In this document: positions 1 through 45,848 of the stretch, piece after piece
Numbering within the stretch: the stretch's first letter is position 1
Layout: each line of letters begins with the position of its first letter
NCBI RefSeq assembly: GCF_022848905.1
Contig: NZ_JAFIRA010000011.1
Location: forward strand, 31,846 to 77,693
Direction of reading: 5' to 3'
Length of the DNA: 45,848 nt
DNA from: Thermostichus vulcanus str. 'Rupite'
Lineage (GTDB): Bacteria; Cyanobacteriota; Cyanobacteriia; Thermostichales; Thermostichaceae
Position numbers and translations under genes: made by a program
The notes under the pieces: model-generated
What the model was told of the DNA's origin: nothing
The model's input: only the letters and a program-made list of their open reading frames with translations
Databases searched by the model: none

Positions 1-178
1 GCGAAGGTGCTCCGCACCGCTGTCGCGAAGGTGCTCCGCACCGCTGTCGCGAAGGTGCTCCGCACCGCTGTCGCGAAGGTGCTCCGCACCGCTGTCGCGA
101 AGGTGCTCCGCACCGCTGTCGCGAAGGTGCTCCGCACCGCTGTCGCGAAGGGGCTCCGCACCGCTGTCGCGAAGGGGA
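1..178. repeat. Tandem array of a 24-bp hairpin repeat
   Basis: Seven complete 24-bp units run head to tail from the window edge to 168, and the first 10 bases of an eighth follow. Units 1-6 are identical; unit 7 has one T-to-G change. Each unit holds a five-pair stem, GGTGC/GCACC, around a TCC loop (GGA on the other strand), followed by CGCTGTCGCGAA. The unit is a multiple of three and has an open frame on the + strand (eight-residue period AKVLRTAV), but nothing suggests a real protein. There are no unique spacers, so this is not a CRISPR array. The array may continue to the left of the window. The same hairpin occurs as single copies elsewhere in the window. Confidence 0.95.
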
Positions 179-287
179 TTAACCCCGTGCTAAGTGACTA
201 GCGTGCCCTTGGCGCAAAGGGCTGTAAGGTGGCAATTGAACCGGGATCCCTTGCCCTCAACGACTCAGGAAACTGGGATCCCTGGTC

Positions 288-293
288 TATAAT
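288..293 (+). promoter_or_regulatory. Possible -10 box for the fused ABC ATPase gene
   Basis: A perfect TATAAT lies 33 bases upstream of the ATG at 327. No good -35 hexamer is found 16-18 bp before it, so this is a weak prediction. The rest of 179-326 holds two GGGATCCC palindromes and nothing else recognisable. Confidence 0.3.
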
Positions 294-326
294 CCTGCCA
301 ATCCTCCTCCTGTTGCTTAGGTTGCC

Positions 327-2138
327 ATGACCAATACCGCTGCTGCTGCTGCCGAGGCTGCTCTGCTGACTGTCGAAGGGTTACGGGTTCTCTTGCCCAG
401 CCGTACAGCTCGGGCCAGCGGGACGGAGTCCTGGGGATCCCCAGTGGTGGATGGACTGTCGTTTCAACTGCAAGCTGGCCAAACCCTAGGCCTTGTTGGG
501 GAGTCCGGCTCCGGCAAAACCATGACCGCCCTCACCCTCATGGGTCTTTTGCCCCCTCAAGCTCAGGTGGAAGGCCACGTGTACTTTCAAGGCCCGCAGG
601 GTCGTGTAGATTGGCTGGCCTTGGATCCCCGGCAACGGCGGCGCTATCGCGGATCCCAAATCGCCATGATCTTCCAGGAGCCGAGTACCGCCCTCAACCC
701 CCTCTATACCTGTGGCCAACAGTTGCGAGAAACCCTGCAGGCCAACACGTCCCTAACCCCAGGGGAAATTCGCTCCCGAGCTGTGCAGCTTTTTGAAGAG
801 GTGCAACTTTCCCCACAGCTGCTGGAGCGCTACCCGCATCAACTCTCGGGCGGGCAAATTCAGCGAGTGGCCATCGCCTGTGCCATCGCCTCCAACCCCA
901 AATTGCTGATTGCCGATGAGCCGACCACGGCTCTGGATGTAACCGTCCAGGCGGAGATCTTGCGCCTGCTGGCCAACCTGCAACAGCAACGACAGATGGC
1001 CATTTTGTTCATCACCCACGACCTGAGTTTGGTGGCAGAGCTGGCGGATCAGGTGATAGTGATGTATCGCGGCCAGGCGGTGGAACAAGCCAGCGTCGAG
1101 CAGGTGTTTCGGGATCCCCGGCATCCCTATACCCGCGGTTTGTTGGCCTGTCGCCCGGTGTTGGAGCGGCGGTTGCGGCGGCTGCCAACTTTGCAGGATT
1201 TTCAGGTGGAGGAGACGCAAGAGCAACCGGGATCCCTGTCGATTGAGCACCAGTGGCGGCAGGTGGAGATTACAGCGGCAGAAGAGGAAGAGCGGCTGCA
1301 GCGATTACAGAGTCAGCAGCCTCTCCTGCAAGTGCGCGAGCTAAGAACCCACTATGCCGTGCGGCAAGGACTGTTTCGTCGTCAGGTGGGGGAACTGCGG
1401 GCGGTGGATGGGATCAGCTTTGATCTGTATCCGGGAGAAACCCTGGGCTTGGTGGGGGAATCCGGCTGCGGCAAAACCACGCTGGGTCGGACTTTGTTGC
1501 GCCTGATCCGAGCCAGTTCCGGCCAGGTCCTCTACGACGGCGATGAGTGGCTCCGCCTGCCACCCCAACGCTTACGCCGGTTACGCCGGGAGATCCAACT
1601 GATTTTTCAAGATCCAGTAGCCTCTCTGGATCCGCGCATGACGGTAGGGGAAAGCGTTATGGAGCCGATGTGGCTCCATCGAATTGGGGCCAATTCTGCA
1701 GAGCGGCGGAAACGGGCCGAACAGTTGTTTCAGCGGGTAGGGTTGGATCCCGAATCCCTCAATCGCATGCCCCATCAGTTCTCCGGTGGACAACGGCAGC
1801 GTATTTGTATTGCTCGGGCCTTGGCCTCTGAGCCGCGCTTGATCATCTGTGATGAGGCTGTCTCCTCCCTAGATGTCTCGGTACAGGCGCAGGTGTTGAA
1901 TTTGCTCAAAGATCTGCAGGAGGAACTGGGGCTCACTTATCTGTTCATTTCCCACGATCTGAGCGTGGTCAAGTTCATGAGCGACCGCATCATGGTGATG
2001 AATCGGGGCCGGATCGAGGAAATCGGCCCGGCCAGCCAGATCTACCAGTATCCGCAGCAGGACTATACCCGCCGCCTTATCGCCGCCATTCCCAAAGGGG
2101 ATCCGAAAAGACGAACCCACTTACCCCAAACCGGATGA
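327..2138 (+). CDS. Fused double ATP-binding protein of a peptide/nickel-type ABC importer
   Basis: The 603-residue protein joins two complete ABC ATPase domains, equivalent to DppD and DppF in one chain. Domain 1 (about 15-260) has Walker A GESGSGKT at 58-65, signature LSGGQ and Walker B LLIADEP. Domain 2 (about 330-590) has Walker A GESGCGKT near 377, signature FSGGQ and Walker B LIICDEA, with Ala in place of the usual Pro. Both keep the H-loop (ITHD, ISHD). It should energise uptake of a peptide-like solute from the cytoplasmic face of the membrane. No permease gene adjoins it; the nearest permeases are at 8676-10690, where a separate DppD/DppF pair also exists. Residues 30-35 are encoded by a small hairpin-repeat sequence placed before the first Walker A. 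The exact substrate is unknown. Confidence 0.9.
   Translation: MTNTAAAAAEAALLTVEGLRVLLPSRTARASGTESWGSPVVDGLSFQLQAGQTLGLVGESGSGKTMTALTLMGLLPPQAQVEGHVYFQGPQGRVDWLALDPRQRRRYRGSQIAMIFQEPSTALNPLYTCGQQLRETLQANTSLTPGEIRSRAVQLFEEVQLSPQLLERYPHQLSGGQIQRVAIACAIASNPKLLIADEPTTALDVTVQAEILRLLANLQQQRQMAILFITHDLSLVAELADQVIVMYRGQAVEQASVEQVFRDPRHPYTRGLLACRPVLERRLRRLPTLQDFQVEETQEQPGSLSIEHQWRQVEITAAEEEERLQRLQSQQPLLQVRELRTHYAVRQGLFRRQVGELRAVDGISFDLYPGETLGLVGESGCGKTTLGRTLLRLIRASSGQVLYDGDEWLRLPPQRLRRLRREIQLIFQDPVASLDPRMTVGESVMEPMWLHRIGANSAERRKRAEQLFQRVGLDPESLNRMPHQFSGGQRQRICIARALASEPRLIICDEAVSSLDVSVQAQVLNLLKDLQEELGLTYLFISHDLSVVKFMSDRIMVMNRGRIEEIGPASQIYQYPQQDYTRRLIAAIPKGDPKRRTHLPQTG
417..431 (+). repeat. Single hairpin-repeat unit inside the ABC ATPase gene
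   Basis: AGCGGGACGGAGTCC matches bases 21232-21246 exactly and is the GGAC-GGA-GTCC variant of the hairpin unit in the left-edge array. It lies in the variable segment before the first Walker A and keeps the reading frame. Confidence 0.6.
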
Positions 2139-2147
2139 CAGGTCTCC

Positions 2148-2490
2148 ATGCACTTTGAAACCCTGGCCATCCATGCCGGACGGCACCTGGATCCCAGCAC
2201 CGGCGCAGTGATTCCGCCCATTCACCTCTCCACCACCTTCTGGCGGGATCCCTTGCGAACCCTCGCAGGTGCATCCTTGCCCGACTACACCTACACCCGC
2301 GAAAGCAACCCCACCCGTGTTGCCCTTGAAGAGGCCCTGGCTCGGTTGGAAGGAGGATCTGCAGCCGCTTTGTTTGCCTCCGGCTCGGCGGCTACGTTGG
2401 CGGTACTGCAAACACTGTCCAGCGGAGATCAGGTGTTGCTACCGCAGGATGTCTATTACGGCACCTTCAAATCCGCCCTCAAGGGGAGAG
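2148..2490 (+). pseudogene. 5' remnant of a Cys/Met-metabolism PLP enzyme gene (cystathionine gamma-synthase/lyase family)
   Basis: About 111 residues match the N-terminal part of the family: the start motif ETLAIHAG, the PPIHLSTTF block, the YTRESNPTR phosphate-binding region, the LEGG segment, and SGSAA followed by GDQVL. Similarity ends at YYGTFKSAL. The family normally has about 380-400 residues, so the catalytic core, including the PLP-binding lysine, is missing. The open frame runs on as unrelated sequence into the next gene at 2569, which overlaps it in another frame. The remnant follows the ABC ATPase by 9 bases and begins with ATG at 2148. It is most simply a 3'-deleted gene. Confidence 0.8.
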
Positions 2491-2568
2491 ACCTCTGGGT
2501 ATGCTTGGGTTGGATCCCTCTGGAGATCGCTGCAACCGGATCCAGATTCTGGTCTACTATAGGGAGCT

Positions 2569-3963
2569 ATGACAAAACTCACCCCCAGCTCCAGCTACAG
2601 CATTGCCCTCCGCATTCGCTTGCCCAACCAACCGGGAGCCTTAGCCCGGGTGACTCAGGCGATTGCTGATGTGGGCGGTAACCTCAGCCAGATCGATCTC
2701 ATCCAGCAATCTGCTTCCGAGACGGTACGGGAAATTTGCGTGGATGCTGCTAGCCATGACCATGCCCAACAGATTCGCGCTGCCGTTGGATCCCTGCCGG
2801 GGGTGAAAGTGGAACGGGTGGTGGATCGCACCTTCGAACTGCATCGTGGCGGCAAGCTGCGGGTGGTGGGCAAAAGCCCGCTGGAGAGTGCTGCCGATCT
2901 GGCGATGGCCTATACGCCGGGGGTGGGTCGGGTTTCCATGCAGATTGCAACGGATCCCGCCTCTGTGTACGAGTACACTATCAAGGGCAATACGGTTGGC
3001 ATTGTTACCGACGGCAGCGCCGTGTTGGGGTTGGGGGATATCGGCCCAGAAGCGGCCCTGCCGGTGATGGAGGGGAAGGCGGCTCTGTTCAAGCGCTTTG
3101 CCGATATCGATGCTTTCCCGCTGTGTTTGGCCACCCAGGATGTGGAGCAGATCGTCGCAACGGTAGTGCATCTGGCCCCTGGTTTTGGCGGCTTTAATCT
3201 GGAGGACATCAGCGCTCCCCGTTGCTTTGCCATTGAGTCGAAGCTGAAGTCTCGCCTCACCCTGCCGGTATTTCACGATGACCAGCATGGGACAGCAATT
3301 GTGGTGTTGGCGGCGTTGCTCAACGCCTTGAAGGTGGCGAAAAAGCCTCTGGAGCAGGTGCGCATCGTTTTGAATGGGGCGGGTGCAGCCGGTATTGCGG
3401 TGATTCAACTGTTGCGCCGAGCAGGGGCCACCCACATCCTCGCCTGCGATCGACAGGGGATCATCAGCCGCTCTCGTACCGATTTAACACCGGAAAAAGC
3501 CAGTGTCGCCGTCCCAGAAAGCGGATCCCTATCGGAAGCCCTGGTGGGGGCGGATGTGTTCATTGGGGTGAGTGTGGCCAATGCCCTGACGGTGGACATG
3601 GTGAAGAACATGGCCTCCGACCCTATCGTTTTCGCCTTGGCTAACCCAGTGCCAGAGATCCAACCGGAGTTGATCAGCGATCAGGTGGCGGTGATGGCGA
3701 CCGGACGCAGCGATTACCCGAACCAAATCAACAATGTGCTGGCCTTTCCGGGGGTGTTTCGTGGGGCACTCGATTGTCGGGCCAAGCAGATTAATACCGA
3801 GATGTGTGTAGCGGCTTCAGAAGCGATTGCCGCCTTGATCCCCGCTGAGGATCTGGATCGCAACTGGATCATTCCCTCCGTGTTTGATGGACGGGTGGTT
3901 TCTGAGGTGGCTGCTGCCGTCATTCAGGCTGCCCGCCAAACGGGAGTGGCCGGGATCCTTTAG
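2569..3963 (+). CDS. NAD(P)-dependent malic enzyme with N-terminal ACT domain
   Basis: The 464-residue protein begins with an ACT domain (about 10-85; LPNQPGALARVTQAI is typical), followed by the malic enzyme catalytic domain (YTPGVGRVS; FNLEDISAPRCF; HDDQHGTA) and an NAD-binding Rossmann domain with GAGAAG near residue 268. It should oxidatively decarboxylate malate to pyruvate in the cytoplasm. The ACT domain suggests control by a small ligand, probably an amino acid, although the ligand cannot be read from sequence. The ATG at 2569 follows AGGGAG at only 2 bases, an unusually short spacing. TACTAT at 2555 could be a -10 box. The gene converges on the DppF-type gene that ends at 4043. Confidence 0.93.
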   Translation: MTKLTPSSSYSIALRIRLPNQPGALARVTQAIADVGGNLSQIDLIQQSASETVREICVDAASHDHAQQIRAAVGSLPGVKVERVVDRTFELHRGGKLRVVGKSPLESAADLAMAYTPGVGRVSMQIATDPASVYEYTIKGNTVGIVTDGSAVLGLGDIGPEAALPVMEGKAALFKRFADIDAFPLCLATQDVEQIVATVVHLAPGFGGFNLEDISAPRCFAIESKLKSRLTLPVFHDDQHGTAIVVLAALLNALKVAKKPLEQVRIVLNGAGAAGIAVIQLLRRAGATHILACDRQGIISRSRTDLTPEKASVAVPESGSLSEALVGADVFIGVSVANALTVDMVKNMASDPIVFALANPVPEIQPELISDQVAVMATGRSDYPNQINNVLAFPGVFRGALDCRAKQINTEMCVAASEAIAALIPAEDLDRNWIIPSVFDGRVVSEVAAAVIQAARQTGVAGIL

Positions 3964-4042
3964 CCCTCAATCTCAGCTCTTTTTTTAACTGGTTTAACCG
4001 GCTCCTTGTGGTCCCGAGCCTTTGTCTGTCCTTAATTTCAAC

Positions 4043-5098
4043 TCATTTCACCAGATGACAGGCGACAAAATGTCCCCCACCCACATCCCGAAACTCCGGG
4101 GGGGGATCCTGACGGCAGGCCTCGGTCACCCAAGGGCAGCGGGTATGGAAGTGACATCCTTTGGGCGGGTTGACGGGGCTGGGCACATCCCCCTTGAGAA
4201 TGATCCGTTGCCGTTTGGCCTCCACCTCCGGATCCGGAATGGGTACGGCAGACAGCAGGGCTTGGGTGTAGGGATGAAGGGGATTTTGGTAGATGGTATC
4301 TCGATCCGCCAGCTCTACTACCTTGCCCAAGTACATCACCGCCACCCGGTCGGAAATATGGCGTACCACGCTTAGATCATGGGCAATGAACAAATAGGTA
4401 AGACCAAATTGCTCCTGTAGCGCCTCTAATAGATTCACCACCTGCGCCTGAATCGATACATCCAAAGCCGAGATTGGCTCATCACAGACGATAAAATCCG
4501 GGTTCAAGGCCAAGGCCCGGGCAATAACAATCCGCTGCCGTTGCCCCCCTGAAAATTCATGGGGATAGCGATTGATAAAACTGGGGTTGAGGCCAACCAC
4601 ATCCAGCAGTTCTTTGACGCGATCCTGCTGGGCTTTGCCTTTGGCCACGTTAAAGACCGTCAGCGGCTCCCCGATGATCGCTCCGACGGTCTGGCGCGGA
4701 TTCAAAGAGGCATAGGGATCCTGAAACACCATCTGCATCCGGCGGCGCATGCGGCGCAGCTCTTCTTTGTGCAGTTGCGTCAGGTCAGTGCCCTCAAAAT
4801 ACACATGGCCAGCAGTAGGCCGATACAGCTGCAAAATGGCTCGCCCGGTGGTGCTTTTGCCGCAGCCCGATTCCCCCACCAAGCCCAGGGTTTCCCCCCG
4901 CCGCACCTCAAAACTTACCCCATCCACCGCTTTGACGGATCCCACCTGTCGCTGCAGAATCAACCCCCGCAGGATGGGAAAGTGCATTTTCAGGTTTTCG
5001 ATGCGCAGTAGCGTCGCTGGACTGGAGGGAGGTGAGGTGGGGTTACTGACATTGACAGAGGGGCTTCCCCCACTGGGAAAAGAAGTGGAGTTAACCAT
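4043..5098 (-). CDS. Peptide/nickel-type ABC transporter ATP-binding protein, DppF/OppF-like
   Basis: The 351-residue protein has a single ABC ATPase domain with Walker [10 protein letters not shown], signature FSGGQRQR, Walker B FIVCDEP and H-loop FIAHD. The C-terminal oligopeptide/dipeptide extension includes the TRCP motif and its conserved cysteines. It pairs with the DppD-like protein encoded just upstream: the two genes overlap by 8 bases (5091-5098), so they are probably translationally coupled. The N-terminus carries a low-complexity Ser/Pro stretch of about 30 residues before the domain. The divergent substrate-binding and permease genes at 6721-10690 probably supply the rest of the importer. 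Confidence 0.93.
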
Positions 5099-6134
5099 TG
5101 ACTGTCCTCCCCAACGATCCGCTCTCCTCGTTAGCCATGGCAGCGGACAAAAGGTGCTCTTTCCCCTCCGGTTTCACCCAGCAGGCCACCTTATGAGCAG
5201 GGCCAACCGGCTCTAGCTCTGGATCTTCGCTCCAGCAACGGTCAATCACAAAACGACAGCGGGCCGCAAACGGACACCCCTGCGGATAATTGACCAAATC
5301 CGGCGGCATGCCTTCAATAGGTTGCAGCTTCTCGTGACGACGTTCATCCAGGCGCGGAATGCTCTGCAATAGGCCGATGGTGTAGGGGTGGCGGGGATTT
5401 TTGTAAAGCTGATGCAGGGGGGCTTCCTCCATAATCTGGCCCCCGTACATGACCAAGATCCGATCGGCAATACCGGCCAAGAAGGCCAAATCGTGAGTAA
5501 TCCAAATGATCGCCATGCCAATCTCATCCCGCAGCGCTTTGATCAGCTCCACGATCTGGGCCTGGATCGTCACATCCAAAGCGGTGGTCGGTTCATCGGC
5601 AATCAACAACTGCGGGCGGCAGGACAAGCCCATGGCGATCATCACCCGCTGCCGCATCCCGCCCGAAAACTGGTGGGGGTAGTTGTCCACCCGTTCGGCT
5701 GCTGCCGGGATCCCGACCATTCGTAACAATTCAATGGCCCGTTGCCGTGCTTGATCGGCGCTCATGCCCAGGTGTAACTGCAAGGATTCGGTAATTTGCC
5801 GGCTCACCCGTAGGACAGGGTTCAAGGAGGTCATGGGATCCTGAAAGATCATGGCGATTCGGTTGCCCCGAATGCGCCGCATTTCCGATTCTTTCAACTT
5901 GAGCAGGTCTTGGCCCGCAAACAGCACTTCACCCCCTGTAATTTTGCCGGGAGGCGTGGGGATCAAGCGCATGACCGAGAGCATACTGATGCTTTTGCCG
6001 GAGCCAGATTCCCCGACAATGCCAAGGGTTTCCCCTTCGTCAACATGAAAGCTGGGGCCATTGACGGCATGTACCACCCCATCTTGGGTATAAAACCGTG
6101 TCTCCAGCCGCCGTACTTCTAACAATCGCGCCAT
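5091..6134 (-). CDS. Peptide/nickel-type ABC transporter ATP-binding protein, DppD/OppD-like
   Basis: The 347-residue ATPase has Walker A GESGSGKS, signature FSGGMRQR, Walker B LLIADEP and H-loop ITHD. Its C-terminal segment GCPFAARC is typical of the DppD/OppD subunit. It is the first gene of a two-gene minus-strand unit with the DppF-like gene. It is transcribed away from the substrate-binding protein gene at 6721 across a 586-bp intergenic region. It should form the cytoplasmic ATPase heterodimer of a peptide-type importer with the DppF-like partner and the permeases at 8676 and 9761. Confidence 0.93.
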
Positions 6135-6720
6135 GCCATCGGGATCCCTGCTATACAGATTCTTTTAAGTTTTTTAAGTGGATCATCTCAGAAAAAGCCA
6201 GTCAATCCTGAATGATTCAGACATAAACTAAGTTCACCCTCCGACTGACCTCAATTTTGGCAAAAGTTGCAACACAGATTCCGACCCTAACCGGAAATGA
6301 GCAATGGGAAGAACCTTAACACACGGCCAGAAAGGCAAGCCGTATAGGCAGGCACACAAAATTCTTGATCTACAAAAGCTGGCATGCCACACCTGCAAGG
6401 AAAAATCAACCCATCTCTACGATTTGTTGACAGAAAAATCTTAAGAGGGAAAGAAGCTGCGCCCCGGAGCCCGCCTAAGATTTGTCATACTGTGTAACGA
6501 ATTACAGAAAAATCGAACCCAGCTGCTACCGTGTTTCGATGGGAACTTGAAGGGGTTGTGGACTGGGGCGAGCATCCAATAAGGCCGAACTCAATTGGGC
6601 TGCAAGGCGGGAACTTCACCTGGCTCTTCACCAGTCAAGGTCTCAAATCTGCTGGGATGATTCGGTTGTCGTAGTCTCAATCCCCTGATTTGGTTGTCGC
6701 TTAACAAGAGGTAAGCATAG
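6135..6720. other. Intergenic region between divergent transporter genes
   Basis: No gene is visible in these 586 bases. They should hold promoters for both the DppD/DppF pair and the binding-protein gene. A TTGACA is present at 6427-6432, but the hexamer 17 bp downstream is a poor -10. TGGCATGCCA at 6380-6389 is a perfect palindrome. A ribosome-binding site, AAGAGGT, lies about 10 bases before the ATG at 6721. Two 13-bp direct repeats near 6659-6699 are listed separately. Confidence 0.6.
6659..6699 (+). promoter_or_regulatory. Two 13-bp direct repeats upstream of the binding-protein gene
   Basis: GATTCGGTTGTCG at 6659-6671 and GATTTGGTTGTCG at 6687-6699 differ at one base. They are spaced 28 bases start to start, just before the ribosome-binding site. 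They could be an operator for an unknown regulator. Confidence 0.35.
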
Positions 6721-8448
6721 ATGTCTTTTAAACGTCTGAAGATGCAGCTGGTCAAGCTGCGGCTTTTGTTGATCCCACTGTTTGTAGTGGGTGGTTTGCT
6801 CGTCCACCATTGGGTGCCAGCCCAAGCCCAAGCGGATGACACATTGCGGTTGCTCTACTGGCAAGCCCCAACCCTGTTGAATCCTCATCTTTCCACTGGT
6901 ACCAAAGATTTTGAGGCCAGCCGCTTGGTATACGAACCCTTGGCCAGCTTCGATGCCCGTGGGGAAATGGTGCCTTTTCTGGCTGCCGAAATTCCCAGTA
7001 TTGAAAATGGCGGTGTTGCAGAAGACTTAAGTTCGGTTACCTGGAAGCTCAAGAGTGGGGTTACCTGGGCCGATGGCGAACCCTTTACTGCCGATGATGT
7101 GGTCTTCACCTACGAATACATCTCCAACCCGGAAGTCGGAGCCATTACCTCTGAATACTATACCGATATTGCATCCGTAGAGGCTTTGGATCCCACCACA
7201 GTGAAAATCACCTTCAAAGAGCCGACGGTGGCTTGGTTTGTGCCTTTTGTGGGGACCAATGGCATGATCATTCCCAAGCATATTTTTGAAACCTACAACG
7301 GACCCAATTCCCGTGAAGCGCCTGCCAACCTGGCCCCGATTGGTACTGGGCCCTACATCACCGAAGATGTGAAACCGGGGGATGTGATCGTCTACGTGGC
7401 CAACGAGAACTTTCGCGAAGAAGGCAAACCCTTCTTTAAGCGGGTGGAACTCAAAGGTGGCGGGGATGCCACATCGGCAGCTCGGGCGGTGCTGCAAACC
7501 GGGGATGCTGACTACGCCTGGAACACCCAAGTGGAAGCAGCCGTGCTGACCCAGTTGGAAGCGACTGGCATTGGTCGAATTGTGCCCAAGCCTGGCCCTA
7601 ACATGGAGCGGATCGTCATCAATTTCTCGGATCCGAACGTGGAGCGAGATGGGCAGCGCTCCCACAAGGATGTGCCGCATCCGTTCTTGACGGATTTAAA
7701 TGTGCGCAAGGCCCTGAGTCTAGCGATGGATCGTCAAACCATTGCCGATCAACTCTACGGTGTGGCCGGGACTCCCACCAACGACTATGTGCTCTCGCCG
7801 GAGAACCTGCGGGCCAATGCTCCTTGGGAATTTAACCTAGAAGAGGCGGCCAAGCTGCTGGATGAAGCCGGTTGGGTGGACAGCAACAACAACGGCATCC
7901 GCGACAAAGATGGGGTGGAAATGCGCATGGTGTTTCAAACCTCCGTCAATCCGGTGCGCCAGAAAACTCAGGAGATCATCAAGCAAGACTTGGGCAAGAT
8001 TGGCATTGACCTGGAGCTGAAGAGTATTGATGCCAGCATCTTCTTTGACAGTGAGCCCAACAACCCCGACAACCTCGGTCACTTCTACGCCGATTTGCAG
8101 ATGTACACCACCGGCAATGACAACCCGGATCCCACCGGTTACATGCGCCGTTACATCTGCGAAGAGATCGCCCAAAAGGAAAACAACTGGTCGAGTGCCA
8201 ACGATTCTCGCTACTGCAACCCCGCCTACGACGCCATGTATGCGGAACTGGTGGCGATGACCGATCCAGATGCACGGGATGAACAGGTCAAGAAGATGAA
8301 CAACTTCCTGACGGTGGAGGATGTGGCGGTGATCCCGCTGATTGACCGAGCTAGTCCCGCAGCTGCTGCCAACAGCATCGAAGGGATCGACCTCACCCCT
8401 TGGGATCTGGAACCTTGGAATATCAAAGATTGGACTCGTAAGTCTTAA
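6721..8448 (+). CDS. Peptide-type ABC transporter substrate-binding protein (SBP_bac_5 family)
   Basis: The 575-residue protein opens with a Sec signal peptide: basic residues, then a hydrophobic stretch around residues 14-28, then AQAQA as the likely cleavage site near residue 38. The mature part is a family 5 extracellular binding protein: LNPHLSTGTKDFEASRLVYE near the start, VTWADGEPFTADDVVFTYE, the GTGPY motif, and LNVRKALSLAMDR. It should capture a peptide-like solute in the periplasm and deliver it to the permeases encoded next. It has no lipobox cysteine. The ATG at 6721 is preceded by AAGAGGT. A strong hairpin with a T-run (8477-8534) follows, suggesting it is expressed above the permease genes. 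Confidence 0.93.
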   Translation: MSFKRLKMQLVKLRLLLIPLFVVGGLLVHHWVPAQAQADDTLRLLYWQAPTLLNPHLSTGTKDFEASRLVYEPLASFDARGEMVPFLAAEIPSIENGGVAEDLSSVTWKLKSGVTWADGEPFTADDVVFTYEYISNPEVGAITSEYYTDIASVEALDPTTVKITFKEPTVAWFVPFVGTNGMIIPKHIFETYNGPNSREAPANLAPIGTGPYITEDVKPGDVIVYVANENFREEGKPFFKRVELKGGGDATSAARAVLQTGDADYAWNTQVEAAVLTQLEATGIGRIVPKPGPNMERIVINFSDPNVERDGQRSHKDVPHPFLTDLNVRKALSLAMDRQTIADQLYGVAGTPTNDYVLSPENLRANAPWEFNLEEAAKLLDEAGWVDSNNNGIRDKDGVEMRMVFQTSVNPVRQKTQEIIKQDLGKIGIDLELKSIDASIFFDSEPNNPDNLGHFYADLQMYTTGNDNPDPTGYMRRYICEEIAQKENNWSSANDSRYCNPAYDAMYAELVAMTDPDARDEQVKKMNNFLTVEDVAVIPLIDRASPAAAANSIEGIDLTPWDLEPWNIKDWTRKS

Positions 8449-8476
8449 TCCCAGGGCAATCAGCCCTGAGAGCACC

Positions 8477-8534
8477 CAAGGGATCCCTTGCCTCCGTCGG
8501 CCATCAACGGGATCCCTTGCCTTTTTTCTCTTTT
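8477..8534 (+). terminator. Rho-independent terminator built from GGGATCCC repeats
   Basis: CAAGGGATCCC at 8477-8487 pairs perfectly with GGGATCCCTTG at 8509-8519, an 11-bp stem with a 21-base loop. CC and six Ts follow, then a further T-rich stretch. Both arms contain the octamer that is enriched genome-wide. A smaller stem, CAGGGC/GCCCTG, lies at 8452-8468 right after the stop codon. The terminator would separate the binding-protein gene from the permease genes. Confidence 0.7.
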
Positions 8535-8675
8535 GTAAACCTTTTGTCAACTGCTCGGTTTTTCTGGTTTTTGCCGATAACCCCAGATGTTTTTCTTTAA
8601 CGGTTTGGATCAACGACCTGAACTATGATGGCGGTGCTTTTGCCCCTCTCCTGACCTACCGGTTTTACGGATCCC

Positions 8676-9638
8676 ATGACTCGCTATCTGATTAACCGTC
8701 TGTTCATCTCCATCCCCACCTTGTTGGCCATTAGCATTGTGGTTTTCGCCATTCTCGCCTTGGCCCCTGGTGATCCGATGGCAGAATTTGCCACCAATCC
8801 CGCCATTACTGCCGAAGTACGGGAGAACATTCGCCGCTCTTTGGGGCTGGATCAACCGATTTACATCCGTTATGTGAAATGGCTGTGGGCCTTCCTGCGC
8901 GGGGATATGGGTTTTTCTTTTAATAGCCGGAGCCCGGTGGTGAACTTGATTTTGCAGCGGTTGCCCACCACTCTTTGGGTTGTCGGTACGGCTTACCTCT
9001 TGGCTGCCTTGCTGGCAGTGCCTTTGGGGGTGATCTCCGCATTGAAGCGCTACACTTTTTTTGATCAGGTGGTGACGACCTTGGCCTTTGTCGGGTTTTC
9101 TTTGCCCACGTTTTTTACTGGCATTTTGTTCATCATTATCTTCAGTGTGCAACTGCGCTGGTTCCCGTTTATCTACAACAGCACCCTGCGGGTTACTGAT
9201 TGGGCCAGTTTTGTGGCCCAGGTGCGGCAGTCAATTATGCCGGTGATGGTTTTGGTGTTGTTTCAGGCGGCAGTGCTGATGCGCTTTGTGCGGGCCTCGA
9301 TGCTGGAGCAAATGAACCGGGATTATGTGCGTACCGCCAGGGCTAAGGGGTTGCGGAACTTTGTGGTGGTGAATCGGCATATTTTGCGCAATGCTCTGAT
9401 TCCGGTGGTGACGCTGGTGGCTTTGGATATTCCCACCGTGTTTACCGGGGCGTTGGTGACGGAACAGATTTTTCGGGTGCCGGGTATCGGTGCGCTGTTG
9501 GTGGATTCCATCTTTCGGGGGGATACACCGGTGGTGATGGCGATTACTTTTATCTATGCCATTCTGATCGTGATTTTTAACTTGGTGGCAGATATCCTCT
9601 ACGGCATTCTGGATCCACGGGTGCAATATACGCACTAA
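8676..9638 (+). CDS. Peptide-type ABC transporter permease, DppB/OppB-like
   Basis: The 320-residue membrane protein has the DppB pattern: a first membrane helix at about 9-31 (LFISIPTLLAISIVVFAIL), the LAPGDP motif, a periplasmic segment, then five further helices. The cytoplasmic EAA-type loop that contacts the ATPase is visible as ARAKGLRNF followed by HILRNALIP. It should form the transmembrane channel with the DppC-like protein encoded 122 bp downstream. The start at 8676 has no clear Shine-Dalgarno sequence. It lies downstream of the terminator that follows the binding-protein gene, so it is transcribed either by read-through or from its own promoter. Confidence 0.93.
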   Translation: MTRYLINRLFISIPTLLAISIVVFAILALAPGDPMAEFATNPAITAEVRENIRRSLGLDQPIYIRYVKWLWAFLRGDMGFSFNSRSPVVNLILQRLPTTLWVVGTAYLLAALLAVPLGVISALKRYTFFDQVVTTLAFVGFSLPTFFTGILFIIIFSVQLRWFPFIYNSTLRVTDWASFVAQVRQSIMPVMVLVLFQAAVLMRFVRASMLEQMNRDYVRTARAKGLRNFVVVNRHILRNALIPVVTLVALDIPTVFTGALVTEQIFRVPGIGALLVDSIFRGDTPVVMAITFIYAILIVIFNLVADILYGILDPRVQYTH

Positions 9639-9760
9639 TATCCACGCTAATTTCGCTAATTTCAGGGATCCGGATCCCGGACTTCATGGCTGGATTAGAT
9701 TGCTTTCGGATCGCTGGGTTCGTTGTGACGCTTTGAACTTTTGGATGAGAGATTCTGGAT

Positions 9761-10690
9761 ATGTCGGCTTCTATCCCTGCTCCTTCCCAAGCTGCCCAAC
9801 CAGAACGTCCACCGCGTACGTTGTGGGGGGATGCTTGGCGACGCTTTCGGCGGGATAAGTTGGCCCTGTTTGGGGCCGCAACCCTGGTTGTTATCGTTTT
9901 AGCCTGTGTGTTTGGCCCGCTGGTTTATACTGCCTCCCACAGCCAGATCGATTTCTCCCGTGCCCAAATGCCCCCCAGTTGGGCTCATCCGTTTGGCACC
10001 AATGATCTCGGGCAAGATGTCTTGGCGCGGGTGCTGCGGGGGGGGCGAGTGTCGCTGTCGGTGGGTATGACCTCGATGTTGGTGGCGATCAGCGTGGGTA
10101 CCTTGATCGGGGCGATATCGGGCTTTTATGGGGGCTGGTTGGATGTGGCCCTGATGCGCTTTACGGATTTGTTTTTGTCGCTGCCGCAGTTGCCGGTGTT
10201 GTTGATGGTGATCTTTCTGTTCCGGGAAACCTTGCGACGGTTGGCGGGGCCGGAAACCGGGATTTTCATGCTGATGGTGCTGGTGATCGGTAGCCTGAAC
10301 TGGATGTCGGTGGCGCGGCTGGTACGGGCCAGTTTCTTAAGTGTGCGGGAGATGGATTTTGTCTTGGCGGGGCGGGCGATTGGGGCTCCAGCACATCGAT
10401 TGATCTGGGTACATATTTTCCCGAATGTGCTAAGCCCGGTGATCGTGGCGGCCACCTTATCGGTGGGAACGGCGATCATCACGGAGTCCACCCTGAGTTT
10501 TTTGGGGCTGGGCTTCCCGCCGGATGTGCCCACTTGGGGGAGGCTCCTTTATGATGCCCGCGATTACCTGGAACAAGCGCCCCACATGGCTCTTTTCCCC
10601 GGTTTGATGATTTTCTTGACAGTGCTGAGCATCAATTTTGTCGGGGATGGCTTACGGGATGCCTTGGATCCGCAAATGCGGCAACGGTGA
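9761..10690 (+). CDS. Peptide-type ABC transporter permease, DppC/OppC-like
   Basis: The 309-residue protein has the N-terminal OppC-type segment (WRRFRRDKLALFGAATL) and a periplasmic HPFGTNDLGQDVLARVL block that is highly characteristic of DppC/OppC. About six membrane helices follow, with the EAA-like coupling loop AGRAIGAPAHRLIWVHIFP. It should pair with the DppB-like permease. Together with the binding protein at 6721 and the ATPases at 4043-6134 it makes a complete importer. The substrate could be di- or oligopeptides or a metal-chelate; the sequence does not decide. Confidence 0.93.
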   Translation: MSASIPAPSQAAQPERPPRTLWGDAWRRFRRDKLALFGAATLVVIVLACVFGPLVYTASHSQIDFSRAQMPPSWAHPFGTNDLGQDVLARVLRGGRVSLSVGMTSMLVAISVGTLIGAISGFYGGWLDVALMRFTDLFLSLPQLPVLLMVIFLFRETLRRLAGPETGIFMLMVLVIGSLNWMSVARLVRASFLSVREMDFVLAGRAIGAPAHRLIWVHIFPNVLSPVIVAATLSVGTAIITESTLSFLGLGFPPDVPTWGRLLYDARDYLEQAPHMALFPGLMIFLTVLSINFVGDGLRDALDPQMRQR

Positions 10691-10813
10691 AGAAGAGATC
10701 CTGATAGGCTGGAGGTTAAAGGGCTTCCGTCTCGGATCCCACGCATTTCTGTTTTTTAAGTCTTTTTGTCTTTATTATTGACAAACCGGCCTGCTGCAGA
10801 AGGGATCCCGACG

Positions 10814-11485
10814 ATGTTTTACCTGCCTGTCTCACTGCTGTTGTTTGTGGTGCTGGTGCTGCTGCTGCCTCTGTTGTGGTTGGGGTTGGCGGTGGATGTG
10901 GTGGCGCTGGCGGTGGCCAAGCTGGGCTTTTCGCGGGATGCGGCCTTACTGTTGCTGGTTGCGGTGCTCGTCGGTAGCCCGATTAATATTCCCCTCTACC
11001 GGGTGGAATGCGAAGTGACGGTGGTGGAGGATTTGGCCAGCCTATGGATGCGACAGTTTTGGGGGATCCCGTTGGTGAAAATGCCGCAGGAGACGGTAGT
11101 GGCTTTGAATGTGGGTGGGGGATTGATCCCGGTGGTTTTGGCTCTATATCAATTTGGCCGGGCCAATGTGGCTTTGATCCTAGCGGTTTTGGCACTGGTG
11201 ACTGTGGTCAGCTACTTTGCCTCCCATGTGGTGCCGGGGATTGGCATTCAGATGAATCCTCTGGTTGCCCCTGCTACAGCGGCGTTGGCGGCTTTTTTGA
11301 TCGCGGGGGAGGAAGCTCCAGCTGTCGCCTTTGCCGGTGGCGTCTTGGGAACCGTGATCGGAGCAGACTTGTTGCATTTGCCGGAGGTGTTGCGGCGAAA
11401 TTGTTCCGGCATTCTCAGTATTGGCGGGGCAGGCGTCTTCGATGGGATTGCCCTTTGTGGCCTGTTTGCCCTGCTGTTGAGCTAG
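10814..11485 (+). CDS. DUF1614 family membrane protein
   Basis: The protein is about 223 residues when started at ATG 10814; an in-frame TTG at 10766 is less likely. It is very hydrophobic, with six or more membrane helices, and matches the DUF1614 pattern: GSPINIPL near residue 55, NVGGGLIPV near 100, and the C-terminal block LSIGGAGVFDGI. Function is unknown; the family is scattered through bacteria and archaea. It follows the permease gene by 123 bp on the same strand, but relation to the transporter is not evident. It converges on the caspase-like gene. Confidence 0.8.
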   Translation: MFYLPVSLLLFVVLVLLLPLLWLGLAVDVVALAVAKLGFSRDAALLLLVAVLVGSPINIPLYRVECEVTVVEDLASLWMRQFWGIPLVKMPQETVVALNVGGGLIPVVLALYQFGRANVALILAVLALVTVVSYFASHVVPGIGIQMNPLVAPATAALAAFLIAGEEAPAVAFAGGVLGTVIGADLLHLPEVLRRNCSGILSIGGAGVFDGIALCGLFALLLS

Positions 11486-11513
11486 GGGCAAGCGCAAGGA
11501 ACTCTACCCCAAA

Positions 11514-13676
11514 TCACACCAACGTATAGGTGAGGGAGAGGGTCAGGGATTGGGCGGGATCCAACCACCACAGGTCAGGATCACCGGAGCCAAGAGACTC
11601 AGCCGCGCGGGTGGTCAACTCCTCCATCAAGATGTGCGTCCATTCCAACGGCCCATTGAGCAACATCGGCGAACGGGTTACCCCCAGTTTGCGAGCCATG
11701 CTTTTGAGCGCTTCCAGGCTGGCCTGTAGAGGGCGAGTGCTGGCCACAAACAACAACTCTGTCAGCCCCTGGGGGTTACAGGTTAACAAATCCGAGCTGC
11801 CTGGGGTGGTACGCAACTCACCCTCAGTTTCGGGTAAACGGGGCAAAACCAAGGTGTTTTGGGCTTCCAGGCGCAGCGGCAGGGTGAAGTTATCTTGTGG
11901 CATTGGGGCCAACAGGTGCAGTTGCCCGGTCGGGTCTGTCATCAACACATAGCCGAACAGATCTTGCTCACCGTTGTTGCGCAGCGTTAAGCGCAAGGGA
12001 TCCCCCCGCATAAAGCGTTGCATCCCCAGTTCAACGGGGGTAGAGGTCACCGCCTGAGTAAAGCGTGCGGCCAAAGAGGGGGCTTTGTCTTTGGATGCTA
12101 ACTCTGCCACAACCGCCAAGGGAGAACTGGCAGCATTGAGGGTGGTTCGTAACCGTTTGGCAGCTAGCAAATGGGCAAGACGGGGAACCAACCGTTGTAC
12201 CGCCACGGCTGCAGCTTCCCCCACCGGCCCACAGGAATCCAGGAGCAATTCTCGCCCGGGCCAGAAGAGGCTATAACTATTCACCTGCAGGGGTTTGGGC
12301 AGAGTATCCGCCTGAAAAGCGGCGGCCATTTCCGGGGTAATGCGGCCCAACAAGCAATCCACCTGCCGTTCGTGGGGGTTGGCGGTTTCCATCCAGCTAA
12401 AACTGGCAATGGCATTGGTGATGTCCACCTTTTCGATGCGGCCCAGGTTGTCTTCCAGGCCCACCAAGAGCTTGAGGTTGTTGGAAATGGCGCGCAGGTT
12501 TTCCCGCAAAGGGGTGCCCACAGGAGGAAACTGCCCTTCGGGGGTAGAAAGCTGCACCTGAGCCAACAAGCCGCTCCGAGACCGAAGCACTAGCGGGGTC
12601 GGTGTCTTCGCTGCTTCCTGAGAAACATCGGCAGAAATAGGGGTTAACAGTGTGCCCGGTTGCAGACCGCACAATGCCGCCGGTGGGATCCCGCCCAACC
12701 ACACTTGCGCCCGGTTGCCTTTCACGTCTTGAATCACCCCACTCACCCCAGACTGAGTCAGGTTGAGAAAGTAGGGGGGAATGCGCCGAGCCGTTTCTTT
12801 GCCTTCTAAAGTGGGCCGCTGACAGGCAAACATACCCAGTTCCCGCCGACTGGACACCTGATTAAAGGCCACTGCCAGCCGAGTGGCAGGTGTGGTTTCC
12901 CAAAGGTACTGGGTGAGCAGATAAGTCAGCACTCCAGCATAGAATCCGGGCCAACTGGCCTCAGCCGCCAAATCTTGAGGAGTCGTGGCGGTAATCAGCA
13001 GGCCCTTGGGGGGAGCAGGCCAAACCCGCTGCGGCTCTGGAACACTGCCGATAGATGGATGAGCTGAAGGGGAGGATCCGGATCCCTTCACAGCTGCCAC
13101 CGGACGAGCCCGCAGTTGCCAGTTACCGCGCACCGAGGGAGCAGTATGGGTAAAGCCACAGTCCAGTAGGGTGGTGAGCTGGGCCGTCCCCAACCCTTCT
13201 AGCAGATGGAAAAAGTGTTCTAAAGGGATCGCTGGCATCCCGGTCGAGGCTTCTGATCCTGACAGCAACAGCGCCGGTTGCCAACGATGGTCGGATCCCG
13301 CTAACCACTGCCCATGACCGCTAAAATGCACGACAACGGTTTCGGCAGTCCGACTTTGGCCTCCCAGATGCTCAGCAAAGGCAGACTGGATCCCACTCAA
13401 GGTAGCGGCTCCATCCGTCAGGGTGAGGATTTCGGGTGGGGCAAAACCGAAGCGATGCAGAAGCAACTCCCGTTGCAACTCCACATCCATCAGGCACCCC
13501 TGCAACAGGGATCCCTCACCGGGATAGCGGTTAATGCCGATCAGCAGCGCCAGTTTGCGGGAATTGGCCGCCAAAGCTTGCCCGTAGCGCTCAGACTGCC
13601 ACGCCATCCAGCCTGGGGGCACACCAAGACTGGCAGCAACCAGGAGCAATTTTTGAAGAAAAGACCGCCTTTCCAT
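11514..13676 (-). CDS. Tat-exported caspase-like (peptidase C14/orthocaspase) protein with DUF4384 domain
   Basis: The 720-residue protein starts with a twin-arginine signal (ERRSFLQK, then a hydrophobic stretch), so it probably crosses the membrane folded. The caspase-like domain spans about 38-250: the first strand LALLIGINRYP, catalytic His121 in FSGHGQ, and Cys173 in LLDCGFTH. The last motif departs from the usual DxCHSG, because Gly replaces the residues after Cys. A C-terminal DUF4384 region (about 570-660, including MRGDPLRLTLRNNGEQ) is common in cyanobacterial members. It may cleave after basic residues, as orthocaspases do, or be an inactive homologue. No partner gene is obvious nearby. 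Confidence 0.85.
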   Translation of the reverse strand: MERRSFLQKLLLVAASLGVPPGWMAWQSERYGQALAANSRKLALLIGINRYPGEGSLLQGCLMDVELQRELLLHRFGFAPPEILTLTDGAATLSGIQSAFAEHLGGQSRTAETVVVHFSGHGQWLAGSDHRWQPALLLSGSEASTGMPAIPLEHFFHLLEGLGTAQLTTLLDCGFTHTAPSVRGNWQLRARPVAAVKGSGSSPSAHPSIGSVPEPQRVWPAPPKGLLITATTPQDLAAEASWPGFYAGVLTYLLTQYLWETTPATRLAVAFNQVSSRRELGMFACQRPTLEGKETARRIPPYFLNLTQSGVSGVIQDVKGNRAQVWLGGIPPAALCGLQPGTLLTPISADVSQEAAKTPTPLVLRSRSGLLAQVQLSTPEGQFPPVGTPLRENLRAISNNLKLLVGLEDNLGRIEKVDITNAIASFSWMETANPHERQVDCLLGRITPEMAAAFQADTLPKPLQVNSYSLFWPGRELLLDSCGPVGEAAAVAVQRLVPRLAHLLAAKRLRTTLNAASSPLAVVAELASKDKAPSLAARFTQAVTSTPVELGMQRFMRGDPLRLTLRNNGEQDLFGYVLMTDPTGQLHLLAPMPQDNFTLPLRLEAQNTLVLPRLPETEGELRTTPGSSDLLTCNPQGLTELLFVASTRPLQASLEALKSMARKLGVTRSPMLLNGPLEWTHILMEELTTRAAESLGSGDPDLWWLDPAQSLTLSLTYTLV

Positions 13677-13926
13677 GTTGACCTTCAGGCCCAGCGGCTA
13701 CCCGATTGGTGAGCCACGGCTGAGCTTTAGACTGGATATCTGTCGCTGCCTAGTTTCAGGATATCCCCATCTACAAAGCTTTTTCGAGGGATCTCGTGAC
13801 AGTTTTTAGCGTTTTCTTTGCATTCCTTACCAAAATCCCAGTCGTTCCCCGATCAGATATCCCACAAGCATTCTCGCCCCTCTGAACAGCCGGAAAAATA
13901 GTAGAAATACTTACGGCACCTTTGGG

Positions 13927-14287
13927 TTAGCGGTGCGTAGCACCTTTATTTAACCAGAGTCCTCTTCTACACCCTTTGAAGTCGTAGGCCAAATCCTGCG
14001 GATCGTTCTTGAGGATAAAGTCGGGGCGGGATCCCTTGGCCCCGTGACAAACCAGACAGGTGGCTTCAACATTGATGCGGCGATAGGAGTGAGTTCCTGG
14101 CTGCCCATTGAGCAGCTCCTGAGCCCAAAATCCGATCAAATCGGCATTTTGTTGAAAGCGAGCAAGGACGATTTTGGTGTGAAGGTTATCGGGCGGTAGA
14201 GGCAGCCACAAGCCGCGTCCCCAATATCCAACACACCAGCAACAACAAGACCCAGCGGCTAATTGTGGCAACTCTAGTAACTGTCAT
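13927..14287 (-). pseudogene. Decayed Tll0287-like (DUF3365) c-type haem protein gene
   Basis: The remnant has an intact Sec signal peptide starting at ATG 14287 (MTVTRVATISRW, then LLLLVCWILG, ending VAAS). After a frameshift near 14200, another frame encodes a match to the C-terminal part of the DUF3365 haem domain: FQQNADLIGFWAQE, then YRRINVEATCLVCHG with the CxxCH haem-attachment motif, then DLAYDFK. About 60-100 residues that normally lie between signal and FQ are missing. The end is also broken: the expected GDLRG block is garbled and a small hairpin repeat sits at the very end of the frame (13932-13944). The gene is almost certainly non-functional. Confidence 0.75.
13930..13946 (+). 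repeat. Single hairpin-repeat unit with GTA loop in the haem-protein pseudogene
   Basis: AGCGGTGCGTAGCACCTT matches the array unit except that the loop is GTA instead of GGA. The stem GGTGC/GCACC (13932-13944) is intact. Confidence 0.6.
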
Positions 14288-14347
14288 GGCTGTTCTTCAC
14301 TTGCAAATTTCCTATTTCCTACTGATTTACTGAAAAAAGAATCCTCA

Positions 14348-17300
14348 CTAGGTAGGTAAACTGGCTGCATCCGGGGCTGTTGTAGATTCAGGCCCCAAAG
14401 ACTGCTTCTGATCCCCGTAATACCAGATTGGGATAATTACCAACGTCAGCGCTGACGACGTCAACATGCCACTGAGTAAGGTCCAGGCCAATCCCGACCA
14501 AACCGGATCCGATAAAATCGGCACGGTGCCCAACATCGTGGTGATACTGGTCAGCAAAATGGGGCGAAATCGAACCGCTCCTGCAGCGAAAATGGCCTCC
14601 TCTAAACTCACACCAACCGCTCGTTGCTCGCCAATAAACTCCAATAAAACAATGGCATTGCGTACCACAATTCCCGCCAGAGCAATCACCCCAATCATGG
14701 CGGTAGCACTAAAATAAACCCCATTCAAGCTGAAACCGAGAAGGATACCAATCAAAGCTAAGGGAATGCTACCCAAGATGATCAACGGGATCTTAAAACT
14801 GCGGAACTGACCCACCAAAATCAGGTAGATCAACAACACCGCCACCAACATGGCTAAGCCCAAATCTCGAAACACATCCAACGTTAGTTTCCACTCTCCA
14901 TCCCACTGAATCCAGTAACCAGAGGGTAGGGGATCCCGCCAAACACGAAGCCATTGATCGATGACTGCGTACACAGAAGAACGATCCGCCATTTCCCCCA
15001 TCACATAAGCAACCGGGCGTTGATCTTTATGGAAAATCGGTTCATCGGCAACGGTAGGGGTCCATTGCACCAGCTCCGTCAGCGGCACCAAAGAGCCCGA
15101 TGGGGTGGGCAGTTGAATGCGGCTCAGATCCTCAATGCTCTGGCGGGCAGACTCTGCCAAGCGCAGATGGATACCCATCGGAGTCAGTTCTCCCGGCAGC
15201 TGCAAAATACTGACGGTAGAGCCGCTCAGGGCTAAGTTCAACGTTTGTGCCACATCCGCCGTGGTTAGCCCCGCCCGGTTCACCCGCTCTCGATCCACCG
15301 TTAACGTCAGTTGGGGCAAAGGGTTTTTCACCGAATCATCGATATCAACCACGCCCGCTGTTTCTGCAAAGATCTGTCGGACTCGTTTGGCCAACTGCCG
15401 CACCTGGACATAGTTGGGGCCGTACACTTCCGCTAGCAGGGTTGAGCGTACCGGCGGCCCCGGCGGATCTTCCACCAATTTGACAATGGCATTGTGAGTT
15501 GCTGCCACCGCTTGCAACTTTGGCCGCAGCCGCAACACAATCTGTTCCGAATCAAGCGAGCGAGATTCAGGTTTGCTCAGGTGCAGGCGAATATCCGCCA
15601 CATCCTCTCCACCCCGTCCGGAGCCCCCCCGCAACAGGCCATTAAAATCTATTGGGGATCCCAGCCCCACATAGCTTTCAAAGCTGGCAACATCGGGATC
15701 CCTTTGCAGCACCTGTTCCAACGCCTGCACAACTTGGTCGGTAGCTACCAAATCGGCTCCACGGGGCATATCCAGTTGCACCAAGAAAGTATCTTTGTCG
15801 GCTTTGGGTAACATGCGAAACTTGACCACCTGGGTCAAAGGCAAGAGAAAACTGGCCAGCAACAATCCCGTCACGACCCAAGAAAGCCAGCGTCGCCGAG
15901 ATCTTGACTCCAACAACGGTTGCAGGATCCGCCGATACAGCCGATACAGCCGTGTCTCTTCCAGGGCAGGTTGAGCAGCTTGAGTGTGGGGTTTGAGCTG
16001 GATCCAACGCAATGCCAAGAAGGGGGTGACCGTCAGTGCCAGGGTTGTGCTGATCACCATGGCAACCGGCACATTAAAAGGGATCGGCCCCATGTAGGGC
16101 CCCATCATGCCTGTAACAAAGCGCATCGGCAGAAAAGCCAGAATCACGGTAACGGTGGAAAGGATGATCGGGGTGCCCAACTCCGCTACGGCTGCAATCG
16201 CCTCTTCGGTTTTCTGGCGAAAATCCATGCCCGGGCGCAAGTCAAAACGGCGATGAATGTTTTCTGTGACCGCGATCGCATCGTCCACCAAGGTTCCCAA
16301 GGCCAGGATCAGGGCGAAGAGGGTAATGCGGTTAATGGTTTGTCCGGCGATCCACCCAACCCCCAGCGTTCCGGCCAAGGTGAGGGGGATGACAAAGGCG
16401 ACAATGCTTGCTTCCCGCCAACCCAAAAACAGCAGCAGCAAGGCCACCACAATACCAATGGCCTGAACCAAGCTGGTATACAAATCCCCAACGGCCTTAG
16501 CTGCAGTCCGTCCATCATTACGGGTGACGGCGATCTGGATCCCAGGGGGTAACTGCGGTCGCAATTCCTCTACCCGTTGGAAAATCTGCTGCGCCACCGT
16601 CACTGCATTGGTACCCGGTTTTTTGGCGATGCCAATCGTGATAGCCGGTTGACGGATCCAGTCCCCTGTAGCCCGCCGGCGGGGATCCGGGTTGGGATCG
16701 GTAATCGGTTCATCGGTGCGAAAGTGAATGCGCGTGAACTGGGTACGCTCGGCAAAATCATCCCGAACCACCGCCACATCTTCTAGATAGACATCCGGCT
16801 TGAGCTGAATCGCAGCCACATCTGCCGCCGAACCCAGCCGATGCCCCCCTTCTACCTGTAACCGCTGGGATCCCACCGTCAAGTCTCCGGCGGGCAATTT
16901 CAGGTTTTCCGCTGCGATGCGCTGGGCAATCTGGGTCGGTGCGAGCCCGTAACTGGCCAGTCGTTCTGGATTCAAATCAACTCGAATGGTACGGGGGTGT
17001 CCGCCCACAATCGTCAAGTTGGACGTATTTGGGATCCGGCGCAGATCCTCCAGTAGCCGTTCTCCCACCCGACGCAATTGGTTATCGCTGTAGTCAGCCC
17101 CCGTCAAGGTTAAGGTAACAATTGGCACATCATCCACAATCACCGGCTGCACCTGATAACTGGATCCGGGCGGAAACAGTTCTGGATGGTTAAACAGCTG
17201 ATTCTGCAGCTTGAACAAACTGTCTTCCCAGTTTTCGCCTACACGATATTGCACCGTGATCAGGCCACCGGACGCCTGCGCCACCGAGTAAATATGCTCA

Positions 17301-17560
17301 ATACCCGTCAACTCCCGCAGTTTGGCTTCCACTGGATTGACCAAGGTGTTCTCCACCACCGCAGCACTGGCACCTGGATACTGCAAAGCCACATCCGCCA
17401 CAGGGACAACAATTTGCGGATTTTCCTCTTCGGGCGTGAGTAGGGCCGCCAGCAGGCCAAACGCAGCAATGGCTACGATAATCAGGACTGTGAGCTGAGA
17501 GTTGATGAAATAGGCGGTAAGACGACCTACCCCTCGTCGGGGATCCTGAGACTGGGACAT
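14348..17560 (-). CDS. RND-family efflux pump, AcrB/CzcA-like inner-membrane transporter
   Basis: The protein is 1070 residues from ATG 17560, the family's usual length. It has the RND pattern: an N-terminal helix near residues 25-45, two large periplasmic loops, and two blocks of membrane helices (about 340-560 and 870-1050). The proton-relay aspartates are present as a DD pair in TLVDDAIAVTEN near residue 425. It should export drugs, lipophilic compounds or metals using proton flow. No membrane-fusion (HlyD) or outer-membrane (TolC) partner gene adjoins it, so partners must be encoded elsewhere. An in-frame TTG at 17572 is a less likely start. A LysR-type regulator gene diverges from its promoter region. 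Confidence 0.93.
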   Translation of the reverse strand: MSQSQDPRRGVGRLTAYFINSQLTVLIIVAIAAFGLLAALLTPEEENPQIVVPVADVALQYPGASAAVVENTLVNPVEAKLRELTGIEHIYSVAQASGGLITVQYRVGENWEDSLFKLQNQLFNHPELFPPGSSYQVQPVIVDDVPIVTLTLTGADYSDNQLRRVGERLLEDLRRIPNTSNLTIVGGHPRTIRVDLNPERLASYGLAPTQIAQRIAAENLKLPAGDLTVGSQRLQVEGGHRLGSAADVAAIQLKPDVYLEDVAVVRDDFAERTQFTRIHFRTDEPITDPNPDPRRRATGDWIRQPAITIGIAKKPGTNAVTVAQQIFQRVEELRPQLPPGIQIAVTRNDGRTAAKAVGDLYTSLVQAIGIVVALLLLFLGWREASIVAFVIPLTLAGTLGVGWIAGQTINRITLFALILALGTLVDDAIAVTENIHRRFDLRPGMDFRQKTEEAIAAVAELGTPIILSTVTVILAFLPMRFVTGMMGPYMGPIPFNVPVAMVISTTLALTVTPFLALRWIQLKPHTQAAQPALEETRLYRLYRRILQPLLESRSRRRWLSWVVTGLLLASFLLPLTQVVKFRMLPKADKDTFLVQLDMPRGADLVATDQVVQALEQVLQRDPDVASFESYVGLGSPIDFNGLLRGGSGRGGEDVADIRLHLSKPESRSLDSEQIVLRLRPKLQAVAATHNAIVKLVEDPPGPPVRSTLLAEVYGPNYVQVRQLAKRVRQIFAETAGVVDIDDSVKNPLPQLTLTVDRERVNRAGLTTADVAQTLNLALSGSTVSILQLPGELTPMGIHLRLAESARQSIEDLSRIQLPTPSGSLVPLTELVQWTPTVADEPIFHKDQRPVAYVMGEMADRSSVYAVIDQWLRVWRDPLPSGYWIQWDGEWKLTLDVFRDLGLAMLVAVLLIYLILVGQFRSFKIPLIILGSIPLALIGILLGFSLNGVYFSATAMIGVIALAGIVVRNAIVLLEFIGEQRAVGVSLEEAIFAAGAVRFRPILLTSITTMLGTVPILSDPVWSGLAWTLLSGMLTSSALTLVIIPIWYYGDQKQSLGPESTTAPDAASLPT

Positions 17561-17709
17561 GCGGGATTCCAAGACTTTCTATATAGATTATATAACTATA
17601 ATTTCATATATATTTTTGCCCCCTCGAAACAGGAAGATGAAGATATGGATCAAAACATAGATTTCAATCTATGCTACATTAGCGAAGCCTAGACATTCTC
17701 TGATTCCTG
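17561..17709. promoter_or_regulatory. Divergent promoter region with a perfect inverted repeat
   Basis: This 149-bp AT-rich stretch separates the RND pump and LysR genes. TATAAT occurs on the minus strand at 17587-17592 and on the plus strand at 17597-17602. CATAGATT/AATCTATG is a perfect 8-bp inverted repeat with a TC centre at 17656-17673, about 37 bases before the LysR start. Such a dyad is a plausible LysR-type operator for auto- or divergent regulation; binding is inferred only. Confidence 0.5.
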
Positions 17710-18657
17710 ATGAAGGCCATTACCCTACATCAACTGCAAATCTTCGAGGTAGCTGCCCGTCACCTCAGCTTTACCCGTGCTGCCGAAGAACTTTATCTGA
17801 CCCAGCCCACCATCTCGATGCAGATCAAGCAACTGAGTAAGGCGGTAGGGCTACCTCTGTTTGAGCAGGTGGGCAAGCGGCTCTACCTAACTGAGGCTGG
17901 ACAAGCCCTACACCAAACCTGTGGCAAGATTTTTGAGCAGCTGGATCAATTTGAGATGACCCTTGCGGATCTCAAGGGGCTGAAGCAAGGGCGCCTCAGC
18001 ATCGGGGTCGTTACCACCGCCAAGTACTTCATTCCACGTTTGTTAGGGCCGTTTTGCCAGCAGTATCCTGGCATCGACGTGGCACTTAAGGTAATTAATC
18101 GCCAGCAAGTTTTGGATCGCATCGCCCACAATATGGACGATCTTTACGTGATGGGGTTGCCACCGGAAGATCTGGATGTTGTGGCACGTCCGTTTCTGGA
18201 AAATCCCTTGGTGGTGATGGCTCCCATTCATCATCCGCTGGTGGGAGAGAAGAGGATCCCCTTAGAGCGCATTGCCCAAGAACCGTTTTTGGCCCGTGAA
18301 CCCGGATCCGGCACCCGAATGGCAGTGCAACGACTGTTTGATAAACACAACCTGACCCTGAATATCCGCATGGAACTGGGCAGCAGCGAAGCGATTCGTC
18401 AGGCTATTGTCGGTGGCTTGGGCATTTCTGTCTTATCTCAGCATGTCTTAGCGCTTGGGGGCTGGCAACACCATTTGGCAATTTTAGATGTGGAGGAGTT
18501 TCCCATTTATGGCTCTTGGTACTTGGTTTATTTGCGTTCTAAACATCTTTCGGTGGTGGCCAAAGCCTTTGCTGATTTTCTGCTTTCACAGGTGGATCAA
18601 ATGCCCTTAGATTTACTAGACCAAAAAATATCGGATCAAAAAACAGAGCAAACCTGA
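17710..18657 (+). CDS. LysR-type transcriptional regulator, CmpR-like
   Basis: The 315-residue protein has an N-terminal winged helix-turn-helix (about 5-64; SFTRAAEELYLTQPTISMQ is the DNA-reading part) and a C-terminal effector-binding domain (about 92-300). The blocks FEMTLADLKGLKQGRL, TAKYFIPRLLGPFC and REPGSGTRMAVQRLF closely follow the CmpR/CbbR group of cyanobacteria, which controls inorganic-carbon uptake and fixation genes. No carbon-uptake genes are present here, so its targets are unknown. Its position opposite the RND pump gene suggests it may also regulate that gene. The 3' end overlaps the convergent glycosyltransferase gene by 22 bases. Confidence 0.9.
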   Translation: MKAITLHQLQIFEVAARHLSFTRAAEELYLTQPTISMQIKQLSKAVGLPLFEQVGKRLYLTEAGQALHQTCGKIFEQLDQFEMTLADLKGLKQGRLSIGVVTTAKYFIPRLLGPFCQQYPGIDVALKVINRQQVLDRIAHNMDDLYVMGLPPEDLDVVARPFLENPLVVMAPIHHPLVGEKRIPLERIAQEPFLAREPGSGTRMAVQRLFDKHNLTLNIRMELGSSEAIRQAIVGGLGISVLSQHVLALGGWQHHLAILDVEEFPIYGSWYLVYLRSKHLSVVAKAFADFLLSQVDQMPLDLLDQKISDQKTEQT

Positions 18658-21149
18658 GCCAAAACGGGATCCCGTTCTTCCTCTTGACAAAAAGGTCGCA
18701 CCAAATACCCCAACTCTGCTCGCCATTCTCCCCAGCCGTCAAGAGTATGAGTGAAGAATACCCGCAAAAACGCCAAATAAGCGCGTGCCCAGTCATCTGC
18801 GGGATCCAACTCCACAATCTGTTGAAAATGAGTCTGGGCGGAGTGCGGTTGTAGAAGCGCTACCAACATCAACCCCTGTTGGTAATGGCTTTGAATTTGC
18901 TGCGCTAAATCCCCTCGCTCAGCGGCCCGTTGCCCTGCTCCCTCTAATAACTGGCGGGTCAGGGCACGATCCGGATCCGTTAGAAACGTTGGATATTGCA
19001 GAGTTGTCCAAGCATTGAGGTAAAGGGATAACCCCTCCAAGTTCCCCACTGCTGCGGCGTGTGCTGCTTGTTGAAGAAGGAACAAGGGATCAGCCCAAAG
19101 TAGGGATCCCTTTGGGGGAGGGGTGGATAAGAAGGCTGGAGAGGCTGTCCAGGGTAGGCTTAGGGATTGTTGGATCCCTTGGGGGGGGTGCCAGTTGAGG
19201 TGGAGGATCCCGGAAATTTTGTCTCCCTCTAGCTCAGGCAAGTCTGTCGGGGGCAAGGCCAAGATCTCTTCTACAATCCAGTGGCCCGTCTGATTCAGTT
19301 GCAGGCGGTTCTGACCCAAAACCCAAGCTCGCTCAGCCACAATCTGCCCTTGTTCATCTTCTAAGTCGGCCCAAACCAGAGTTTGCGCCAAATCCCTAGC
19401 CGGGCCTTGCCAGTGCAGCTTCCAAGCCGGGATCCCCAGATCCGGGATCGGCGTGATCCGATCCAACACCACCTCAGCAACCTCAACCGGGCTATTTTGA
19501 ACCGTGACCCGTGGCTGTTGGGGATAGTAGGTTTGCAAACGACCCACCGCAGGGAGATGTACGGGCAGATCCACACGCCACTGGGAGCCGGTTTGCAAGC
19601 TTTGCCGAATCTGCTCTTTTGCCGCCTCATAAGGGCCGACAATGCCCATCTCCCCTTCGGCATCGATAAACCCATCCAGCAGCGACAGCTCCAGTTCTGG
19701 CCAGGGGGTTTGTCCGGCGGCCCGGAAGGTGAGGGGCCACTGGTGCAGAGCAGCCAAATAGGTCAGGGTTTCTGAGGAAATCCCTTCTGTGTTGGGGATA
19801 ACCCCTAGGGTGGTGGTCAAGTGGGGCTGTACCAAATATCCGATCCAATCGGTCAGCTCTTGCTCAGGGTGCTGTCCTTGCCATTGCATTTGGATCCCCG
19901 CCCACAAGGGAGCAACCCCCGGCGTCAAGGGTTGCCCAAAGCTCCACAAAGCCAGGGATCCCAAGCCTAGCCCAAGCCAGGGCCAAGCTTGATACAACCC
20001 TTGACACCAGAGTGATGTCTGGGAGCGCTCCTGGAGCCAGCCCCAGGCCCGCCGGATCCCACCTGCTGAAAGCACCGCCAACAGGGGCAGCAGCGGCAGA
20101 GTAAAGCGGATATCCTTGATGGTCACCAGCGTGTAGAGGCCATACCCAGAAAGGTAGGTCAGCAAGAGCGCTAGCTCCGCCTGCCGGGATCCCTGTCGAA
20201 CCTCACTCCATATCCCTGCCAACCCCTGCTTAGCATCCCACCCCCACGGCCACAGCGCCAACAGGGGCAACCCACACAAAAAGGGACTCATCTGTTGCGG
20301 CAGCCAGCGCAGGTAGGTTGTCCACCAGCAAAGGGATCCCGCTGCGCAGGTGATGTAGTAATGAGCTGTGTCGGCATAGCCGAAGCCGTTGCTGAGCACA
20401 AACAGCCAATTGGCTCCATACCAAGGCCAGCAGAGCAGCAGCGTCACCGCCATTCCCAAAACCACTTGGGCCAACGGGATCCCTCGACGCCAACTCTTTG
20501 CCCTGAGTGCTCTGAGGCAAGCTCGCCCCACCAACACCGCCAAGGGGAGCAGCAAAAACAGGATCCCCGTCCACTTGGTCAGCAGCACCGCCGCCCCCGC
20601 CGCCCCCACCCCCACCGTCGCCCCCCAGGAGGGATCCTGCCAGTAGGCCAGCATGGCCCAAAAGGCCAGCGCCACCGCCAACACCAGCATCAGCTCCAAC
20701 ATGTACACATGCGCCAGGGAGGTAACCCCCGGATACAGGAGCAGCAACCCTGCCGCCAGCCAACCCATCCCCGCTGAGGCATACACCCGCCAGCCGATTC
20801 GCTGCGTCACTCCGGCCAGTATTCCCAGTGCCAACAGGTTGAGCAACTGCCCGTCCGCCCGACTGAAGGGATGCCAAGCTGCCAACGGGATCCCCAGCCA
20901 ATAGGTCAAGGGCGGGTAGCGCTGGTTCAGGTGTAAAAACTGCTGCCACCAAAGGGGATCCCAGCGGAAACGACCGACATGAGATCCAAAAGCTTGCGCC
21001 TGCAACAGATGTTGAGCCTCATCCCAAGCTGGGGGGAGCGGATCGGTCAGATTCCAAATCACCAGCAGGATCACAGATAGCCCGGCCAACAGGGCCAACA
21101 GACCCGAAGGGATCCCACCAACCTGCAGCCCTTCTCCTCGTGTACGCAT
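18636..21149 (-). CDS. GT39-type (PMT/ArnT-like) membrane glycosyltransferase with TPR-like C-terminus
   Basis: The protein is 837 residues from ATG 21149 (in-frame ATGs at 21188 and 21206 are alternatives). The first half has 10 or more membrane helices and the family's acidic motif in the first periplasmic loop (PPAWDEAQH), followed by PPLTYWLG. Such enzymes transfer a sugar from a polyprenyl-phosphate donor on the outer face of the membrane. The second half is soluble, and its last 120 residues look like TPR helices (AQTHFQQIVELDPADDWARAYLAF). Acceptor and donor cannot be told from sequence. The gene is divergent from the photolyase gene. Confidence 0.75.
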   Translation of the reverse strand: MRTRGEGLQVGGIPSGLLALLAGLSVILLVIWNLTDPLPPAWDEAQHLLQAQAFGSHVGRFRWDPLWWQQFLHLNQRYPPLTYWLGIPLAAWHPFSRADGQLLNLLALGILAGVTQRIGWRVYASAGMGWLAAGLLLLYPGVTSLAHVYMLELMLVLAVALAFWAMLAYWQDPSWGATVGVGAAGAAVLLTKWTGILFLLLPLAVLVGRACLRALRAKSWRRGIPLAQVVLGMAVTLLLCWPWYGANWLFVLSNGFGYADTAHYYITCAAGSLCWWTTYLRWLPQQMSPFLCGLPLLALWPWGWDAKQGLAGIWSEVRQGSRQAELALLLTYLSGYGLYTLVTIKDIRFTLPLLPLLAVLSAGGIRRAWGWLQERSQTSLWCQGLYQAWPWLGLGLGSLALWSFGQPLTPGVAPLWAGIQMQWQGQHPEQELTDWIGYLVQPHLTTTLGVIPNTEGISSETLTYLAALHQWPLTFRAAGQTPWPELELSLLDGFIDAEGEMGIVGPYEAAKEQIRQSLQTGSQWRVDLPVHLPAVGRLQTYYPQQPRVTVQNSPVEVAEVVLDRITPIPDLGIPAWKLHWQGPARDLAQTLVWADLEDEQGQIVAERAWVLGQNRLQLNQTGHWIVEEILALPPTDLPELEGDKISGILHLNWHPPQGIQQSLSLPWTASPAFLSTPPPKGSLLWADPLFLLQQAAHAAAVGNLEGLSLYLNAWTTLQYPTFLTDPDRALTRQLLEGAGQRAAERGDLAQQIQSHYQQGLMLVALLQPHSAQTHFQQIVELDPADDWARAYLAFLRVFFTHTLDGWGEWRAELGYLVRPFCQEEERDPVLAQVCSVF

Positions 21150-21206
21150 GGGTTGCTCACATGGGTTGCCTAGCAAAGCCAGAGCCATTGTCTCACCCGT
21201 TCCCAT

Positions 21207-21246
21207 GGTTGCTACGCAACGCTTACGCGACAGCGGGACGGAGTCC
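21207..21246. repeat. Composite hairpin repeat between divergent genes
   Basis: About 40 bp join several mini-hairpins: GTTGC/GCAAC around a TAC loop (21208-21220), a CGC/GCG-like middle, then GCGACAGC, which also occurs in the left-edge array, and GGAC/GTCC around a GGA loop (21236-21246). The last 15 bases recur exactly at 417-431. It sits upstream of both likely start codons, in the shared 5' region. Confidence 0.7.
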
Positions 21247-21313
21247 TTTCGAGTTGAGCAGATTGAAGCAGCGTGAACCGCTAGACTCAACCTATTGCAT
21301 TGCAGCGGATCCC

Positions 21314-22894
21314 ATGACACCTTCCCCCCCTGGCTCTATTGGCGTTTGGATCCTCGGCGATCAGCTACACCCCCAACAGGCAGCTCTGGCCTCTTTAGCT
21401 GCTTCAGTGCCGGAGCGGATCCCGGTAATCTTGATCGAGTCCTCAGACTGGGCCAACCGCCGCAACTATCATCAGCAAAAATTGGTGCTGGTTTGGTCGG
21501 CCATGCGCCACTTCGCCCAAGAGCTCCAAAACCAGGGCTACCCCGTCACCTATGTGGAATCAGATGGCTTTGCCGAACCCCTGCAAGCCTGGGCCCAGCA
21601 GCATCAATTGCAACAGATTCGTCTCATGCAGCCCGCCGATTTGCCGTTCCGGTCTGAAGTGGACAAGCTGGGATCCCAACTTCCCTGTCCGATTTTGCAG
21701 ATAGAGAATAACCACTTTCTCTGGACAAGCCGCGACTTTATCAACTGGGCTGCCAAGCGCAAACGGCTGCTCATGGAAGACTTTTATCGGGAAGGACGCA
21801 AACGCTTCCGGGTGCTGATGGACGGTTCCAAGCCCCTAGGCGGACGCTGGAACTACGACCGTGAAAACCGCAAACCCCCCAAAGCCGGGATCCGCTACCC
21901 CACTCCCCTCCACTTCCTCCCCGATGCCCTCACCCAAGCGGTTATCCATAAGGTCAAGCAACACTACGGACAGCACTTTGGATCCCTGGCCGGGTTTGGT
22001 TGGGCGGTAACTCGTAGTCAAGCTCTACAAGTTCTGGAGCATTTTATCAAGGCAAGACTGCCCCACTTTGGCCCCTGGCAAGATGCCATGCAAACCGGCG
22101 AAGACTTTCTTTATCATTCCCTGCTCTCCCCCTACCTGAACTTGGGCTTGCTCACCCCCCACGAGGTTGTCGCCGCCGCCGAAGCCGCCTATCACCAGGG
22201 CGGGATCCCGATCGCCTCGGCGGAGGGGTTCATCCGGCAAATCCTGGGATGGCGAGAGTACATGCGCGGCCTCTACGAGTACCTCATGCCCACGGGGTAC
22301 AGTCAACAGAACTTTTTTAACCACACCCACCCTTTACCGGACTTCTTCTGGACCACCGACACCGACCTCAACTGCCTGCGGCAAACCCTGCAGCAAATCC
22401 ATCGCCACGGCTACGCCCACCACATTCAACGGCTGATGATCCTCAGTAATTTTGCCCTGATTAGTGGTATCCAACCCCAAGCAGTCGAGGCGTGGTTTCA
22501 CGATGTTTTTATCGACAGCTACGACTGGGTGATGCAGACGAATGTGATCGGCATGGGTCTGTTCGCCGATGGTGGCATGTTGGCCAGCAAACCCTACGCT
22601 GCTTCTGCTCAGTACATTCACAAGATGAGCGACTATTGTCGCAATTGCCGCTACAATCACAGCGAAAAGGTGGGCGCACAGGCTTGTCCCTTTAATACTT
22701 TTTATTGGGATTTCCTGTTGCGTCATCGCCCTCGCTTGGCATCTTTGGGCAGGATGGGGTTGGTACTGGCTCATCTGGAGCGGATGAAACCAGAGCTGAT
22801 TTCTCAAATCCAAGCTCAAGCCACGGCTTGGTGGGAGCACCTACAACCGACATCCGACCAACAGAGTCCTTCCTCTGCGCAGTCCGTCCGATAA
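21314..22894 (+). CDS. Iron-sulfur bacterial photolyase/cryptochrome (FeS-BCP, (6-4) photolyase type)
   Basis: The 526-residue protein starts at ATG 21314 with GVWILGDQLHP, the opening typical of the deoxyribodipyrimidine photolyase-related family. It has an antenna domain, then a FAD-binding helical domain (GEDFLYHSLLSPYLNLGLL; ILGWREYMRG; GYAHHIQRLMIL; NVIGMGLFADGG). Four cysteines that should bind a 4Fe-4S cluster are at 354, 442, 445 and 458. The last three have the spacing known for Agrobacterium PhrB (CxxC and 13 residues to the third). The enzyme should use light to repair (6-4) photoproducts. The reading frame is open upstream to 21140, but that part covers a repeat and is unlikely to be translated. 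Confidence 0.9.
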   Translation: MTPSPPGSIGVWILGDQLHPQQAALASLAASVPERIPVILIESSDWANRRNYHQQKLVLVWSAMRHFAQELQNQGYPVTYVESDGFAEPLQAWAQQHQLQQIRLMQPADLPFRSEVDKLGSQLPCPILQIENNHFLWTSRDFINWAAKRKRLLMEDFYREGRKRFRVLMDGSKPLGGRWNYDRENRKPPKAGIRYPTPLHFLPDALTQAVIHKVKQHYGQHFGSLAGFGWAVTRSQALQVLEHFIKARLPHFGPWQDAMQTGEDFLYHSLLSPYLNLGLLTPHEVVAAAEAAYHQGGIPIASAEGFIRQILGWREYMRGLYEYLMPTGYSQQNFFNHTHPLPDFFWTTDTDLNCLRQTLQQIHRHGYAHHIQRLMILSNFALISGIQPQAVEAWFHDVFIDSYDWVMQTNVIGMGLFADGGMLASKPYAASAQYIHKMSDYCRNCRYNHSEKVGAQACPFNTFYWDFLLRHRPRLASLGRMGLVLAHLERMKPELISQIQAQATAWWEHLQPTSDQQSPSSAQSVR

Positions 22895-22948
22895 GATCGG
22901 AACACCTTCCCCCTCTTGACCTGTCAGTTTGTTTGAGGATCGCCAGCC

Positions 22949-23479
22949 ATGAAATGTCCCCGCTGTAGCAAACAAGAGATCCGAGTTCTGGAGTCTCGTT
23001 CGGCAGAAGCTGGCCAAAGTGTACGGCGGCGACGAGAATGCATGTCCTGTGGCTACCGCTTCACCACCTACGAGCGCATCGAATTTGTACCGATCATGGT
23101 GATCAAACGGGATGGATCCCGTGAAAGCTTTAATCGCAGCAAGATTCTGCAAGGGGTGATGCGGGCCTGTCAAAAAACTCAGGTCAGCGTTAAGCAGATG
23201 GAAGAGCTGGTCAACGAAATCGAAGAAAAACTGCAACTGGAAGATGTTCAGGAAGTTACAACTCTGCGCATCGGCGAAATGGTGCTGGATCGGCTGCAGA
23301 ATTTGAGCGAAGTCGCCTATGTCCGCTTTGCCTCCGTCTACCGCCAGTTTCAAGGGGTGAGAGACTTCGTCAATGAGCTGGAGCAATTGGAACCACCGCT
23401 GCGGCAAGATCTGGAGCGCCTACTGCGGGAATCCCCTGGTTCTGAAGGATCCCCTGATTTGGTGGGGGGGTATTCGTGA
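22949..23479 (+). CDS. Transcriptional repressor NrdR
   Basis: The 176-residue protein has an N-terminal zinc ribbon with Cys3, Cys6, Cys31 and Cys34 (MKCPRC; ECMSC). The ATP-cone domain follows (about 48-138; [17 protein letters not shown] is typical). NrdR binds ATP/dATP and represses ribonucleotide reductase genes. No nrd gene and no clear NrdR box were seen in the window. The C-terminal tail after about 150 is an extension rich in Glu, Leu and Pro. It follows the photolyase gene by 54 bp on the same strand and may be co-transcribed with it. Confidence 0.95.
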
Positions 23480-23642
23480 AACATTCGTAAAACATCAGTT
23501 GCGCTAAGCCCCAAGGGATCCCTGGTTCTTCCGGGTAATCGGGAAGTGGCGCTTGTGGGTGGAAAAAATTGCTGAAAGAAGCCACCCATCTGTAGAGCTA
23601 GGCGGTATGCTTGGGGTAGCAATCGCTGCTTAACACTAACCC

Positions 23643-23680
23643 TAGTGCTGAGTATGATGGTTTAGCCCTAATCAGCACTA
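23643..23680. promoter_or_regulatory. 9-bp inverted repeat upstream of the coiled-coil protein gene
   Basis: TAGTGCTGA at 23643-23651 and TCAGCACTA at 23672-23680 are perfect complements around a 20-base loop. There is no T-run on either side, so a terminator is unlikely. A second palindrome, GGGAAGTTCCC, lies just downstream at about 23686. Both are in the 291-bp gap between nrdR and the gene at 23771 and may be regulatory. Confidence 0.4.
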
Positions 23681-23770
23681 TCCTTGGGAAGTTCCCACAG
23701 CTTCGTCTGTCAGGGATCCCTGTGACAGCCCACCCTAGACCCCCAATCTATCGGAGTCGATATCCCACCT

Positions 23771-24640
23771 ATGCAGTACGATTTTCGGGGATCCCCAGGC
23801 GCACGCAATGGCAATGGCAATGGCAACCTCAGCAGTTTGCCTCGTCATGGCTATCGTTCCCCTTCTGCCATGGAAACCGGGCCAGGGGTGGTTCCCCTTC
23901 AGATGTACCAGCAAGTTGCTGAAGAGTTGGAGGCTGCTCGCCAGCAGGTGAGCCAGCTTTCCTCAGAAAACCAGCGCCTGCGGTCTTTGCATCAGCAACT
24001 GTCGGGAGAAATTGCCGGCATCAGCCAAGAATTTCAAGGTCAGTTGGGTCACACCCTAAAACGTCTCCAGCAAATTGGGCAGGCCGCCCAATCCGCCGCT
24101 GGTTCAGAAGGTGGATCCCAACCTTTTCAACCCGCCCCCACCCCCCAGCCCAGTGCCCCAGAAGCTCCTCCTACCTACGACTTTTTGAATCGCCTTAAAC
24201 GCCGACAAGCGGGCAACGGAGCCTCCCCCTTACCGTCGAACAGTTATCCGGAACCCTACACATCTAACCCCGGCTTCTCTGCCCCCTTTGATCCCCCCTG
24301 CCGGCCTGCTCCCTCCCGGACGGAAGCCACTGTGCCTCCACCGGGGTTTGATCGCCCCCGCCATACCAACTCTGCTGAGTCTTACCCCCGCGCCGGTTAT
24401 CAGGTTCCTTCTTTAGATGAGTTAATGCAGGATATGGGCGCTCCGAATCCCTATGCCGAGGCTTATCCCACAGGTGTTTACCAGCGGGTTCGGGATCAAC
24501 ACCACGGATCCCAGGGATCCACCGTGCTTTGGTTGGCTGCTGCGGTCATTTTGGTGATCGGGTCGTTTGGATTGGGGTTTGTGGCTGTACAGCCCTTCCT
24601 GCGTAACGATCCACCGCCCCCGTCTGTACAGGCACCCTAA
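23771..24640 (+). CDS. Hypothetical coiled-coil protein with C-terminal membrane anchor
   Basis: The 289-residue protein is not recognised. A Gly/Asn-rich N-terminus is followed by a coiled coil at about 42-105 (YQQVAEELEAARQQVSQLSS and onward). A Pro/Ser-rich disordered stretch follows (about 110-230). One hydrophobic helix lies near the end (about 254-277, VLWLAAAVILVIGSFGLGFVAV) with a short tail rich in Pro. This suggests a cytoplasmic coiled-coil protein anchored by its C-terminus, perhaps a scaffold or division-linked factor, but no function is claimed. The Asn-Gly repeat is encoded by short GGCAAT repeats. ATG 23771 is the chosen start. Confidence 0.7.
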   Translation: MQYDFRGSPGARNGNGNGNLSSLPRHGYRSPSAMETGPGVVPLQMYQQVAEELEAARQQVSQLSSENQRLRSLHQQLSGEIAGISQEFQGQLGHTLKRLQQIGQAAQSAAGSEGGSQPFQPAPTPQPSAPEAPPTYDFLNRLKRRQAGNGASPLPSNSYPEPYTSNPGFSAPFDPPCRPAPSRTEATVPPPGFDRPRHTNSAESYPRAGYQVPSLDELMQDMGAPNPYAEAYPTGVYQRVRDQHHGSQGSTVLWLAAAVILVIGSFGLGFVAVQPFLRNDPPPPSVQAP

Positions 24641-24756
24641 GAGCCACAGAGACTGTAGCTGTACACGGGGATCCCACTAAAAATCCACTCGCTAAGCTAG
24701 GGATGTCCTCCCCTTTGTGAGGATGCAGGAATCTGTTGGGGGTTGTATCAATATCA

Positions 24757-25377
24757 ATGGTTCAGACTGTCCCTGCTCCTCTCACACTTGAAGCATTCTT
24801 TGAGCATGTGCCTGATGACGGTCGCTTTGAGCTGCGTAATGGAGTCGTGGTGGAAATGCAGCCCACAGGCACCCATGAACAGGTAGCGGGATTTCTAGCA
24901 CAACAGTTGGCAGTTACCATTCACACCAATGCCTTGCCCTATTTGATCCCCCGTCAGGCAATTCTCAAAGCCGCAGATAGCGACCTTTCAGGCTACAACC
25001 CCGATGTGGTGGTTTTGAATAAGGATGCCCTCAAGAATGAGCCGCTCTGGAGTAAACGCTCCACCCTTGTAGAAGGTAAGGCTGTCGTTTTAGCCATCGA
25101 GGTTGTCAGTACAAATTGGCAGGATGACTATCTGCTCAAACAGGGGGAATACGAACGGCTAGGGATCCCAGAGTATTGGATCGTGGACTATTTGGGGTTG
25201 GGGGGTAAACGATTAATCGGAAATCCCAAGCAACCCACCCTCACTATTTGTGAGCTGGTTGAAGGGGAGTATCAAATCCGGTTGCTCAGAAACCAGGATC
25301 CCTTGGTATCGCGGGCATTCCCAAGGTTAAATCTGAGAGTGGATCAGATCTTTGCTGCAGGCCAAGAAAATTCTTGA
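24757..25377 (+). CDS. Uma2 family (DUF820) nuclease-like protein
   Basis: The 206-residue protein starts at ATG 24757; an in-frame TTG at 24736 is possible. It shows the DUF820/Uma2 pattern with PD-(D/E)XK fold elements: LEAFFEHVP, FELRNGVVVEMQPTG, PDVVVL, VLAIEVVS, and YERLGIPEYWIVD. These proteins are very numerous in cyanobacteria and are predicted restriction-type endonucleases, but their biological role is unknown. It stands alone with no methylase or transposase gene next to it. It converges on the amidohydrolase gene, 14 bp away. Confidence 0.88.
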   Translation: MVQTVPAPLTLEAFFEHVPDDGRFELRNGVVVEMQPTGTHEQVAGFLAQQLAVTIHTNALPYLIPRQAILKAADSDLSGYNPDVVVLNKDALKNEPLWSKRSTLVEGKAVVLAIEVVSTNWQDDYLLKQGEYERLGIPEYWIVDYLGLGGKRLIGNPKQPTLTICELVEGEYQIRLLRNQDPLVSRAFPRLNLRVDQIFAAGQENS

Positions 25378-25391
25378 GTCTCTCTTGTTTG

Positions 25392-26732
25392 TCAAAGCCC
25401 AGCACGCCGGCAGAGATCCGTAGCCTGGGATCCCACCTGGTGTCGCAGTTCCTCCTCAGGTAGGGTGAGCACCTGTCGGTTGTGCATGAGGATTTTCCCA
25501 TCGCAAATCGTGGTGGAAACATCGCTGCCGTGAGCCGCATACACCACCTGGGCGATCAGGTTATTCAGGGATCCCTGTAGGCGGGGCCAGAGATGGGGAG
25601 CCCGCAAATCCAATAGGATTACATCCGCTTTTTTACCGACCTCCAAGCTGCCAATCTCCTGCTCCAAACCCAAACAAGCCGCACTACCGCGGGTGGCCAT
25701 CCACAAAGCCTGTTCAGCCGGTAGAGCTGCCCCATCTCCCGAGGTCAACCGTTGCAGAAACACCGCCAATCGCATTTCCTCGAACAAGTCCAGATTGTTG
25801 TTGCTCAAAATGGAGTCGGTGCCCAACCCCACCGGGATCCCTTGCCGTAGCCACTGCAAAACCGGCGCTATGCCGGAGGCCAGTTTCAGGTTGGAGCTGG
25901 GATTATGGGCGATGCGGACTCCTTTGGCTTGCAGTAGGTCGATCTCTTCCGGTTGCACCTGCACACAGTGGGCGGCCAACGTCCTGGAAGTCAAGCATCC
26001 CCACCGTTCCAAACACTGCACCGGCGTCATTCCGTAGCGGGCTTGGAGGGTTTCCACTTCCCAACGGGTTTCGGCCAAATGGGTATGCAACCCAACACCG
26101 TACTTTTGGGCTAGCTCGGATCCCTGGGTGAAACTCTCAGGATGACAGGAATAGGGAGCATGGAGCCCCACCCAAATATGAATCCGACCCGATCCCCGCC
26201 CGTGCCAGGCTTGGATCAGGTTCTCCGTATCTGCCAGAGCTTCTCCTACCCCTGTCGGTTCGTCGATTACCTGTGGGCTGAAGATCCCTCGCAACCCAGA
26301 TTGCTCGGTGACAGCAGCAGCAGCAGCCGGGTGCCGGTAAATGTCGATGAAGGTGGTCGTACCGGATCGGATCATCTCCAGTTGGTTCATGCCGGCGGCT
26401 GCAGTTATGTCGGCGGGGGTATAGGCGGCATCCAGAGGGAAACAAATCTCCGTCAACCAACGGGACAGCTCTCGATCTTCACAGAGCCCCCGTGTTAGGC
26501 ACTCGTGCATGTGGGCATTCACCAACCCTGGCAAGGCAACGTGATCCCTTCCGTCCAGGGTTTGCCGGCCTACATAGGGGAGATCCTGCCCCAACGCCAC
26601 GATCCGATCCCCATCAATGGCAATATCCACCCGCTCTAAAACCCGCCCCAACTGATCCATCGGGATGGCAGCACAGTCGCGCAGCAACAAATCAACCGTT
26701 TTTCTCTCCATCCCATCACGATTCAGAGCCAT
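25392..26732 (-). CDS. Amidohydrolase, chlorohydrolase/MTA-SAH deaminase type
   Basis: The 446-residue protein has the amidohydrolase metal ligands: HxH in NAHMHECL (about 74-80), His in LHTHLAE, His in AHCV, and Asp in GLGTDS. The blocks SGTTTFIDIY and IAHNPSSNLKLASG match the group that deaminates 5-methylthioadenosine, S-adenosylhomocysteine or related purines and triazines. It should act in the cytoplasm in purine or methionine salvage; the exact substrate is not certain. Its ATG at 26732 lies inside the end of the upstream DUF1152 gene (17-base overlap), and an ATG at 26711 is an alternative. The two genes look like one transcription unit. Confidence 0.88.
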   Translation of the reverse strand: MALNRDGMERKTVDLLLRDCAAIPMDQLGRVLERVDIAIDGDRIVALGQDLPYVGRQTLDGRDHVALPGLVNAHMHECLTRGLCEDRELSRWLTEICFPLDAAYTPADITAAAGMNQLEMIRSGTTTFIDIYRHPAAAAAVTEQSGLRGIFSPQVIDEPTGVGEALADTENLIQAWHGRGSGRIHIWVGLHAPYSCHPESFTQGSELAQKYGVGLHTHLAETRWEVETLQARYGMTPVQCLERWGCLTSRTLAAHCVQVQPEEIDLLQAKGVRIAHNPSSNLKLASGIAPVLQWLRQGIPVGLGTDSILSNNNLDLFEEMRLAVFLQRLTSGDGAALPAEQALWMATRGSAACLGLEQEIGSLEVGKKADVILLDLRAPHLWPRLQGSLNNLIAQVVYAAHGSDVSTTICDGKILMHNRQVLTLPEEELRHQVGSQATDLCRRAGL

Positions 26733-27774
26733 ACAACTCCGGGCGCAAAAACTGGATATACCGCTGTAGGTAGCTCTCCGGCAGGATCCCAGCTTGGGCT
26801 AAAGTCGCTTCTGCTTCCGCCAGGGATCCAGTTTCTCCCACTTGGGCTGCGATCCGGTTCACTGCTGACACCAAAATCTTCGGATCAAAAAACAGGATCA
26901 TTGCCTGTAACGGAGTAATGCGCAGCAGGGATCCCCAGGGTTCACCCAGCCGCATCCGATGCAATCCCAAGTTGCCCTTAGCGGCCTCCATCGGCCACTT
27001 TTCCACCGGATCTGGCATGGCACTACAGGCGCGTCCCATATCCGCCACATCCTCTTGAGTCAGTCCGTAAGCCCCCAAAAATCCGCCCGCCCGCATCACC
27101 CGACCCACATTCCGCTCCAAATCCTCAAGCGCCAATTCCTCATCGCAGCCATAACCGGAAAGCCCGTAGACCGATGGCACAGAACAACGGTAGAGCCCCG
27201 ACAAACTGATGAAGTCCGCAAGGGGTGTGCGCGGCTGTCGCACCTCATCGGTATGGCTGTAAATGCTGTCGGAGCCAATATCTACCCCCACTACCAGATC
27301 TACCGAGAAGGACTGGATCACCGCTTCCAACCCAGTCAAAAACCCTTGCCCACCCCCCTGTAGGCTGAGCAATACTGCTTCCACTCCAAACAACTCCGCC
27401 ATTTGCGCTTCCGCTGGGATCCGCTTCCCTACCCGGGCCGACCCATCCACCTGCAACGCCTGGGATCCAACCCAGCGTCCGTGAACTACCTCTTCGAGGG
27501 CATAGTAACAAGGCCCCCAAACTGAAGCTGCAAGGGGAAACGGAGCCTGGGGTTCTGGATCAAACTCCGGGGGCGGCCACCACTGGCAGGTGACTCCCCC
27601 GATGATTACCCGCTCCACCCCCAAGTGTTGCAAGTAGTTGCGGATCGGGAGGGTCTGAATCACATCTCCTCCCCCACCCATACCGTATACAAAGACGGTC
27701 TTGGCAGAGCGAGCCAGTTGGTGCAAAGCCGGTAGCATAGCAAACCCTACAAGAACAGTTGGGTAGCTTACCAT
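26716..27774 (-). CDS. DUF1152 family protein
   Basis: The 352-residue protein (340 if started at ATG 27738) matches DUF1152: a glycine-rich N-terminal motif FVYGMGGGGDVIQTLP, then IGGVTCQWWP, and a C-terminal block DPKILVSAVN. Family members are of unknown function. The Gly-rich loop suggests nucleotide binding. It overlaps the downstream amidohydrolase gene, suggesting a linked metabolic role. Its 5' part is also overlapped, in another frame, by the false extension of the frameshifted histidine kinase gene, so the ancestral kinase stop at 27822 would have ended before this gene began. Confidence 0.85.
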   Translation of the reverse strand: MVSYPTVLVGFAMLPALHQLARSAKTVFVYGMGGGGDVIQTLPIRNYLQHLGVERVIIGGVTCQWWPPPEFDPEPQAPFPLAASVWGPCYYALEEVVHGRWVGSQALQVDGSARVGKRIPAEAQMAELFGVEAVLLSLQGGGQGFLTGLEAVIQSFSVDLVVGVDIGSDSIYSHTDEVRQPRTPLADFISLSGLYRCSVPSVYGLSGYGCDEELALEDLERNVGRVMRAGGFLGAYGLTQEDVADMGRACSAMPDPVEKWPMEAAKGNLGLHRMRLGEPWGSLLRITPLQAMILFFDPKILVSAVNRIAAQVGETGSLAEAEATLAQAGILPESYLQRYIQFLRPELYGSES

Positions 27775-30040
27775 GCAAGCAAATCTGGAAAAGTTCCTGG
27801 ATAGCGGTCAGGTTCCAGCCTTTAGGTTGCTCCCATTCCCCCAAGGGTAAAGGAGAAGGTTGCCCCTGCCCCCAAGGAAGACTCTGCCTTAATCTGCGAT
27901 GGATAATTCGCTGTACAGTCGCCAAACCAATACCCGTGCCAGGGTAGTCTTGAGAAGAGTGCAACCGCTGGAAAGGGCCAAACAACTTGTCGGCATAGTG
28001 CATGTCGAAGCCTATACCGTTGTCTCGCACGAAATAAATGCGTTCCTTCTCCCTAAGATGGGATCCCAGCTGAATGCAGGCCAGTTCCTGCTTTGCCGTA
28101 AACTTCCAGGCATTGTCCAGTAAATTTTCTAACACCACCCGCAGCAGGCGCGGATCCCCGTAGGCCATCAAATCCGGTTCAATCTGCCACGACACAGCAC
28201 GTTGGGGCTGGGTTTGTTCCAGCTCTTGGGCAATGAGATAAGCCAACTGGCTCAGATCCACCCAATCCCGGTTCAACTCACTGCGGGTGACCCGCGATAA
28301 CATCAGCAAATCATCGATCAACTGGCCCATGCGCTGAGTCGCCGCTCGGATTCGCCGCAGATAGTCTTGCCCCACCGCATCCAGTTGGTCGTTGTAATCT
28401 TCCAAAAGCGCCTGACCAAACCCATCGATGCTGCGCAACGGCGCCCGTAAATCGTGGGAAACCGAATAGGAAAATGCCTCTAACTCCCGGTTGGCCAACT
28501 CCAACTGCAGCGTGCGTGCTTCCACCCGCTGTTCCAGGGTTTGGTTCAGTTGCCGGATCTCCGCCTCCGCCTGCTTGCGATCGGTAATCTCAAAGCGGAT
28601 CGCCAGATATTGCCAGGGTTTACCCTGGTCATCCAAAAACGGCACAATGACCGTATCGACCCAGTAGAGGGTGCCATCTTTGGCCCGATTGCAAATTTCT
28701 CCCTTCCAGGTTTGGCCGCTGGATATGGTTGACCACATCTCCCGGAAGAAGGCTTTACTGTGATGGCCGGAATTGATCAAACGGTGATTTTGCCCAATCA
28801 ACTCAGCCCGGCTGTACTGGGCAATCTGACAAAACCGATCGTTAACGTCGGTGATTATCCCCTGGGCATCGGTGGTGGCAATAATCGCCGCTTCATCCAT
28901 GGCGTATTTCAAATCTGACAGATCCCGCAACGTGCGCTGTAGATTTTCTTGAGCACGCCGCAGCTCTGTAACATCCCGCGCAATTGTTAGGGATCCGCGT
29001 CTGCCATCGATTTGCACTTCGTGAGAGGTCATTTCCACCTCCAAAGCCGTTCCGTCCTTGCGCCGATGCCAAGTTGATACACCCCACAGAAGCTGGGTCC
29101 CTAGAGAGTTCTGGAGATGGGATCCCGGCAATTCCAGATCCTTTAAGTTCATCCTCAAGAACTCGGATGGGTCATACCCGTACTGGCAAATGGCAGCCTC
29201 ATTGACATCCCAAAATTCCAAACTGTGCGGATCCGCCAACCACATCGGCATCGGATTGGACTGAAACAACTCGCGGTACTGCCGCTCACTGGAGCGCAAT
29301 GCCTCCAATGTAGAAGCCAATTCCGTGGTGCGCTGCTTAACCAACTGCTCCAGCCCATCGTGTGCGGCTTGCAACTGAGCCTGCCAACGGCGGCGCTGCA
29401 CATCCTGCCGCCGCAACAGCAAATACACCCCCACCAACAAGCTGATGCCGGTCATGCTGGTGAGGACAATCGCCAATGTGGTGCGCTGAATACTAAGGCT
29501 GGCGACCCGGCTGCGTTGAGCCAAGAGTTCTCGCTCTGCATCCTCCATTTGCAAGAGGATATCTTCCACTGCTACCTGAAGTTCAGATCCCAATTCGGTC
29601 AAGGTTGCTTGGGTTGCCCAATCCTCAGGGTCATCTTGATAAACCTTTAAGGAACGGTTCAAATTCTCTAGGCGCTGTTCAATCTGGCGCTCCACCCTAT
29701 CCAGGCGTTCCTGTTGCCAAAGATTATCTTGGGTCAACTCCCGCAAGATCTGTTGGTGGAGCTGCACCTGGCGGATCCCTGCCTGAAAAGCCTCCAGTTG
29801 TTGCGGGTGTCCAGTTAAGATATACCCCCGTTGCCCGGATTCAGCCTCCTTCAAACCCAACAGCAAAAATTCCAGGTTCTCCAACACCGAGTGGCTATGA
29901 CTGACCCGCTGTTCCCGCCGTATTAGCTGGTAGGATTCAAACAGACTCAACCCTGCGCCCGTGGCCAGAAGTGTCAGGGCAACCAGGAATCCGAAGTTGA
30001 GAACAGTTTGTTCCGGAGACTTTTTCATCGTTGTTTCCAT
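27560..30040 (-). CDS. Sensor histidine kinase (CHASE3-PAS-PAS-HisKA-HATPase), frameshifted at its 3' end
   Basis: The open frame encodes 826 residues. A membrane helix (about 15-35) is followed by a CHASE3-like sensor (about 40-180), a second helix (about 187-208), two PAS domains (about 250-365 and 375-495), HisKA with phospho-acceptor His in YSVSHDLRAPLRS, and the ATPase with N box ENLLDNAWKF, G1 DNGIGF and G2 GTGIGLA. Right after IIHR (near 27896) the frame departs. The other frame reads IKAESSLGAGATFSFTLGG and stops at 27822, which is the normal kinase C-terminus. A deletion of about 10 bases removed the HGGR segment. As it stands the protein gains about 110 unrelated residues that overlap DUF1152. 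It is divergent from its likely partner response regulator. Confidence 0.82.
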   Translation of the reverse strand: METTMKKSPEQTVLNFGFLVALTLLATGAGLSLFESYQLIRREQRVSHSHSVLENLEFLLLGLKEAESGQRGYILTGHPQQLEAFQAGIRQVQLHQQILRELTQDNLWQQERLDRVERQIEQRLENLNRSLKVYQDDPEDWATQATLTELGSELQVAVEDILLQMEDAERELLAQRSRVASLSIQRTTLAIVLTSMTGISLLVGVYLLLRRQDVQRRRWQAQLQAAHDGLEQLVKQRTTELASTLEALRSSERQYRELFQSNPMPMWLADPHSLEFWDVNEAAICQYGYDPSEFLRMNLKDLELPGSHLQNSLGTQLLWGVSTWHRRKDGTALEVEMTSHEVQIDGRRGSLTIARDVTELRRAQENLQRTLRDLSDLKYAMDEAAIIATTDAQGIITDVNDRFCQIAQYSRAELIGQNHRLINSGHHSKAFFREMWSTISSGQTWKGEICNRAKDGTLYWVDTVIVPFLDDQGKPWQYLAIRFEITDRKQAEAEIRQLNQTLEQRVEARTLQLELANRELEAFSYSVSHDLRAPLRSIDGFGQALLEDYNDQLDAVGQDYLRRIRAATQRMGQLIDDLLMLSRVTRSELNRDWVDLSQLAYLIAQELEQTQPQRAVSWQIEPDLMAYGDPRLLRVVLENLLDNAWKFTAKQELACIQLGSHLREKERIYFVRDNGIGFDMHYADKLFGPFQRLHSSQDYPGTGIGLATVQRIIHRRLRQSLPWGQGQPSPLPLGEWEQPKGWNLTAIQELFQICLHGKLPNCSCRVCYATGFAPTGSLCQDRLCIRYGWGRRCDSDPPDPQLLATLGGGAGNHRGSHLPVVAAPGV

Positions 30041-30176
30041 AATTGTATTCTAGGTACAGGCTCAGACAGGCTCCTGATCTCCACGGTTTCTTTATCAAGC
30101 CTTGGCTTAGGGAAAAACTGGGCCGCAGTTTACAGATTTAATATCTTGTGGTATTTCTCTCATTTCTTGAATTTAG

Positions 30177-30845
30177 ATGAAGATTCTTTTGGTAGAAGAT
30201 GATCCTCGACTAGCGGAAGTCTTGGTGGAGGCACTCACCGATCAGCGTTATATCGTCGATTGGGTTGGGGATGGGGAAACCGCCTGGGATCAATTGCGCC
30301 TACAAACCTACAATCTCCTGTTGTTGGATGTCGGCCTCCCGGTCTTAGATGGGGTGCAACTTTGCCAACGCCTCCGCGCTCAGGGGTTTCAAATCCCGGT
30401 TTTGATGATTACTGCCCGTGATGCCAGCAGCGACAAAGTGCTTGGTTTGGATGCAGGAGCTGATGATTACATGGTCAAGCCTCTGGATCTGCCAGAACTT
30501 TTGGCCAGAATTCGTGCCCTTTCCCGCCGGGGCCAAGTCGCCACATCCCTCACCTTGGAGTGGGGATCCCTAGTACTCAGTCCAGAGACCTTTGAAGCCT
30601 CCTACCAAGGCCACAAGCTACAGCTCACCCCAAAAGAATTTGCCCTCTTGGAATTGCTCATCCGTAATGGGCGGCGGATCTTAAGTCGAAGAGCCATTTT
30701 GGATCACCTTTGGGGAGTCGGCGAAGCACCGGAGGAAGAATCGATCAAAGCTCACATCAAAACGTTACGGCAGAAACTAAAGGCTGCTGGAGCAGAGCTG
30801 GATCCGATTGAGACTGTCCATAGCGTTGGCTACCGGCTTCGCTAA
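30177..30845 (+). CDS. OmpR/PhoB-family response regulator
   Basis: The 222-residue protein has a receiver domain (1-118) with acidic pocket EDD at 7-9, phospho-acceptor Asp51 in LLLLDVGLP, and Lys in MVKPLD. A winged-helix DNA-binding domain follows (about 125-222; LTPKEFALLELLIRNG, then SIKAHIKTLRQKL and VHSVGYRLR). It is encoded divergently from the histidine kinase, 136 bp apart, so the pair probably form one two-component system. The signal and target genes are unknown. If the kinase frameshift is real, signalling through this regulator may be altered. Confidence 0.95.
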   Translation: MKILLVEDDPRLAEVLVEALTDQRYIVDWVGDGETAWDQLRLQTYNLLLLDVGLPVLDGVQLCQRLRAQGFQIPVLMITARDASSDKVLGLDAGADDYMVKPLDLPELLARIRALSRRGQVATSLTLEWGSLVLSPETFEASYQGHKLQLTPKEFALLELLIRNGRRILSRRAILDHLWGVGEAPEEESIKAHIKTLRQKLKAAGAELDPIETVHSVGYRLR

Positions 30846-30979
30846 AATTAAAACCATGTTTTTTTGAACTCGGTCGACCTTTTCGGAAAATCAGTACGGA
30901 AGTGCTTTAGGCGAGAGTTCGAGGCTGCTTTGATGTTGAGAGCTACAGTCCGGCAGGCGGAAGGATGGTGAGAAGGCGA

Positions 30980-30988
30980 TGCTAGAAT
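30980..30988 (+). promoter_or_regulatory. Extended -10 element for tRNA-Thr
   Basis: TGCTAGAAT fits the extended -10 pattern TGn followed by a TATAAT-like hexamer. It lies 15 bases before the mature tRNA start. No -35 hexamer is evident, as expected for extended -10 promoters. Confidence 0.5.
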
Positions 30989-31003
30989 CAATAAGCCTAA
31001 ATT

Positions 31004-31076
31004 GCTGGTGTAGCTCAGTTGGTAGAGCACTCGACTTGTAATCGAGCGGTCGTCAGTTCGAGTCTGACCATCAGCT
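31004..31076 (+). tRNA. tRNA-Thr (anticodon TGT)
   Basis: A full cloverleaf is visible: acceptor GCTGGTG/CATCAGC with one G-T pair, D arm with AGCTCAGTTGGTAGAGC, anticodon stem CTCGA/TCGAG with TGT at 31037-31039, and T arm with GTTCGAGTC. CCA is not encoded. A short pyrimidine-rich gap leads to the next gene at 31336. Confidence 0.96.
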
Positions 31077-31335
31077 TTGGGATCCAGAACAGCTGCACGG
31101 GTTTGCTCGGGATCCAACCTTGGAGCTTAGGCCATTTTCCCCTACTGAGGACTTGGTCAACCCTTTCCCTATCCCCGAAGGGGGTCGTAGCTCCTACACT
31201 AGTGGTTAGATCAACTGTGGCGGGATCCCATGATCTTGCTCTCGAAGTGGATGGGTAAGTCCGCTTCCGGATAGGGGTGTGTTCGCCCAGTCTGTTGGGT
31301 AGTTCTGTTGCTTTTTCTTGGATGTTTGGATATCT

Positions 31336-32964
31336 ATGTCCGGTCTCCCAGCCGCTACAGTTCGTCGATTACAAAAGCTGCCCCAGGTGCCATCCGTATG
31401 GGAAGGGGATCGCCACAGCCTTTCGGGGCGACTTCGCATGGGATCCCAGGTGAGTCCTGGTGCTGCGGAAGGGGAGTGCATCCTTTGGGTCGATGGGATT
31501 CAAGGCGTGGTGCGGGCAATGGAAGTCGTGCCCCTCGGCTCGGGTATTGAGCCGATGGTGCGTACCCTGATCCTGGCCATGGAGCGACCCCATTCTGCCT
31601 CACCTGCCCGTCCGCAAAAGATCATCGTGCGGGATCGGGAGGTGCAATTTTTTCTGCGGGGGGTTTTGCACGAGCTGGACATCAAGGTGGAATGCCAGCC
31701 GGAGCTGCCCTTAATCGATGAAATTCTGCAAAGCTTTGAGGATGCCCATGAGCGACTCTCACCCCCTCTACCGGCAGAGTATGCCGATTTGCTCACCCAA
31801 AAAGCTCTCACCCTTTGGCAAGATGCTCCCTGGGATTATCTAGAAGATCATCAGGTTTTAGCCATTGAGCTGAACCACTGGGATCTGGAAACCCTGTACG
31901 TTTCGGTGATGGGGCGACTGGGGATGGAGTACGGGGTGCTGTTTTACCGTTCTCTGCATTCCCTCAAACAGTTTCGCCAGGATGCAGGCCAGCCAGATAC
32001 ACCCGAAGAGATGGAAGAAGCCTTCCTCAAGCAAGATTGTCTCTACCTCACCTTCCAAGCTCGTAATCCCGACCTGAATGAGCTGCCAGACCTGGACTTG
32101 GCAGAGTTGGATCCCGATGAGATCGAGCCCAATTTCGGTACCATTCATCCCCTAGAGGGCTTGCGAATTATGCTGCAGGAGGATGAGGCGGCGGTTCTAT
32201 CTGTGGCTCTGGAGGCATTGCATCGCTTCCTGAAGCAACACCACAACAAATTGGAACAGGACTTTCAAGCCTGCCAAGGGCGATATCGCATTCCCAATCC
32301 GCAATCCAAAAATCAGCCCAAAGAAAGCACCCTCTCGGTACAGGTGCGAACCTTGCCCGACGTGGCAGCAGATTTGTTGGAGCTCGGGGAGGAGGAGTCG
32401 GAAACACCTACCCACACGCTCCTGCGGGATGACTTGGTACCAGAAGGAGCCCAGTTGGGTTTGGGGGTTTTGCCCTGGACAACGGTAGAAGCCCTACGGC
32501 TGATGGGACAACTGCATCCGCTCCCCCAAAGCAACCTGGTGGAAGAGGGAGAAGGACTGCCGGTGGTGATTGTGCGTACCTCCCGTCCTAAGGCCAAGCA
32601 GTTGATCGAAAACCTGCGGGGAGAAGGCGGGCCACAGGGAATCTGTTTCAATACGGGGGTGGATCCCTTTGATGGCGATCGCTACGACCTGGAGATCGTG
32701 CAAACGGGCAACCAGGATCTGCACCTGTTTGGGGAATTTCCCGAAGATGATCCGGTTCACTCTATGGCTCGTAAACGCTGGGAACGGCGCTGCCGCGATA
32801 CGGGGGGTTATTGCGGCTTAGTGGTGGCGATGGGGGTGACCTCGGTGCGTCCTGAGTTGCAAATGCGGCATATCCTAGCGCTTTTCGAAATGCAGGCTTT
32901 GAACCCAACGCGGTTGGGGCTAGGGCCGATGGTGCGGATCAGTCGTCAGTTTCACCTACCCTAG
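31336..32964 (+). CDS. Conserved cyanobacterial hypothetical protein (DUF6930-like)
   Basis: The protein is 542 residues from ATG 31336 (an in-frame TTG at 31318 is less likely). It is soluble, without signal or membrane segment. It resembles large cyanobacterial hypothetical proteins with a DUF6930-type region: RPQKIIVRDREVQFFLRG, LPLIDEILQSF and YADLLTQKA in the first part, and a C-terminal part with RRCRDTGGYCGLVVAMG. An acidic region lies at about 235-275. No catalytic motif was recognised and no function is proposed. It stands alone between tRNA-Thr and the LCP gene. Confidence 0.7.
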   Translation: MSGLPAATVRRLQKLPQVPSVWEGDRHSLSGRLRMGSQVSPGAAEGECILWVDGIQGVVRAMEVVPLGSGIEPMVRTLILAMERPHSASPARPQKIIVRDREVQFFLRGVLHELDIKVECQPELPLIDEILQSFEDAHERLSPPLPAEYADLLTQKALTLWQDAPWDYLEDHQVLAIELNHWDLETLYVSVMGRLGMEYGVLFYRSLHSLKQFRQDAGQPDTPEEMEEAFLKQDCLYLTFQARNPDLNELPDLDLAELDPDEIEPNFGTIHPLEGLRIMLQEDEAAVLSVALEALHRFLKQHHNKLEQDFQACQGRYRIPNPQSKNQPKESTLSVQVRTLPDVAADLLELGEEESETPTHTLLRDDLVPEGAQLGLGVLPWTTVEALRLMGQLHPLPQSNLVEEGEGLPVVIVRTSRPKAKQLIENLRGEGGPQGICFNTGVDPFDGDRYDLEIVQTGNQDLHLFGEFPEDDPVHSMARKRWERRCRDTGGYCGLVVAMGVTSVRPELQMRHILALFEMQALNPTRLGLGPMVRISRQFHLP

Positions 32965-33090
32965 CCAGGGCAAGCTGAATACAGCTAGCAGAGAATGATG
33001 ATCTCAGTAAAGAGTAAAGGATCTCAGGAGCTACTTTGCGGGCAACCTAGTATCAAACCTTCTCTGGAAGAAGGGATGGGGTAATATGGC

Positions 33091-33118
33091 TTTGCATTAA
33101 GCTGGTTTGCATTAAGCT
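33091..33118 (+). repeat. Two 13-bp direct repeats upstream of the LCP gene
   Basis: TTTGCATTAAGCT occurs at 33091-33103 and again at 33106-33118, with a two-base gap. It lies 60-87 bases before the ATG at 33178 and could be a regulatory site or replication-slippage product. Confidence 0.4.
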
Positions 33119-33177
33119 TGATGTAACTGAGAGAACACACCTTACCTGTACGCGCTCGCGAGGCCCGGTCTAACCTG

Positions 33178-34539
33178 ATGTCCTCATTCCAGTATCCCCC
33201 CCGTCCTGACCGCATTAGCGCAGCTCGTCAACAGGCGATTCGCCGAGGGATCCTTTGGTTATTGCTTGGGTTTACAGCGGTGGTGGCTGGCTCTGCCGGT
33301 GCCCTCTTGGCGGTGATGTTGCCCCGTCCGGTGATCCCCACCCCCCTGACTGCTGAACAACAGGAAGCCTTCCGACCGGATGCATTGCGGGTGGCTGCCC
33401 TGGATCGCTCGTTGCATATTCTCATCCTCGGCACCGACAATCCGGATCCCACCTTGCCCCTCCTTACTGAACGGGATCGCTTTAATACCCGCACCGATAC
33501 CATTCTCTTGGCCCGTTTTGATCCCCAGTCCCGTCGAATCAGTATTCTGTCGATCCCCCGCGATACCCGCGTGCGGTTGCCTGGATTTGGCATCGGTAAG
33601 ATCAATGCAGCCAACTTTGCGGGCGGCCCGGCGCTGGCGGCTCAGGTGGTGAGTGACTTAATGGGCGGGATCCCGATCGACCGTTACGTTCGCCTCAATA
33701 CGGATGCCCTTGAGGCTTTGATCGATGCGGTGGGTGGGGTGGAGGTCTACGTGCCGGAGCCGATGCAGTATGTGGATCAAACCCAGCAGTTGTTCATCAA
33801 CCTAGAACCAGGGTTACAACGCCTCAATGGAGAGCAAGCCCATCACTTTGCCCGCTTCCGCCGCGATCATCTGGGGCTAGGGGATATCGGTCGGGTGCAA
33901 CGACAACAGGAATTGTTGCGGGCCCTCAGTCGGGAACTGCTCTCCCCTGCGGTTTGGCCACGGATCCCGAAGATTTTGCAAACCATTCGTGCCAACCTGG
34001 ATACCAACCTGACCTGGGAAGAAGTGCTGACGCTGGCCAAGTTCATTCTCACCTCGGGTGGGGATCGGATTGACCTGGTACTGTTGCCGGGTCGATTTAG
34101 TCAACCCGGAGAATTTGCCACCAGCTACTGGCTGCCCGATGTCCCTGCTGTGCGGCGGGTGGCTGCTTCTCATTTCGGCTTAGAGGCTCAGGTGACCAGC
34201 ATTCCCCCACAACGGCTGCGAATTGCCGTGCAAAATGCTACTGGAGAGCAAGGGATGGCCCGCCGCATGATCCAGGAATTGGCCAGACAGGGCTTTACCC
34301 AAGCCTTTGCCGTGGAAGACAGCACCCAGGTTTTGCGACAGACGGAAATTCTAGCCCAAAGTGGGGATCGAAACGGGGCCAAACAGATTCAAGCTGCCAT
34401 TGGCCTCGGGGAAACACGGGTGGAATCTACAGGCATCCTCAATTCCGACATCACCATCCGGGTTGGCCAAGATTGGGCCCAACAGCTCACCCTCGATATC
34501 GACCAGGCGCAAGCTTTGCCTGGGGCAGCCCAGCTTTAG
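33178..34539 (+). CDS. LytR-CpsA-Psr (LCP) family protein
   Basis: The 453-residue protein has a short cytoplasmic N-terminus, one membrane helix (about 24-47), then an LCP domain (about 75-265): ILILGTDNP, RTDTILLARFDP, the phosphate-binding ILSIPRDTRV, KINAANFAGG and LNGEQAHHFARFR. A LytR_C domain follows (about 345-440; IAVQNATGEQGMARRM). LCP enzymes transfer glycopolymers from a lipid carrier to peptidoglycan or related acceptors outside the membrane. In cyanobacteria they are linked to cell-envelope polysaccharide. No polysaccharide cluster adjoins it. Confidence 0.93.
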   Translation: MSSFQYPPRPDRISAARQQAIRRGILWLLLGFTAVVAGSAGALLAVMLPRPVIPTPLTAEQQEAFRPDALRVAALDRSLHILILGTDNPDPTLPLLTERDRFNTRTDTILLARFDPQSRRISILSIPRDTRVRLPGFGIGKINAANFAGGPALAAQVVSDLMGGIPIDRYVRLNTDALEALIDAVGGVEVYVPEPMQYVDQTQQLFINLEPGLQRLNGEQAHHFARFRRDHLGLGDIGRVQRQQELLRALSRELLSPAVWPRIPKILQTIRANLDTNLTWEEVLTLAKFILTSGGDRIDLVLLPGRFSQPGEFATSYWLPDVPAVRRVAASHFGLEAQVTSIPPQRLRIAVQNATGEQGMARRMIQELARQGFTQAFAVEDSTQVLRQTEILAQSGDRNGAKQIQAAIGLGETRVESTGILNSDITIRVGQDWAQQLTLDIDQAQALPGAAQL

Positions 34540-34651
34540 AGGGCGGGCGGTTCGGTTCCAAGTGCGGATTTCTGGAAAGGGGGCCTGCTTGTCGTGGGTT
34601 CCCCGGCTTCTGTAGATTGGCACTGAGCCCATTCGAGTGCTAAGCCTGCCT

Positions 34652-36511
34652 ATGACCATGCTGGAGCAGGGATCCATCACGATCCACACCGAGAATATCT
34701 TCCCGATCATCAAGCAGTCTCTCTACTCCGACCGAGAGATCTTCCTGCGGGAGCTGGTCTCTAATGCTGCTGATGCCATTGCCAAGCTAAAAATGGCCAG
34801 TTTTGCTGGGGAATTGTCGGATCCCCCTGAACCCGAGATCGTCATCACTCTGGATAAAGAGGCAAAAACCCTAGCGGTAGCCGATAACGGCATTGGCATG
34901 ACCGCCGAAGAAGTCAAGAAATACATTAACCAGGTGGCTTTTTCCAGCGCCGAAGAGTTTATCCACAAGTACAAAGGCAAAGAAGCAGAGCAAGCGATCA
35001 TTGGGCATTTTGGTCTGGGCTTCTACTCCTCTTTTATGGTGTCGCGGCGAGTAGAGATCGATACCCTCTCCTACAAACCAGGTAGCACTGCTGTGAATTG
35101 GGCTTGCGATGGCACGACTGCCTTTACCCTCTCAGATTCGGAACGGGCCAGCATCGGCACCACCGTTACCCTTCACATCGCCCCGGATAATGAAGAGTAT
35201 CTCGAACCCAGTCGGATTCGGGAATTAATCCGAAAATACTGTGATTTCATTCCCGTTCCCATTAAGTTGAATGGGGAGGTCATCAATAAGCAAAAGCCCC
35301 TCTGGAGAACCTCACCTTCTGAACTCAAAGACGAGGACTATCTTGAGTTTTATCGCTATCTGTATCCCTTCCAAGAGGATCCCCATTTTTGGGTTCATAT
35401 CAACACCGACTACCCCTTTATCGTGCAAGGGATCCTCTATTTTCCCAAGTTACGCCCGGATATCGACCCTACCAAAGGGCAGGTGAAGTTGTTTTGTAAT
35501 CAGGTCTTTGTACAAGACAACTGTGAGGAGGTGATCCCGAAGTTCCTGCTGCCCTTGCGGGGTGCTATCGACAGTCCCGATATTCCCCTTAATGTTTCCC
35601 GCAGCTTTTTGCAAAATGACCGCACCGTGCGGCGCATTGGTGACCATGTGGCCAAAAAAGTGGCGGATCGCCTCAATGAGCTTTATACAGAAGACTACGA
35701 AAAATATGTCAAGGTTTGGCCAGATATTAGCCTCTTCATGAAATTTGGGGCGATGAATAGCGATAAATTTTTCGCCCAAATTAAGGATATCCTGATCTTT
35801 CGTCTGGCCGGATCCCCTGCTGATAAGCCAGAGTATCTGACACTGCAAAGCTACCTGGAGCGTACCCGCGAGAAGCAAAACAAGCGAGTTTACTACGCTA
35901 CTGATGAAGCTGCCCAAAGCGCCTACATCGACCTGCATCGTTCACAGGGTCTGGAGGTCTTGATGCTGGATAGCTGGATTGACAGCCATTTCAGCAGCTT
36001 CCTAGAGCGGGAGTATAAGGAAGACGGGATCCAATTCAAACGGGTGGATTCTGAGTTGGATGAAACCCTTGTGGACAAAGACAAGGCCGCAGAAATTGTC
36101 GATCCGGTCAGCAACAAAACCCGCAGTGAAAAATTGGTCGATTTGTTCAAGCAAGCCTTAGGCAAAGACAAGCTACAGGTGAAAGCCGAAGCCCTAAAAT
36201 CGGAATCTGTCCCGGCAATGATCCTGCTGCCAGAGGCGTTGCGGCGGTTGCAGGAGCTGAATGCCATGATGCAGCAAAAGCCCCTCGAGTTTTTAGAGGA
36301 ACATACCCTGATCCTGAATACGGCTCATCCGTTGGTGCAGAATTTGCAGGCACTGGCCGAAGAAGGTCGGGATCCTGACCTCGTTACTCTGATCTGCAAC
36401 CACATTTACGACCTAGCTCTGATCACTCAAAAAAGTTTTGACCCGGCTTCAGCCCGTGCCTTTGTGCAGCGTTCCAATGAAGTGCTGACGCGCCTGACCC
36501 GTCGTCAGTAA
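34652..36511 (+). CDS. htpG: Chaperone protein HtpG (Hsp90 family)
   Basis: The 619-residue protein starts at ATG 34652; an in-frame GTG at 34637 and ATG at 34658 are alternatives. The N-terminal ATPase domain is clear ([20 protein letters not shown], then [17 protein letters not shown] and [12 protein letters not shown]). The middle domain has [13 protein letters not shown]. The length and the C-terminal dimerisation region fit bacterial HtpG, an ATP-dependent cytosolic chaperone important in heat and oxidative stress. The stop codon region overlaps the convergent ribH gene by 7 bases. Confidence 0.96.
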
Positions 36512-37080
36512 GCAGTGCTATCTAGAGTAACTCCCGGCTTCAGGGCCCCTGAGTTTGTGGGGAGAGGGGGACGGGATCCGGATCCGTTGCTGCCATGGAT
36601 CACGGGGTTCATTTGGCGCATCAGGGTGGCCATTTCCAGGGCGCTCATGGCATATTCCCAGCCCTTGTTGCTCTTAACCCCAGCCCGCTCGAGGGCCTGC
36701 TGCATCGTATCGGCGGTGAGAATGCCGAAGATTACCGGTACGCCGGTGCGAAACCCAGCCGCTGCAATGCCTTTAGCCACTTCAGCCGACACATAGTCGA
36801 AGTGGGGAGTTTGCCCACGAATCACTGCCCCCAGGCAAATGACAGCATCGTACCGGTGGGATTGGGCCAATTGGTGAGCCACCAAGGGGACCTCGAAGCT
36901 ACCGGGCACCCAGTAGTAATCCACCTGCTCACTGTCGGGTGAAACATCCATCCCATGGCGCTTGAGGGCATCCTGACAGCCTTCTAGGAGCTTACCGGTG
37001 ATCAAATCATTAAAGCGACCAATCACAATTGCCAGACGCAGATCGCCCGTCTGAACAAAATTGCCTTCGTAAACTGCCAT
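36505..37080 (-). CDS. ribH: 6,7-dimethyl-8-ribityllumazine synthase
   Basis: The 191-residue protein matches lumazine synthase: [50 protein letters not shown], and [15 protein letters not shown]. It makes the riboflavin precursor from 5-amino-6-ribitylaminouracil and dihydroxybutanone phosphate in the cytoplasm. The last 35 residues are a Gly/Ser/Pro tail beyond the conserved domain. No other rib genes are near. The gene converges with htpG, overlapping by 7 bases. Confidence 0.96.
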
Positions 37081-37150
37081 TCCCCCTGCTCCGTTAGAAG
37101 GGATTCCCTAAGTTGGTTGTGTTCCACAGCAAAACCGTGTCTAACCATCG

Positions 37151-37226
37151 TGACATACTCCCGACTCCAACTGCTTAGGCGGCTATTGCTAGGCAACGCT
37201 AAGCGACCAAAGGGGGCTTCTCCTCC
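37151..37226 (-). mobile_element. Solo relic of an IS200/IS605-type right end upstream of ureA
   Basis: TGACATACTCCCGAC at 37151-37165 and GGGGGCTTCTCCTCC at 37212-37226 match in order and spacing the two borders of the right end next to tnpB at 43833-43899 (TGACATCCTCCCGAC and GGGGTTCCTCC). Between them is GGCTATTGCTAGGCAACGCT, which forms a TTGC/GCAA hairpin. It is comparable with the TTGCTACGCA insert in the other copy. No transposase gene remains. The 340-bp gap 37081-37420 otherwise holds a degenerate hairpin unit (GGTGCGGAGCATT near 37273) and the ureA leader. Confidence 0.5.
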
Positions 37227-37420
37227 AAGATGGCCTCAGATTTTATGGTGCCCTGCACAACCTTCACCTCAGGGGTGCGGAGCATTAAAGGGCTGTCGTT
37301 TGTGTCTGTGCATGTCTGTGGGGCGATAGGAGATGGGCTTTACGAAGCTTGCGGTAAAGGGGTAAAAGTTAAGTCAGTCCTCACGTTCGCTGTGTTGTTG
37401 GCTCCCTTGAGGTAGACCCT

Positions 37421-37723
37421 ATGCACTTATCGCCCCAGGAGAAAGACAAGCTGCTGGTTTACTTGGCTGCTCAATTGGCTCAGGATCGGCGGCAGCGGGG
37501 CCTCAAGCTTAATTACCCAGAGGCAGTGGCCTTTTTGAGTGCGGCAGTGCTAGAGGGTGCCCGAGAAGGCAAGACGGTGGCCCAACTGATGAGCGAAGGA
37601 TTGACCTGGTTAAGCCGGGAGGATGTGATGGCTGGGATCCCAGAGATGATCCCCGAAATTCAGGTGGAGGCCACCTTCCCCGATGGCACTAAGTTGGTGA
37701 CACTGCACCACCCCATTCGCTAA
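37421..37723 (+). CDS. ureA: Urease subunit gamma
   Basis: The 100-residue protein is a complete urease gamma subunit: [53 protein letters not shown], and the terminal [14 protein letters not shown]. With UreB and UreC it forms the cytoplasmic nickel enzyme that splits urea to ammonia and carbon dioxide. ureB follows 58 bp downstream; the catalytic ureC is absent from the window. Confidence 0.97.
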
Positions 37724-37781
37724 GTCGGTTGGGATCCCTGAGTTTAGACCTTAACGATTGAGACGGTTGGAGACTGCCCGC

Positions 37782-38195
37782 ATGGCCCTGACTCGCAAAT
37801 CGAAAATCAAGCCCAGTGCTGAAGCTGAAGCCGGTTTGGTACCGGGGGAGCTATTACTGGCGGAGGAACCCATCCAAGCCAATGTGGGGCGGGCTACCGT
37901 CACCCTGCAAGTGACCAACCAGGGGGATCGCCCTATCCAAGTGGGATCCCATTTTCACTTTTTCGAGGTGAACCGAGCTTTGGTGTTTGATCGGGCTGCC
38001 AGTTTTGGTATGCGCTTGAATATCCCTTCAGGGAATGCAGTACGTTTCGAGCCGGGGCAAACCCATCAGGTGACTTTGGTGGCGCTGGGGGGCAAAGGAT
38101 TGGTGCATGGATTCAACAACCTGACAGAGGGCAGTGTTCGCTCAGGCACCCAAAAACGGCTGTCATTGGCGCGATTGCAGGAGTGGATGGGTTAA
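37782..38195 (+). CDS. ureB: Urease subunit beta
   Basis: The 137-residue protein (ATG 37782) has the urease beta core: [51 protein letters not shown], and AVRFEPG. It has a 27-residue N-terminal extension, rich in Lys and Glu/Ala, ahead of the usual start; an in-frame TTG at 37758 would add eight more residues. It follows ureA but is not followed by ureC. The next gene is an unrelated small membrane protein. Confidence 0.96.
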
Positions 38196-38330
38196 AAGGC
38201 AATTGGGGCAGGGTTAACCCCTCCTCAACTGTGCAGGTTTGAGCATCTGAACCGAGGCTCAGTCACATCCTATTCCCAGCCCAGATCCGTAACAGTAGTG
38301 CTATCCCTTCTTCCTCTAGGAGCCAGCACG

Positions 38331-38567
38331 ATGTCGGAGCGCGAAACAGTTTTGTGGATGTGGGTGCAAGGTTTAGGGTTAAATTTATCCGGTCTGGCTT
38401 TGTTGGCGGCAACAGGTACCGTCTTTGGGCCGGTGGGCTGGACGGGAACGGGGGTAGCGATCATGTTGAAGCTGATCGGGGATGGACAACTGATCCGAGG
38501 CTACTGGCTCTGGCAAAGCCAACAGCAACAACTGGGATCCCCCTCTGAGCAGGCACCAGTTACTTGA
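38331..38567 (+). CDS. Small hypothetical membrane protein
   Basis: The 78-residue protein starts at ATG 38331 (an in-frame GTG at 38298 is less likely). It has one or two hydrophobic segments (about 8-48: VQGLGLNLSGLALLAATGTV and GWTGTGVAIML) and a Gln-rich tail. It is not recognised. It lies 135 bp after ureB and is convergent with mutS2; no relation to urease is evident. Confidence 0.6.
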   Translation: MSERETVLWMWVQGLGLNLSGLALLAATGTVFGPVGWTGTGVAIMLKLIGDGQLIRGYWLWQSQQQQLGSPSEQAPVT

Positions 38568-38607
38568 GTCAGTTGCGGAGCGCGTACAAAAGGTAGCCAA
38601 TAGAGAT

Positions 38608-41001
38608 TCACCGTAACTGCGCTACCGTCACCCCCGTGCCTCCATCCTGGCTCTCAGCAGCCTCAAAGCTCTGTACCCGCGGATGCTCCCGCAAATAGGC
38701 TTGTACCCCGGCGCGAAGGCGACCGGTGCCATGACCGTGAATGATCCAGACGGGGCCAGGAGGAGCTTGGGCGAAGTGTTGCTCTAGGAGGATCTCGGCA
38801 TCGGCAATGGTTTTTCCCCGCAGATCGAGGGTATTTTGGCGGGTGCGAAGGTTAAGGGGCGCTGGGGCAGAGGGGGCTGGGGGGGGTGCTTTGGGCCGTT
38901 GGCGCTGCTTGGCCTGATGCTCGTCGATGGGATCCAGGTGTCCACGAGGCACCGTAAATTTCAGAATGCCGCTGCGCACCACAAACACATCTTCTTCAAC
39001 GGCGATCACCTCTCCGGTGTGGCCCAGACCCCGCAAGCGCACCCGGTCCCCAATTTCCGGCACAAATTCCGTTTCCACCGGTGCAGGAGGAGGGGAATAG
39101 CGTTCCTGAATTTCATCCAGCTTGGCGGTGATTTGCTGGGGGGCATCCCCCTGCTGTAGCTTGCGGATGGCGGCAGCCACTTCTTCTCGGGCAGCGGCCA
39201 AAAGGGCTTGGATCCCCTGGGTTTGTTTTTGCTCAAGCTGGGCTTCTCGTTCCGCCATCTGGCGGCTGCGCTGTTGCATCTGCCGTTGCAAGGCTTCTAG
39301 CTCTCGGTGCAGGGATCCCACTGCGGCGGCGCGGGCTTCCAAGTCCGCTCGTTGTTCTTCCAGCCCCGCGATCACCACATCCACTTGGCTTTCCCCCTGC
39401 AACCGTTGCTTGGCCCGTTCCAGAATCTCCGCATCCAGGTGCAGCCGTTGGGCAATGGTCAGGGCATTGGAACGGCCTGGGATCCCCCACAACAGACGAT
39501 AGGTGGGGGCCAGCGTCGCCTCATCAAACTCCACCGAGGCATTTTCAAAGCCGGGATGCTGGTATTTCAGAGCCTTCAGCTCCCCGTAGTGGGTGGTGGC
39601 CAAGGTGAGCTGGGCATGTTCCGAGAGGAATTCCAGCAGTCCCGCGGCCAGGGCAGCACCCTCCGTGGGATCCGTCCCGGCACCGACTTCATCTAGCAAA
39701 ATGAGGACGGATTGTGAGGTGGAGCGCAGAGCCTGCACCATGCGGCTGATGCGGCGAATATGTCCGGAAAAGGTGGAGAGGCTTTGCTGCAAAGATTGTT
39801 CATCGCCAATATCGGCATAGACCTCATCGAACCAAGGAAGCTGGGGTGGATCCTGAGCCGGTAAAAAGATCCCTGCCTTGGCCATGAGGGTAAGGAGGCC
39901 TAGCGTTTTTAGGGCAACGGTTTTGCCACCGGTGTTGGGACCTGTGATAACAACAGCGCGAATGTTCTCCGCTAGGGTGAAATCAATCGGGATCACCCCA
40001 GACTCGTTGCCTTCTAAGCGGCTTTGCCAAAGAAGCAACGGATGTCTGACTTGGCGCAATCGCAATCCTGCTGAGACAAATTGCGGACGATTTCCCTCCA
40101 ACCACAGGCTGTAGCGGCCACGGGCTAAAGCCACGTCTAGCCCTACCATTAAGGCCTGTAGCTGCTCCAAATCCGGTGCGACGGATCCCACCTGAGCCGA
40201 AAGGGCTGCTAGGATGCGTTCTTCTTCCGCCTGAGTTTGGGCTTGGGTTTGCCGCAGGCGGTTGCCCAATTCCACAACAGCATAGGGTTCTACGTACAGG
40301 GTGGCGCCACTGGCGGAGCTATCGTGAACGATGCCTTGGATGACATCGCGGTGGCTGGCTTTCACCATCAAGACAAATCGCCCCTGCCGCTGGCTAATCA
40401 GAGTATCCTGCAGCGCTTGCGGGTATTGATTCATCAGTTGGTGCAACCGTTCTTGAATGTGGCTGCGTTGCTGACGTTGCTGGCGGCGCAAATCGGCAAG
40501 GGTGGGGCTGGCGCTATCTCGCACCTCACCGTGATCTTCTAAGCAGCGAAAGATTTCCTGTTCCAGCTCAGGATAGGTACGCAGCGGGCTTATCCATTCC
40601 TGCAGACGGGGTAGGCGGGTATCAGCATCAATGAGGCGACGGATGCGGCGGGCTGTCCCCAAAGTGGTAGCAATTTGGATCAGCTCTTCCCCGGATAGGA
40701 TCCCCCCCCGTTCGGCGCGTTCCAGAGCTGCTAGAAGATCGTGAATGCCCTCCAGAGAAAGCCCCCCCGGCTGGCTTTGCTCCAAACGAATGGCTTCCTC
40801 TGTTTGATCCAGGTGTTCTCTACTGCGGTCTTGACTCAGCCAGGGATCCAGTTCTAAACAGGCGCGGCGGCCCAAGGAGGTGGCGGCAAAGGTGGCTAAA
40901 TGTTGACAAAGACGGGGCCACTCCAACAGTTCCAGGGTTTCCTGCCGGAGGGAGGGATCCGGCCCAACCAGGGGAGGGTGCAAGGTGGGGGCGGTTGGCA
41001 T
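38608..41001 (-). CDS. mutS2: Endonuclease MutS2
   Basis: The 797-residue protein has the MutS2 layout: helical core domains (1-300), ABC-type ATPase with Walker A GPNTGGKT near 345-352 and Walker B LILLDEVGAGTDP, a long coiled coil (about 515-625; LEEQRADLEARAAAVG onward), and a C-terminal Smr nuclease domain (about 720-797; LDLRGKTIADAE and IIHGHGTGRLR). MutS2 lacks the mismatch-recognition domain of MutS. It acts on branched DNA or stalled ribosomes rather than classical mismatch repair. Its ATG at 41001 overlaps the stop of a 56-codon gene upstream (TAATG), so the two are probably translationally coupled. Confidence 0.96.
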   Translation of the reverse strand: MPTAPTLHPPLVGPDPSLRQETLELLEWPRLCQHLATFAATSLGRRACLELDPWLSQDRSREHLDQTEEAIRLEQSQPGGLSLEGIHDLLAALERAERGGILSGEELIQIATTLGTARRIRRLIDADTRLPRLQEWISPLRTYPELEQEIFRCLEDHGEVRDSASPTLADLRRQQRQQRSHIQERLHQLMNQYPQALQDTLISQRQGRFVLMVKASHRDVIQGIVHDSSASGATLYVEPYAVVELGNRLRQTQAQTQAEEERILAALSAQVGSVAPDLEQLQALMVGLDVALARGRYSLWLEGNRPQFVSAGLRLRQVRHPLLLWQSRLEGNESGVIPIDFTLAENIRAVVITGPNTGGKTVALKTLGLLTLMAKAGIFLPAQDPPQLPWFDEVYADIGDEQSLQQSLSTFSGHIRRISRMVQALRSTSQSVLILLDEVGAGTDPTEGAALAAGLLEFLSEHAQLTLATTHYGELKALKYQHPGFENASVEFDEATLAPTYRLLWGIPGRSNALTIAQRLHLDAEILERAKQRLQGESQVDVVIAGLEEQRADLEARAAAVGSLHRELEALQRQMQQRSRQMAEREAQLEQKQTQGIQALLAAAREEVAAAIRKLQQGDAPQQITAKLDEIQERYSPPPAPVETEFVPEIGDRVRLRGLGHTGEVIAVEEDVFVVRSGILKFTVPRGHLDPIDEHQAKQRQRPKAPPPAPSAPAPLNLRTRQNTLDLRGKTIADAEILLEQHFAQAPPGPVWIIHGHGTGRLRAGVQAYLREHPRVQSFEAAESQDGGTGVTVAQLR

Positions 41002-41171
41002 TAACGGCTACGGGAAGAATACAACCGCAGTTGCTCGAGTTCTCGTAAAAACTGCTTCTGGTAGTTCAGGAAGGCGGTATGCCACTCGCGGAAGCGGCGT
41101 TCGCCATCGCGCACCAGCATTTGCCGGTATTGTTCGGAGTTAAGGCGAGGTTGGGAAGAAGACAGGCTCAT
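41001..41171 (-). CDS. Small hypothetical protein translationally coupled to MutS2
   Basis: A 56-residue reading frame begins at ATG 41171 and ends at the TAA at 41003-41001, which shares its last base with the mutS2 ATG. The product is hydrophilic and predicted helical, rich in Arg, Gln and aromatic residues (SEQYRQMLVRDGERRFREW, then HTAFLNYQKQFLRELEQLRL). The codon use and the one-base overlap with mutS2 support a real gene. No homologue is recognised. It could be a small partner of MutS2. Confidence 0.6.
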   Translation of the reverse strand: MSLSSSQPRLNSEQYRQMLVRDGERRFREWHTAFLNYQKQFLRELEQLRLYSSRSR

Positions 41172-41283
41172 GGAAGCGCTCTGAATCTGCTCTGAATCTA
41201 TTGTGGCAGCCTGTGGCCGGCTCTTGAACGGGATCCATTCCGAGGGTTGGGATTGGTTGGGGCTAGGGTTGCCACTTCCCGTC

Positions 41284-41811
41284 TTACTCAGACTCTTCTA
41301 CCATCAGCACATGGGTGGGGATCCCAGCAGGCAGCGCTTTACAACCGGGCAAAAAGGCGAGTTCGATCAAGAAGGCGAACCCCCCCACTTCAGCACCCGT
41401 TTGGGCCACCAATTCAGCGGTAGCAGCTGCCGTTCCCCCTGTGGCAATTAAATCATCCACAATCAACACCCGTTCTCCGGGCCGCAGGGCGTGGGCACGC
41501 AGTTGCAATTCATCCTCACCATATTCCAGGCTGTAGCGTTGGCTAAGAACCGGCGGGGGAAGTTTACCGGGTTTGCGGACAGGGACAAACCCCAGGCCCA
41601 AATGCTGAGCCAAAGCAGCGCCCAAAATAAATCCGCGCGACTCGATACCGACAATGTAGTCGAGGGATCCCATGCCGGTGGTGCCAGCAGCCAATTGTTC
41701 AATGGCCACCCGAAATCCAGTAGGATCTTGTAACAGGGGGGTCATATCCCGGAAGAGGATCCCAGGTTTGGGGAAATCGGGCACCAAGCGAATTAGGGAT
41801 CTCAGCTCCAT
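41284..41811 (-). CDS. apt: Adenine phosphoribosyltransferase
   Basis: The 175-residue protein matches Apt: [42 protein letters not shown], and the PRPP-binding motif [14 protein letters not shown]. It salvages adenine to AMP in the cytoplasm. ATG 41811 is preferred over the in-frame start at 41886 because GGAGGAG lies about 7 bases upstream and the protein then begins at the usual point. Confidence 0.96.
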
Positions 41812-42020
41812 CCTGTTCTCCTCCCGGCCACGCTGCCCGCTGAAAGGGCGTTCCAAGCAACCCATCATACCTGCTCCTCTTGGCAATGACGGCTCAGGGC
41901 CTCAACATCACCGGGATCCCTTGGCAATTTCCGAGCCTAGGTGGGAGATTCTTTATAATTGGCAAGGCTGGGGGGCTATGGCTTACCTGGTCGTCCTTTT
42001 CCTGACCTCGGAGACTTCCC

Positions 42021-42458
42021 ATGCGCTATTACATGGCCATTGACTCCAATCCTCTAGCCAGTTTGCCGCTTTCCTTGTTTGGGGTGAGTGGCGAATCGGC
42101 CTATGTCGATCTGCTCCAAGACAAGTTAATCGTGCGGGCGGGCAGCCTGTTCAGCGAAACCTTCTCCCTCAGTGAATTGGGACAGGGGGAGCGGTTTCCC
42201 TGGCCTTGGTACTACGGAGTGGGGGTACGCACCGATTTCCAGGGGATGGTTGGCCCCGTCACCAGCACACAGGGGGTGGTGGCCATTCCGCTGTTGGAGG
42301 AAAAACCGCTGTTCATCCCCTTGTTGGGGCCCGTGGGGCTACAATTGCCCTGCAAAAAGATCGTCTTTAGCCTCAAGGATCCGGATACGTTCTTGACGAA
42401 TTTTAATCAGGGTCGTCCTGACGTGAATGGTGGCCCGAAGAATGTGGTGATCGAGTAG
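42021..42458 (+). CDS. Conserved hypothetical protein
   Basis: The 145-residue soluble protein is not recognised. It has alternating hydrophobic strands (AYVDLLQDKLIVRAG; FSETFSLSEL; VGVRTDFQGMVGPV) that suggest a small beta-rich fold similar to a PH-like barrel, but this is only an impression. ATG 42021 lies 62 bases after a TATAAT at 41954-41959, a possible -10 box without a clear -35. A hairpin terminator follows at 42502. Confidence 0.65.
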   Translation: MRYYMAIDSNPLASLPLSLFGVSGESAYVDLLQDKLIVRAGSLFSETFSLSELGQGERFPWPWYYGVGVRTDFQGMVGPVTSTQGVVAIPLLEEKPLFIPLLGPVGLQLPCKKIVFSLKDPDTFLTNFNQGRPDVNGGPKNVVIE

Positions 42459-42501
42459 GGAATTCGGGATCCCCCTCTTGGTGTTCTGGATCCCGTAAAA
42501 C

Positions 42502-42541
42502 AACAAAAAGCCCCCAGCCAAATCGGTTAGGGGTTCTTGTT
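42502..42541. terminator. Bidirectional hairpin terminator
   Basis: AACAAAAAGCCCC at 42502-42514 pairs, with two mismatches, with GGGGTTCTTGTT at 42530-42541. A-rich bases flank the left and T-rich bases the right. It could stop the + strand gene at 42021-42458 and the minus-strand tRNA. Confidence 0.6.
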
Positions 42542-42561
42542 CAGTAACCATTGACTGGATA

Positions 42562-42635
<74 letters not shown>

Positions 42636-42672
42636 TTGCTTTGACCAGCCACGCTAGCCTAGCCTTTTCTGG

Positions 42673-43659
42673 TCAGATCTGGCAACTGAGCAAATTTTCT
42701 CGACGGGTCTGGATCAGTTGGGCAGTGATGCTGATGGCAATTTCGGCGGGGGTTTCGGCGTGGATTTCCAGGCCAATCGGGGCGTAGAGGGGGGCAAAGG
42801 CATTCTCAGGGATCCCTTCCTGGGCCAGGGTTTGCAGCACCGTTTTCACCCGTTTGCGGCTGCCGATCATCCCCAAGTAGCGGTAGGACAGCTTGGCTTG
42901 ATGAAGGGTACGCAAAATTTGACAATCGAGGCTATAGCCGCGGGTGAGGAGAGCAATGTAAAGATCCGCAAGACAACTGAGGTCTGGGATCAGGTCTGAG
43001 AAGGGCTGTGGGCACAGCCGCTGGGCGGTAGGGAAACGCTCTGGAGTGAGGTATTCTGGGCGGTCATCTTGAATCCAAATGCGAAACCCAGCCCAATGGG
43101 CGATTTGGGCCAACGGGATCCCACAGTGGCCGGCTCCAACGATCAACAGGGTGGGAGAAGGGAGGAGGGGATCCACAAAGGACTCGCAGGTCGCGTCAGC
43201 GGTGCGGAGCACTTTGAGCTGAGGGCTGGAGAGGGACTGAAACTCCGAACTGAGATAGGGAAATCGCTGGGGATCCAGGGGAGTAATCAATTGCGTGCCT
43301 CCCCCTGTGGCCAAGGCTTGCTGAATTTGGGTGACCCGTGCTTGGGCCAAGGATCCCTGCCACCGTTGCAGCCAAAGATTCATTCGCCCACCACACACCC
43401 CCAGGGGAGAGTCCCTCAGGTCGATGGAGACTTCCACCCCGGCTGGATCGGTTGCCTGCAAAAGGATCTGCGCCTCAGCAATCACCTTGGCTTCTCCGGC
43501 CCCGCCCCCAATAGTGCCCAGCAGACGGCCATCGGATCCCAGCGCCAGTTTTGCCCCCACCTGCCGTGGCACAGATCCCTGAGTGCGGATCACAGTAGCC
43601 ACCACTACCGGGCCGAGGGAGATCATCTCCGCCAGTTCTCGGTAAAATGCCTCTTCCAC
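42673..43659 (-). CDS. XdhC/CoxF family protein
   Basis: The 328-residue protein has an N-terminal XdhC_CoxI domain (VVVATVIRTQGSVPRQVGAK; IGGGAGEAKVI; SPLGVCGGRM) and a C-terminal Rossmann domain (LLIVGAGHCGIPLAQIA; YLGMIGSRKR). XdhC proteins insert or sulfurate molybdenum cofactor for xanthine dehydrogenase-type enzymes at the cytoplasm. No such enzyme is encoded nearby. The start is GTG 43659, which restores the conserved beginning, with no good Shine-Dalgarno. A hairpin-repeat unit (43191-43213) lies in frame in the linker between the domains. Confidence 0.88.
   Translation of the reverse strand: MEEAFYRELAEMISLGPVVVATVIRTQGSVPRQVGAKLALGSDGRLLGTIGGGAGEAKVIAEAQILLQATDPAGVEVSIDLRDSPLGVCGGRMNLWLQRWQGSLAQARVTQIQQALATGGGTQLITPLDPQRFPYLSSEFQSLSSPQLKVLRTADATCESFVDPLLPSPTLLIVGAGHCGIPLAQIAHWAGFRIWIQDDRPEYLTPERFPTAQRLCPQPFSDLIPDLSCLADLYIALLTRGYSLDCQILRTLHQAKLSYRYLGMIGSRKRVKTVLQTLAQEGIPENAFAPLYAPIGLEIHAETPAEIAISITAQLIQTRRENLLSCQI
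43191..43213 (-). repeat. Single hairpin-repeat unit inside the XdhC gene
   Basis: On the minus strand the sequence contains GTGCTCCGCACCGCTGACGC, which matches the left-edge array unit except one base. The stem GTGC/GCAC with TCC loop is intact. It encodes LRTAD in the linker between the two domains and keeps the frame. Confidence 0.65.
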
Positions 43660-43832
43660 GCGGTTGATTTGGTTAACTACAACTTTCCCTGCTACAGCAA
43701 TCTTGTCTGATTCGCAAGAATCTATCTGCCTGCTAGCCCTGTCGGTTGCTTGAAACTCCTCAATCTTTCAGCAAGGCTACGGGATGCCTGTCCAACCATT
43801 GAGGGGATCCCCTACTCCAAACCCTCACGCTC

Positions 43833-43903
43833 TGACATCCTCCCGACGCTGTAGCTTGCTTCCCCCAGGGTTGCTACGCATACAGCACGGGGTTCCTCCT
43901 TCA
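43833..43903 (-). ncRNA. Right-end RNA scaffold of the tnpB element (omega/reRNA-like)
   Basis: Immediately after the tnpB stop, the minus strand holds a hairpin: CCCCGTGCTGTA pairs with TACAGCGTCGGG, then AGGATGTCA marks the probable element end near 43833. In active IS200/IS605 elements this end is transcribed as the guide RNA scaffold for TnpB and is followed by the guide. Here the loop is interrupted by GGTTGCTACGCA-type repeat sequence. Whether it is still transcribed is unknown. Confidence 0.45.
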
Positions 43904-43927
43904 ACCAGCCGACTTGTCCAAATCAAT

Positions 43928-43954
43928 GACCCTACGGGTCGTGCGGAGCACGAT
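43928..43954 (+). repeat. 27-bp double-hairpin insert D in tnpB (reverse orientation)
   Basis: Stems GACCC/GGGTC around TAC and GTGC/GCAC around GGA, flanked by AT on both sides. It is inverted relative to copies A-C. Removing it joins QAI to DLDKSAG at the tnpB C-terminus. Confidence 0.85.
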
Positions 43955-44258
43955 TGCTTGACTTGGATAGTGGTCGTTCTGTCCAGAGGCGTTAATTCCG
44001 GTGTGCCCCACCGTACTCAATCCAGCCAATCTCAATCCCTTCTCCAGGATGTTCCATGCTGCATTCTCATCTCGGCATCGCACAGAGCCACAGTGAGGAC
44101 AGATATGAGTGCGGGTACTCAGAGTTTTCTGAACTGGCTGCTTGCAATCAAAGCAATCAACTGTAGTGTTCTGGGCTGGAACAGGTTGCTGCACTTTGCC
44201 AAAGATCCGGGCATAGTATTTCACCCAATCAACGAACAAACTCCAGGCTGCATCGCTG

Positions 44259-44285
44259 ATCGTGCTCCGCACGGCGCGGAGCGCC
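44259..44285 (-). repeat. 27-bp double-hairpin insert C in tnpB
   Basis: Stems GTGC/GCAC around TCC and GGCGC/GCGCC around GGA (as read on the + strand), flanked by AT. Removing 27 bases restores AKS-ISDAAW in the protein. Confidence 0.85.
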
Positions 44286-44945
44286 ATGGACTTCGCCAAA
44301 CGAGAATTACGAACCATGTTCCGCACCTGCAAATTCTCATAGGCAATGAAGTCGTTAGACATCACCAACGCACGGGCTGGTTTCACAGCCCAGTCTTTAC
44401 GCTGCCGACTCACTTTCAGGTGTTGCCGTCCCAGACGATTTGTTGCTTTCTTGCGATTTTGGGATCCCTTTTACTTTTTGGAAACTCGCCGCTGCAACCG
44501 TTTCAGTTTGCGCTCCGACTTCCTCAAAAATCTGGGGTTTTCTACCTCAGTGCCATCGGTTGCCTTGTAGAAATACTTCAACCCCAGGTCAATGCCAACG
44601 GCTTTGCCTGTGGGTGGAATCGTTTCCTGTCGGTCAACCGCAATGCAAAACTGAGCGTAGTAGCCATCCGCTTTGCGCACAACCCGAACCCGCTTAATCT
44701 GGGAAATCGGGTAGAAATGCAAGTCCCTGGCTCCTACCAGCAAAAAGGTTCCGGCCTTGAAACCATCGGTGAAGGTAAGATGCTTCCGGTCTTCAGAGAG
44801 CTTCCACCCAGAGGTTTTGTATTCCACCGAGCGGCAATTCTTCTTGAACCTGGGGAAGCCCTTCTTTCCGGGCTTCTTAGCTTTGCAATTGTCGTAGAAC
44901 CGTTTGATAGCAGACCAGGCACGCTCCGCGCTAGCCTGTCTTGCC

Positions 44946-44972
44946 ATCGTGCTCCGCACGACCCGGAGGGTC
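44946..44972 (-). repeat. 27-bp double-hairpin insert B in tnpB
   Basis: Stems GTGC/GCAC around TCC and GACCC/GGGTC around GGA (+ strand), flanked by ATC on both sides. Removing it restores KLNSM-ARQAS in the protein. Confidence 0.85.
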
Positions 44973-45116
44973 ATCGAATTAAGCTTGCCTGCCCATTCAA
45001 ATTCCTTGGCCAATACAGCACAGAGCTTGGAGAGGTCGTACTGTCCTAACCCCTTTGTTGTCCATCCAGTAGCGCACACATTTGTTGCGAATGAACTGAG
45101 CAGTTCTAATCGCTTC

Positions 45117-45143
45117 ATCGTCCTCCGGACGGCGCGGAGCGCC
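45117..45143 (-). repeat. 27-bp double-hairpin insert A in tnpB
   Basis: Stems GTCC/GGAC around TCC and GGCGC/GCGCC around GGA (+ strand), flanked by ATC on both sides. Removing it restores ALID-EAIRTAQF in the protein. Confidence 0.85.
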
Positions 45144-45403
45144 ATCAATCAGCGCGAACTGAGTGGGATTACCTCTGAGCTTGGTTTCTAGAACAATCAT
45201 GAGAGGCAAAACTCAAGCCTTATAAAGATATTTTGCCATAAACAGAAGAGCAAATGTATGCAAAAAGGTCTGTTTTGTCGAACAGATTGTTGGCAAACTC
45301 ACCGGGGTTGACCGGATTCGTTTGCCGCGACTTTCATCTCGACGCTGACCCTAGTGGGTACAGCGCGAGCCTTCCCGTCTAGCAAGGTAAGGATTTTCTA
45401 GGA

Positions 45404-45474
45404 AGCGGGCGGACGGAATCGAACCGACAACAACAGTTTGGAAGACTGTAGTTTTACCATTAAACTACGCCCGC
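45404..45474 (-). tRNA. tRNA-Gly (anticodon TCC)
   Basis: Acceptor GCGGGCG/CGCCCGC, D arm with AGTTTAATGGTAAAACT, anticodon TCC at 45442-45440 in a CTTCCAA loop, and T arm GTCGGTTCGATTCCGTC. CCA is not encoded. An inverted repeat, ACAGGT/ACCTGT (45475-45490), adjoins its 5' end, and TATCAT on the minus strand (45507-45502) is a possible -10 box. The stretch 45201-45403 between tnpB and this tRNA holds no recognisable gene; it should contain the left end of the IS. Confidence 0.95.
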
Positions 45475-45590
45475 ACAGGTACTCACCTGTACCGAATGTC
45501 CATGATAACACCTCTGCTCCACCCAGAACCCGAAACCGGCCTCACTGGGAATGTGGGTACTTTAATCTGCTCAAGGGATTCTCAGCTCAC

Positions 45591-45624
45591 AAAAAAGCCA
45601 CCCCCGTAGTTGGGAAAGTGGCTC
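45591..45624 (-). terminator. Rho-independent terminator of the hli gene
   Basis: On the minus strand, GAGCCAC pairs with GTGGCT across a loop of about 16 bases, then a run of six Ts. It is 64 bases after the Hli stop codon. Confidence 0.8.
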
Positions 45625-45687
45625 CTAGTTGATCTCGAAGTTGATCTCGAAACTGGGCTTGTCAGCTAAGCTCACTCCCCAGTTGGC

Positions 45688-45848
45688 TTAGCGCAACCCG
45701 AAGGCAGCAGCAAGCACACTGTGGCCAACAGTAGCTTCAACAGCAATGCTGATGACAAACCCCAACATCGCTAGCCGTCCATTCCAGCGCTCCGCCTTTT
45801 CAGTCCAGCCAATTTCCCATTCAGGCGGTGTTTCGCTGTCTTGGCCGT
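45688..45848 (-). CDS. High-light-inducible protein (Hli/Scp), 5' end outside the window
   Basis: The visible 52 residues include the chlorophyll-binding helix signature EKAERWNGRLAMLGFVISIA, with the Glu-Asn-Arg ligands of the ExxNGRxAMxGF motif. The stop is TAA at 45690-45688. The N-terminal start lies beyond the right edge. Hli proteins are single-helix thylakoid proteins that bind chlorophyll and carotenoid and protect photosystem assembly under strong light. A terminator follows. The family is confined to oxygenic phototrophs and their phages, so it is good evidence for a cyanobacterial source. Confidence 0.9.
   Translation of the reverse strand, partial: GQDSETPPEWEIGWTEKAERWNGRLAMLGFVISIAVEATVGHSVLAAAFGLR

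Follow-up and report, generated by a model that had tools for sequence, protein, structure and literature searches.

A 24-bp double-hairpin unit of Thermostichus that occurs singly and in head-to-tail arrays, in genes and in a MITE-like repeat

The class of mobile DNA nearest in size to the repeat described here is that of the small dispersed repeats (SDR) of Nostoc, which Elhai et al. reportedly described in 2008 as being 21-27 nt long and mobile, as judged by the comparison of filled and empty sites; both are cyanobacterial, and the likeness is one of size and mobility. The Rickettsia palindromic elements are palindromic mobile DNA of 100-150 bp that lies in frame within proteins. They share with the present unit the property of being in-frame palindromic inserts, at a size of 24 bp or 8 codons in our case, and we know of no head-to-tail arrays of them. 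In BrickBuilt of Porphyromonas gingivalis, a MITE encloses a minisatellite of 23 nt, which is repeated from 1 to about 23 times depending on the strain (PMC4596501). REPINs, which are inverted REP pairs, also form ordered tandem clusters, with flanking sequence and long spacers, and a second mechanism has been proposed for these (PMC3116915). In Synechococcus JA-3-3Ab and JA-2-3B'a(2-13), the dominant octamer is GGGATCCC (PMC4390886).

The array reported here lies at the left edge of the window, by which we mean the whole 45,848-nt stretch of DNA that was analysed (C11:31846-77693) from the 3.72 Mb, 120-contig draft genome of Thermostichus vulcanus str. 'Rupite' (G000, the source genome; G001-G005 are congeners). 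It resembles BrickBuilt in its head-to-tail repeats of near-equal period, its position inside a MITE and the presence of assembly gaps at the sites. In BrickBuilt, however, arrays occur in many MITE copies, with no report of a unit that moves alone (PMC4596501), whereas one expanded MITE copy is seen here and the 24-bp unit is a separately inserting element, which is found inside genes too. The likeness to REP and REPIN sequences lies in small palindromic mobile repeats with tandem clusters (PMC3116915), but the 24-bp units are single, abut head to tail with no spacer between them and also lie in frame within genes. A literature search with the unit's sequence strings returned no relevant paper. 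Each component therefore has a precedent, but in the literature available we know of no description of their combination, a 24-bp unit that both moves alone and tiles head to tail in phase, inside genes as well as inside a MITE.

The array at the window's left edge and its host repeat

Analysis with TRF identified a tandem array with a period of 24, a 99% match between copies and the consensus GCGAAGGTGCTCCGCACCGCTGTC, in agreement with an earlier sequence-only reading of the window that had counted at least seven near-perfect 24-bp copies at this edge. The pattern scan divides window positions 1-144 into six perfect units, the six that had been called identical, followed by a seventh unit that differs by a single T>G; scanning of shuffled sequence gave 0 pattern matches, which is also the chance expectation. 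In element phase, the array unit is G + GTGCTCCGCACCGCTGTCGCG + AA.

1..175, + strand: tandem array, 7.3 copies of 24 bp (TRF, pattern scan)
145..168, + strand: final full unit, with GGGGCTCC replacing GGTGCTCC (pattern scan, MITE alignment)

The array had been taken to start at window base 1, and this does not hold. Window base 1 is the first base 3' of a 10-N assembly gap, and reading to the left of that gap reveals six further identical units (C11:31691-31831) with unique flank before them, giving 13 assembled units in total with the gap between. As both sides of the array abut the N gap, and might even overlap, the true copy number at C11 is uncertain. The number could also be an artefact of assembly, if the scaffolder had duplicated or truncated a shorter array round the gap, and the long arrays on C11, C48 and C2 are indeed each interrupted by a 10-N gap that has 5-7 units on either side. 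Yet the right side at C11 alone is seven units long and runs into unique flank, leaving only the count uncertain, and in a closed congener, arrays free of gaps reach 14 units; we consider such an artefact very improbable.

The array sits within one copy of a MITE-like repeat of ~240 bp, other copies of which normally carry one unit. BLAST recovered this dispersed repeat in 54 pieces at about 40 places in the genome. Aligned copies are delimited by TACAGCCCTTT and AAAGGGCTGTA, and have an outer TA, 11-bp inverted ends and no gene inside; the inverted end TACAGCCCTTT has far more exact genome-wide matches (92) than the approximately 2 that are expected from an estimate based on base counts. Thus the repeat is short, non-coding and multi-copy, with 11-bp terminal inverted repeats and no transposase gene, as in a MITE, and some of its copies are truncated. 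TA is present at both ends, and left synteny at the C11 locus differs in relatives. The left end, TATAGCCCTTT, is outside the window at C11:31544, and the sequence to the right of the array contains the following features.

176..226, + strand: right-hand rest of the host MITE-like repeat, ending AAAGGGCTGTA (related copies have these ends)
216..226, - strand: right terminal inverted repeat TACAGCCCTTT with outer TA (92 exact copies genome-wide)
283..292, + strand: promoter-like block GTCTATAATC (conserved upstream of the orthologues in five congeners)
327..2138, + strand: oligopeptide-type ABC transporter ATPase gene (Pfam ABC_tran, oligo_HPY)

The right end of the MITE (window 226) is about 57 bp upstream of the promoter-like block, and the orthologues of the ABC ATPase gene in congeners have neither the MITE nor the array upstream. 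Copies of the MITE with a single unit read ...GGGCTAGA-GTGCTCCGCACCGCTGTCGCG-AAGGGGATTAACCCC..., and among the MITE copies found the 24-bp unit is expanded in the C11 copy only. The G in GGGGCTCC, with which the last C11 unit begins, matches the GGGG found 3' of the unit in single-unit copies, the trace that would be expected if the first duplication had taken place at a GG junction; that this junction match is GG only weighs against the account favored below.

The stretch occupied by the array is open, as the sequence-only reading had observed, though the restriction to one frame that it implied does not stand, as all forward and reverse frames are open. We find it extremely unlikely that the C11 array is the coding repeat of a real protein. 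Its period of 8 codons and freedom from stops, together with the like units found in frame within tnpB and within transporter genes at other loci, would be in keeping with such a repeat; set against these are the six open frames, the location in an intergenic MITE, the sole Pfam match, which falls below its cut-off, and the orthologues without an array. On these grounds a conserved protein repeat at C11, the finding that the sequence-only reading had named as refuting its view, was rejected, and the C11 array codes for nothing evident.

Other copies of the host repeat differ in further ways. The copy L048 (C39) contains a different short tandem, of the hairpin unit ATGACCCTCCGGGTCGTGCGGAGCACC, with a 27-bp period; a tandem of the same period at L018, of the unit ATCTTGCTACGCAAGGTGCGGAGCACC, lies within a tnpB-like gene. 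Towards the left end, some copies of the host repeat hold a further ~60 bp of other small hairpins that is absent from other copies (L031, compared with L044 and L047), and this block is a nested insertion of small repeats. A search for the parent transposon in this fragmented assembly found IS630-type (DDE_3) loci without these ends, and 20 stretches at unpaired MITE ends that contained no transposase-bearing pair. Two pairs of inverted ends ~1.1 kb apart (L103 and L108) were rejected as the parent element, as they enclose ordinary host genes.

The 24-bp unit as a dispersed double hairpin

Units of the family conform to the pattern G[NN]C-TCC-G[NN]C-CGC-TNNC-GCG, which has between 11 and 254 matches per genome in the six genomes. 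Matches to GNNCTCCGNNCCGCTNNCGCG number 100 in G000, 61 in G001, 11 in G002, 36 in G003, 198 in G004 and 254 in G005, and the reversed-pattern control for the same sequence gave 0 matches in G000-G005. With two or fewer mismatches allowed, the core GTGCTCCGCACCGCTGNCGCG is present at 85 places in G000, many of which are outside the MITE. Beyond the array, the window contains two members of the family.

13932-13944: looser unit variant
43192..43212, - strand: single unit, core GTGCTCCGCACCGCTGACGCG, in frame in an XdhC-family gene (24 bp more than at the homologous G003 site)

In the predicted fold, the unit forms two small hairpins. The first has a stem of 4 bp and the loop TCC, which reads GGA on the opposite strand; in the second, a 3-bp stem of CGC and GCG encloses the loop TNNC, and this second loop explains the free NN positions. 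The stem types seen are GTGC/GCAC, GGAC/GTCC, GGCC/GGCC, GCGC/GCGC, GAGC/GCTC and GGGC/GCCC. At the two variable pairs, 121 of 122 cells in G001 are paired, compared to a mean of 72.6 and a maximum of 92 in 10,000 shuffles; these cells are not independent, because some copies are inside IS elements, but the double changes between types are still real. Folding energy is ordinary for the composition (z -0.8 to -1.7), and the support for the predicted hairpins is covariation, not folding energy.

For five single units, comparison with homologous empty sites shows a net insertion of exactly 24 bp (C6 and C13 with G003, C7 with a paralogue, window 43.2 kb with G003 and the tnpB site with G003). This observation substantiates the earlier proposal that single copies are inserted; the sites L113 and L122 gave no clean alignment to empty homologues. 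A 1-3 bp target-site duplication beside single units was looked for by eye at the G000 sites, with inconsistent results. The unit is thus of SDR type in its 24-bp length, its dispersal and its precise presence or absence, and some copies ride inside IS elements. At about 20 places in G001, single units are at a fixed ~144-177 bp from a ~68-bp IS end, and part of the unit count is therefore IS hitch-hiking. The occurrence of arrays inside a non-coding MITE argues for the 24-bp length being intrinsic to the unit; as most of the clean empty sites lie in genes, the length may instead be partly the outcome of selection for reading frame.

Recurrence, copy-number series and growth of arrays

A search for other arrays of the 24-bp unit showed that the array is not confined to the C11 locus. 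There are five in G000: one on C2 (6+5 units round an N gap), that on C11, two on C36 (one of 3 units plus a partial unit, and a separate pair) and one on C48 (6+6 round an N gap). Arrays are also present in G003, G004 and G005, and one array is present in a named Synechococcus MAG as well. Tandem arrays in this thermophilic hot-spring genus span 2 to 14 or more units, and their linkers vary between arrays and are mostly constant within one array. In a census of neighbouring units that allowed 0-30 bases between cores, 48 of 53 loci from four genomes have the 3-base core gap that gives the 24-bp period, an exactness of spacing that has a vanishing probability under a uniform-gap expectation; the loci were counted by hand, and copies of one IS family among them are not independent. 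In view of the single 24-bp inserts and the arrays outside MITEs, a mere minisatellite internal to the MITE is too narrow a description of the array. A phage origin was also rejected, as the tandem pattern is absent from viral contigs, where 84 single-core matches were found, which is approximately the chance estimate for so large a collection.

Several of these arrays have features of their own. At L111 (C48:4817-5118), where the 6+6 array surrounds an N gap, ~280 bp of tnpB is absent in comparison with the C9 paralogue. Arrays are found at contig ends in G004 (C12, C22, C25, C33, C74 and C81), which indicates that short-read assemblies of the genus are broken by arrays. At two separate sites in G005 (L217; G005:C1:1581959 and 1586138), the same two units are joined by an unusual linker, ATT, as would result from the copying of a whole dimer at once. 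The orthologous arrays L216 (G005) and L224 (G004) have two units each, and the two loop bases that distinguish one genome from the other (AC versus AA) are the same in both units, a hint of concerted change of neighbouring units.

Comparison of homologous sites reveals alleles with different numbers of units. In a transporter-ATPase gene, G004 has 0 units, with GGTCA directly joined to TCAGC, G001 has one, AAGGACTCCGTCCCGCTGGCGCGA, at this junction, and there are two in G005; the proteins with 0, 1 and 2 units read LADRLVL-MTNGP, LADRLVL-IAPAGRSP-LTNGP and LADRLVL-IAPAGRSP-FAPAGRSP-LTNGP, respectively. Other sites differ by 0 versus 2 units, or by 0 versus 3 different units (72 bp; compared with an empty site in G004). 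Eight copies of a single TnpB transposon in G005, a closed genome, have flanks that differ by ~1-3% and hold 2, 2, 2, 3, 3, 4, 6 and 14 units; these copies (G005:C1:2805424-2805747 plus seven others, L200-L212) form a natural copy-number series. The array of this transposon is in frame and contributes RGSGPEAF per unit, directly after the ENNAD motif. Since the 24-bp unit spans 8 codons, as a rule without a stop, each unit gained within a gene lengthens the protein by 8 amino acids, and the in-frame growth in tnpB and in the transporter gene agrees with the expectation that expansion within genes is tolerated.

The composition of the arrays bears on how they grow. Nine of 12 sampled arrays in G005 are homogeneous, where two random units would match with a probability of 0.12 (the sample is a partial list from the forward strand of one genome). 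Since arrays are mostly homogeneous, local duplication dominates. Unlike units also lie side by side in exact phase, with GTGC beside GGCC, GGAC beside GTGC and three different units in a row, and insertion beside an existing unit therefore probably contributes too; slippage alone cannot explain all arrays, given those that are heterogeneous and in phase. The second mode of array growth proposed by the sequence-only reading consequently holds in the form of local amplification, and has to be widened to arrays that join unlike units in phase. Separate G005 loci within 3 kb of each other share a unit type in 9 of 27 cases, compared to 2.9 expected (P about 0.001, from the same partial list).

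An alternative is serial insertion, in which each unit would enter at the 3' junction of the one before it (after GCGA) and with the same orientation, the target would be regenerated, and machinery rather than slippage would build the arrays. The period always equals the insert length, as this would require, and right junctions are often GCGA followed by TC; the sharing of unit types above chance by separate loci within 3 kb, and the unlike units in exact phase, which include a GTGC-stem unit beside a GGCC-stem unit and three in a row compared to an empty site in G004, fit it as well. However, random re-insertion would not give homogeneous arrays, yet most arrays, including that on C11, are homogeneous, and arrays of identical units differ in number between near-identical copies of a transposon. 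On balance, serial insertion is an unlikely explanation. A related proposal is that the 24-bp double hairpin is self-targeting, with the insertion machinery adding units head to tail as the target is regenerated, so that arrays would be a direct product of mobility and not a by-product of slippage; we regard this as tentative and rather doubtful.

Taken together, we favor, with a probability of about 0.68, an account in which a mobile 24-bp double hairpin became part of a MITE, where it was duplicated and then multiplied by slippage or unequal exchange. The units insert singly, with an exact net length and no evident target duplication, as seen at several sites, and one of them is an internal part of the MITE-like repeat. 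In the C11 copy, this unit would have been doubled in head-to-tail order and then multiplied to a minimum of 7, and probably 13 or more, by replication slippage or by unequal exchange between identical units. This route is suggested for C11 by the identity of the units and their match to the unit of their own MITE, and also by the homogeneous arrays elsewhere and the variation in copy number among transposon copies in a relative. The first doubling at other loci may also have occurred through a second, different unit inserting in phase at the end of the first.

In-phase tiling is an unusual growth route for very small mobile DNA, and the unit bears on the wider question of the movement of sequences shorter than 30 bp. 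The genus offers closed genomes in which one 24-bp unit has alleles of 0, 1, 2 and n copies, together with covarying stems and a series of 2-14 units in copies of one transposon, and the allele and copy-number series make the choice between a mobilising enzyme and replication slippage testable. In-frame growth by 8 amino acids per unit, in TnpB after ENNAD and in the transporter ATPase, is a route for repeat peptides inside proteins.
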